This document shows positions 1 through 43,920 of a stretch of 43,920 bases of DNA, piece after piece. The first letter of the stretch is position 1; every line of letters begins with the position of its first letter. The position numbers and the translations under genes are program-made. Below the pieces are notes generated by a model. That model ran no database searches, was not told where the DNA came from, and saw only the letters and a list, made by a program, of their open reading frames with translations. The stretch is from positions 1-43,920 of the IMG/VR virus record IMGVR_UViG_3300025138_008342; one strand, 5' to 3'. The stretch is from a virus.

Positions 1-123
1 TCTGGTATTATTTCATTTACATTTTTAACATGGTTTTTTCTTGGTGAAGGAATTACAACAAAAACAGTAGTATCATTATTCATAGCATGTAGTTTAATTG
101 GTATACAACTTCTTTGGAAATAA
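1..123 (+). CDS. C-terminal end of a small membrane protein (partial)
   Basis: The first 40 codons read without a stop and end at TAA (121-123). The start lies upstream of the window. The visible part holds two hydrophobic stretches (about residues 1-14 and 22-38) separated by a short LGEG turn, so it is the tail of a multi-pass inner-membrane protein. The order 'hydrophobic helix, LGE, short polar loop, hydrophobic helix' resembles the end of drug/metabolite-transporter (EamA or SMR-like) proteins, but 40 residues are too few to assign a family. The stop codon shares one base with the ATG of the dnaJ-like gene (TAATG), which suggests translational coupling. Confidence 0.7.
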   Translation, partial: SGIISFTFLTWFFLGEGITTKTVVSLFIACSLIGIQLLWK

Positions 124-953
124 TGAAAGATCCTTATATTATATTAGGAATAAATAAATCTTCATCAGCTGATGATATTAAAAAGGCTTATAGGAAATTA
201 GCAAAAGAATATCATCCTGATAAAAAGAGTGGTAATGAAGAAAGATTTAAAGAAGTAGCCGATGCTTATGAAACTTTAGGAAATCCACAAAAGAAAGCTC
301 AGTATGACCAAAGAGAAGCTAATCCATTTGGCGGTGGCTTTGGTGGAGATTTTAATGAAAGTATGTTTGAAGATTTACTTAGGAATCAAAATTTCAGTGG
401 AGCATTCAATCAAAGATACGGTTATAATCAAAGAGGAAGAAACACGACAGGAGTTTTAAGAATAACTTTAGCTGATGCATATTATGGTACAACCCGAGCA
501 GTTAGCATAGGAATGAAAACTATAAATATTGATATTCCTGCTGGAATAAGGAGTGGTCAAAAATTAAGATTAAAAGGTTTAGGGCAAAGAGGCCAAACAG
601 AAGAATTAAGTGGAGATCTTATTATGACAATCGAAGTTATAAATGATAATAACTTTTTTGTGGATAATCAAGGTTTACATACAATTAAAAATATAACCAT
701 GTATGATGCAATATTAGGAGGTAAAGATTCTATAAGTTGTTTTGATAAAACTATAACATTTACAATTCCACCAGGAACACCAAATGGTAAAGTATTAAGA
801 GTTAAAGGAAAAGGATTTCCTGTATATAAACAAGAAAATAAGTTTTCTGATTTACTGATAAGTATAATGGTTGATATACCTACTAACTTAGATGATGATG
901 ATAAAAAGTTAATTGAGAAAATAAAAAATAAACATAAAAGAAATGGAGAGTAA
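123..953 (+). CDS. DnaJ/CbpA-type J-domain co-chaperone
   Basis: Product of 276 aa. The J domain covers residues 1-58 and has the HPD motif at 31-33 that stimulates the ATPase of Hsp70/DnaK. A short Gly/Phe-rich linker follows (about 65-80). Two C-terminal peptide-binding domains follow (about 105-275), with the family signatures TLADAYYGTTR and VPIPPGTPNGK-like IPPGTPNGKVLRVKGKG. The zinc-finger CxxCxGxG repeats of classical DnaJ are absent, so this is a type II (CbpA-like) protein. The ATG at 123 overlaps the previous stop. A TTG at 114 would add three residues but is less likely. No DnaK is seen in the window, so the partner is presumably the host DnaK, acting in phage protein folding or assembly. 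The family assignment is firm; the role is inferred. Confidence 0.93.
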   Translation: MKDPYIILGINKSSSADDIKKAYRKLAKEYHPDKKSGNEERFKEVADAYETLGNPQKKAQYDQREANPFGGGFGGDFNESMFEDLLRNQNFSGAFNQRYGYNQRGRNTTGVLRITLADAYYGTTRAVSIGMKTINIDIPAGIRSGQKLRLKGLGQRGQTEELSGDLIMTIEVINDNNFFVDNQGLHTIKNITMYDAILGGKDSISCFDKTITFTIPPGTPNGKVLRVKGKGFPVYKQENKFSDLLISIMVDIPTNLDDDDKKLIEKIKNKHKRNGE

Positions 954-1236
954 TAGTGGGAGTGGTTTTAGTGATGATTTTATCAGAAGTCTTTTACTAA
1001 CATTAGAACAAACTGACTATAATGAATTTATGGATTTATCATATCATGTAATGATGCAAAGTCCAAGTTCTGTTTTAAAAAGAAAAGATTCTATTGAAGT
1101 AAAATTAAATAGTATTGACAAGATGATTAAGTATTTTGAGGAAATTGAAGCATATGAAAAATGCACTAATTTACAAAGACTTAAATCAATGCTATTTATA
1201 AATGCTACACCAGATGAAGATAGTACTATCCATTAA
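943..1236 (+). CDS. Hypothetical protein, 97 aa
   Basis: Overlaps the end of the dnaJ-like gene by 11 bases. The ATG at 943 sits directly after an AAAGAA stretch, so the two genes are probably translated together. The product is acidic at the N terminus and mainly helical. Residues about 52-85 form a charged helix pair (KYFEEIEAYEKCTNLQRLK) that faintly recalls the UVR helical-hairpin motif found in UvrB/UvrC and some adaptor proteins. The resemblance is too weak to name it. The tight coupling to the co-chaperone makes a partner or client-adaptor role possible, but this is speculation. Confidence 0.75.
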   Translation: MESNSGSGFSDDFIRSLLLTLEQTDYNEFMDLSYHVMMQSPSSVLKRKDSIEVKLNSIDKMIKYFEEIEAYEKCTNLQRLKSMLFINATPDEDSTIH

Positions 1237-1265
1237 AGTATGAATAAATAAAAAAATAAATAACT

Positions 1266-1847
1266 ATGAATACAAGTTTAATAATAACAGACAACTTTTA
1301 TAATGAACCTGATGAAGTAAGAAAATACGCATTGGCGCAGGAGTTTGGAACTAAGGGTAATTTCCCTGGGCAAAGAACTGATCCTGTTCATCATTGGGAT
1401 TGTCAAGAAGTTATACAAAGAATAATCCGAACTCATGGTGGAGAAATTACATACTTCGGTGATGACTATACAACTGCATTTCAATATACTACAGCAAAAA
1501 ATACTAGTTGGATTCATGCGGACCAAACTACAATGTGGGCAGGTGTTCTATATTTAACACCTAATGCACCTTCAACTGGCGGCACTGGTTTATTTAGACA
1601 TAAAGAAACTGGTTGGGATCGTGCACCAAGGCTTGAGGATGGTAGTTATGACAAAAAAGGTTTGGATAGAGTTAATGCAGATGCAAGAAATGAGAGCGCA
1701 TGGGAAATGACTGCAATGACAGCACCCATATATAATAGATTAATTTTATACAAAGGTGATATGTTTCACACTTCATTAAAGTATTTTGGAACTGACAAAT
1801 ATGATGGTAGATTATTTCAAACATTTTTCTTTGATACTGAATTTTAA
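1266..1847 (+). CDS. 2-oxoglutarate/Fe(II)-dependent oxygenase-like protein
   Basis: Product of 193 aa. The pattern expected of Fe(II)/2OG dioxygenases is visible: HAD (H84, D86) for two iron ligands, a distal His (H168 in GDMFHTSLKYFG), and Arg182 (DGRLFQTFFF) about 14 residues later, where the 2OG carboxylate salt bridge normally sits. The strand WAGVLYLTPN after the HxD motif is also typical. The layout resembles the DUF6445-type proteins common in marine T4-like phages. The substrate cannot be told; protein or nucleic-acid hydroxylation are the usual options. It stands alone between short A-rich gaps (AATAAATAAC before the ATG). The fold and metal site are well supported; the reaction is inferred. 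Confidence 0.8.
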   Translation: MNTSLIITDNFYNEPDEVRKYALAQEFGTKGNFPGQRTDPVHHWDCQEVIQRIIRTHGGEITYFGDDYTTAFQYTTAKNTSWIHADQTTMWAGVLYLTPNAPSTGGTGLFRHKETGWDRAPRLEDGSYDKKGLDRVNADARNESAWEMTAMTAPIYNRLILYKGDMFHTSLKYFGTDKYDGRLFQTFFFDTEF

Positions 1848-1884
1848 ACTCTTTTCATTTATTCCATATAATTAATAAATCAAC

Positions 1885-2049
1885 ATGAACTTACTAGAAT
1901 TTATATTTTCATCATTTTGGCATTTCGTAGGAAGTGTATTTTTATTAGCTATCATTGTACAGTGGAAACCTTTTGCATCATCAAAGCACCAAGGTTTAAG
2001 CTCAAAACAATTTGATAAGTTAATAGAAAAACTTAAAGACAAAAAATAA
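1885..2049 (+). CDS. Small single-pass membrane protein, 54 aa
   Basis: A 55-codon frame starts at ATG 1885 and stops at TAA 2047-2049, filling most of the gap between the oxygenase-like gene and the tRNA. Residues about 5-27 are strongly hydrophobic (FIFSSFWHFVGSVFLLAIIV). They are followed by QWKPF and a short Lys-rich helix ending in KLKDKK. This is the layout of a small N-out or N-in single-span membrane peptide with a basic cytoplasmic tail. It could be a holin-like or superinfection-related peptide, but nothing identifies it. Spacing, strand and composition match the neighbours, so it is probably real. Confidence 0.65.
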   Translation: MNLLEFIFSSFWHFVGSVFLLAIIVQWKPFASSKHQGLSSKQFDKLIEKLKDKK

Positions 2050-2060
2050 GAACATTATAT

Positions 2061-2133
2061 TGTCCTATGGTGTAACTGGCAACACGTCTGTTTTTGGTAC
2101 AGAAGAGTCGAGGTTCGAGCCCTTGTGGGACAA
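2061..2133 (+). tRNA. tRNA-Gln (anticodon UUG)
   Basis: A full cloverleaf can be folded by eye. The acceptor stem is TGTCCTA (2061-2067) with TGGGACA (2126-2132), including one G-U pair. There is a short D arm GTG/CAC, an anticodon stem TCTGT/ACAGA with loop TTTTGGT giving anticodon TTG, a five-base variable loop, and a T arm CGAGG-TTCGAGC-CCTTG with the conserved TTCGA. A is the discriminator base; CCA is not encoded. The tRNA reads CAA, the Gln codon that fills the GQQ triplets of the collagen-like fibre downstream. Confidence 0.95.
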
Positions 2134-2204
2134 CTATTTGTTTTAAAATTGTTAATAACTTTCTGAAAAAAACAAGAATTTATAGTTCAGAACCGAGAAA
2201 ATTG

Positions 2205-2225
2205 TATTATATTTATATTATAATA
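2205..2225 (+). promoter_or_regulatory. AT-only hairpin / possible promoter upstream of the DNA ligase
   Basis: TATTATA (2205-2211) and TATAATA (2219-2225) form a perfect 7-bp inverted repeat around a 7-base loop, 19 bases before the ligase ATG. A very similar element lies at 10290-10314. Both are followed by a TAAAC-like run. With no U-tract or GC-rich stem it is not a classic terminator. A promoter or RNA-processing signal is more likely. Confidence 0.4.
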
Positions 2226-2243
2226 AATTAAACAAAACGGAAT

Positions 2244-3548
2244 ATGACTGAACTAACAAACAACTTCGATTATCTACAATCCTTCATTAATGAAATGAAC
2301 GATTCATCTTCAGGTAATTACAAAATTGAAACTATTAAGAAACATTCTGATAGTGAATTTTTACAAAAGATTTTTAATTACACTTATAATCCTTATAAGA
2401 AGTATAATGTAACAAGTAAGAATTGTAAAAAGAATTCTGAACTGCTTGGCCATGCAAATACTTATGGTAGCATTTTTACTCTATTAGATGATTTGGCAAA
2501 CAGAGTTTGTACAGGGCATAATGCCATTGCAAATGTAAACAGATTTATCTTAGAGAATATACAATATGAGGATCTGATTTTTAACATTATTGATAGAGAC
2601 CTTAAAATGGGTGCATCTACCAGTTCTATTAACAAAGTAATTCCAGGATGTATACCAACATTTAAGGTTGCATTAGCAAATCCTTATAATGTAAAAAGAG
2701 TAGATTTCAAAAGTGGAGACTGGTACGGTTCTAGAAAATTAGATGGTGTTCGTTGTATTTGCCGAAAAGAAAATGATATAGTAACATTCTTTTCTAGAAG
2801 TGGTAAAGAATTTTTAACATTAGGTAATTTAGAAAATGAAATTCTAAAGATTTCAGGTAACTTTATTTTAGATGGAGAAATCTGTATGGTTGATAAAGAT
2901 GGTAATGAAGATTTTCAAGGAATCATGAAACAGATTAGAAAAAAGGATCATCAAATTGAAAAACCTAAATTCTTTGTATTTGATTATTTAACCTTAGAAC
3001 AATTTGATAATCAAACTGGAGTTACACCATTAACATTTAGATTAGAAATTGGAAAGAAAAAGTTACAAATGGTAAATATTAATTCTGATATGTTAGAATT
3101 CTTACCACAAGAACAATTAACTACCGAAGAACAATTTACTGAAATGGCAAAGGATGCTGAAGAGGCAGGATTTGAAGGAATCATGGTTAGAAAGAATGTA
3201 GGCTATGAAGGTAAAAGAAGCCACAATCTACTAAAGGTTAAAAAATTCCATGATGCAGAATATACTGTCTTAGGAACTACTAATGCATTTATCCGATGGA
3301 CAGAAAATGGTAAACAAGTAGAAAGAGAATGTTTAAGTAACATTACAATTGAACATAAAGGTTGTAAAGTAAATGTAGGATCAGGATTTTCTAAAGAACA
3401 AAGAGAAATGTATTTTGAATCTCCACAAGATATTATAGGTAAGACTGTAACGATTCAATATTTCGAGGAAAGTAAAAATCAAAACGGAGGATACAGTCTG
3501 AGATTTCCTGTATTAAAACATGTTTATACTAATGGCAGAGATTGTTAA
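2244..3548 (+). CDS. ATP-dependent DNA ligase
   Basis: Product of 434 aa, similar in size and layout to T4 gp30 (487 aa). Nucleotidyltransferase motifs are all present in order: motif I KLDGVR (165-170), where K165 takes the AMP; ILDGEICM (208-215); FFVFDYL (243-249); motif IV EGIMVRK (311-317); motif V LLKVKKF (329-335). An OB-fold domain follows (about 340-430). The N-terminal 150 residues are helical and match the DNA-binding part of replicative phage ligases. It seals nicks during phage replication, recombination and repair. The ATG is preceded by ACGGA, one of the few SD-like sites here. All catalytic residues appear intact. It opens a short block with the HAD phosphatase and dCMP deaminase. 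Confidence 0.95.
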   Translation: MTELTNNFDYLQSFINEMNDSSSGNYKIETIKKHSDSEFLQKIFNYTYNPYKKYNVTSKNCKKNSELLGHANTYGSIFTLLDDLANRVCTGHNAIANVNRFILENIQYEDLIFNIIDRDLKMGASTSSINKVIPGCIPTFKVALANPYNVKRVDFKSGDWYGSRKLDGVRCICRKENDIVTFFSRSGKEFLTLGNLENEILKISGNFILDGEICMVDKDGNEDFQGIMKQIRKKDHQIEKPKFFVFDYLTLEQFDNQTGVTPLTFRLEIGKKKLQMVNINSDMLEFLPQEQLTTEEQFTEMAKDAEEAGFEGIMVRKNVGYEGKRSHNLLKVKKFHDAEYTVLGTTNAFIRWTENGKQVERECLSNITIEHKGCKVNVGSGFSKEQREMYFESPQDIIGKTVTIQYFEESKNQNGGYSLRFPVLKHVYTNGRDC

Positions 3549-3621
3549 TCATAGACACCTTTTAAGTACATCTAATGAATTAATCCAATCTTGTTGATAA
3601 ATAATAAAAGGAAAATTTAAA

Positions 3622-4203
3622 GTGAGGCTATTTGAAGCAAATAAAAGAAATGCAATTACCATATTTGATGTGGATGATACTCTCGTAGTTACTCGCAGTA
3701 TGATTAAAGTTCATAATCCTAAAACAGGATTTTCTACTGAACTTACACCACAAGAATTTAATACATTTAAGAAAAGGCCAAATGATAGGATGGACTTTTC
3801 AGATTTTCAAAGTTTGGATATTCTTAAAGCTGGTAAAATTATAGAATGGGTATTTTCTATTTTAAAAAGAACTATACAAAAAGGTAAAGCTGTTGGAATT
3901 ATAACAGCAAGAGATGATTCAAAACTTATTCAACAATTTTTGGCTCATAATGGAATTAATATAAATCCACAATACATATTTGCTATTAATGATACTTCAT
4001 TAGGTTTTAAAGGTTCTACATCAGAAAAGAAAAAGCAAGCATTTAAAAAATTCATAGATATGGGTTTTAATGATTTTACCTTTTTTGATGATGATGAAGA
4101 AAATATTAAACTTGCAAAATCATTAAGTAGAGAACCTGGCATAAAAATGAGAGCCAAATTAATTAAGAGCAAATGGATTCCAAAATTCAACGACTTCGAA
4201 TAA
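3622..4203 (+). CDS. HAD-superfamily phosphatase
   Basis: Product of 193 aa. HAD motifs are clear: motif I DVDDT (16-20) with the two catalytic Asp, motif II IITAR (93-97) with Thr95, a Lys-rich motif III around 136-138, and motif IV FFDDDEEN (154-161). There is a long insert between motifs I and II. Likely a nucleotide or polynucleotide phosphatase. The 3'-phosphatase half of T4 PseT has the same core, which would fit a place next to DNA ligase, but no kinase domain is present. The start is GTG at 3622, supported by AAAAGGA just upstream and by motif I beginning 15 residues in. The 3' end overlaps the deaminase gene by 31 bases. Confidence 0.87.
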   Translation: MRLFEANKRNAITIFDVDDTLVVTRSMIKVHNPKTGFSTELTPQEFNTFKKRPNDRMDFSDFQSLDILKAGKIIEWVFSILKRTIQKGKAVGIITARDDSKLIQQFLAHNGININPQYIFAINDTSLGFKGSTSEKKKQAFKKFIDMGFNDFTFFDDDEENIKLAKSLSREPGIKMRAKLIKSKWIPKFNDFE

Positions 4204-4646
4204 AGATAGCAACATTTACTAAGATTTTAGATAATATTAAAAATCTTTCTAATTCATCAACTACTAAAGTTGGTTGTATTGCACTAAGAAAAGATTTTAG
4301 TAAAATTGCAAGTTTCGGTTATAATGGATCTTATAGCGGAGCAAATGAAAATGAAGAAACTGGTACAGAAGAAGATAGTCTTGTGCCAGGAGAAAGTGGT
4401 TTTATTCATGCTGAAGTAAATATGATTGCTAAATTTAAAGAACATGATCCAGAAAATTATATTGTTCTTTTAACATTATCTCCTTGTAAAATGTGTACCA
4501 AAATTTTAGTTAATGCTGGATTTAAACATGTATATTGGATTGATGATTATCGTAATTTAGATCATTTACAAATTTTCAAACAATGTAATATTACAAATGG
4601 GCCTATATCATTCCTTGTAGATGACTACCATCTAATCAAAGACTGA
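4173..4646 (+). CDS. Deoxycytidylate (dCMP) deaminase
   Basis: Product of 157 aa. It carries the zinc-dependent deaminase signature: HAE (79-81), with the zinc-binding His and the catalytic Glu, and PCKMC (104-108), giving two zinc Cys. TKVGCIALR (31-39) and the NGS region at 51-53 are typical of the dCMP deaminase branch, as in T4 cd. It converts dCMP to dUMP for dTTP synthesis, which suits an AT-rich genome. The ATG lies inside the HAD gene, so translation is probably coupled. An allosteric dCTP site cannot be judged by eye. The TGA stop shares its last base with the AATATATAA motif that follows. Confidence 0.92.
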   Translation: MDSKIQRLRIKIATFTKILDNIKNLSNSSTTKVGCIALRKDFSKIASFGYNGSYSGANENEETGTEEDSLVPGESGFIHAEVNMIAKFKEHDPENYIVLLTLSPCKMCTKILVNAGFKHVYWIDDYRNLDHLQIFKQCNITNGPISFLVDDYHLIKD

Positions 4647-4654
4647 ATATATAA
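4646..4654 (+). promoter_or_regulatory. AATATATAA motif, candidate late promoter core
   Basis: AATATATAA begins on the last base of the deaminase stop codon and lies 26 bases before the next start. The same nine bases occur in six other short gaps of this window, always on the coding strand and upstream of a gene. It resembles the T4 late promoter core TATAAATA in composition and place. Confidence 0.5.
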
Positions 4655-4671
4655 AAAAATAATAGATCCCA

Positions 4672-5247
4672 TTGATTTTAGAAGGAATAACATTTAAGTT
4701 AGCTTTAGACTTTTTTACCTTTTTGAAAAAAAATAAAATAACCTCTACAAGTATAAAGGTTGATTTTTTCAATAGAGTGAAACATGAATATATTGATTTT
4801 GCAGATGTTACTGCAATGGAAGTATATTACAATACTAATTATAGACCTCTTGATAATTGTAACTTAGGAGATTTGGTTTCTATTTCATTTTTCTTAGCTG
4901 AGAGCAATCTTTATAATTTTACAACCGAATTCAAAGCAATTGATGTTACTAATAATCTAAAGCTTGAAACTGGTTCTGCATATGATAGACAACGAAATGC
5001 TGGAAGACAAGTACTTATAGACAGACAGATTCAATTAATCAAGAATGCAATTACTGAATATGTAAAGTATTACTCAGAGCTAAAATATATTTATGTAACT
5101 GGAATTTATTCACCTTGTTATGCAGTACCTGGTTGGTCTGAGAACACATGGTATCTTAAATCTTTCCGTGAAGCATTTACATCAACTAAGGACACTTCAC
5201 AGTTTCCATATAACGATGTAATCATTGAGGAATATCCCCCGAACTAA
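4672..5247 (+). CDS. Hypothetical protein, 191 aa
   Basis: No family recognised. The frame opens after a TAG at 4663. The first usual start is TTG at 4672 and the first ATG is only at codon 48, so TTG, or ATT at 4675, is most likely used. The predicted protein mixes helices and strands, with aromatic-rich segments (YIYVTGIYSPCYAVPGW near residues 143-159) and no membrane span or signal peptide. It sits between a candidate promoter and the giant fibre gene and is followed by another copy of the same promoter motif. It could be a fibre assembly factor or a virion protein, but the sequence does not show this. Confidence 0.72.
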   Translation: MILEGITFKLALDFFTFLKKNKITSTSIKVDFFNRVKHEYIDFADVTAMEVYYNTNYRPLDNCNLGDLVSISFFLAESNLYNFTTEFKAIDVTNNLKLETGSAYDRQRNAGRQVLIDRQIQLIKNAITEYVKYYSELKYIYVTGIYSPCYAVPGWSENTWYLKSFREAFTSTKDTSQFPYNDVIIEEYPPN

Positions 5248-5255
5248 ATATATAA
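5247..5255 (+). promoter_or_regulatory. AATATATAA motif before the fibre gene
   Basis: The motif starts on the last base of the preceding TAA stop, 42 bases before the fibre ATG. An A-rich leader with no Shine-Dalgarno sequence separates the two. Part of the motif also pairs in a 7-bp inverted repeat TAAATAT/ATATTTA that spans the leader. Confidence 0.5.
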
Positions 5256-5288
5256 AGAAGAAGAATAAATAAAAAAATATTTAACTCA

Positions 5289-8200
5289 ATGGCAACGTCA
5301 TTTAACCTACAAGAATATATTCTTTTCAGAACCGAGATAAAAAGAGAGCTCACTAACTCGGAGGTTGATACCAACTTTAAAATGGTAGCTAACCCGTGGG
5401 AAGACACTAGAATATATGAAATAGGAAACATTGTATATCACCCAGTAATTGTTGATGATCCTTTAACTACAGGAGAAGATCAAGTATTAGCTTGGTGGAG
5501 AGCAAACATTAGAACTACACAAGGTGTATTTAATACTGCACAATGGGATATGATTGGTGGTATAGGCTCTGGTAATATTAACATACAGGGTGCAAATAGT
5601 TTTGGAAAAATTAATGTTAACTCTACTGTTGCACCTGGTTCATTACAGGCAGGGAGTGATGCTGTAGTAACTTCAACAACACCTAATGATACTTTTAATT
5701 TTATTGCAGGGCAAGGTATGCAACTACAATATAATTTAGCATCAAAGTCAATTGTACTTATTAATACTTTAGCCGCTAATCCAGGTGAAGTAAATGTCGG
5801 TGAAAATATTGGAACAGGAACTGGCCATCAGGATGTTTATGCTGGTAAGGTTGGTCTTAATTTACAATTTAATGGATTTCAGTCAACTAATACTGGTGCA
5901 GGTGATGCATTATCTATAAGTACAAATAGTACACAAAAAAATATTGAATATAATTTTAATGAAGGGTTAGTTGATCTTGCTCAATTAAACAGTGGAGCAC
6001 CGTTGATTGGTATGTTATCTAATGTATCTGCAAACACCCCTAATGCACAGGATATTTTACAATGGAATGATAGTAATGCTGCATGGACCCCAATACCGCT
6101 AAGTTCATTAGGGCAGGTAAATATTTATGGTAATGATGGAACAATAGGATCTGCTAACAGATTAGTTTCATTAAATGGAACTGCAGGACAATTACAATTT
6201 AATAGAATTAATGATGTAACTGCTGGTATACATTTTGATAATACTGCAAGTACACACCAATTAAATGTAAGAGCTACATCAGCAACCTCTACTGCTGCAA
6301 TTGCATATTCTTTAAATAGTATAGTAAGAGCAACTGCTGGTATTTATGGAACTGATGATTCCTTTGGTATTAATATAGGAGCTACTGGTTTAGCAGGTTT
6401 GTCTGTAGATGCTTTAAGCATATCTACTAATAATGAACTTTTTATACCTCAGATTGCTACAGATACAGTTACAGCAGCAAGTGTTAATTTTAGAATTCCT
6501 TTTGTTAATGAAGGAACGGTTGTTACTGGAAATACTGCGTTGGATAAAGGTAAGTTTGAATCTACTAATAATTATAGATTATCTTCTTACTCTGACCAGG
6601 GTGGTGCTGTTGATATGGTTAGTATTTTACATGAAGGTGATTATTCATTTAAAGGTGTAAGTCCTTTAGGTGCTACTTTAGCTACATCGTTCTCATTTGA
6701 TAATGAACATGACTTTGCTGCTAATACAAATTTAACAGATGGGTACGGTATACTCATGAGTTATAAAACTCCTACTAATAAAGAAGCTGATACTATTATA
6801 AACCACATGGATAAAACCAGTAGAAGATTTGTTGGTTATAACTTTGCAGCTGTAAATTCTACAATGCCAAGTGGTAGTACTGTAAACAAATACTTAGGTT
6901 CCAATATTACATTAGATGATATGGCTGCTTCTACACCGCCTATTATAAATGTTGGTTCTATTATTAATTTCTCAGATACAACTGCAGGTGCTGGTGTACA
7001 ACCACAGAGAGTCGGTGTATATTCAAATGTAGTGTCAAGTTATACTGGTGCAGGTTCTCAAGATGGAGAACAGGTTTTAACTCAGCTAATTGCTGATAGT
7101 GGATCATGGGCTGGTTATTTTGTAGGTTGTGTTAATATAGATCAAGGTGGATTAGTTCTTCCTTCTACAAGTTTTGCAAACAGACCGTTATGTAATGATG
7201 TTAGTGGTGGAAATGTTTCAGACAGAACATTATGGATTAATTCTGCAAATGGACATTTATACAGAGGAACTGTTGATATTGAAGCAAGTGGAGGTGGAGG
7301 TGGAGGATCTTCTACTTTAGCTGGTTTATCCGATGTAACTCTTGTTGATCCACTTAATGACCAACTCTTAGTATATAATATAACAACAGGTCAATGGGAA
7401 AATGCATCTCTTGCTGCATATAATTTAAATGCTATTAATTTAACAAGTGGAGGTGTAAGTATTCAGTTAAGCGATGGTGCTGCAACTAGTGATGTTGATT
7501 TATTACCTGGTACAAATATTACATTCAGTGTAAATGAAACTACAGACGAAATAACAATTAATGCTGCAAACCCACCACAAGCGATTAACATTGGAAATAC
7601 AGACTTATACATAACAGAGCCTAGAACTTTAGATTTTTATGATTCGCAAAACGCCGCAAATAATCCTCTTACATTTATAGACTCTAATGATAGCTCTAAA
7701 ACTTTATTTAAGTTTGAACAAGTTGATGTAGGAAAAACACCTCAACTTACAATTGGTAGTAGTGCTGCAAATGGAGAAGCTAGATTTATTTTAGCAGGTA
7801 ATGGTACTAATAGAACTGGTGTATTGTATTTTAATAATCCTGATGGAACTACTTATACTTCTTTTAAAGCGCCTAGTACACTTGCAACTAATATTAATTA
7901 TGTTTTACCTACTACAATAGGTACTCAAAATCAAGTTTTAGAAATAATCAGCGTTGCTGGTGGAACTACAGCTGAATTAGGTTGGGCAACCCCTTCTGGT
8001 GGTGGCGGATCTATTGGTGCAACTGGATTTATTGGTGCAACAGGTGTAGGTGCAACTGGATCACAAGGTAATGCAGGTAAGATTGGAGCAACAGGAATTG
8101 GTGAAGAAGGTCCAACTGGTGCAACAGGTGTAGGTGCAACTGGATTTACTGGGTCAACAGGATCTGCAGGTGAACCGGGTAATGAAGGAGCAACTGGAGC

Positions 8201-10280
8201 TATAGGTTTAACAGGAGCAACAGGTGATAGAGGTGGTAAAGGAGATACTGGTGCAAGTGGGTTTACTGGATCAACTGGAGCTACTGGAATTAGTGGTAGT
8301 GGTGGAGCAACTGGTATAACAGGATTCCAAGGTGCAACTGGGGCCGACGGTGCAATTGGTCAACAAGGTGCAACAGGTGGACAAGGTGCTACTGGAGCCG
8401 ACGGTGCAATTGGTCAACAAGGTGCTACTGGAGAAATAGGAAAACAAGGAGCTATTGGTAATCAAGGTGCAACTGGAGCTATAGGTTTACAAGGTGCTAC
8501 TGGAGCCGATGGTGCAATTGGTCAACAAGGTGCTACTGGAGCCGATGGTGCAATTGGTCAACAAGGAGCTACTGGAGATAAAGGAGAAGAAGGCGCTATT
8601 GGTAATCAAGGTGCAACTGGAGCTATAGGTTTACAAGGTGCAACAGGTGGGCAGGGTGCCGATGGTGCTATTGGTCAACAAGGTGCTACTGGAGCCAATG
8701 GTGCAATTGGTCAACAAGGAGCTACTGGAGATAAAGGAGAAGAAGGCGCTATTGGTAATCAAGGTGCAACTGGAGCTATAGGTTTACAAGGTGCAACAGG
8801 TGGACAAGGTGCTGGTGGTGCAATTGGTCAACAAGGTGCAACAGGAGCCGATGGTGCAATTGGTCAACAAGGAGCTACTGGAGATAAAGGAGAAGAAGGC
8901 GCACTTGGTAATCAAGGTGCAACTGGAGCTATAGGTTTACAAGGTGCTACTGGAGCCGATGGTGCAATTGGTCAACAAGGAGCAACAGGAGAAATAGGAA
9001 AACAAGGTGCAATTGGTTTACAAGGAGCTACTGGTGGAGCAGGACCTTCTGGAATAAAGGGTGCAACCGGATCTGCAGGCCCTCAAGGTGGATCAGGTGT
9101 TGGATTTATTGGAGCAACAGGAACTGAAGGTGCAACTGGAGCTATAGGTGATGTTGGTGGATTTACTACAACATATAATGCAGTAGCCGTAAGTTCTTCT
9201 ACATTTGCATTAAAAACAGCAACAACTTCTGGTAGCAGTTGGTTAATAAGTGGTGCTAATCATAGATTCTCTGGCCAAGGTGCAGATCCTTCTTCAGGAA
9301 CAGCATTAGATTATGATGTTACTCAAACCGTATATGCAAACATGAAAGCTTCGCTCATAGGCGGAGATCAGGTATTTTATAGAGTATGGGAATATGGTCA
9401 ACCTGAAAAAGTTAATTTTTATAAATCAAAATCTAGCGCATTAATAGTTACTACTGGTCTAACTGGTGGATTATTTGTTTCTAAAGCACAATATTTAGGT
9501 GGAGCTCAAATAGAATTTTTTAATAAGCCATGTATAGGTTGGGGATTCAATGGTGATGTAGGATTTACTGGCGCAACAGGTGCAGGTACAACTGGTGCCC
9601 AGGGTTCAACTGGATTAGCTGGTGTTGGGTTTATTGGAGCAACAGGAACTGACGGTGCAACTGGAGCTATAGGTGCAACTGGTGCTGGAACTTCTGATGG
9701 ATATATTATTGCTCAATCATCAATAAAGGGTAGAAGTAATGCACCATATACTGCCGGAAGTGGTTATGCCTATGGGTATTCCAACAGTACTTCGGTTCTA
9801 GATCCAGCTAGTTATACTGGAGAAGGAAATCTTTTAGCCACCCAAAATACAACATCATTTAGCATTGCTAAGGTAGGTGCATTTAATCAATTTGGTGTTA
9901 CGAGAAGTAATCAAAGAAAACTGAGGTTAACGGCAAATGCTACACTAATGGCATCTAAATCCGCTCAACCTCTTGTTAATAGAACTCTTCATTGGATAGT
10001 TCTACGAGCTACTGTGCCTGGTGCTAATACACCGTTTACTACAGCAACTTTTGCCACAAGCACAGCTGGAAGTGGTACTCAAACAAATGCACCATTTACA
10101 ATCTCAACCACAAATGGACATAACTTCCAGATAGATGTAGAGTTTGCAACTGTTGCATTTGATAGACATGATTTGGTAGCTGTAGGTGTTGCGTTTAGTC
10201 AGATTTCAGGTGATCTAGATCCAGGAGAATGGAATTGGACAAGTACTTGGAAATTAACTGATGAAGGGATAGCAACATAA
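5289..10280 (+). CDS. Giant tail fibre protein with collagen-like Gly-X-Y region
   Basis: Product of 1663 aa. Residues 1-60 form a probable virion-attachment segment with the TEI...TNF pattern shared with other structural proteins here. Residues about 60-905 are beta-rich, Asn/Thr/Gly-rich fibre shaft with a GGGGGG spacer near 668. Residues about 907-1290 are an almost unbroken Gly-X-Y array dominated by GATG, GAIG and GQQG units, expected to form a trimeric collagen-like helix. A globular insert (about 1290-1420) and a second short Gly-X-Y run (1421-1467) follow. A C-terminal domain (about 1468-1663) then probably binds the receptor or drives trimerisation. The ATG has no Shine-Dalgarno sequence. 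It likely recognises the host surface. Length polymorphism in the repeat is expected. Confidence 0.9.
8574..9032 (+). repeat. 153-bp tandem repeats inside the fibre gene (three units)
   Basis: The segment encoding GDKGEEGA starts at 8574, 8727 and 8880, exactly 153 bases (17 Gly-X-Y triplets) apart, and the sequence between copies is largely conserved. The third unit diverges in its second half, so its end is approximate. Shorter 18-27 base repeats (GAIGQQGAT units) extend upstream to about 8330. The pattern points to recent in-frame duplication. Confidence 0.85.
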
Positions 10281-10289
10281 TCTTAAACA

Positions 10290-10314
10290 ATTATTATATT
10301 TAAAGTATAATAAT
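10290..10314 (+). promoter_or_regulatory. AT-only hairpin after the fibre gene
   Basis: ATTATTATA (10290-10298) and TATAATAAT (10306-10314) form a perfect 9-bp inverted repeat with loop TTTAAAG, starting 10 bases after the fibre stop and ending 14 bases before the next ATG. It closely resembles the element at 2205-2225. It could be a weak terminator, an RNA 3'-end stabiliser or a promoter. No U-tract follows. Confidence 0.4.
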
Positions 10315-10327
10315 AAACAGACTTATA

Positions 10328-10879
10328 ATGCAAAAAGATAATATTGAAGAAACCTCAAAAGAAGAAGTAAAACCTAAACTACATTGGCAGTGGATCAAAG
10401 GTGATAATTCTGGTAATGTAGTTACATTTAAGGATGAAGGTCCACAGTGGATTACATTTAATGAAGGCGGCCGAATAGCTACTGATTTAAGAGATGAGTT
10501 TTTACAACAATTAGATCCAGATATAGCAGGTGAATTTGTAAAACCTAATCAATCTAATATAGATCCTTTAAATGTAGGAGGAACTAATGTTACTCCAAAT
10601 ACTGAAGTCCCAATTACACCATTAGAACAATCTATTTCACCTATTAGAGTTTTGTTTAATAAGCAAAAGAAAAATAATAAAGTAAAACTTCTTTTAGAAT
10701 TTCCAGTAAACATTCCAACAAAAGGTGTATATGAATTAATGAGCACATCATTTGATCCTACTGAAGTTAATGAACAATTAGAATCATTTATTTTAGATCA
10801 ATTATCTGAAGATGAAATATTAGACTGTTTACACAGCAGTGTACAATCATTAATCGAGAGCAAGTACAAAGGCGAATAG
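10328..10879 (+). CDS. Hypothetical protein, 183 aa
   Basis: No family recognised. The N terminus (1-18) is charged and probably disordered. Residues about 18-62 contain Trp-rich strands (HWQWIKGDN, QWITFNEGG). Residues 75-100 are a Pro/Asn/Thr linker. A compact acidic C-terminal domain (about 105-183) holds the motif KVKLLLEFPVNIPTKGVYELM. It has no signal peptide or membrane span. It directly follows the fibre gene and could be a fibre-associated or assembly protein. Its C-terminal third looks like a small helical domain that might bind another virion protein. These roles are inference from position only. Confidence 0.75.
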   Translation: MQKDNIEETSKEEVKPKLHWQWIKGDNSGNVVTFKDEGPQWITFNEGGRIATDLRDEFLQQLDPDIAGEFVKPNQSNIDPLNVGGTNVTPNTEVPITPLEQSISPIRVLFNKQKKNNKVKLLLEFPVNIPTKGVYELMSTSFDPTEVNEQLESFILDQLSEDEILDCLHSSVQSLIESKYKGE

Positions 10880-10896
10880 CACACTTTATAACTAGT

Positions 10897-10905
10897 AATA
10901 TATAA
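10897..10905 (+). promoter_or_regulatory. AATATATAA motif, candidate late promoter core
   Basis: The motif lies 22 bases before the ATG at 10919 in a 39-base gap and continues as TAAAATTAA, like the copies at 12566 and 22930. No Shine-Dalgarno sequence is seen. Confidence 0.5.
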
Positions 10906-10918
10906 TAAAATTAATCAT

Positions 10919-11305
10919 ATGAGCGAGACTGCAAAACAAACTATACCTAACCGTCGCCAAAGAAGAATGGCAATGAAGCATCAAGGAATCTTAAAAATGA
11001 AAAGTAAATTATCATTAAAGGATTGGGCTGAAGTATGCAAACAAACTAGAGAAAAAGGACAAGAGATCCATACTGCTAATGTTGAAGCTGCTGAAAAAAC
11101 AATTTATGCTGGATTAGAAGCTGCCGAAAACATTCATATAGGAAGATGGAAAGAAGAAGGCTACACTGACAAAGAAATAGAAAAATTAAGAGAAGCATAT
11201 TCTCTTATAATGATTAAAGATAAATCTACTTGGCATACTGATAAAAAAATTGCTAGAAAAACAATTAAAGAATTAGCATCTACATTATATAAAAGAAAAT
11301 CGTAA
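10919..11305 (+). CDS. Basic hypothetical protein, 128 aa
   Basis: No family recognised. The protein is Lys/Arg-rich and almost wholly helical. The N terminus holds NRRQRRMAMKHQ (11-22), followed by long amphipathic helices with many Ala and Glu (AEVCKQTREKGQEIH, VEAAEKTIYAGLEAAE). The basic start could bind nucleic acid or an acidic partner; the rest looks like a coiled coil or helical bundle. Its stop codon touches the ATG of the next gene with no gap. In T4-like phages, small helical proteins near tail genes are often assembly chaperones or internal virion proteins, but no similarity supports either. Confidence 0.75.
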   Translation: MSETAKQTIPNRRQRRMAMKHQGILKMKSKLSLKDWAEVCKQTREKGQEIHTANVEAAEKTIYAGLEAAENIHIGRWKEEGYTDKEIEKLREAYSLIMIKDKSTWHTDKKIARKTIKELASTLYKRKS

Positions 11306-11632
11306 ATGATTAAGATAGTTCTAGAGCCCGCTAGAAACGGGGTAATCAAAAAGGTCATTGATGATAATCATGGTGGAGGTAGGGAACATTTTACTTCTAC
11401 TGATGTTTATGAAGAAGAAGGCGATAAGAATCAATACACTTATGTAAAAAGATTCTTTTTTGATTTATGTGATGATCTAGGTTTGGAGATTGGTAGTAAA
11501 TTTGATAAAAATGTATTAGACATTAATGCACAATGGGGATCTCACTATGAGCCCACTGCTAAAGATATCGAATTTAAAATAAAGAAACTTAAGAGTGAGC
11601 TTAAGGAATTAGAAGAATGGAAGAACATATAG
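11306..11632 (+). CDS. Hypothetical protein, 108 aa
   Basis: Starts immediately after the previous TAA and overlaps the next gene by 16 bases, so it belongs to a tightly coupled set. The N-terminal half is strand-rich with a Gly/His segment (NHGGGREHF, 21-29) and an aromatic stretch (YTYVKRFFFDL). The C terminus (about 84-107) is a charged helix (KIKKLKSELKELEEWK) with the heptad spacing of a short coiled coil. The family is not recognised. It is probably a small complex-forming protein. Confidence 0.75.
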   Translation: MIKIVLEPARNGVIKKVIDDNHGGGREHFTSTDVYEEEGDKNQYTYVKRFFFDLCDDLGLEIGSKFDKNVLDINAQWGSHYEPTAKDIEFKIKKLKSELKELEEWKNI

Positions 11633-12006
11633 AATTTAATTTCATATACTCTAGTGATGCATTACGCGTCAAAACTTTTCTAGGAAATGTCCCTAGGAGT
11701 ATTGAGTGTATAAATTATATGGATATATTTAACAAACTTACAAAAAACGATTTTTATCAATATGAACCATCTGATGCTGTAGTATCATCTTACTTAATGA
11801 GACAATTACAAAATGCAATAGGTCGTAATATTTCTACAACAATATTTTATGTTTTAGGAAGTCTTAATGAAGAAACTGTTGGCGGAATACAATCTTATGT
11901 AGAGTCGTTGTCAAACAAACCTATTACTTATAAAATTTATCATTCACCTGATATTATTGTCAACGGTACTGCCGAGCTATTCGATGACATAATAGAGTTT
12001 GAATGA
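11617..12006 (+). CDS. Hypothetical protein, 129 aa
   Basis: Starts within the end of the previous gene and overlaps the next by four bases (ATGA), a classic translational-coupling arrangement. The product is acidic and mixed alpha/beta, with a central helix (about 49-70, SSYLMRQLQNAIGR) and a hydrophobic strand (TTIFYVLGSLN). No membrane segment or known motif is seen. Position before the tube/baseplate genes makes a tail assembly role plausible, but nothing in the sequence proves this. Confidence 0.77.
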   Translation: MEEHIEFNFIYSSDALRVKTFLGNVPRSIECINYMDIFNKLTKNDFYQYEPSDAVVSSYLMRQLQNAIGRNISTTIFYVLGSLNEETVGGIQSYVESLSNKPITYKIYHSPDIIVNGTAELFDDIIEFE

Positions 12007-12566
12007 AAACACATAGAATATTTAATAAAGGACAAAACGTATACTGCTTATTAGCATCTCATACTAATCCTAACATTCTTTTACCAGTCAAAGGTACTAT
12101 ACTTGATTCTAAATGGGATCCAGTAAATCCTCTATATCAAATTCGTATTATTAAGTTTTATGATAACATGAAATTTCTTAAACAACATTTCTTTGATATG
12201 AATTTTAGACATGTCTTTGAAAACCGAGCAAGAAAAATGATTCTTAAAGCAGATGATTTTAAAACTGCAAAAGTATTAGAAGATAGATTAAATGAAAAAG
12301 ATAGAGAAAGATTTTATGTAGTAGTAGAATCTGTTATGTGTACAAAAACTAAAGTTGGTCTTTCTGAATTATTTGAAAAGGTTCAACTCTATATGATTTC
12401 TAAAAATTTAAAGGAAATTAGGGATATCTCTACAAGGCCATTTTTTAAAGGGCCACTCTCTTTAGATAGTACAAAAGAATTTGATGTTAGGTATAAAAAT
12501 AGCTGGGCAGACAAATTTGAGAAAAGTAACCTTGACATTGATAAGTATCTTAATAGCCTAGGTTAA
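12003..12566 (+). CDS. Hypothetical protein, 187 aa
   Basis: No family recognised. The first 75 residues look like a small beta barrel (QNVYCLLASHTNPNILLPVKGTILDSKWDP, then YQIRIIKFYDN), which recalls SH3/KOW-like folds. A basic region follows (FENRARKMILKADDFKTAKVLEDRLNEKDRERFYVV), then a helical C-terminal domain. Many Lys/Arg residues suggest contact with nucleic acid or an acidic partner. It is the last gene before the large tail block. Its TAA overlaps the AATATATAA motif and lies inside an inverted repeat. Confidence 0.78.
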   Translation: MKTHRIFNKGQNVYCLLASHTNPNILLPVKGTILDSKWDPVNPLYQIRIIKFYDNMKFLKQHFFDMNFRHVFENRARKMILKADDFKTAKVLEDRLNEKDRERFYVVVESVMCTKTKVGLSELFEKVQLYMISKNLKEIRDISTRPFFKGPLSLDSTKEFDVRYKNSWADKFEKSNLDIDKYLNSLG

Positions 12567-12586
12567 ATATATAATAAAAATAACCT
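12560..12586 (+). promoter_or_regulatory. AATATATAA motif in the loop of an inverted repeat
   Basis: AGGTTA (12560-12565) and TAACCT (12581-12586) form a perfect 6-bp inverted repeat. The 15-base loop begins exactly with AATATATAA (12566-12574). The ATG of the tail block follows at 12593. A near-copy with the same AGGT...ACCT frame lies at 19509-19536. Confidence 0.5.
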
Positions 12587-12592
12587 TAGTTC

Positions 12593-14389
12593 ATGGCTTT
12601 TAATTTAGATAATAAAATATCAAACTTAAACGATGCTCAATACCCATCTCCTAATAAGGAGAATGCTAATTTAGTTGCACCATTTGGTGGAGAAGCTATT
12701 GGTTTTGCTAAAGGTGTTGGAGCATTATACAGTAAAAACTTTTATGTTAATGGCGCGCCTGCTGATGCATCAACCGTTGCTGAAGGTATGTCTGGTAAAA
12801 CAATAGCATCTTCTATTGGAAATAAATATGCACTTTTTAATTTTCAAGGATTTTATGGAAGTCTTAATCAAGCTCAACAAGAAAATTATATAGATAGTGA
12901 ATCTAATCCATTGATGGGAGGTGTCAATGCTAAGCAAGTGTCATTACCAAAAATTATAAATTACTTTGAAGATAAGTACCCTAAAATAGGTTATAAGCCA
13001 TCAGATTTTTTATATTCTAAATACTACAAAAAAATTCCAGTTAATCATTTAGTTACATTAAGAAGATTTCCTACTCCAATTACAGATAACATATATACTT
13101 ATAATGTTAGGCCTAAGGATAGCCAAGATTCGGTAGATGCAACACAAGTAGCTGGGGTAACTGCTATAACTTATTTAGGAGAAACTGCAGGTAATAAGTT
13201 AGAGGATTTATTATCTATGTCTTTTGGATTAAACTTTAAAGAATTAACTGCTGAGATGGAAGCTGTTGATACAGGTGGTAGCGGCGGTGGATACACCCAA
13301 CAACCTTTCTATAATAAAATAGGTGGTATTGGTAAAGCTGTAGCTGATGCTTCAAAGGGTGTTAGTTCAGGTGCTAAGTTTAGAGCCCAGAATGGCGCAG
13401 GGAGTTCTACTTCTGATAGGTTAGGTACTACTTATGCAAACTTTGTATTAGGGCCTATTAATGTAGTAGATAAAACAATGATTAGGGATAGAGGTTTAAA
13501 GTTTTCAAATGATATGAAGCTAACATTTGAGTATGAGCTTAAATCATTAAGTTATATTAATCCTAAAATAGCAATGATAGACATAATCAGTAATATGTTA
13601 ACAATGACTACAAATAATGCTCAGTTCTTTGGAGGAGGTCATAGGTATTATGGTAGTGCTGGTTTTGTAGGAAGTCAATTTGGTGATATTAATAAATTAA
13701 GAGGTGGAGATTTCTCAGGTTATATGGGAAGTGTAGTAAATGATGTTGAAACTGGTATGAAAGGTTTGTTTGGCGATGCTGATGGAAACTTTGATTCAAA
13801 TAGTATTGTAGACGGTTTAAAGAATGTAGGTAAAACTTTATTAGGTAATATGCTTGGTGGCTTTTTAGGAAGTCAAGTTGGTGGCCAAACTGGTACAAGT
13901 GCAACAAAGGCTTTTATTAGTGGTGAACCAACTGGTGATTGGCATGTTACTGTAGGTAATCCATTAAACCCTATTGTTATGATGGGTAATATGATATGTG
14001 ATAATGCTCAAATGACATTAGGTGCAGGTTTAGGTTATGATGATTTTCCAATGGAGGTTAAATTTGAATTGGATTTAAAACATGGTAAGCCAAGAGATAA
14101 AGGAGATATAGAAAATATGTTTAATGCTGGGCAAGGTAGAATATATGCATCGGCTGCAGGCGTTGAAGATGTTTTAAATTTATCAGGAAAGGAAGTTGCA
14201 ACTTATGGTTCGGTACCTGATGCTGGAACGAGTAATATCCAAGCAAATTCAAATGCGCCCTCTCCTGCATCATTTAATAATGAACAAATTGCTAATGTTA
14301 AAGCAGACCGATCTGCTACTGGAAATATTAAGAATGCAACAAGCGGTGAGTATGTTAGTAATTTAACTCAAATGTTAATTGACTCATAA
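12593..14389 (+). CDS. Baseplate/tail-tube cap-like structural protein, 598 aa
   Basis: First gene of the central baseplate block. The product is Gly/Asn-rich with beta-rich ends and a flexible middle (about 225-275, and a Gly-rich stretch 355-445). The C-terminal segment (about 450-520, WHVTVGNPLNPIVMMGNM, then a DDFPMEVKFELDLKHGK strand) resembles the tube-fold repeat of contractile-tail proteins that join baseplate and tube (T4 gp48/gp54 type). Its place just before the gp53-like, hub and spike genes agrees with this. The exact T4 counterpart is not certain, and it is longer than gp48 (about 364 aa). The ATG has no Shine-Dalgarno sequence; a candidate promoter precedes it. Confidence 0.72.
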   Translation: MAFNLDNKISNLNDAQYPSPNKENANLVAPFGGEAIGFAKGVGALYSKNFYVNGAPADASTVAEGMSGKTIASSIGNKYALFNFQGFYGSLNQAQQENYIDSESNPLMGGVNAKQVSLPKIINYFEDKYPKIGYKPSDFLYSKYYKKIPVNHLVTLRRFPTPITDNIYTYNVRPKDSQDSVDATQVAGVTAITYLGETAGNKLEDLLSMSFGLNFKELTAEMEAVDTGGSGGGYTQQPFYNKIGGIGKAVADASKGVSSGAKFRAQNGAGSSTSDRLGTTYANFVLGPINVVDKTMIRDRGLKFSNDMKLTFEYELKSLSYINPKIAMIDIISNMLTMTTNNAQFFGGGHRYYGSAGFVGSQFGDINKLRGGDFSGYMGSVVNDVETGMKGLFGDADGNFDSNSIVDGLKNVGKTLLGNMLGGFLGSQVGGQTGTSATKAFISGEPTGDWHVTVGNPLNPIVMMGNMICDNAQMTLGAGLGYDDFPMEVKFELDLKHGKPRDKGDIENMFNAGQGRIYASAAGVEDVLNLSGKEVATYGSVPDAGTSNIQANSNAPSPASFNNEQIANVKADRSATGNIKNATSGEYVSNLTQMLIDS

Positions 14390-14404
14390 AAGAAATAAAT
14401 TAAA

Positions 14405-14953
14405 ATGAATATTAAATCTCTTACATTAAAGAATAAATTGACAATTGATGAAACTGGAGAACAGTATTTTGATTTGACTGCACCTTCATTTAAATACCAA
14501 CAGCAGCTTGGAGTAAAAGCATTACATTATGTTACACAAGATCAGGTTGGTAGAATTGATAAAGTATCAGAAAAGTATTTTGGTACTGGAGAATACGTAG
14601 ATGCTATTTGTATAGTTAACAATATATTTAATCCATTTAGTGTTAATGAAGGTGAGATATTAGCTATACCTAATTTAAAAGATATAAATCTAGTTTATAA
14701 GAGACCTAATCCTGCAGCTAGGCCAAGTATATCATTAGCTCAATATGTTGATACTGGAAGACAAAGTGAACAAGATCAATCTAGAATACAGAGATTAATA
14801 CAAAAAGCAAAAACAAAAAAGAACGGAGTTAAAGCGCCTATCCCACCTAATATGTTACAAATGGGACAAGATGCTAAAACGTTTGGTGGTGGTAAAATTA
14901 AATTAGGAGCTAACTTACCTACAAGAAATAGTACAAATACTGAATCAATTTAA
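14405..14953 (+). CDS. Baseplate wedge protein, gp53-like (LysM-like)
   Basis: Product of 182 aa. Residues about 38-90 match the LysM-like core of T4 gp53: LHYVTQDQVGRIDKVSEKYF, then DAICIVNNIFNPFSVNEGEILAIP. T4 gp53 is 196 aa, so length fits. gp53 clamps neighbouring wedges around the hub; related LysM proteins act as hub adaptors in contractile injection systems. The C-terminal 90 residues are basic, Pro/Gln-rich and probably extended. It lies between the cap-like protein and the hub, the expected order. ATG follows an AAATTAAA leader. Confidence 0.82.
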   Translation: MNIKSLTLKNKLTIDETGEQYFDLTAPSFKYQQQLGVKALHYVTQDQVGRIDKVSEKYFGTGEYVDAICIVNNIFNPFSVNEGEILAIPNLKDINLVYKRPNPAARPSISLAQYVDTGRQSEQDQSRIQRLIQKAKTKKNGVKAPIPPNMLQMGQDAKTFGGGKIKLGANLPTRNSTNTESI

Positions 14954-14956
14954 GAT

Positions 14957-16441
14957 ATGTCTGAAAGTATAGTTGAAAGAAATATATTAACCGTATTAGA
15001 GCCGGCAATACTATTAGATCCTTTAGAAATATTGGATGTAGAAAGTGGCACTGAAAATTCTGATGATGGTACTATAAAAGAAAAACCTTCTAAGTTTAGT
15101 TCAGTAGTTCCAGTTGTAAGAGTAAATGGTTATGATGTCCAAACAGATAGGTTAACAACATTCAGTTTAAGTAATAAAGGATTTTATCCAACTCTTAGAT
15201 TAGCCTTTGAGGATACTGATGGATTATTTACTTCAAGGTTTTATCCTAAAGATGGGGATTTAGTACAAGTTAATATTAGATCACAAGGTGATGAAACAAC
15301 ATTTAAACCAATAAGAATAGATTTTAGTATCGTTGAATGTAAACCTATTGGTGGAGGTGGAGGTGTATCTGCAAATGAATATCTTCTTACTGGTAGAATG
15401 TATGTGCCTGGTTTATTTACAGAGAATGTAGATTATGAGGAAGAGGTTAGTAGTTTTGATGCTTTATTAAATATTGCAGAAAAACTAAACTTAGGATTTG
15501 CATCCAACGTTGAAGATACTGCTGATATAATGACATGGACAAATCCTAATGATACTACTGAATCTTGGATACAAGATATTGTTGCAAATTCTTACTTAAG
15601 TGATGAAACATTTTTTACTGCATATATTGATCCTTATTATTATGTAACATTAGTTGATGTGAATATATTATTTAGTCAAGAAGGCGCTATTGAAGCTAGC
15701 CAAGGATTCAGTCAAAATGCAGGTGATACTATGGGGGCAGATGGGTCAGATGGACAATCTGATGACTTCCCTAACTATCTAAGTAATATGATTCAAATGC
15801 AAGGGGCTGCTAGGTATATTTCTAAACATCAAATGATTAACAAGAGTGGTGAAATAAGTAAAGCTAATGGGTATAAAAAGTATACTCAATATTGGGATTT
15901 AAATGCAAAAGAATGGGTTAGTGAATTTGTTGATCCTTTAACCAATGATACACCTGGGATGATAGCTGCAACCAAAGGTAGGTTAATTGATGGTGAAGTT
16001 GAAGGACCGAGAAATGATCAAGTTAAATATAAGTATCTTGGTACACAAGGTGATAATGTGCATCCTGAATTTCAATACAGTACAGTTTTAAATTATCAAA
16101 ATATTACAGAGATTAATAAGATGGGCATGGAAATAGAATTAGATACTGTTAATCCAGCATTAGTAAGGAATAGTAGAATATTTTGCCAAATATTAGAATA
16201 CGCAAGTCCTATTAAGAATGTATTACTAGCACCAGGACAAGATGATATAGAAGGGGAAGAAACTCCACAGACTAGATCTGGTGATGATGCTGAAAATGAC
16301 CCGGCTTCAGAAAATGGAGTTGTTAATGAATACTTAACAGGGTTTTATGTTATAGCTGGTGTAGAGTGGTTATATACAAAACCAGGACCTCTTAGAATGA
16401 AATTAAAATTACAGCGTCGAGAGTTCACTCCTACGACCTAA
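14957..16441 (+). CDS. Baseplate central hub protein, gp27-like
   Basis: Product of 494 aa. After an acidic, disordered start (1-50), residues 52-150 read as a beta-barrel hub domain (VVRVNGYDVQTDRLTTFSLS, TLRLAFEDTDGLFT, PKDGDLVQVNIRSQG), typical of the gp27/gpD hub family. A second segment around 170-235 (SSFDALLNIAEKLNLGFASN, then ADIMTWTNPNDTTESWIQDI) matches the family pattern in which a truncated LysM-like helix pair follows. The last 100 residues return to strands. It should form the trimeric ring that holds the spike. It lies four bases after the gp53-like gene and upstream of the spike, as expected. Confidence 0.8.
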   Translation: MSESIVERNILTVLEPAILLDPLEILDVESGTENSDDGTIKEKPSKFSSVVPVVRVNGYDVQTDRLTTFSLSNKGFYPTLRLAFEDTDGLFTSRFYPKDGDLVQVNIRSQGDETTFKPIRIDFSIVECKPIGGGGGVSANEYLLTGRMYVPGLFTENVDYEEEVSSFDALLNIAEKLNLGFASNVEDTADIMTWTNPNDTTESWIQDIVANSYLSDETFFTAYIDPYYYVTLVDVNILFSQEGAIEASQGFSQNAGDTMGADGSDGQSDDFPNYLSNMIQMQGAARYISKHQMINKSGEISKANGYKKYTQYWDLNAKEWVSEFVDPLTNDTPGMIAATKGRLIDGEVEGPRNDQVKYKYLGTQGDNVHPEFQYSTVLNYQNITEINKMGMEIELDTVNPALVRNSRIFCQILEYASPIKNVLLAPGQDDIEGEETPQTRSGDDAENDPASENGVVNEYLTGFYVIAGVEWLYTKPGPLRMKLKLQRREFTPTT

Positions 16442-16462
16442 TAAATATAAAAACAAAAGGAT

Positions 16463-17893
16463 ATGGCAAATAACGGAAATAATAATCAAGCTAATGAGTT
16501 AGGGAATCCCTTTACTGCTGCAGGTGTTGGTGGTACTGCATTAAGCAGTGGTTCATTTCCAACGGCATATGATTTTGCAAAAAAGTTTGTAAATGCTAAA
16601 AGCTCTTATGGGAGTGGCAATAATGGCGTTACTTCAATAGATGATCCTACTTATTTAGGTTTTGAATTAATGTTTGATATTTCATCCCCATTATTTAACG
16701 GTACGGTGGAAGGGGATCCTGGTATAAATGACGGTGGTGGTAGCAATGACTATCCATCATCACCTTCAGCTATTGGCTATCTTAATAAAATTGGTGAAGC
16801 AAACAGAGTTCAATATTTAAAATCATTCTGTCAAGGAATATTAGAAATACAAAGAACAAGGCCTTATTATTTTCAAACAATTGCTGGATTATTAGAAGCA
16901 TTTCAAAAATCAACAGATTTTTCAGCTGATCCTTATACCGGAACTAAAGGAGAAGAAGGTGTTGCTATAGGTTGCTTAGAGGCAATAGATTTAAAAATAA
17001 CTGCTCTATTTAATATGTATAGAATGGCAGTATATGATGTGAGATATAAAAGATTTCTTTTACCTAAGAATTTATGTAGGTTTGATGTTTATATTAATGT
17101 CCATGAAATAAGAAAATTTAGAAGTACCGTAGCTTCAACTGGCGCTGATAGTAAGAGTTATGGTAATACACCTTCAGGCAATACAAATTCTGCTGGAACG
17201 GATAGTGGCTCAGTTACTAATGAAAATACTTCTCAGATTAGATTTAAGTTTACTGAGTGTATGTTTGATGTTGGCGCTAGTGGTAAAGTTTTTGAGGGTG
17301 TTACTAATAGTGGTGGTAATATTGCTACTACTGAATTAAAGTTTAACTATAGTACATTAGAATTAATATCTCAATATTCTGGTTTTTCAAATGCATTGGC
17401 AGAAGACAAACAACAGAATTCCAGTATGCCTGGGATGGAAGATAAACAAAAAAGTTTCCTTAAAGATAAATTAGGAGAAGTTGTATCAAAGGTTGAAGGT
17501 GTGGGTGAGACTGCGTTAGCTAATCTTAAAGCAGCACCAGGTAGAGCATTAGACGCAGTTCAGCGAAGAGTAGGTGGTTTAATTGATAGCGCAGTTTTAG
17601 GAAATGTATTTGGTTTGCAAAATCAATTATTAGGTGCATTAACTAATCCGGGTGTAATTAATGCTGCACTAGGCGCGGCTGTACAAACAGGTCTAGATGT
17701 AGTAGGAGCAGGTGCACTAGGTGATGCAGTATTTAAACCGGCTTTAGATCCAGGTAATTCATTAACAGGAATACAACAAGTGTTTGATCCATCATTAAAT
17801 TCAGCTGGAGGATTAGGTGAATCAAATATATTTGGCCCATCAGGTCCGACGCCTAACTCTACTTTAACTAATAATCAAAACATATTTAACTAA
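16463..17893 (+). CDS. Baseplate/tail-tube initiator-like structural protein, 476 aa
   Basis: The core (about 55-290) has helical parts (YLKSFCQGILEIQRTRPYYF, then GCLEAIDLKITALFNMYRMA) followed by strands (RFLLPKNLCRFDVYINVHEI and RFKFTECMFDVG). The alternating strand pattern resembles tube-type baseplate proteins such as T4 gp54/gp48. The last 150 residues are Ala/Gly/Leu-rich and flexible. ATG is preceded by AAAAGGAT, a good Shine-Dalgarno site for this genome. The stop overlaps the spike ATG by one base (TAATG). Family placement is by layout and position, not by a firm motif; a tape-measure-associated or hub accessory role remains possible. Confidence 0.66.
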   Translation: MANNGNNNQANELGNPFTAAGVGGTALSSGSFPTAYDFAKKFVNAKSSYGSGNNGVTSIDDPTYLGFELMFDISSPLFNGTVEGDPGINDGGGSNDYPSSPSAIGYLNKIGEANRVQYLKSFCQGILEIQRTRPYYFQTIAGLLEAFQKSTDFSADPYTGTKGEEGVAIGCLEAIDLKITALFNMYRMAVYDVRYKRFLLPKNLCRFDVYINVHEIRKFRSTVASTGADSKSYGNTPSGNTNSAGTDSGSVTNENTSQIRFKFTECMFDVGASGKVFEGVTNSGGNIATTELKFNYSTLELISQYSGFSNALAEDKQQNSSMPGMEDKQKSFLKDKLGEVVSKVEGVGETALANLKAAPGRALDAVQRRVGGLIDSAVLGNVFGLQNQLLGALTNPGVINAALGAAVQTGLDVVGAGALGDAVFKPALDPGNSLTGIQQVFDPSLNSAGGLGESNIFGPSGPTPNSTLTNNQNIFN

Positions 17894-18810
17894 TGGGAAA
17901 AGTAGACCAAGCAAATTTTAATGCTGATGATTTACGAACTACACAGTGGGTAGGAATTGTAGAAGATACTGCTGATGATATATTTGAAGGTAGATGTAAA
18001 ATTAGAGTATATGGAAAAATGGATGATCGTGTAGATCCTGAAGATCCAGAAAGTGCATATAAACTTCCTACTGCTTCGTTACCATGGGCAAGACCACACC
18101 AGTTAATGTATGGCGGTAGTAATTCAGGAAGTGGTAAATTTGAAATTCCAAAACTAGGCTCTATAGTTAGACTTACATTTGATAATGGAAATTTTTATCA
18201 ACCAGTATATCATGAAAACATTTATCCTTCAGATGAAACAAAGGCAGAGATAGAAGCATCATATCAAAATTCACATGTATTAATATATGACACTGCTTTT
18301 GGTTTAACTGGTGCATTAGAAGATGGGGTATCAGAAGCAACTAACGAAAGAGAAGGAGAACATATTAAAGTTTTCTTTACAGAAGAAAAAGGTCTAATGA
18401 TGGACTATACCACAACAGAAGGTCCAACTACAGTGAATGTAAAACCTGACAACTCCGTTGAAATAATAAATGCAAATGGTGATACTATTGTAATGCTTAA
18501 TGATGGAAATATAACATTTACTCATTCTGCTCAGTTTACAATTAATAGCGGAGCTGACACTGTAATTAATGCAGATACTAATTGTCTTATTAATTGTGTT
18601 GATGCTGTTATTACTGCAACTGGAGAAACTCATGTTAATTCACCAAGAATTAAGTTAGGTGAAGCAGCAGCTGAATCCGTAGTTAAAGGTGATACTTGGA
18701 AAAGTTTATTTGATTCACATATTCATCCTGCGCCTGGTGGTGTAACTGGTACACCATTACCTCCCTTTAAAAATAGTTCATACTTAAGCACGAAAAATAC
18801 TACTGACTAA
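17893..18810 (+). CDS. Baseplate spike protein, gp5-like without lysozyme domain
   Basis: Product of 305 aa. An OB-fold domain lies at about 17-112 (QWVGIVEDTADDIFEGRCKIRV, LPWARPHQL, PKLGSIVRLTFDNGNFYQPVY), as in T4 gp5 and VgrG-type spikes. A repetitive beta-helix runs from about 175 to 262, with strands spaced as in spike needles (DNSVEIINANGDTIVML, then NITFTHSAQFTINSG). The tip carries HIHPAPGGVTGTP (276-288), an HxH tip motif like that which binds metal in phage spike tips. T4 gp5 has a lysozyme domain between OB fold and helix; here there is no room for it, so cell-wall digestion must come from another protein. One-base overlaps link it to both neighbours. Confidence 0.9.
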   Translation: MGKVDQANFNADDLRTTQWVGIVEDTADDIFEGRCKIRVYGKMDDRVDPEDPESAYKLPTASLPWARPHQLMYGGSNSGSGKFEIPKLGSIVRLTFDNGNFYQPVYHENIYPSDETKAEIEASYQNSHVLIYDTAFGLTGALEDGVSEATNEREGEHIKVFFTEEKGLMMDYTTTEGPTTVNVKPDNSVEIINANGDTIVMLNDGNITFTHSAQFTINSGADTVINADTNCLINCVDAVITATGETHVNSPRIKLGEAAAESVVKGDTWKSLFDSHIHPAPGGVTGTPLPPFKNSSYLSTKNTTD

Positions 18811-19445
18811 TGCCTTGGATTCCTGCACCATTTAGAATAGCATTCCCTGCTTGGTTAATTAGTAGTACTGGCACAGAGCCATATTCTTTTAAACCAATAG
18901 CAAAAGAGATTGGCAAAGACTATGCATTAGCAGCGGTTGCAGTCCAAACTTCATACGGAGGAATACCGCCACTTACAGTAGGTACTGCTTTGGATATACA
19001 AAAAGGTTTTGAAAAATCATTTAAAAAGTTAGAGACTTATATGAATGATGTAGTTTCATGGGCACCTGGTGATTCTCCTACTGAATGGGGAATGGAAGTA
19101 CCTGATGAGGTATGGTTAGATGCAGCAACATCTGTTGTTAAATATTGGTCAGGTGGTATAATGAGTCCACTACCTCCACCTCCACCTGGTTCAGTTGGTA
19201 CTAATCCTATTTTATTTCCTGGCTATACTATAAATACTCAAACTAACCTTATATCAGTTAATGATCAACTTACAAAGGATATTTCTGCCGCCTTTAAATT
19301 ATATAATGGTCTTAAGCTAGGTAAGGCTTTAGATAAAGCTTTTGTTGATCATTTAAAATTAGTAGCAGGTACTTGGACCGGAGTTATCTTAGCCCCACCA
19401 GCTGCACCTGTACCTTTAGTTTTTCCATGGGTTGGTTTATCATAA
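18810..19445 (+). CDS. Hypothetical virion-associated protein, 211 aa
   Basis: Starts on the last base of the spike stop (TAATG). The product is Pro/Trp-rich with a polyproline run (PLPPPPPG, 125-132) and several Gly/Ala/Pro hydrophobic segments near both ends (PWIPAPFRIAFPAWLISS at the N terminus; WTGVILAPPAAPVPLVFPWVG at the C terminus). The hydrophobic ends might enter a membrane or pack on the spike, but they are too Pro-rich for ordinary helices. The family is not recognised. The tight link to the spike gene suggests a baseplate or penetration accessory role. Confidence 0.75.
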   Translation: MPWIPAPFRIAFPAWLISSTGTEPYSFKPIAKEIGKDYALAAVAVQTSYGGIPPLTVGTALDIQKGFEKSFKKLETYMNDVVSWAPGDSPTEWGMEVPDEVWLDAATSVVKYWSGGIMSPLPPPPPGSVGTNPILFPGYTINTQTNLISVNDQLTKDISAAFKLYNGLKLGKALDKAFVDHLKLVAGTWTGVILAPPAAPVPLVFPWVGLS

Positions 19446-19508
19446 AGTTTATCATATAATGAAACAAAACAACTTGTGTTAAGTAAAATAATAAATGCTT
19501 TAATACAT

Positions 19509-19536
19509 AGGTAATATATAATACAAATAATAACCT
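19509..19536 (+). promoter_or_regulatory. AATATATAA motif flanked by an AGGT/ACCT inverted repeat
   Basis: AATATATAA (19513-19521) begins directly after AGGT (19509-19512); ACCT follows at 19533-19536. The order AGGT, motif, ATA.AAATAA, AACCT matches the site at 12560-12586 almost base for base. The ATG of the S1 gene is 39 bases from the start of the motif. The rest of this 106-base gap is AT-rich and holds no other clear element. Confidence 0.5.
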
Positions 19537-19551
19537 CATAAAAAAATAAAA

Positions 19552-20694
19552 ATGACCGAACAAGAAATCACAATCCAATTAAGTGATGATCCATTTGATA
19601 CAAAAGTAGTAAAAGTCCAAGTTCCTGAAGGTACAAAATTAATGTGTAATGAAGCATATGCTGCTGATTCATTAGCTATGTATGGTCTTACTGATTTTAC
19701 TTTACAAAAAACTCAATTAATAGAAGATAATATAGGGTACATAACACAAGGAGAAATTTCTTTTATATCTAAAGATGGCGAAAGAGCTTTAATTGATATT
19801 CAATCTAAGTATACTGCATATTGTGCTTTAGCAAAAGAGCCTGATTATATCGTAGAGCAATTACAAGTTGGTATGGAGATTGATGTTAAGATTAAAACTA
19901 ATCCAAAAACTGGTGATGTTATTGCTTCTATCTCTGATGCTATTAAAGAAGTTAAACTAAGAGAAATAAAAGAAGCAATAGGTAATGCAACTATAGGATT
20001 TACTGCTAAGGTTAAAGAACTTATTCATGGTGGTTATTGGGTAGATGTTGCAGGTATTAAATGCTTTATGCCAGGTTCTTTAGGTGGCTTAAATAAATTA
20101 CATGATTTCAGTTCTTTGGTTGGTAAAGATATAGTTGTTATGCCAATTACATTCTCTAAAGAAAAGGATACGATTGTAGTATCTCATAGGGAATATTTAA
20201 GAACCATGATTCCATCTACAATTGAAAAACTAAATGAAACAATAAAGGAATCAAGAATTGGGTTTGTAACAGGAACTACTAAGTTTGGAGTATTTGCTGA
20301 ATTTGATGAATGCTTAACTGGATTAATTCCTAAATCTGAATTAACTGAAGACTTACAAAAAAGATTAGATGATAGAGATATTAAACCAGGAGATGAAATA
20401 ACATTCTGGGCAAAGGAGGTTATATCTGATAGAAAAATCATATTAAGTCAATTAGGTCCTAAAATTGATTTATGGGATGGGATAGATGAAAAATATAAAC
20501 CTATGATGGTTACTGAAGGTAAAGTTACTAAGATAACTTCATACGGTGCTTTTGTTGAATTAGAAAAAGGTATTAGTGGATTAATACATAAATCTAAATT
20601 AAAAGGTGCAGACTTATCAAAGGGAGATACTATAAATGTAAAAATCGGTAGTGTGAATGTTGGTGATCGTAAGATTACAATGAACATAGCATAA
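19552..20694 (+). CDS. Ribosomal protein S1 homologue (four S1 RNA-binding repeats)
   Basis: Product of 380 aa. Four S1-type OB folds can be laid out: about 60-128, 145-211, 233-300 and 318-380. Repeats 3 and 4 carry the clearest signatures, with GFVTGTTKFGVFAEFDECLTG followed by LIPKSEL, and EGKVTKITSYGAFVELEKG followed by ISGLIHKSKL. Cellular S1 has six repeats in E. coli and delivers mRNA to the 30S subunit; the first two repeats bind the ribosome. Here an N-terminal 60-residue extension precedes the repeats. The gene is preceded by a candidate promoter and surrounded by baseplate genes. It may steer host ribosomes to phage mRNAs that mostly lack Shine-Dalgarno sites, but it could also act as an RNA-binding protein in another step. 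Family is firm; role is inferred. Confidence 0.92.
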   Translation: MTEQEITIQLSDDPFDTKVVKVQVPEGTKLMCNEAYAADSLAMYGLTDFTLQKTQLIEDNIGYITQGEISFISKDGERALIDIQSKYTAYCALAKEPDYIVEQLQVGMEIDVKIKTNPKTGDVIASISDAIKEVKLREIKEAIGNATIGFTAKVKELIHGGYWVDVAGIKCFMPGSLGGLNKLHDFSSLVGKDIVVMPITFSKEKDTIVVSHREYLRTMIPSTIEKLNETIKESRIGFVTGTTKFGVFAEFDECLTGLIPKSELTEDLQKRLDDRDIKPGDEITFWAKEVISDRKIILSQLGPKIDLWDGIDEKYKPMMVTEGKVTKITSYGAFVELEKGISGLIHKSKLKGADLSKGDTINVKIGSVNVGDRKITMNIA

Positions 20695-20698
20695 CATA

Positions 20699-20730
20699 TT
20701 CCTGGTTTGAATATATAAACAAATCAGGAA
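20699..20730 (+). promoter_or_regulatory. 11-bp hairpin with AATATATAA in its loop
   Basis: TTCCTGGTTTG (20699-20709) pairs with CAAATCAGGAA (20720-20730): 11 pairs, one of them G-U at RNA level. The 10-base loop is AATATATAAA, starting exactly with the motif seen in six other gaps. It begins four bases after the S1 stop and ends four bases before the amidoligase ATG, so it can act as an operator/promoter in DNA or as a stem-loop in the mRNA. Confidence 0.6.
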
Positions 20731-20734
20731 CTAC

Positions 20735-22027
20735 ATGTACACTAACGAACAACTAAATGCTATATATGCATCCAAGATTGGATTAGAATTTGAATTCTTT
20801 GCTAATGAAGGATTAGATGAGGTTAAAAGAAGTCTTTCTAATGCTTTAAACAAGGAAATAAGAATAGAAGAAAAGGCTCATAGTGACTTTGCCCCTTCTG
20901 ATGAAATATTTAAATTAGAACCTGATAATTCCGGTGGAACAGGAATGATTGAATTGGTTACAGGGCCAATGCCATTTGTTGAATCAAAACTTATTATTGC
21001 AAAAACTTTAAAGTGGATCCGAGAAAACGGGTCTACTAATGAGCGATGTAGTATTCATATAAATGTAGCATTTGATGGAAAGAAATTAGGAACACCAACA
21101 AACGTATCTTCTTTAGATATTGGTAAGTTTGTTTTAAATTTTAATGAAGATGCTGTTTATGAAGCATTCCCAAATAGAAAAGATTCCGTTTATGCTAAGT
21201 CTATAAAGTTTATTGTTCCTTTAAGTGGAATGACCCAACCATCCCCTGCTTCTATTTCATGGCAAAATTATATGTTTGTTTCTGAAAAGTATTATGGTGT
21301 AAACTTTTCTAAGATACCTAAAAATTATATAGAGTTTAGATATCTTGGTGGTAAAGATTATGAAAAGAAGTATAATACTATAATGAGCATGACAGAACAT
21401 TTTGTATTGTCATTATATGATTCTTTAGTAAACCCAAAATATAGTGAACAAGATATTAAAGTATTAGAAGCTATTTTAGAAAAGCATAGCGGTGTAGTAG
21501 AATCTTATAAAGACTATCAAACATTTAAAAAGAAGTTTCCTAAAATACAATTAATGGTAGATCTTAAAACATATGATCAAATTGTAGAAACATTTTATCC
21601 TAAGATGAGAGAAGAAATATTTAAGCTTTTAACATTGGCAGGATTAAAGGAAGGTTTAATTAATTATGATGCTGACACTGGTAGGATGCAACTTAAAAAT
21701 GCAGAACTAATGAAATGCTTTGAAATAAAAGGTATGGATATTGTAGATTGCAAAATTCAAGGTAATGTTTTAAATTGTGATATATTTACTTCTGAATTAA
21801 TTAACTCTTCATTATTTGAAAGTAATTTATTTGGGTCAACTGATGCTGCTGATTGTAAGATAGAAGATTCATATGTTAGTAAAAATGTCATGGTTAAAGA
21901 TTCTTATGTTTTTGGACCTAGAGGAGTTTTTAGTGGAGAAATGGAAGGTGGTATTTTTAGAAAAGGTAGAGCTACTAAAATGGCTAGGTTTGAAAATACT
22001 GAAATAATTGAAATAGAAAAAATATAA
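20735..22027 (+). CDS. Amidoligase-family (COOH-NH2 ligase) protein with beta-solenoid tail
   Basis: Product of 430 aa. The N-terminal 220 residues show the conserved pattern of GS-fold amidoligases (Amidoligase_2 type): GLEFEFF (16-22), EPDNSGGTGMIELVTGP (62-78), CSIHINV (105-111) and YIEFRYLGG (198-206). The Glu, His and Arg positions match the metal/ATP-binding strands of the glutamine-synthetase fold. Such enzymes join a carboxyl and an amine, forming peptide or isopeptide bonds. Residues 220-320 are helical. Residues about 326-425 form short repeats (CKIQGNVLNC, SLFESNLFG, DCKIEDSYVS, VMVKDSYVFG) expected to fold as a beta-solenoid. The protein could modify a virion protein or cell-wall peptide. 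Family is well supported; substrate unknown. AGGA precedes the ATG. Confidence 0.83.
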   Translation: MYTNEQLNAIYASKIGLEFEFFANEGLDEVKRSLSNALNKEIRIEEKAHSDFAPSDEIFKLEPDNSGGTGMIELVTGPMPFVESKLIIAKTLKWIRENGSTNERCSIHINVAFDGKKLGTPTNVSSLDIGKFVLNFNEDAVYEAFPNRKDSVYAKSIKFIVPLSGMTQPSPASISWQNYMFVSEKYYGVNFSKIPKNYIEFRYLGGKDYEKKYNTIMSMTEHFVLSLYDSLVNPKYSEQDIKVLEAILEKHSGVVESYKDYQTFKKKFPKIQLMVDLKTYDQIVETFYPKMREEIFKLLTLAGLKEGLINYDADTGRMQLKNAELMKCFEIKGMDIVDCKIQGNVLNCDIFTSELINSSLFESNLFGSTDAADCKIEDSYVSKNVMVKDSYVFGPRGVFSGEMEGGIFRKGRATKMARFENTEIIEIEKI

Positions 22028-22034
22028 ATAAAGC

Positions 22035-22898
22035 ATGGCTAACAAGAATACTTATTGTAATGATCCAGATGAAGCTGCATGTTTAGATGCATTAATTAAA
22101 TTAATTAATGATGATCTTACAATTGCATGCCAAATACCATTCACTGTTCCTAAAAAGGAATTAAACAATATTATACAAAGAGCAAAAAAATATTTTTATA
22201 AAATATATGAAGATAGTGTAGAGCAAATGTATATTGCTTTACCTGCAGGTGCGTTACATACAGCTGCGTTTAAACAGGGTGTACCATTTGGAACCGGTAA
22301 AGATAACGAAACAATAACTAATAAAAATCAGATTGCTAACCCTCGTGGTATAGTACAAATGCCATCTAGAGTTTACTCTGTGAATGATGTATTTGAGATA
22401 GGTGGATTTAGTGGAGAAGATGGTGGATTCGGTCAAATGAGCTTTAATGCAGATGACGTAGATTTTTCAATTGATAAATTTATTTATGATGATGTTTACG
22501 GTGCAGGTATAGGTAGTGAAAATTTAATGTACTATGTTGTTAATTCATTATTCATGGATAATGCAAGACAGGTTTTATTACCACAAATATCATATACTTT
22601 TAATAGGCTAACTAAAAAGTTTAGATTCCAAGGTGAGCTTCCTAAGAATGCAGTTATATTTGAAATCTTTTCAACTATTAGTGATTGTGCATTATTTGAA
22701 GATGAAGCATTCCAAAGATATGTTATAGGACAGGCAAAAATACAGTTGTCTAGAATATTAGGAACCTTTTCATTTAATCTTCCAGGTAACATTACAATAA
22801 ATTATGATATGATATCTTCTGAAGGTAGAGAAGAGGTAGATCGAGTAGTTGAAGAAATAAAAGGAGATGAAGGAGTTGATTACTTTTTTACTGGATAA
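22035..22898 (+). CDS. Structural protein, possible neck/completion protein (gp13-like)
   Basis: Product of 287 aa. It starts seven bases after the amidoligase stop. The N terminus (1-65) is helical with AKKYFYKIYEDSVEQMYIAL. A Gly-rich middle follows. The C-terminal third (about 195-285) runs FNRLTKKFRFQGELP, then VIFEIFSTISDCALFED, then YVIGQAKIQLSRILGTF, then LPGNITINYDMISSEGREEV. This order of strand pair, 'E-F' strand, helix, LPG turn and acidic helix resembles the end of T4-like neck protein gp13 (309 aa). The likeness is judged by eye only, and gp13 usually lies elsewhere; a baseplate-specific role is the alternative. Confidence 0.62.
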   Translation: MANKNTYCNDPDEAACLDALIKLINDDLTIACQIPFTVPKKELNNIIQRAKKYFYKIYEDSVEQMYIALPAGALHTAAFKQGVPFGTGKDNETITNKNQIANPRGIVQMPSRVYSVNDVFEIGGFSGEDGGFGQMSFNADDVDFSIDKFIYDDVYGAGIGSENLMYYVVNSLFMDNARQVLLPQISYTFNRLTKKFRFQGELPKNAVIFEIFSTISDCALFEDEAFQRYVIGQAKIQLSRILGTFSFNLPGNITINYDMISSEGREEVDRVVEEIKGDEGVDYFFTG

Positions 22899-22929
22899 TT
22901 ATAATCTGAAAGCTATTAAATTAAAAGAG

Positions 22930-22938
22930 AATATATAA
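22930..22938 (+). promoter_or_regulatory. AATATATAA motif before gp25-like gene
   Basis: The motif lies 29 bases before the ATG at 22959 in a 60-base gap and continues as TAAAAAATT. No Shine-Dalgarno sequence lies near the start codon. Confidence 0.5.
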
Positions 22939-22958
22939 TAAAAAATTAGTGTTCTAAA

Positions 22959-23333
22959 ATGGCTTCACCAGTTATTAGAGATATTTACAGTAGGGATGCA
23001 TTAGCACCAAAGTTTAACGACAATACTTTGGAAGTTAGTGATTCATTGTCTCAGTTAATTCTTAAGATAGAAAATTGTCTATTTACAAGTAAAGGAGATG
23101 TTTTAGGCGCGCCTGGTATGGGTGCTAATTTAGATGATTTAATATTTTCATTAGTGTTAAGTGAAAACACTATACAGAATAATATTAATAGTCAGATCAC
23201 AGCATACTGTTTACCTAGGCTTGCTGGTTTTAGTGTTGACTGCAAAGTAAGTTTCTTTTCTACTTTAGAAAGAGATGGTTGTTTGGTTGATATTTTTGTA
23301 AATGAACAGAGAGTCATAGGGGCTCTTTTTTAA
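22959..23333 (+). CDS. Baseplate wedge protein, gp25-like
   Basis: Product of 124 aa, close to T4 gp25 (132 aa). The family layout is visible: a first strand with basic partner, a helix (VSDSLSQLILKIENCLFT), the GDVLGAPGMGANLDDLIFSL signature (residues about 47-66) that is typical of gp25/W-type wedge and of TssE in type VI secretion, a helix, then strands (SVDCKVSFF and CLVDIFVNEQRVIGA). This protein starts sheath assembly at the baseplate. It is followed after 13 bases by the gp6-like gene, the same order as in contractile injection systems. Confidence 0.87.
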   Translation: MASPVIRDIYSRDALAPKFNDNTLEVSDSLSQLILKIENCLFTSKGDVLGAPGMGANLDDLIFSLVLSENTIQNNINSQITAYCLPRLAGFSVDCKVSFFSTLERDGCLVDIFVNEQRVIGALF

Positions 23334-23346
23334 AATAATAAAGTGA

Positions 23347-25203
23347 ATGTCATTTTTTAGTAAAACAAGATTAAAAGCTACTGAGCTATTCGAGGATTCT
23401 TTTGAATATCTCCAGCGTACATATGATCAGGCGGTAGAAACTTTTACCCCAGCATCTCCATTTGGGCAGGTGTTAACTGTAGTTTCTAACCTAGGTGAAA
23501 TGATTTTCTTTTACATAGAAGCTGTTGCAACTGAATTAAATATATCACGAGCTCGAAACATTGAGTCTATATATGGTTTATCCAGATTAACTGGTCATGA
23601 CCCTACACGAGGTATATCTGCAAGAGGTATTATTGGATTACGTTTAAACACAAGTGCATCTACCCTCCTTAATGGTGACTATGTACAAATTATGAATGGT
23701 GCTAGTTTTGAAATAGGACAAAATACATTAACTTACTTTTTAAGATTTAATAGTGATTTTATTAGATTAGATAAAACAACAAAAGCCTTTGTTAATGTTG
23801 AAGTAGTTCAAGGTGAAAAAGAAGATCAGTCATTTACTGGTTCAGGTTTAGTTTTACAGAGTTATAATTTAAGCACAAAAGAACCTACTGATCAATATTT
23901 AGTAAAAGTTAATGTTGATGGTGAACTGTGGAAAAACGTAGATTCATTGTATGATATGAATAATGGTGAAAAGTCTGTGATGGTTAAATCAAGTGTTAAT
24001 GGAGGCTTAAGTATATTTTTTGGTAATAATCAATTTGGTATGCCACCTGCACTAGGAGCTAGAATTAATGTATCATATGTAAAGACTAGAGGTTCAGCTG
24101 GAAATATTGGAGGTAAGCAATTAGATATAAAGTTTTCAGATCCTGGAACAGATCCATCCGGAGAGCAAGTAGATTTAAATGAAATTCTTGCAATAAACAT
24201 TACTAGAAATCCAATGTTTGGTTCTGATTCTGAAGATCCAACATTTACCAGATTAATTGCACCATACCAAAGTAATTCTTTTGTTTTAGCAAATCCTAAT
24301 AATTATATTTACTATTTAAGTAAGTATGATTTTTGGTCTTTCATAGATGCGTATAATACAAAGGATGATGAATATTTAGATGATGATAATATTATTTACT
24401 TATTTTTAATTCCAGATGTAAAGAAAAAATTAACCAGTGACTTAGATTATTTTAGTGTACCTGAGGTTGAATTCACCATGACTACACAAGAAAAGGAAAT
24501 GACCTATGAAATATTAAACAAAAGTGGAAGACAGGTTGTTACAGCAGAAACTAGAATTATAGATCCTACTATTAAAAAGTATGCACTTAATATTGTAGTA
24601 AGATGGTTTGATAATTTTGATAAAGATGCCATAAGAATTGAAATAAGAAAAAATCTAGACGAATATTTTTTAAATGTAAACAGAAGAGATAGAATACCAA
24701 GATCAGATATTATTTCAATAATTGAAAATGTAGAAGGTATTGATTCTGTAAATGTATTCTTTATCTCAGAAGCAAATGAAGAAGCAATTAGAAATGGTTT
24801 TTATTTTATACCAGTTTATGGAACAGATCCTGTAACTGATCAAAGAGTTTTAATAGAGAACAAGAAAATAGTTTTAAAGAAAGGTGAAGATCCACAAATA
24901 GGATTAGATAGCTTTGGTGATATTGTTATTGATAATAATGATTTGGCAATTATTAGAGGTGGTTGGAAAGATAGAAATGGAACTTATTATGAACCGATAC
25001 CTGAGGCTAATAAAATTAGTTCTCTTAATGTATTCTATAAAGAAGGTATTCAAAACAATCTTTATAATAAAATACAACAGGAAAAATATAATAAAGTTCA
25101 AAGAAGCAAAGGAACAACAATAGCAACCGGTAATAATGCTAGAGGTTTAAACACTGGTAGATTACAAGGTCAGCCAACACTTAAAACATTAAAAGGAAAA
25201 TAA
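23347..25203 (+). CDS. Baseplate wedge protein, gp6-like (J family)
   Basis: Product of 618 aa (T4 gp6 is 660). The N terminus is helical (SFEYLQRTYDQAVETF, EMIFFYIEAVATELNISRARN), as in gp6/gpJ wedge proteins. A beta domain at about 95-260 contains VNVDGELWKNVDSLYDM and GNNQFGMPPALGARINVSY, which match the gpJ-like core. Residues about 405-485 hold the helix-strand repeat KYALNIVVRWFDNFDKDAIR, then REIRKNLDEYF-like IRKNLDEYFLNVNRRDRIPRS and the IIENVEGIDSVNVFF strand that form the wedge dimer domain. The last 50 residues are basic and disordered. It joins gp25 and the gp7-like protein in the inner baseplate ring. Confidence 0.87.
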   Translation: MSFFSKTRLKATELFEDSFEYLQRTYDQAVETFTPASPFGQVLTVVSNLGEMIFFYIEAVATELNISRARNIESIYGLSRLTGHDPTRGISARGIIGLRLNTSASTLLNGDYVQIMNGASFEIGQNTLTYFLRFNSDFIRLDKTTKAFVNVEVVQGEKEDQSFTGSGLVLQSYNLSTKEPTDQYLVKVNVDGELWKNVDSLYDMNNGEKSVMVKSSVNGGLSIFFGNNQFGMPPALGARINVSYVKTRGSAGNIGGKQLDIKFSDPGTDPSGEQVDLNEILAINITRNPMFGSDSEDPTFTRLIAPYQSNSFVLANPNNYIYYLSKYDFWSFIDAYNTKDDEYLDDDNIIYLFLIPDVKKKLTSDLDYFSVPEVEFTMTTQEKEMTYEILNKSGRQVVTAETRIIDPTIKKYALNIVVRWFDNFDKDAIRIEIRKNLDEYFLNVNRRDRIPRSDIISIIENVEGIDSVNVFFISEANEEAIRNGFYFIPVYGTDPVTDQRVLIENKKIVLKKGEDPQIGLDSFGDIVIDNNDLAIIRGGWKDRNGTYYEPIPEANKISSLNVFYKEGIQNNLYNKIQQEKYNKVQRSKGTTIATGNNARGLNTGRLQGQPTLKTLKGK

Positions 25204-25204
25204 T

Positions 25205-25474
25205 ATGGCAACAGTAAAAGATAAGAGAGTAGGTTTCCCTAGTTTATATAGGGCTACTTATGAGCATGGTTGGTTGTTAAAAAACACTGGTTTTGATTAT
25301 GCTCCTAATTTATTAAAAAATACTATGTCTAAATATATGTTTAGAAATAGACACCTAGGTACATTCTTAAATGATTACTTAAGCCCAATTATGGTGTTTT
25401 ATATTAACAGAGTTAAATACTTAAGAATTTATTTTAACTTCGCAGTTCCTAAGTGGTATCAAAAAATAAATTAA
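25205..25474 (+). CDS. Hypothetical protein, 89 aa
   Basis: Starts two bases after the gp6-like stop. The product is basic and aromatic-rich (GFPSLYRATYEHGWLLKN at 11-28; SPIMVFYINRVKYLRIYFNF at 61-80). The last hydrophobic stretch contains Arg/Lys and reads more like a strand pair than a membrane span. Its position between gp6-like and gp7-like genes suggests a wedge accessory, perhaps a detached piece of a larger wedge protein, since its stop is only six bases before the next start. Family not recognised. Confidence 0.75.
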   Translation: MATVKDKRVGFPSLYRATYEHGWLLKNTGFDYAPNLLKNTMSKYMFRNRHLGTFLNDYLSPIMVFYINRVKYLRIYFNFAVPKWYQKIN

Positions 25475-25480
25475 AAAGTA

Positions 25481-28400
25481 GTGACCAAGAATTGGCAACA
25501 TTTATATTTTTTCGATAAGTACGGAAAAAACTACAACATGAAATATGACAGTTCTACTGACAAGTGGACTGGTGACATATTTTTGCCTCAGGTTTCTACT
25601 GACTTGTTTGAGGTAGGACAATTATTTATTTTACAAAAACTTATTGATAAAGATAGCGGAGCTTTTATGTTTGGCTATCCGCATGGTTATACTGATGCTC
25701 CTGCTCCTGCTCCAACTGGAGAAGCTAATTGTAAATGGGAAGCTACATGGGACACAAATGAACCTAATCAAATATTTCTTTTCCAATTTAATAAAGAGTT
25801 TAATACTGGTACGCAATCAGCATTAGTACAAGAACCTGATGGACCACCGTTGGTAAAAATTGATACTCTTACTATACCTTTAAATTATGATACAAGCCAA
25901 AGTACAAATGCTGAAGGTTATATTATAACTGATGAGATTAAGTCTGTGGCATTACAGGTTAATGTTGCATTTTCATCAGGTGAAGAAAATACTTATAAAA
26001 GAAAACTTTTAATAACTGATAAATGTACCAATACAACTGTTGGTGAATTTACAGTTTATGCTGAAAGTATTGAAGAAGATGAAAGACTAAGAGTCATGAC
26101 TCAAAACATGGGTTATAATGTCATTGCGTCTGATAGTACAGTATTTAGAGAAACAAATATAAAGGAAGCATTACCTGATTATGTAGAGATTAATTTAAAG
26201 CGTAAAGAGATTATGCTAGAGGGTAGCAACATTTACCCTTTTATTGGTTCTTATAAAGGTTTAATAAATGCAATAAAGTTTTTTGGTTATGATAATTTAA
26301 AGCTTAAGGAATTTTGGAAAAATGTAAATGCTAATTCTCCACAGTTTGGTAAGTATATTCAAAGCAGCACTGTAGATTTATTTTCACCCACAGTTCAATT
26401 TGATGATAAAAAAATAACATTACCAAATAAAAACTTTAGAAAGACTAGTATGTTTAGTCTTATTTATAGAATTAATAAAATAGTTCCTGGTAAATTTACA
26501 GATGAAGATTTACCTGTGACAGAAGAATTACAAGATTTTACAATCGAGGAAATACTAATTAAACTATTTGGATTAAAAAGAAAATTAGAAAAAGAATATC
26601 TTCCACTTAATGCTCATATTAAAGGTATTACAGCAGAGGCTGATTTCTTTGGGTTATTAGAAGTTACTAACACTATAAGTAGAAATGATACGAATACAAT
26701 TAGAGCAGGTATTAATACTGATTTTAAAGTATTGCCGTCGGCATGTACTTATTTAGAAGATCTTAGAAGATTTGATTCTTTTTGCTTAGAGGAAGCAGGT
26801 ATTGTTGGCCAAGCTATAATAAATTTCTGTAATGCTTATGTTGCTCCACTGGCTGCAGGTAACGCTGCTGTTGGACAAAATATGCTTATTGATTATACAC
26901 CCGGGGCTACTTTACCACCACCTCCAATTGGGCCGGATCCTAATAGTGTACTTGGTGCATTACAAGATGGTGGGAATGTACAAATAAAAGATGTTGCTGG
27001 TGTATATGCTGCATACTTTTCAAGGTATGCCCCAAACTTAAATAAGGTTGCAGGGTTAGATTATAAAGAGGGATATTCTTCTGAATATTTACCAGACCAA
27101 CCAGGCGTTCCAAGTGGAGCATTAATTACTTTAACTAATGATAGCTTTAGTAATATAACATGGGATAATGTTAACAGTACATGGGATCAATTAACAAATG
27201 CTAATGATTTCTTTACATTTGATTTTAATGTTCAAGGTGCTGCTTATGGAGATGTTTATACAATTAGTGATTCTGCATCAGGTACTTCTGCCTCTCATAC
27301 AGTTGTTCCAGGTGATACTATACAAACAATAACTACATCTATCTTTAATCAAATAGCTGCACTTAAAACAACACAAACAGATCCTTGGTTATGGTTTGAT
27401 TGGTCACAAATTACCAATGAAATTGGTCCTTGTATTAGAGCCTATGGAAATGATGTTAATAGATTTACTGCCAGTGTTGTTTTAGCAAACTCGGCAAGCG
27501 GTGGTCAATTTACAGGTATTCAATTACCTGGTGAAACTTTATTTACATGGAGTGGTTTACAATCTGGAAATATTTCAGAAATAGAATGGACTGTATATAA
27601 AGATGCATCGGATGTATCTCCTGCATACTTTTTTCAAATAAGAGGTACAATTGGACAATATGGAACTTTACCATTAACACTACCTTACGTAGGAGATTAT
27701 AATGTAGAGATGAAATTGTTTGATATGTACAACAATATATCCTCCTCTGTAAAGCATGATGTTATTTGTGTTAGTGATAGAGAAGTAGAATATTCTGGGT
27801 GGTTTCAATCAAGGAAAAGTATATACACATGGAGTAGTGAAGGTAAATATAAATGGAAAGATTATGGATCTTTATGGAATTTACCTATACAGCCATCAAT
27901 AACTTGGGATGAAGAAACTCCTAGCTTATATGATTCTCTTGATAGAGTTAATGCAATATTAAATACTTTTGGTATTGGAACCTCAACGGATTTCCAATTA
28001 TTAAATTATCAGAATGATGGTAAGGCTAGTTTTAGTGGACCTTATCAATGGAAAAATTTAAACAAACGATTTTGTACTTGGAATAATGCTTATCATTTAT
28101 GGTGGGACATGACTGCTACTACTGGCGATACTCCTGCATTTTTTCAGTTTAGTGAAATGAAGCCTAATACTTATTTAAAGATTGTTGATCTTGAAGGTAA
28201 TATTGGTACTCATTTCTTTGATGCTGCAACAGTTACCTTAGGAGATGCTGTTTCACAATTAAACGTAAGTACTGATTCTGTTATTAATAAATATGTTTAT
28301 AATTTAGTGTTAAATTCTTCAAGCAGTGAAATGTTTGTTCAGGCAGTTTCTAGATACTTTGGATTACATGGAGATTTTAAATCAGTAGATATTGTAGATA

Positions 28401-29662
28401 CAAATAACTTAAGAGTTTGTGCAAGTGGTACTGGTAATTCTACAGATTATATTGGTGGACCGTTGGCAGCAACTTCATTATATCCTCCTTTTGCTAAAGC
28501 ATTACCAATTAACGGTATGAATTTAGTCTCAGTAGGGGCTGTAGGTGGATCACCAGCAGTAACAGATAATTTCGTAGAAAAAGTAGCAAGATGTGTGGAA
28601 CTGACATTAGATCCTGATGGGACTGGAATTCTTTATGATAAGCAAGCTGCTGTTATACAAAAACTACAATCATTAAATACTATTCAGAGAATAGGTTATG
28701 TTGGAATGGGATCTTATACCCCAAGTTTAGAAAACATGGCAGGTTGGGATAATACTATGGACAGTAATTCAAACGTTGATTTTGTTTGGGAAAATACCTC
28801 ACTATCACCACAGGCGCAAATTACAGAAGTATTAGAACATGTGCTACATACTATAACCACATTTGGTTTACCAGGTGCGTATCCTAATATATTTAACCAA
28901 ACTTCTCCATCAGGACCAACTTATGCTGCAATGTCAGAAGCAATTAATAATGGTGTATTTGATACATCAGGATATTCACAACAACCTGGAGAAACTTTAG
29001 AAGAGTTCAGAGCTTTATTAATGAGAGAGTATTTATACTTATTAATATATGCAGAATGGAATTTTATTACTACTTACGTGAGCGGTGGAACTTTATCACC
29101 AGAATGGACTGCTGATACTGGTTTAGATACAGGTGTACCTGGAACTATAAGCGTACAAGTAAATAACCCGCTAGGTCATGCTTTATATACTGATTACATA
29201 AGTAAGTTATTAGTAGCACCTAGCACCACAGTATTAAACACTATTTTTGCAACATCAGCAACACCGTCAGGTTATGTACCTTTTGAAAGGTCTCCAGCTG
29301 GTGGAAATATAGATTGTTTAAGTAGAATTTATAAATCTAGTCAAAGTATAACTAGCAATCCTACATGGTCAACTGCTAAATTTATTAATGACGGAAAAGT
29401 ATTACCACCGATGACATGGGCTATGTTTGTCTATGATAAATGTAGAATAGTTGGGAAAGAAGGTGCTAAGTGGACCATCTCTAATACTACTAACTCATCC
29501 GTGGCTGATATATATTTTGAAAGCAAGTATCTAACATATCTTTTTAAAGACCCAGGAAAGTATATGATTACATTAGAACTTACTGATACGAATGGGAATA
29601 AATATAAAAAAGGTAGAAATATCTTAAATATAAAAGAGATTAACAGATCTCAACAAATTTAA
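25481..29662 (+). CDS. Giant baseplate wedge-like protein (gp7 position) with PKD-type domains
   Basis: Product of 1393 aa (T4 gp7 is 1032). GTG at 25481 is the first possible usual start after an in-frame TAA at 25472, and the N terminus WQHLYFFDKYGKNYNM begins straight away. The first 400 residues include a segment NIYPFIGSYKGLINAIKFFGYDNLKLKEFW typical of gp7-like wedge proteins. PKD/Ig-like modules are seen at about 673-767 and at the C terminus, about 1317-1387 (FKDPGKYMITLELTDTNGN). Residues about 480-500 are Pro-rich. It follows gp25 and gp6 as expected for the outer wedge. The PKD domains suggest surface-exposed arms. The gp7 name rests on position and the N-terminal third. Confidence 0.78.
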   Translation: MTKNWQHLYFFDKYGKNYNMKYDSSTDKWTGDIFLPQVSTDLFEVGQLFILQKLIDKDSGAFMFGYPHGYTDAPAPAPTGEANCKWEATWDTNEPNQIFLFQFNKEFNTGTQSALVQEPDGPPLVKIDTLTIPLNYDTSQSTNAEGYIITDEIKSVALQVNVAFSSGEENTYKRKLLITDKCTNTTVGEFTVYAESIEEDERLRVMTQNMGYNVIASDSTVFRETNIKEALPDYVEINLKRKEIMLEGSNIYPFIGSYKGLINAIKFFGYDNLKLKEFWKNVNANSPQFGKYIQSSTVDLFSPTVQFDDKKITLPNKNFRKTSMFSLIYRINKIVPGKFTDEDLPVTEELQDFTIEEILIKLFGLKRKLEKEYLPLNAHIKGITAEADFFGLLEVTNTISRNDTNTIRAGINTDFKVLPSACTYLEDLRRFDSFCLEEAGIVGQAIINFCNAYVAPLAAGNAAVGQNMLIDYTPGATLPPPPIGPDPNSVLGALQDGGNVQIKDVAGVYAAYFSRYAPNLNKVAGLDYKEGYSSEYLPDQPGVPSGALITLTNDSFSNITWDNVNSTWDQLTNANDFFTFDFNVQGAAYGDVYTISDSASGTSASHTVVPGDTIQTITTSIFNQIAALKTTQTDPWLWFDWSQITNEIGPCIRAYGNDVNRFTASVVLANSASGGQFTGIQLPGETLFTWSGLQSGNISEIEWTVYKDASDVSPAYFFQIRGTIGQYGTLPLTLPYVGDYNVEMKLFDMYNNISSSVKHDVICVSDREVEYSGWFQSRKSIYTWSSEGKYKWKDYGSLWNLPIQPSITWDEETPSLYDSLDRVNAILNTFGIGTSTDFQLLNYQNDGKASFSGPYQWKNLNKRFCTWNNAYHLWWDMTATTGDTPAFFQFSEMKPNTYLKIVDLEGNIGTHFFDAATVTLGDAVSQLNVSTDSVINKYVYNLVLNSSSSEMFVQAVSRYFGLHGDFKSVDIVDTNNLRVCASGTGNSTDYIGGPLAATSLYPPFAKALPINGMNLVSVGAVGGSPAVTDNFVEKVARCVELTLDPDGTGILYDKQAAVIQKLQSLNTIQRIGYVGMGSYTPSLENMAGWDNTMDSNSNVDFVWENTSLSPQAQITEVLEHVLHTITTFGLPGAYPNIFNQTSPSGPTYAAMSEAINNGVFDTSGYSQQPGETLEEFRALLMREYLYLLIYAEWNFITTYVSGGTLSPEWTADTGLDTGVPGTISVQVNNPLGHALYTDYISKLLVAPSTTVLNTIFATSATPSGYVPFERSPAGGNIDCLSRIYKSSQSITSNPTWSTAKFINDGKVLPPMTWAMFVYDKCRIVGKEGAKWTISNTTNSSVADIYFESKYLTYLFKDPGKYMITLELTDTNGNKYKKGRNILNIKEINRSQQI

Positions 29663-29675
29663 AACAAATAATAAA

Positions 29676-30326
29676 ATGGCAATCAGCGTAACAGAAATTT
29701 TAGGAACCGATTCCTTATCAGGATCGAGGTTAGTAATTAATGATAACTTTAATGTTCTTGCTAGTGAAATTAATGCAATGGAGGTATATTTTGCCCCTAC
29801 TGCTGGTACAATCACTAATTTAAACAATCTTTCAACTGAGGCATTAAGAGTTGGTTTAAGCACTATTCTACTTGATATTAATGCTAGTACTTTTGATATT
29901 CTAACGAATGTTAAAATGACTGGTAATTTAAATATGAGCTTTGGTGGAATATTCAGAAATGATACAAACCCAACATCTCTTAATGATACCACAGCTGGAT
30001 CAGGAATGGCAATTGATGTTGGTACTAGTACTGCAATACCCCCTTATACAATGAATAGGTGTGGAAATACAGATATTACTAATACATTAACTATATCACT
30101 ATTCCAAGGTGTAATAGGACAAGAGATATTCTTTATGTGTACTGAAGGAAGTGGAACAGTTAATATTCAATCACCAGCTGCTACTAATTACATAGTAACA
30201 ACCGGAGCAAATGATATAATAACTTTAAATGCAGTTGGAGAAACTGTACATCTTTTAGCTATTGATAATGGATCAAGCATACCAGTTTGGTTTATAGTCG
30301 GTGGTGATGGATATGTATTATCATAA
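29676..30326 (+). CDS. Virion structural protein, 216 aa
   Basis: The N terminus TEILGTDSLSG...INDNFNVLASEINAME (5-36) shares the TEI/NFN pattern with the partial fibre at 41142 and, more loosely, the fibre at 5289, so it is probably a virion-docking segment. The rest is beta-rich and Thr/Asn-rich (ITNTLTISLFQGVIGQEIFFMCTEGSGTVNIQ), like a small fibre head or decoration domain. It could be a short baseplate fibre or plug. ATG is preceded by AATAATAAA with no Shine-Dalgarno site. Confidence 0.75.
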   Translation: MAISVTEILGTDSLSGSRLVINDNFNVLASEINAMEVYFAPTAGTITNLNNLSTEALRVGLSTILLDINASTFDILTNVKMTGNLNMSFGGIFRNDTNPTSLNDTTAGSGMAIDVGTSTAIPPYTMNRCGNTDITNTLTISLFQGVIGQEIFFMCTEGSGTVNIQSPAATNYIVTTGANDIITLNAVGETVHLLAIDNGSSIPVWFIVGGDGYVLS

Positions 30327-30349
30327 TTAATTAAAGAAAAAAACTATAC

Positions 30350-32464
30350 ATGGCAACAACGCCCTTAATCAGAACTCCACAAGCAGATGGGGGAACCTTT
30401 TATACGTTCTCTTCCTCTGCTAAAGACTTATCTAGAACTCTCAATAATGATGAGCTTAAACTAGTCTTTTCTAAGTTTGTGCTTCTTAATCTACCAGATA
30501 TGGACAGATTAGATCCAACTACATTTAGTGAGTATCAAAACTATATGCAGTTTGACACGATAGACGGTGCAATTTGGAGTGGCGGCTTAAAAGGTGATCC
30601 TAATGTTAATTTTACTGAAAGTCTTCAAAACTACGCGCTGAATTTAGAAGAACTTATAATTAGTGATTCAACATATGATAACACAACAAACCTAACCGTT
30701 ACCGAAAGAGTATTCTTTAAATGGCTCAAGGAGACTGGAGCAATGAGATTTAGAGAAGCTACTATTTTAGAGAAAGCAAATGGTATAACTACACCTAGGT
30801 TTGTCGAAGAAGATGAGGCACTATCAGGTACTCGACAGTATAGAAGAGTAGTTAGATATATTGGTGAAATTGATATTGTAAATAATGTAGATAAAGCCGG
30901 AGAAGCATATACTGAATTGTATATTAATGTACCGACAGAGGTAGGTAGAACTCCTACTATCCTCTTCGATTCAGTTTCTGATACGAATTATCAACCGTCG
31001 TTAAAAATACAAGGTACAAGTGAGTATATAATGGGAAGGAACTCCGCAACAGTTCACCCACAAGGATTAGACATTTTAGCTTGGTATGATTATGACCAAC
31101 CTCTACAAGGACCAAATTCAGCAGGATATACAGATCCTAATGCAAACTGGATGGATGAAACAACTCCACCTAATACTACTGATGCTTACTTTACAGAACC
31201 AACAACATTTACTAGTGCTGCAAATGTTAATATAAGAAAATATCCTGCTGATTATAATAATCCATCAGGATTTGTTGGATCGGCATATGTAAGAAGTGAA
31301 TTAGATGGAATTAGTGTAGATTTCAATCCTAATGATTATCAACAGATTGTACAGGATGCAACTATAAGCACTATACCACAATTTAATGGAACTGATTTAG
31401 CTGAATCGTTTGAATTTAATGCAGTCCTAGTTTATTATGATATGGTAGACTTAAGTGATTCAAGTAAAACTAAAACAAACTTATACGGTATTTTAATCTT
31501 AGATAATATAACACCTACAACAGATGGTGGTTATATTCAAAGATATCCAAAATATAAACCTAATCTTACAACTGGCCAAAATGGTAACAGTTATGGATTT
31601 AAAATTAATTTAAGATTTGACGCATCACCAGGTACTGCTGGTATTGATACTATTGTAAATGATTATAATACATTCTCAATGGGATTATTTTCAGATGCAT
31701 CTGCTCAACTTCAAGCATCAGCTCAAATATTCCAAAGACAACAATTGGAACTTGCTGATATTGAATTACGATTAGCAGCTGTTGAAAATACTCTTAACTC
31801 TGTTAGTACATCTGCATTTTTGCAATCTCAGATTAATAATCTACAAACACAAGTTGATAATGCATCACTCGCATTTGCAAGTAGTACAACACTATTAGAT
31901 TTAATTGCTAAAAATTCTGATGAAATTCAGTCATTAGCAAATGGAAATGTTTCACAAACATTACAGTATAATACAGAGGTTGTTAGACAAGGTACTGGAA
32001 TATCTGTTAACACTAACACACCTAATCAGATACAAATTTCTAATAATGTCCAGGCGTATAACTTAATGGTACCAATGGATAATGGTAATGTTCAAATTAC
32101 AGCATCTAATCCATTAAACTTAAATGTAGTAGCACCACAAGTGTTTGCTGATTTAGGAACATATACTAACATGTTAAGATTAGACACAATTAATCAAGCT
32201 AATGGCGACTTGGCTATTTATATAGATGACACTGATACACAGTGGAGAACTGGCCAAACATTAAGATTAACATTTAATAATGCTCTTTTGATAGGATCAA
32301 GAGATATAAAAATATATACTGATTCACCAAGTAGACTTAACACAGGTTCGTTTGGTAAATTAGCCGCAACTATACCTAATGCAAAATTAAGTAGTATTCC
32401 AATTATTGATCTGATTTGTACAGAGCAAGGAGTATTAAATTTTGTATATGACTGTGTTAAATAA
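30350..32464 (+). CDS. Baseplate/fibre structural protein with coiled coil, 704 aa
   Basis: Residues 1-445 are mixed alpha/beta with many strands (ARQYRRVVRYIGEIDIVNNV-like RQYRRVVRYIGEIDIV near 160-175; YTELYINVPTEVGRTPTILF). Residues about 447-504 form a heptad-rich coiled coil (RQQLELADIELRLAAVENTL, then FLQSQINNLQTQVDNA), expected to trimerise the protein. The C-terminal 200 residues are beta-rich (NVQITASNPLNLNVVAP, LRLTFNNALLIGSRDIKIY), like a small receptor-binding or fibre-attachment head. No T4 name is certain; positions after the gp7-like gene suggest a peripheral baseplate or short fibre component. Confidence 0.75.
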   Translation: MATTPLIRTPQADGGTFYTFSSSAKDLSRTLNNDELKLVFSKFVLLNLPDMDRLDPTTFSEYQNYMQFDTIDGAIWSGGLKGDPNVNFTESLQNYALNLEELIISDSTYDNTTNLTVTERVFFKWLKETGAMRFREATILEKANGITTPRFVEEDEALSGTRQYRRVVRYIGEIDIVNNVDKAGEAYTELYINVPTEVGRTPTILFDSVSDTNYQPSLKIQGTSEYIMGRNSATVHPQGLDILAWYDYDQPLQGPNSAGYTDPNANWMDETTPPNTTDAYFTEPTTFTSAANVNIRKYPADYNNPSGFVGSAYVRSELDGISVDFNPNDYQQIVQDATISTIPQFNGTDLAESFEFNAVLVYYDMVDLSDSSKTKTNLYGILILDNITPTTDGGYIQRYPKYKPNLTTGQNGNSYGFKINLRFDASPGTAGIDTIVNDYNTFSMGLFSDASAQLQASAQIFQRQQLELADIELRLAAVENTLNSVSTSAFLQSQINNLQTQVDNASLAFASSTTLLDLIAKNSDEIQSLANGNVSQTLQYNTEVVRQGTGISVNTNTPNQIQISNNVQAYNLMVPMDNGNVQITASNPLNLNVVAPQVFADLGTYTNMLRLDTINQANGDLAIYIDDTDTQWRTGQTLRLTFNNALLIGSRDIKIYTDSPSRLNTGSFGKLAATIPNAKLSSIPIIDLICTEQGVLNFVYDCVK

Positions 32465-32487
32465 ATAATAAAATTGAAACCTAGATA

Positions 32488-35400
32488 ATGGCTGAAAATA
32501 ATTCAATACAAACAATGCTACCTGAGCTGTTAAGACTCTTTAACAATTCACTGGAGAGCTTTGAGAAAGTTAACCAGGCGATTACATCAAGCAGAGAATC
32601 TGTAACTGTTAATATTCAAAATAACGATGGGACCAATTCTAGGATTACTATTCCAAGTTTTGGTTTTCTTAAAAACTCAGTTGATAGATTAAATACAAAT
32701 ATCAATACTATTACAAATTTTAATGACGGTGATAGTTCTATAAGATTAGCTGATGGTACATTTAGAAAATTAGTTTTAGCTAAGTTACCAACTGAGGCAC
32801 AAGACTTAACCTCATTGAATTCTATTAGTGAATTTGAAATTAAACCAAACTGGTTTTTTGAAGAATTAATTAACCCTTTATTATATGTAGCTTTTGATAT
32901 TACAGGGCAGGCTCCTATTGATACAGAACGTGCAATTATACAGAGATATATTTTAGATACAAACAGCCAGAGTAAAATTAACTTTTTTGAAAATAATTAC
33001 TTTGGAAATGCTACAATTGATTATGATACATTTTTACAAGAGATAGTAGAAAAAAACATATCATATGTGTTAGATGAAGCCGTTGTAGATTTACCACCAA
33101 GAGATAAGAGATTTTCAGGTGGCTTTAGTGTATTAAGAATTGGGGAGGAAAGTATAACGGAGACGGTAAATGGTGTTGAGCAAACCGTAACACAGAAGTT
33201 ATATAAATTAAACAAAATATTTTATACAGATGCAGAAGCTGATTTTGCAGACACTGTTCAACTTAAAGTTGGTGATAGCTTAGAAGTAGTATCTACACCG
33301 ATTGATACAAGATATACAGTAACACAAATTGATTCAAGTACAAATTCAATTACTGTAAGACTACAAGAAGGATCTAGAACAATAAGTATTGGATCAGATG
33401 TTTTAAAAATAGGATCTTCATTAAGTGATACTTTAGAGGTTGATGTTACTGTTGGTTTTAATGAAAGATGTGTTACCTTTATTAAACCTATTGACCCAGA
33501 TTCAAAAATACCTGCAGTCAATTGGTCTCCAGGTAGTGGTTTTTATACAAATAATTTAACAACTATTGACTCTTCAGGTAATGCGCAAACATTGGCGGAT
33601 TATTATCAACAAAATGCTGTTGATTTTGGTAGGTACCTATTATCATTTGCACAAGATAAAATCCCAACGAGTAGAGAAGGTGTAACTCCTAATGCTCCAG
33701 TTTTAGCTTCTGAAGATTTTACTGTGTCATTAATAAATGGACAAGTTAGCAATTCAGATTCAATTGTACAACTTAAGGATTTAAATAATCAAAAGAATAC
33801 TATACAATCTACATTATCTGAATTAGATGTTGCAATTTCACAAAGTAGATCAAAGATACAAAGTACAAATTATACAACTGAGGTTGAAAGAGATGCAGAT
33901 AAGAATGCATTACAAGGTTTAATTACTGAGAGAGCATCACAAGCAAAATTATATTCTTCGGTTGTAACTGAAATAGATTCTACTTCATCTGATAATTCAG
34001 TAAGTAGTATTACTCCTAAATATAGGGTTAGAGGATTCTGGGCAATGCCTGAAGAAAAGTCAGCGCCAGAAACAGGTGTACAAGATATTATTAAATTTAA
34101 ATACCGTTACAGATATCTTTCTGCTGACGGTGCTGCTAACGCAGTTGATCAATTTACATATACTGATGGTAGCGGTACAAGCCAAGGCGCATTTTCAAAT
34201 TATGTAGTTGTTGATAGTGTATTAAGACCTAGAGCTAAAAACAGTATAACAGGTTTATATGAATGGGTTGCTATCGATGATGATAATGCAGATTCAGTTA
34301 ATATTAATCAGTTAGATATTCCAATTAGAAAAGGTGAACAAGTAGAAATACAAGTTAAGTCAATATCAGAAGCAGGCTGGCCATCAAATCCATTAGAGAG
34401 TGAATATAGTACTGCAATTAGAGTAGAATTTCCAGCAGACTTAAGTTCTGATAATGCGTTAGAATCCATTCTTATACAGAACCAGGAAGATTTGGCGTTA
34501 GTTTCATTAAATGAAAATTTAGAATCTATTGGGTTACCTACTCATTTAAGTAGTTCATTTACTGCAAACGAAACATATTATGCCCATTCATCTCCAGTAA
34601 TTGCATCAGGCTTTTTATCAGAGAATCAAACGCCTATTGATCTTTTTACAAAATTAACAGAGATGCAAAATCAATTAGATTTATTTTCTGAAATATTAAG
34701 TTCTGCACAAGGTGAATTGCAAACAACATTAGTTGATGATACAGGTAATACATTTAATTTAAGAAGAAATGCAGTTACAAAAGTATTTGCTGGTTTTTAT
34801 TCTCAGGAAGTTGATGGATTAGATGATCCAAGAGGGGCTGTTATTTCTAAAACTTATTTTATTAATATTCAAAATACATCACAAACTGCATTACAGTTAT
34901 TATCAAGAGTAACCGGTAATCGTATTAGAATGGTAAGGCAATCAGAAAACCCTGCATCATATTCTTCAACTAATACTGGTACTTTAGATAATGGATCAAC
35001 AATATTACCAGCAACATATTCGTGGTTGGACAATAGCCAAGCTAATCAATCAAATGATAGAGCTACCTTTAGAGGTGATGATACTGATTATAATACAGTT
35101 AGAAAGTATGATTTAACTCCACTTATATTAACAAACCCTGATGTTACTCTTGCAACACAGTATGGGCAAACTATATCTGTACCACCATTTGCATCAACAC
35201 AAAATAAAAATCAATTTTTATATAGTAGGTTTAGTGATGTATCGGCAGAGGGTAATTTTTATAGTTATCTAAATCCAGATAGTCCAACTAACTTATATAC
35301 ATTTAATTTAGATACACTAGAGAATTTTTATTCTGAAAATTCTAATACTGGTTTATCTGATCCTACTACTGAATTTATTTGGGGTGGTGGATTCTTGGAT

Positions 35401-36369
35401 ACAGGTTTACCAACAACCACTAACGGCTATCCTAGTGGTGATGATGTTGTGACAGTTTCTATTGCACATCCTTTTTTAACAAACTACACTGCCTATGTTA
35501 ATGCATATGAAGCATTAACTGGTGATATTAATACTTTACCAGCAACACCAACCGGTGGGGTTGATTGTAGTAGTGCAGGAAATGGTACAGGTGCGGTGTT
35601 ATTTAGACAATCTAAATTTGCACCATTAGTATCAGATGCAAAGAAAGGAAAGCAGCAAGGAATTTATATAAATGAAAATGTTACAGGCTTATTTAATTTA
35701 TCAACAGGAGTTGGTCAAGCTGCACTACAGCCAACATTTGATACTGGGCAATCTTTACAACCAAGCCCATCATTATCTTCAACGGCATTAGCAAACTTAT
35801 GGGATACTAGCGCACCTGGTTATATTACAGGTGGTTATAGTAGAAATGGCAAATGTTCATTTGAAGGTTTTGACCAATATACGTTAGGAAAGAAATCATG
35901 CGGATCTTATTTATTCATTTCTTCTGATAATCATCAAAATATCCAAGTAAATGGAGATTCTATTCAATCAGTAGAGGTTATACAGTTTGGTCAACAAAAC
36001 GCAGTTAGCATTCCATTGGTATATCAATATAGAATGACTGATTATTTTGGAACTACCTCAGGATCAGGTTTAGGAAATGTTGCTGGTGATAGTACAGGCT
36101 CTACTGTTAATGTAACTTATGCTAAGAGAATAGGTTTTGATTTATTACCAAACAACTCTGAAATAATTCAATTTGATATTGAAATTTCTGCTAAGTATAG
36201 ATCTGATAGATTAAGCATAGATGTATTCCCTAAGGCTACTGTAACTAAAGGATTGAATGATTTAGAAAAAGTTGTATCTGCATTAAGACCTTCAATAAAC
36301 CAAACAAGAGTTTCTAGACAATTTTCTCTTACTAACGTTGACGGAGGACAAGGGCCATTAACTCAGTAA
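32488..36369 (+). CDS. Large baseplate/tail structural protein, 1293 aa
   Basis: No T4 counterpart is named. The N-terminal 60 residues are helical (LPELLRLFNNSLESFEKVNQ). Residues about 140-230 contain a helical domain and then beta modules (GFSVLRIGEESITETVNG; VGDSLEVVSTPIDTRYTVTQ). A coiled coil spans about 427-493 (LNNQKNTIQSTLSELDVAIS, then TEVERDADKNALQGLITERA). An FN3-like module lies at about 509-651 (KYRVRGFWAMPEE, FKYRYRYLSADG, GEQVEIQVKSISEAGWPSN). The C-terminal half is beta-rich with DVSAEGNFYSYLNPDSPTNL. The coiled-coil plus FN3 layout fits an elongated, surface-exposed baseplate arm. Confidence 0.75.
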   Translation: MAENNSIQTMLPELLRLFNNSLESFEKVNQAITSSRESVTVNIQNNDGTNSRITIPSFGFLKNSVDRLNTNINTITNFNDGDSSIRLADGTFRKLVLAKLPTEAQDLTSLNSISEFEIKPNWFFEELINPLLYVAFDITGQAPIDTERAIIQRYILDTNSQSKINFFENNYFGNATIDYDTFLQEIVEKNISYVLDEAVVDLPPRDKRFSGGFSVLRIGEESITETVNGVEQTVTQKLYKLNKIFYTDAEADFADTVQLKVGDSLEVVSTPIDTRYTVTQIDSSTNSITVRLQEGSRTISIGSDVLKIGSSLSDTLEVDVTVGFNERCVTFIKPIDPDSKIPAVNWSPGSGFYTNNLTTIDSSGNAQTLADYYQQNAVDFGRYLLSFAQDKIPTSREGVTPNAPVLASEDFTVSLINGQVSNSDSIVQLKDLNNQKNTIQSTLSELDVAISQSRSKIQSTNYTTEVERDADKNALQGLITERASQAKLYSSVVTEIDSTSSDNSVSSITPKYRVRGFWAMPEEKSAPETGVQDIIKFKYRYRYLSADGAANAVDQFTYTDGSGTSQGAFSNYVVVDSVLRPRAKNSITGLYEWVAIDDDNADSVNINQLDIPIRKGEQVEIQVKSISEAGWPSNPLESEYSTAIRVEFPADLSSDNALESILIQNQEDLALVSLNENLESIGLPTHLSSSFTANETYYAHSSPVIASGFLSENQTPIDLFTKLTEMQNQLDLFSEILSSAQGELQTTLVDDTGNTFNLRRNAVTKVFAGFYSQEVDGLDDPRGAVISKTYFINIQNTSQTALQLLSRVTGNRIRMVRQSENPASYSSTNTGTLDNGSTILPATYSWLDNSQANQSNDRATFRGDDTDYNTVRKYDLTPLILTNPDVTLATQYGQTISVPPFASTQNKNQFLYSRFSDVSAEGNFYSYLNPDSPTNLYTFNLDTLENFYSENSNTGLSDPTTEFIWGGGFLDTGLPTTTNGYPSGDDVVTVSIAHPFLTNYTAYVNAYEALTGDINTLPATPTGGVDCSSAGNGTGAVLFRQSKFAPLVSDAKKGKQQGIYINENVTGLFNLSTGVGQAALQPTFDTGQSLQPSPSLSSTALANLWDTSAPGYITGGYSRNGKCSFEGFDQYTLGKKSCGSYLFISSDNHQNIQVNGDSIQSVEVIQFGQQNAVSIPLVYQYRMTDYFGTTSGSGLGNVAGDSTGSTVNVTYAKRIGFDLLPNNSEIIQFDIEISAKYRSDRLSIDVFPKATVTKGLNDLEKVVSALRPSINQTRVSRQFSLTNVDGGQGPLTQ

Positions 36370-36389
36370 CAGTCTTAGTTTATTTTAAC

Positions 36390-36428
36390 TTTATCTTTGG
36401 TGAATAAATAAAAAAAGTGAAAGATAAA
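36390..36428 (+). promoter_or_regulatory. Inverted repeat covering a start region
   Basis: TTTATCTTT (36390-36398) is a perfect complement of AAAGATAAA (36420-36428), with a 21-base A-rich loop. The right arm runs into the first base of the ATG at 36428, so the stem could hide the start codon of the 1567-aa gene in the mRNA. In such AT-rich sequence a chance 9-bp match is possible. Confidence 0.35.
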
Positions 36429-39400
36429 TGGCTAGAGCACTCCTAGATAAAGCATCATATAGTTTAGTTAGAACTAATCCTAAATTAACAGGTAATGTTA
36501 AAGTAGTGTCGGATGGTACCGATATTTACTTAGAATCATTTAGTGCTAATACAAGACTATCTTCTCAAAAGTTTAAAGCATTTAAAGTAGACGGTACTAG
36601 TACTTATGATAGGGATGTTTTTAAATTCTTTGATTTTGGAAAGTTTCCTAAAGAAGCTGCATATGAAATATTCCAGGAATATGAAGATGATGCAGTACTT
36701 TCTAAATACGGTAATCAGTATGAAATGTTCTATTGTGCAGGTACGCGATCTGTAGCATCAGAATCTTACTCACAGAGTTTAGCGATGCTAGCTCCACTTT
36801 GGTTAAATGAACAGATGCCAGGTTATTTTGTAATTTTCAGAATGGATAATCCAGCAGCAGTAAATAATTTTAGAGCGGCTACTGAAAATGAGAACACTCA
36901 ATCGGCACAAACTGCAACTGATTTTAGTAAAAATGTTTTGGAGAATTGTACTGCAATTAAAACATTTGATTTATCCGAAGGTACTGAATTAGGATCTTAT
37001 ATTAGAAATTATAGAAACCAAGAAACTTTTCCAAAGGCACCATTAAATATTTCATGGAGAAAAGATGAACCTATTTTATGGAGCGGTATATCTTATAACA
37101 GTGGAGGGTTTACAAGCTCGGGCAGTTATTCATACGAAGATCTAGTAACCAAAGATTCAACTATTATCCAGGATGAGTATTTATTTACTCAAGGGTTTCA
37201 GAATAATGGTATTCTTTTAGCTAATTTGTTGAACATGGAGTTTTTGTTTGATGATCCTACTGCTAATGACTATTCAATCAACAGATATTTTGGGATGTAT
37301 GTTAATGATATACAGGAAGGTCAATTTGATTTATCAGGTGAAGGGTTTTACAAAAATACAGAAAAAACACAATTACCAAAGATAACTACTATAACTGAAG
37401 TTTCTCAATATTTAAATACACCGTTCCAAATAACTAATGAGCAAGGTATATTATTATTTTTAGATCCTAATAAAACTGAAACTGTTACAGGACTACCAAC
37501 ACCTAAAAGAGTGGATGAAGTTAATTCTATATTCTATGTTAAAGATAAAGAAGATAATTTTCATACAGTAAAAAAAGGATCTCAGTGGGAAGAGAATCAA
37601 ATAAGGTTATTTGACACTCAAGTTGATATATCTCTATTTACTGGTTATAAAGACCCTGATACATTTGCAAATGCAAGTATTATAAGCAGAGCGGGTGTTG
37701 CTCAAATGTATGTAAAGATATTAGATAATTTAGAAGATGGATTTTCTATTCAATTTAAAGATGGTGCAACCGTGGTTGGTACAATATTTGCTGACAGTAC
37801 GCTAGCCCCAATACCAGGCAAGTCATTCCAAAGATTTTTTAATCCTAATGGTACACTACAAGAAGTAACACAATCTATAACTTCTGCTATTAATAAAGGT
37901 ATTAATGAAAATGATAGATTTTTCGTAGCTTCATATAATGATACTACTATTTATGTTAAGTCTAGATTTAGTGGTGACAGATTTAATAGATTAAGCTTTA
38001 GTATGGATTACACTCAATTTCCCGAGGCACTTAATCAATTACAAACATATCCAATAACGTCATTAGCTGATTTTGATAAACAGTTTGTTGGTGGGAATGA
38101 TGTTAAGAATAGTTTATTAAAAGTTGAATTAGGTGACCAAGACAGGTTTACACCTGGTGATTTTATACAAACAACAGGCGGTTATACCATTATTGGTGAT
38201 TGGGTTCCTTATACTGATGAGCCTATTTATAATGGCCTTAATGAAATTATAGGATATACTGATATTGATAAATACGCAATTATAACATGCAACGATAATC
38301 AAATAATGGTTACAAGATCTAATCAAGTTGCATTATATTCAGATTATAAACCGTCCTTTGGAAGATTTTCATTTTTTGAAGTTAGAGATTTTGATTTTGA
38401 TTTTTACAGTACTTTATATAGCCAAGAAGGTGAACTAGATTTTGAGTTTAAACAATATAATCAAACAGTGCCGGGGCTAGTCCCAGTGGCATATACTGGA
38501 ATAAGCAATAATACCGAGGTTAGAAACTTTTATGACAATGGTGGATTTTATAATCTTATAGGTTTATTAAATGATGCTGAAGATTCAAATCCAGATGATG
38601 AGTATATTAAGAGTGAATATGTTAGATTAGAGGAAAACTTTTTAACTTCACAGGCATCTATATCTAGGATAGCCCCTTATATTAATAAATGGGGTTGGGT
38701 TAATGATGGTAAAGATGTAAGAAACCATCCATATAGATTAGATGTAAATGAGGCCTTTGGTTTAAATAACTTTGCACCATCAAAGTGGGATAAGGTACAA
38801 GAAGCTAGCGGGTTTACTCATGAATGGTATTACTTAACTAAATTCCCAGAGTACATAAAAAACGATAAAGAAGCTATTAAAAAATCATGGAGTTATAATG
38901 TCTATGACGTTAAACCTAACACAGAGCCTACTGATCCTACGATTAGCCAAGCTGGATTTATACCTGGTACTTTTCAAAATACAGTAGCTGATGAATTTAA
39001 TAAATTCTTTATAGTAGACTCTTTTGATTTTAGTGCAGGTGGTGGTTTAATTGAGCAAGTTGATAGACAATTAAGATATGGTAGATTAGAAGGTGGTGAT
39101 GAAAAGAATTTTTCAGAAGCATTTTTAAGAGGCGTTAGGATTATAGCAAAAGAAAAAGCTATAGGTACCGAAAAACCAAATTTTAATGCTAGGTCATTAT
39201 CATATGTTCCAAACGGATCATTTAATGATTATAGATTTTCTGCTATATTGGTTCCTAATTTATATGATGTCAAAGCAATTGACACACCAGATTTTGAAAT
39301 TAAATTTATAAAAAATGAAAAGTGGAAAACTGTAGTAATGCTTATATCTGTGAATTATAGCATTACCTGTGATCAAATAAATACAGGAAGCGTTAGCGAA

Positions 39401-41131
39401 CAGATTATAGATAGAACTAGTTTATATTCTATAAATAGTAATTGGAAACTCGATCCTAACATACCATGTGCCCCTATTGGTTATAATAACACAGTGGTTA
39501 GAGGAGCAGTTTCATTAACATCTTCATACATAGATACAAATGGTGATTTAGTAATTAGGTTTCAACCAGACAAAAACGGAAACATACCTAATTTAGTAGA
39601 AGATGTTAGAATTTTAGCAGATGGAACTTTTGGTGATATTGCTTTTAAAATTGGACTTGACGATTTTATAATAAATGGTATTCTTTCTGTTGTTAATACA
39701 ACTACACTAAGAGTTGGTGCAGGTAATTTTAAAAAGAATGGGATTAACATTAACATTCCATCATCAAGCCCAAATGATACTCAATTAAGAGCGGCTAATT
39801 ATATTATTTCAGATGGTGGCTATAATCAATATTTGGAAAGATTAAATAATATAAGCTTTGGTGAAATGTTTGACTCGGTGAATCAAGGTAATCCTACTGT
39901 TGTTTATGAAACTATAAAAGAAGATGGATCACAAGTCAGAAATAAAGATGGTTCCTTGGCACAAACTTTTGGAATTGAATTAAGGGCACAAGCTGATATA
40001 CTTAAATCTATTTATATTGGGGTATTACCAGATCCTGCAAAACCAACTGCTTTTAACTTAACTGAAGCTGTTGGTTATGATTTGTCTTTACAAAAGAAAC
40101 CTAGGTTAGTACCATTTGCTAGGCATGCTGGTTATTATTCCCCTTATTCATTAAATCTATTAAACTTTAAGAGACCGTATGGATCTCTAACCTCTCAAAC
40201 TATATATGAAAAGGCTGTTAGTGAATTATGCAAGTGGAAGAATGCAGAGTTTTCTATTAATAGTAATAAACAAACGTTTGGACAAATACAAAATTTCTTT
40301 TATCATAAGGTAAATGAAGAGGATCCATCTACTGTTTTAGAATTATCAAGAGAAAGTGCATTCCCTAGTTTATATCCTTTGATTAATGAAATAGGTATTG
40401 ACTATAAAGATTTTTATATGTTTTCTTCAAACTGGGAACCTTCTTATTTTACCAAAAGTATTGATAAGTCACAAACTAAAAAGGTTATTGGTACAAGATC
40501 TATGTTTGAGAGAAAGTCATTTTTTGGTTCTAAGTATTTAAAGGTACCGGAGACTATTGTCTTAGAAACTTTTAAACCGTCGCCATTTGTTAAAGGTGCA
40601 GTTAGACAGCCTAGTTTAGTAGACGGTACATTTATGTATTTAGATCAACCTTCAGTAACAATTAATAAGAAAACTATTCAAACTGCTGGTGTTGTAAATA
40701 CTAGAGCACTTAGAAAAAAACCTTCGGCTCCGGTAGAATCTTTTTATCTGTTTAACCAAAAAAGATTAATGGAATATTTGTTTACTCCAATTAAAGAACA
40801 GTTTTTAAAGTATGTTAATGAGTTATATGGATGGGGTGATTTAGAAACTCTTGATGATGATGTTAACCAATACATAAGAGAAAATATATTAAAATTATAT
40901 AAGGTAGATAAAGTAGAGTTATATACTTTAGCAAGTAGAACAAAAGGCGGATCTACTTATACTACTGCTGAGCTAACTGATGCACAAAAAGTTAACAATG
41001 GATTAACTATTAATAATAATGTAGCATCTAAAACCTTAAATACTAATCCATTTGATTTAAGGCTAATATATAATAAAAGAACAGGTTTCTCTGAATCATT
41101 TGGTTTCAGCGTTACTATAGTTAAAAAATAA
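36428..41131 (+). CDS. Very large virion structural protein, 1567 aa
   Basis: Second-largest protein of the window; no family recognised. The N-terminal 150 residues (KVVSDGTDIYLESFSANTRL, FKFFDFGKFPKEAAYEIF, SLAMLAPLWLNEQMPGYFVIF) look like a compact folded attachment domain. The middle is a string of strand-rich modules with Asn/Asp/Gly turns (for example around 430-530 and 560-680). The C-terminal 250 residues mix helices and strands (MEYLFTPIKEQFLKYVNELY). No signal peptide, membrane span or enzyme motif is seen. The position between a baseplate arm and a fibre gene, and the size, suggest an outer baseplate or tail-fibre hub component. ATG is preceded by GTGAAAGATAA with no clear Shine-Dalgarno site. 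Confidence 0.75.
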   Translation: MARALLDKASYSLVRTNPKLTGNVKVVSDGTDIYLESFSANTRLSSQKFKAFKVDGTSTYDRDVFKFFDFGKFPKEAAYEIFQEYEDDAVLSKYGNQYEMFYCAGTRSVASESYSQSLAMLAPLWLNEQMPGYFVIFRMDNPAAVNNFRAATENENTQSAQTATDFSKNVLENCTAIKTFDLSEGTELGSYIRNYRNQETFPKAPLNISWRKDEPILWSGISYNSGGFTSSGSYSYEDLVTKDSTIIQDEYLFTQGFQNNGILLANLLNMEFLFDDPTANDYSINRYFGMYVNDIQEGQFDLSGEGFYKNTEKTQLPKITTITEVSQYLNTPFQITNEQGILLFLDPNKTETVTGLPTPKRVDEVNSIFYVKDKEDNFHTVKKGSQWEENQIRLFDTQVDISLFTGYKDPDTFANASIISRAGVAQMYVKILDNLEDGFSIQFKDGATVVGTIFADSTLAPIPGKSFQRFFNPNGTLQEVTQSITSAINKGINENDRFFVASYNDTTIYVKSRFSGDRFNRLSFSMDYTQFPEALNQLQTYPITSLADFDKQFVGGNDVKNSLLKVELGDQDRFTPGDFIQTTGGYTIIGDWVPYTDEPIYNGLNEIIGYTDIDKYAIITCNDNQIMVTRSNQVALYSDYKPSFGRFSFFEVRDFDFDFYSTLYSQEGELDFEFKQYNQTVPGLVPVAYTGISNNTEVRNFYDNGGFYNLIGLLNDAEDSNPDDEYIKSEYVRLEENFLTSQASISRIAPYINKWGWVNDGKDVRNHPYRLDVNEAFGLNNFAPSKWDKVQEASGFTHEWYYLTKFPEYIKNDKEAIKKSWSYNVYDVKPNTEPTDPTISQAGFIPGTFQNTVADEFNKFFIVDSFDFSAGGGLIEQVDRQLRYGRLEGGDEKNFSEAFLRGVRIIAKEKAIGTEKPNFNARSLSYVPNGSFNDYRFSAILVPNLYDVKAIDTPDFEIKFIKNEKWKTVVMLISVNYSITCDQINTGSVSEQIIDRTSLYSINSNWKLDPNIPCAPIGYNNTVVRGAVSLTSSYIDTNGDLVIRFQPDKNGNIPNLVEDVRILADGTFGDIAFKIGLDDFIINGILSVVNTTTLRVGAGNFKKNGININIPSSSPNDTQLRAANYIISDGGYNQYLERLNNISFGEMFDSVNQGNPTVVYETIKEDGSQVRNKDGSLAQTFGIELRAQADILKSIYIGVLPDPAKPTAFNLTEAVGYDLSLQKKPRLVPFARHAGYYSPYSLNLLNFKRPYGSLTSQTIYEKAVSELCKWKNAEFSINSNKQTFGQIQNFFYHKVNEEDPSTVLELSRESAFPSLYPLINEIGIDYKDFYMFSSNWEPSYFTKSIDKSQTKKVIGTRSMFERKSFFGSKYLKVPETIVLETFKPSPFVKGAVRQPSLVDGTFMYLDQPSVTINKKTIQTAGVVNTRALRKKPSAPVESFYLFNQKRLMEYLFTPIKEQFLKYVNELYGWGDLETLDDDVNQYIRENILKLYKVDKVELYTLASRTKGGSTYTTAELTDAQKVNNGLTINNNVASKTLNTNPFDLRLIYNKRTGFSESFGFSVTIVKK

Positions 41132-41141
41132 TAGAAAAGAA

Positions 41142-43920
41142 ATGCCAATCACTATACAAGAAATAATAGCATCGGATACTATTTCACAACTGGTAGATAA
41201 AACAAATTTTAATTTTGACCAATTGTTACTTAATGGTGGAGGTCCTGCTGGCCCAGTTGGCCCAATAGGCCCAGTTGGTCCTTCCGGTGGAAGAGGCCCA
41301 AAAGGAACTACATGGTATGAAGATACTGCTACATCTGATCCAGGTACTACACCTACTGCTAACTTTCCAACTGCGACACCGCGAACAAGCGATTACTATT
41401 TACAATTTAATGGGGTTGTATGGGAATATACTGGATTAGCATGGTCTCAAACTACAATTGATTTAAGAGGGCCGCAAGGTATTCAAGGTCCTGGCGGAGG
41501 AATGGGAGATACTTTTGGTTCACCGACAATTGGATTAAAAACTGCTATTTATAATGGAACTATAGGATTAGGTGTTGGTGCGACAAGTGTTAATGAAGGT
41601 GTGCCATCTGTGATGATTGGTGGAGCAGTAACAACTACACAACAACTTACAGGTATTCCATTAACTAATGCTTATGTTATCCCTGACTCGGTTGCTGCTA
41701 ATTTAATATCTAGTACAGCTGCATTATTATTACACCAAAAGGATGCTACAACTAAGGCTATAGTATTTCATGGTGGTGCTGCTAATTCTGGTGATAAGTT
41801 TTACCAAACAGATTTAGCTGGTTTATCCAGCATTAGAATTGGTATAGATGACAAGTTAATTATGGATGTTCCTAAGGCTGCAACATCACCAGCTGCTTTA
41901 GGTGATTTATATGGGTATGAAGTTAATGTACCAGAAAGATCTCAGAATTTTCTTGCAGGTAAAGCAATTAATTTTCAAACAGGTGATAGCAGTGTTGCAT
42001 CAGGTTTTGGTGGAGAAAATTCAGATTTTACAGTTAATGTTGGAACTGGAACATCAGCCGGAGGTAACAAGTTTGTAATAAATACTGCAGGTACTTCAGG
42101 ATCAGGATTAGTACAAATAGGTACAGGGTTTTCAGTAGTAACCGAAACTACAAGAAATGCTACAATACAATTTCAAGGAGGAGAGACAAATTTTGTATCA
42201 TCAGCTAATAAAACAATTCAAATAGCATCAGGTGGTGAAATAAGATTAGATACAACATTAGGATCAAATCCTTCAGGTAAAATTCTTCTTACTTCTGGAG
42301 TAGGTGGAATAACCGCACAGACTAATAATGGTGATATTGTTATAAAACAAGCAGATGCATCTTCATCGGCTACGGCTGACATTAATATTGAAAATTCATC
42401 TACTGCGCCTAATGCTACAGTAGGTGGAGATATTTATATACAATCTAATAGTCAAACAATATTAAAGAAAACTACTGCCACATCTAAAGCTAACAGTAGT
42501 ATAGTTATTGATTATGGATATGATGGAGCTGCTGGGGCTCAACCTCATACAAGATTTGTTGGACAACAAACAATATCACCTGCTGGGTTATCAACTGGTA
42601 CCACACCTCCAATAAGCTTTGGAAATACTATTTATAAAAATCCTACAACTGCACTTGCTTCGTCAAATGCTATATTTGAATTGACAGGAAATAACGGTGT
42701 TGTTGATATGGCACCAGGTGCAATAATGCAAGGGTGGTCAGGTGGAACACAATCAGCTAGCGGTGTAGACGCAGGTTTATTGGTTATAGGATTAGGAAGT
42801 GAAGGCCCACAACAACCTGTACCTGCAGCTAATTATGCATGGGACAATTCATTAGGTTTTGGAGTAAGAAACTCTGGTAATACAGAAGATTATTTTAATG
42901 CAAGTGAAAATAAAATTTCATTTGCAGCACCGTGGGTGTTAAAAAGAGCAAGAGGTTTAAATTCAAGTATTAATTCTGCACCAACATCAACGTATGTACC
43001 AAACGGAACTGCACCTGCCCCTATAAATTATGGTTGGAATACAAGACAAACACTATCACCACAACAAGTTTCACCAAACGGGGTTGTTTCTCTAGGTATG
43101 CCAACAACAGCAGATTTAAATGTTCCATTTATATCTCTTAACTTTGGACCTGGTTTAGGTTATAAGGATTCTTCAACTGGATTACAATTTAACAATCAAG
43201 GTTATAACTATAAAGTTAACTTTCCAACTGGTGCCTACCCTGGACAAAGACTATCAGTCAAAGTGTATGTACAGTCAGTAGGGATTAGGCAAGCTACAAA
43301 ATCAGGATCAGGTAGTGTTTATGAAGCAAATTATGGAACGGTGAATATACAGTTACCGCAATTTAGAATTAAGTCGCCATCTTCAGTTGCTAATTACACT
43401 AGTTGGTACCAAGCTGGTACAACTACTGCAACAAAACCTGGTTTTTCAACTTGGGACGTGTCAACTTCTATTGCTGATGCTGCTGATGGTGTTGGTCGCT
43501 TTAAAGTTTTAGATATGATATGGGATGGTCAATATATTACACAACAAGGTGCAGACGTTGATTCAGCTGATCCAAATTCAATATCTACAACAACACAACA
43601 CGGGTGGGTAGTTACAGGGATATCATTAAATGCAAATGATAATAATTTAGTAACAGTTAGTGGTCCTGATAATTCACCAGGTTGTTTTGTAGCCGGAACT
43701 GAGATAGCTTTAGCAAATGGAGATATAAAAAATATAGAAGATATTTTATCAGGTGAAGAAGTAATAACATGGAATGAATCTACAAAAACAGCAGAAGTTG
43801 GTACAGTAGGTAAATTAAAAATTATAGAAGAAGTAGGTATGATTATTAAATTAACACTTGATAATGGTACTGTACTTAGAACTACAGAGCACCACCCATT
43901 CTATCATAGAGATGGTGAAA
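41142..43920 (+). CDS. Tail fibre-like protein with Hint domain (partial, runs off the window)
   Basis: The frame is open from ATG 41142 to the window end (926 codons). The N terminus TIQEIIASDTISQ...TNFNFDQLL shares the TEI/NFN pattern with the 29676 protein. A short collagen-like GPVGPIGPVGPSGGRGPKG stretch follows (36-54) and a second at about 109-121. Residues about 125-700 are Thr/Ser/Gly-rich repeats with strand spacing expected of a beta-helix shaft (IQFQGGETNF, KTIQIASGGEIRLDT, NGDIVIKQAD). About 700-840 is a globular fibre domain. From Cys848 a Hint domain begins. AAAAGAA precedes the ATG. The gene is likely an adhesin-type fibre whose end is processed or capped by the Hint module. 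Confidence 0.85.
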   Translation, partial: MPITIQEIIASDTISQLVDKTNFNFDQLLLNGGGPAGPVGPIGPVGPSGGRGPKGTTWYEDTATSDPGTTPTANFPTATPRTSDYYLQFNGVVWEYTGLAWSQTTIDLRGPQGIQGPGGGMGDTFGSPTIGLKTAIYNGTIGLGVGATSVNEGVPSVMIGGAVTTTQQLTGIPLTNAYVIPDSVAANLISSTAALLLHQKDATTKAIVFHGGAANSGDKFYQTDLAGLSSIRIGIDDKLIMDVPKAATSPAALGDLYGYEVNVPERSQNFLAGKAINFQTGDSSVASGFGGENSDFTVNVGTGTSAGGNKFVINTAGTSGSGLVQIGTGFSVVTETTRNATIQFQGGETNFVSSANKTIQIASGGEIRLDTTLGSNPSGKILLTSGVGGITAQTNNGDIVIKQADASSSATADINIENSSTAPNATVGGDIYIQSNSQTILKKTTATSKANSSIVIDYGYDGAAGAQPHTRFVGQQTISPAGLSTGTTPPISFGNTIYKNPTTALASSNAIFELTGNNGVVDMAPGAIMQGWSGGTQSASGVDAGLLVIGLGSEGPQQPVPAANYAWDNSLGFGVRNSGNTEDYFNASENKISFAAPWVLKRARGLNSSINSAPTSTYVPNGTAPAPINYGWNTRQTLSPQQVSPNGVVSLGMPTTADLNVPFISLNFGPGLGYKDSSTGLQFNNQGYNYKVNFPTGAYPGQRLSVKVYVQSVGIRQATKSGSGSVYEANYGTVNIQLPQFRIKSPSSVANYTSWYQAGTTTATKPGFSTWDVSTSIADAADGVGRFKVLDMIWDGQYITQQGADVDSADPNSISTTTQHGWVVTGISLNANDNNLVTVSGPDNSPGCFVAGTEIALANGDIKNIEDILSGEEVITWNESTKTAEVGTVGKLKIIEEVGMIIKLTLDNGTVLRTTEHHPFYHRDGE
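43683..43920 (+). other. Start of a Hint (intein/hedgehog-type) self-processing domain
   Basis: Within the partial fibre frame, Cys848 opens the block CFVAGTEIALANGDIKNIEDI, the N-terminal splicing block A of inteins and Hint domains (Cys, then the 'GT.i' and 'I.di' positions). About 65 residues on, LRTTEHHPFYHRDG (residues 912-925) carries the TxxH of block B (T915 and H918, or T914 and H917). The blocks needed to tell intein from Hint (C-terminal His-Asn, any homing endonuclease) lie beyond the window. Confidence 0.78.

Follow-up and report, generated by a model that had tools for sequence, protein, structure and literature searches.

A BIL-like Hint domain at the C-terminus of a collagen-like phage fibre is most likely a self-processing tail and not a normal intein

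The DNA analyzed here, called the window, is a virus record of 43,920 bases (IMGVR_UViG_3300025138_008342), taken whole, which terminates inside a fibre open reading frame. Sequence comparisons indicate that the Hint domain beginning at the end of this frame is most likely a C-terminal self-processing tail, not a normal intein, and that such tails recur in several unrelated phages.

Results

The fibre gene ends within a Hint domain

The fibre ORF (positions 41142..43919, plus strand, as are its features given below) encodes 926 visible residues with no stop codon before the contig end, and its N-terminus is shared with homologues. The collagen-like part announced by the sequence-only reading is real but short: one stretch covers residues 34-57 (41241..41312, beginning GPAGPVGPIGPVGPSGGRGPKG) and a second Gly-X-Y stretch covers residues 110-124 (41469..41513), both below the Pfam Collagen model. 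The fibre is presumably trimeric, an assumption drawn from this part and from the Peptidase_S74 (S74) tail of its relative L003. The region preceding the Hint domain, residues 570-847 (42849..43682), was predicted to be mostly beta (pLDDT 74); a structural search of the predicted model returned no convincing fold match. Within this region lies a Gly-Trp motif (residues 821-822, 43602..43607). Elsewhere in the window, a 1663-aa protein (5289-10280), in which no Hint was found, showed a strong Pfam Collagen match (135 bits) near its C-terminal part.

Of the Hint domain, the window contains the first 79 residues with blocks A and B (43683..43919), the rest being beyond the contig. Block A begins, as had been proposed, at Cys848 (codon TGT, 43683-43685), the predicted nucleophile of an N-S acyl shift, with Gly847-Cys848 as the predicted scissile bond. 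The proposed TxxH block B was located at T915-E-H-H918 (TEHH, 43884..43895) and is present in nearly all relatives. From Cys848 onward the sequence reads CFVAGTEIALANGDIKNIEDILSGEEVITWNE...TTEHHPFYHRDGE.

The intein_Nterm model TIGR01445 (cut-off 24.5) scored 32.1 bits on the 80 C-terminal residues and 25.5 bits on the whole fibre protein. The Pfam models Intein_splicing, Vint, PT-HINT, Hint and Hint_2 aligned at the block A-B region, each below its cut-off, as half a domain would be expected to score; the complete Hints of L003 (30.8) and L008 (29.0) exceeded the PT-HINT cut-off of 27.7. An HMM built from complete relatives, with the window left out, gave 120.5 bits for the window segment, against a maximum of 10.9 bits in 2000 shuffles. 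Both TIGR01445 and the relatives' HMM thus bear out that this collagen-like fibre ends in a Hint.

Complete relatives supply the missing end

The 80-aa Hint stub matched 24 viral loci. The query holds none of the C-terminal residues, so that the relatives found with it are not biased toward any ending. In complete relatives the Hint is approximately 139 aa long and closes with His-Asn, followed by Lys at position +1; the block G His-Asn expected downstream was therefore found in the relatives, the window's own end being beyond the contig. The proteins of L004-L012 and L053 stop within 2-3 residues past His-Asn-Lys (tails of L004-L012: KGGN, KGGL and KAD). In L002 and in L003, the closest relative, HN-Lys is followed by VSDIRLKEN..., the start of an S74-like chaperone with a Ser-Lys dyad. 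The dyad of S74 has the spacing i, i+5 (PMC3742443). The L003 tail, with the dyad in SDIRLK, scored 22.8 bits in Pfam when taken alone (cut-off 22) and 16.1 bits inside the whole protein.

On the fibre tree, L002 and L003 are nearest to the window (support 99/95), and the window fibre probably shares the L003-type end, HN-Lys and then S74. This end is read from relatives because no overlapping contig was found: an exact search of viral contigs for the window's contig end gave no match, and contig L026, which agrees with the window at all 286 residues compared, ends too early to supply it.

Over the part present, the Hint of the window is 86% identical to that of L003, and the adjoining fibre region is 55% identical. 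The dN/dS ratio was about 0.15 in the comparison with L003 and about 0.28 in that with the L004/L008/L011 group; the Hint is under purifying selection. Its GC content is 0.312, below that of the window (0.328) and of the fibre body (0.379). Since 42% of window chunks have a value at or below that of the Hint, base composition gives no signal of a recent horizontal gain.

Active-site residues are conserved among viral Hints

Among 68 non-redundant viral Hints of the same class, Cys1 was present in all; His-Asn was likewise found in 68/68, this motif having been required in trimming the set, yet no full-length domain failed the requirement. By reading, TxxH is kept in all but one of the 68. The +1 residue was Lys in 48 domains, Arg in 13, Phe in 3, Ile in 2, and Tyr and Gly in one each; Cys, Ser or Thr never occurred (0/68). 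The second Hint scan used the pattern VHNK, and bias was checked on 21 domains fitting neither search pattern: Cys1 was present in 21/21, and +1 was Arg (8), Lys (7), Phe (3), Ile (2) or Tyr (1), again with no Cys, Ser or Thr (0/21). The block F Asp and His are partly conserved in relatives, with VYN for VYD and either His or Asn. The natural ends of stand-alone Hints are K, KK, KV and KGGN.

The fold is closest to A-type BIL domains

The family profile, compared with PDB sequences, matched best CthBIL4 (2lwy, E 2.3e-19) and next the Tetrahymena BIL2 structures 6y75/6tmm. For the L003 Hint, the AlphaFold model (pLDDT 92.5) had 2lwy as its top Foldseek match (E 3.1e-11, TM 0.84/0.90, 34% identity). 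Alignment of this model with VIA-align gave Z 23.5 for 6y75 (rmsd 1.4, 142 aligned), Z 22.0 for 2lwy (rmsd 1.2, 134 aligned), Z of at most 21.6 for inteins and Z 20.0 for Hedgehog 1at0, the margins to the BILs being small.

A-type BILs retain His-Asn, have no +1 nucleophile and mainly cleave, with some splicing (PMC7765530, PMC7664689, PMC5874633). Cys1 and TxxH were found in the window, His-Asn and a +1 residue other than Cys, Ser or Thr in complete relatives, and the protein context is variable, most fibre homologues carrying no Hint. Taken together, the match in sequence, the terminal His-Asn and the residue at +1 suggest that the fibre Hint is most likely an A-type BIL-like domain and not a splicing intein.

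The Hint is an add-on to a complete fibre

The fibre family was collected by its N-terminus (59 loci); among its non-redundant rows the end is known for 38, of which 7 have a Hint and 31 do not. In all seven Hint fibres, Cys1 lies exactly 27 residues past the Gly-Trp motif, as it does in the window. Most Hint-less homologues terminate 19-37 residues past Gly-Trp, near the Cys1 position, which argues that the Hint is appended to a fibre already complete and that there is no C-extein to join. A second survey of the fibre, made from its C-terminal region, yielded no further Hint-bearing fibre among the loci as listed.

The Hint of L053 occupies the same spot but is clearly different, being 33% identical to the L003 Hint. 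Parsimony on the fibre tree needs two changes; alternatively, there may have been a single origin with later replacement.

A class 1 splicing intein was rejected: +1 is Lys, not Cys, Ser or Thr, in every complete fibre relative, and no extein is interrupted. As a contrast, loci L023-L025 appear by eye to have enzyme hosts (terminase-like for L025), the last Asn being followed by Cys or Ser.

Similar Hint tails occur in other phages and in bacteria

The sequence-only reading had called a Hint in a phage fibre unusual. One scan found 379 relatives, and Hints at the end or in the interior of phage virion-type proteins are plentiful in viral metagenomes; the arrangement is thus not rare, though it has been little noticed. 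No report of a Hint terminating a phage fibre, or of its study in a phage particle, was found in the open-access literature.

In the unrelated tail-tip proteins of L184 and L186 (over 2000 aa), collagen repeats are followed by a Hint, VHNK, one residue and S74, in the order and register of L003; the S74 start motifs after the Hint are SDVRLK or SDIRLK. In L184, a Phage-tail_3 domain and a match to Collagen are present as well, and its Peptidase_S74 match scores 32.3 bits. Self-removal of S74 cuts before Ser (PMC3742443); the predicted Hint ends after it, in L003 and L184/L186, are HNKV or HNKS. A search for a form in which Hint and S74 are fused through Ser at +1 gave a lone match, L187, a chance match without a Hint.

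Two complete genomes with assigned hosts, those of Erwinia phages pEa_SNUABM_5 and pEa_SNUABM_2, have a collagen-like tail fibre gene with a C-terminal Hint, the pEa_SNUABM_5 protein being QQO90250.1. VHNK-class Hints were found in bacterial genomes as well, notably of Flavobacteriaceae and Nostocales, and some end Rhs-type proteins.

Hints were also seen in other settings. Large marine phages (L013-L021, L137, L162, L172 and others) encode an uncharacterized protein of about 475 aa, starting MKGTLFSADF..LLEINTDT, with 1-3 tandem Hints joined by short linkers and often ending exactly at VHNK; the catalytic residues are intact in each copy. The DUF4815 phage protein of L022 has two tandem Hints and then a further C-terminal region (KVICTALYEMG...). 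In Nostocales and a few other cyanobacteria (L188-L190, L192, L194-L196, L207), small proteins carry a Hint ending VHNKGGGGG, with a Gly-rich stretch after the Hint and, in most, about 240 more residues. Finally, gp4 of Salicola phage SCTP-2 (L179, ASV44019.1) has an intein-like insert within a tail-collar-like motif, GWAL/C...VHN/CDGSNGTPDLTDRF (slashes mark the junctions); with Cys at both junctions, this insert in a virion-type protein does look splice-competent.

The host is probably a marine Bacteroidota

Large Bacteroidota phages (Lak phages, Tenacibaculum pT24, Flavobacterium MaF61) and Sphingomonas phage PAU encode relatives of a neighbouring 1293-aa protein. A Bacteroidota host is therefore likely, probably a marine one. 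The window's large upstream structural protein showed no similarity to the pT24 tail fibre. A PADLOC search gave no match.

Discussion

The sequence-only reading had offered either a true intein or a Hint that cleaves or cross-links the fibre tip. Cleavage is the best fit, as an A-type BIL-like domain, the BIL structures being nearest. We give a probability of about 0.55 to the reading that this domain cuts the Gly847-Cys848 bond and thereby frees itself from the fibre, an activity predicted from the sequence and the model. The fibre would fold first; Cys848 would then attack the Gly847 carbonyl in an N-S acyl shift assisted by Thr915 and His918 of block B. Water or another nucleophile would resolve the thioester, releasing the Hint with all that follows it, either a few residues or, as in L003, the S74 chaperone. 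The mature fibre would end approximately 27 residues past the Gly-Trp motif, near the end of the Hint-less homologues. Asn cyclization at ...VHN/K could also cut on the far side of the Hint. Cleavage, its timing and its role in maturing the fibre are what we infer; the results above establish the class of fold, the residues of the active site, the order of the domains and their distribution.

If shedding were all that the Hint does, there would be no evident reason for proteins that stop directly behind the +1 Lys to keep HN-Lys so strictly, and a second cutter looks redundant in L003 and L184, where S74 can already remove itself. The partly conserved block F Asp and His also speak against this reading, as does the missing fold match for the region preceding the Hint. 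Alternatively, the mature fibre may keep the Hint as its folded tip or cap, the chemistry being weak, silent or triggered only at the host. We regard this as rather unlikely. The ends predicted after S74 removal resemble those of stand-alone Hints, so that the Hint may be the intended terminal domain after assembly, and tandem Hints are known in other phage proteins; the catalytic residues, kept in 68/68 domains, would be unexpected in a purely structural part.

HN-Lys kept in proteins ending with that Lys also leaves room for ligation to Lys or to another amine. It is unlikely that an amine or hydroxyl resolves the Cys848 thioester, so that the fibre end is joined to a neighbouring subunit, to the +1 Lys, to a further virion protein or to the surface of the host as the Hint leaves. 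Hedgehog carries out an analogous transfer to cholesterol, and the other closest structure is BIL2 from the Tetrahymena BUBL1 locus, which is linked to ubiquitin-like ligation. Such a transfer would agree with +1 Lys or Arg in 61/68 domains, though many proteins end there, and some A-type BILs splice by an alternative mechanism, often without a +1 nucleophile (PMC5874633); in 20/68 domains, however, +1 is Arg, Phe, Ile, Tyr or Gly, none of which can serve as a side-chain amine nucleophile. More specifically, the +1-Lys Hints might form a covalent attachment device that passes the fibre thioester to a lysine amine and releases the Hint, in a Hedgehog- or ubiquitin-like ligation, the amine being that of the +1 Lys in cis, of a neighbouring subunit or of a host or virion surface; this we regard as doubtful.

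Very little probability remains for the fibre being interrupted by a true splicing intein, a proposal that the TIGR01445 match and the shared fold would favour and that is mostly refuted. A +1 Lys is incapable of ordinary transesterification, so that efficient intein-type splicing is not expected; no C-extein occurs in 9/11 complete near relatives, no Hint-free homologue continues with one, and an endonuclease insert is absent. The sequence-only reading had also pointed to two other models. The Hedgehog type fails for want of a sterol-recognition region, the relatives ending 2-3 residues past HN-Lys or entering S74. That the domain is a polymorphic-toxin release module, a PT-HINT placed ahead of a toxin, is hardly credible: PT-HINT is above its cut-off in L003 and L008, but the complete relatives carry nothing or only an S74 chaperone past the Hint and no toxin domain, which refutes the idea for them.

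Chaperones that sit at the C-terminus and can be removed, S74 among them, are a known means by which phage fibres mature. A BIL-class Hint at the position of S74, at times accompanied by S74 in an order shared between unrelated phages, points to a second route to finish or modify the fibre tip. A phage fibre is a physically accessible setting for BIL domains, the natural role of which is still debated, and the cultured Erwinia phages with a similar fibre now open the idea to experiment.

Compared with known systems, the phage Hint shares with A-type BILs (2lwy; 6y75/6tmm) the fold, Cys1, TxxH, the terminal His-Asn, a non-nucleophilic +1 residue and a variable protein region; it differs in lying at the extreme C-terminus of a collagen-like fibre, in a +1 that is nearly always Lys or Arg, in the S74 that may follow and in the tandem copies of other phage proteins. 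Class 1 mini-inteins (Ssp DnaB 1mi8, gp41-1 6qaz) have the same Hint fold, blocks A and B and His-Asn end, whereas the phage Hint has no +1 Cys, Ser or Thr and no C-extein to rejoin. The Hedgehog C-terminal domain (1at0) is likewise a C-terminal Hint with a Gly-Cys-Phe start and possibly the same N-terminal cleavage chemistry; unlike it, the phage Hint keeps His-Asn and lacks the sterol-recognition region. The Peptidase_S74 tailspike chaperone is, like the proposed tail, a self-removing C-terminal module of trimeric phage fibres, but it works by a Ser-Lys dyad, is unrelated in fold and chemistry, and follows the Hint in L003 and L184/L186 instead of replacing it. The Erwinia fibres of pEa_SNUABM_5 and pEa_SNUABM_2 resemble the window's in having collagen repeats and then a Hint near the C-terminus; they differ in the +1 Thr and in the approximately 10 residues past HN (VHNTDIVAQAEKT in SNUABM_5), and identity is only 28-29%.
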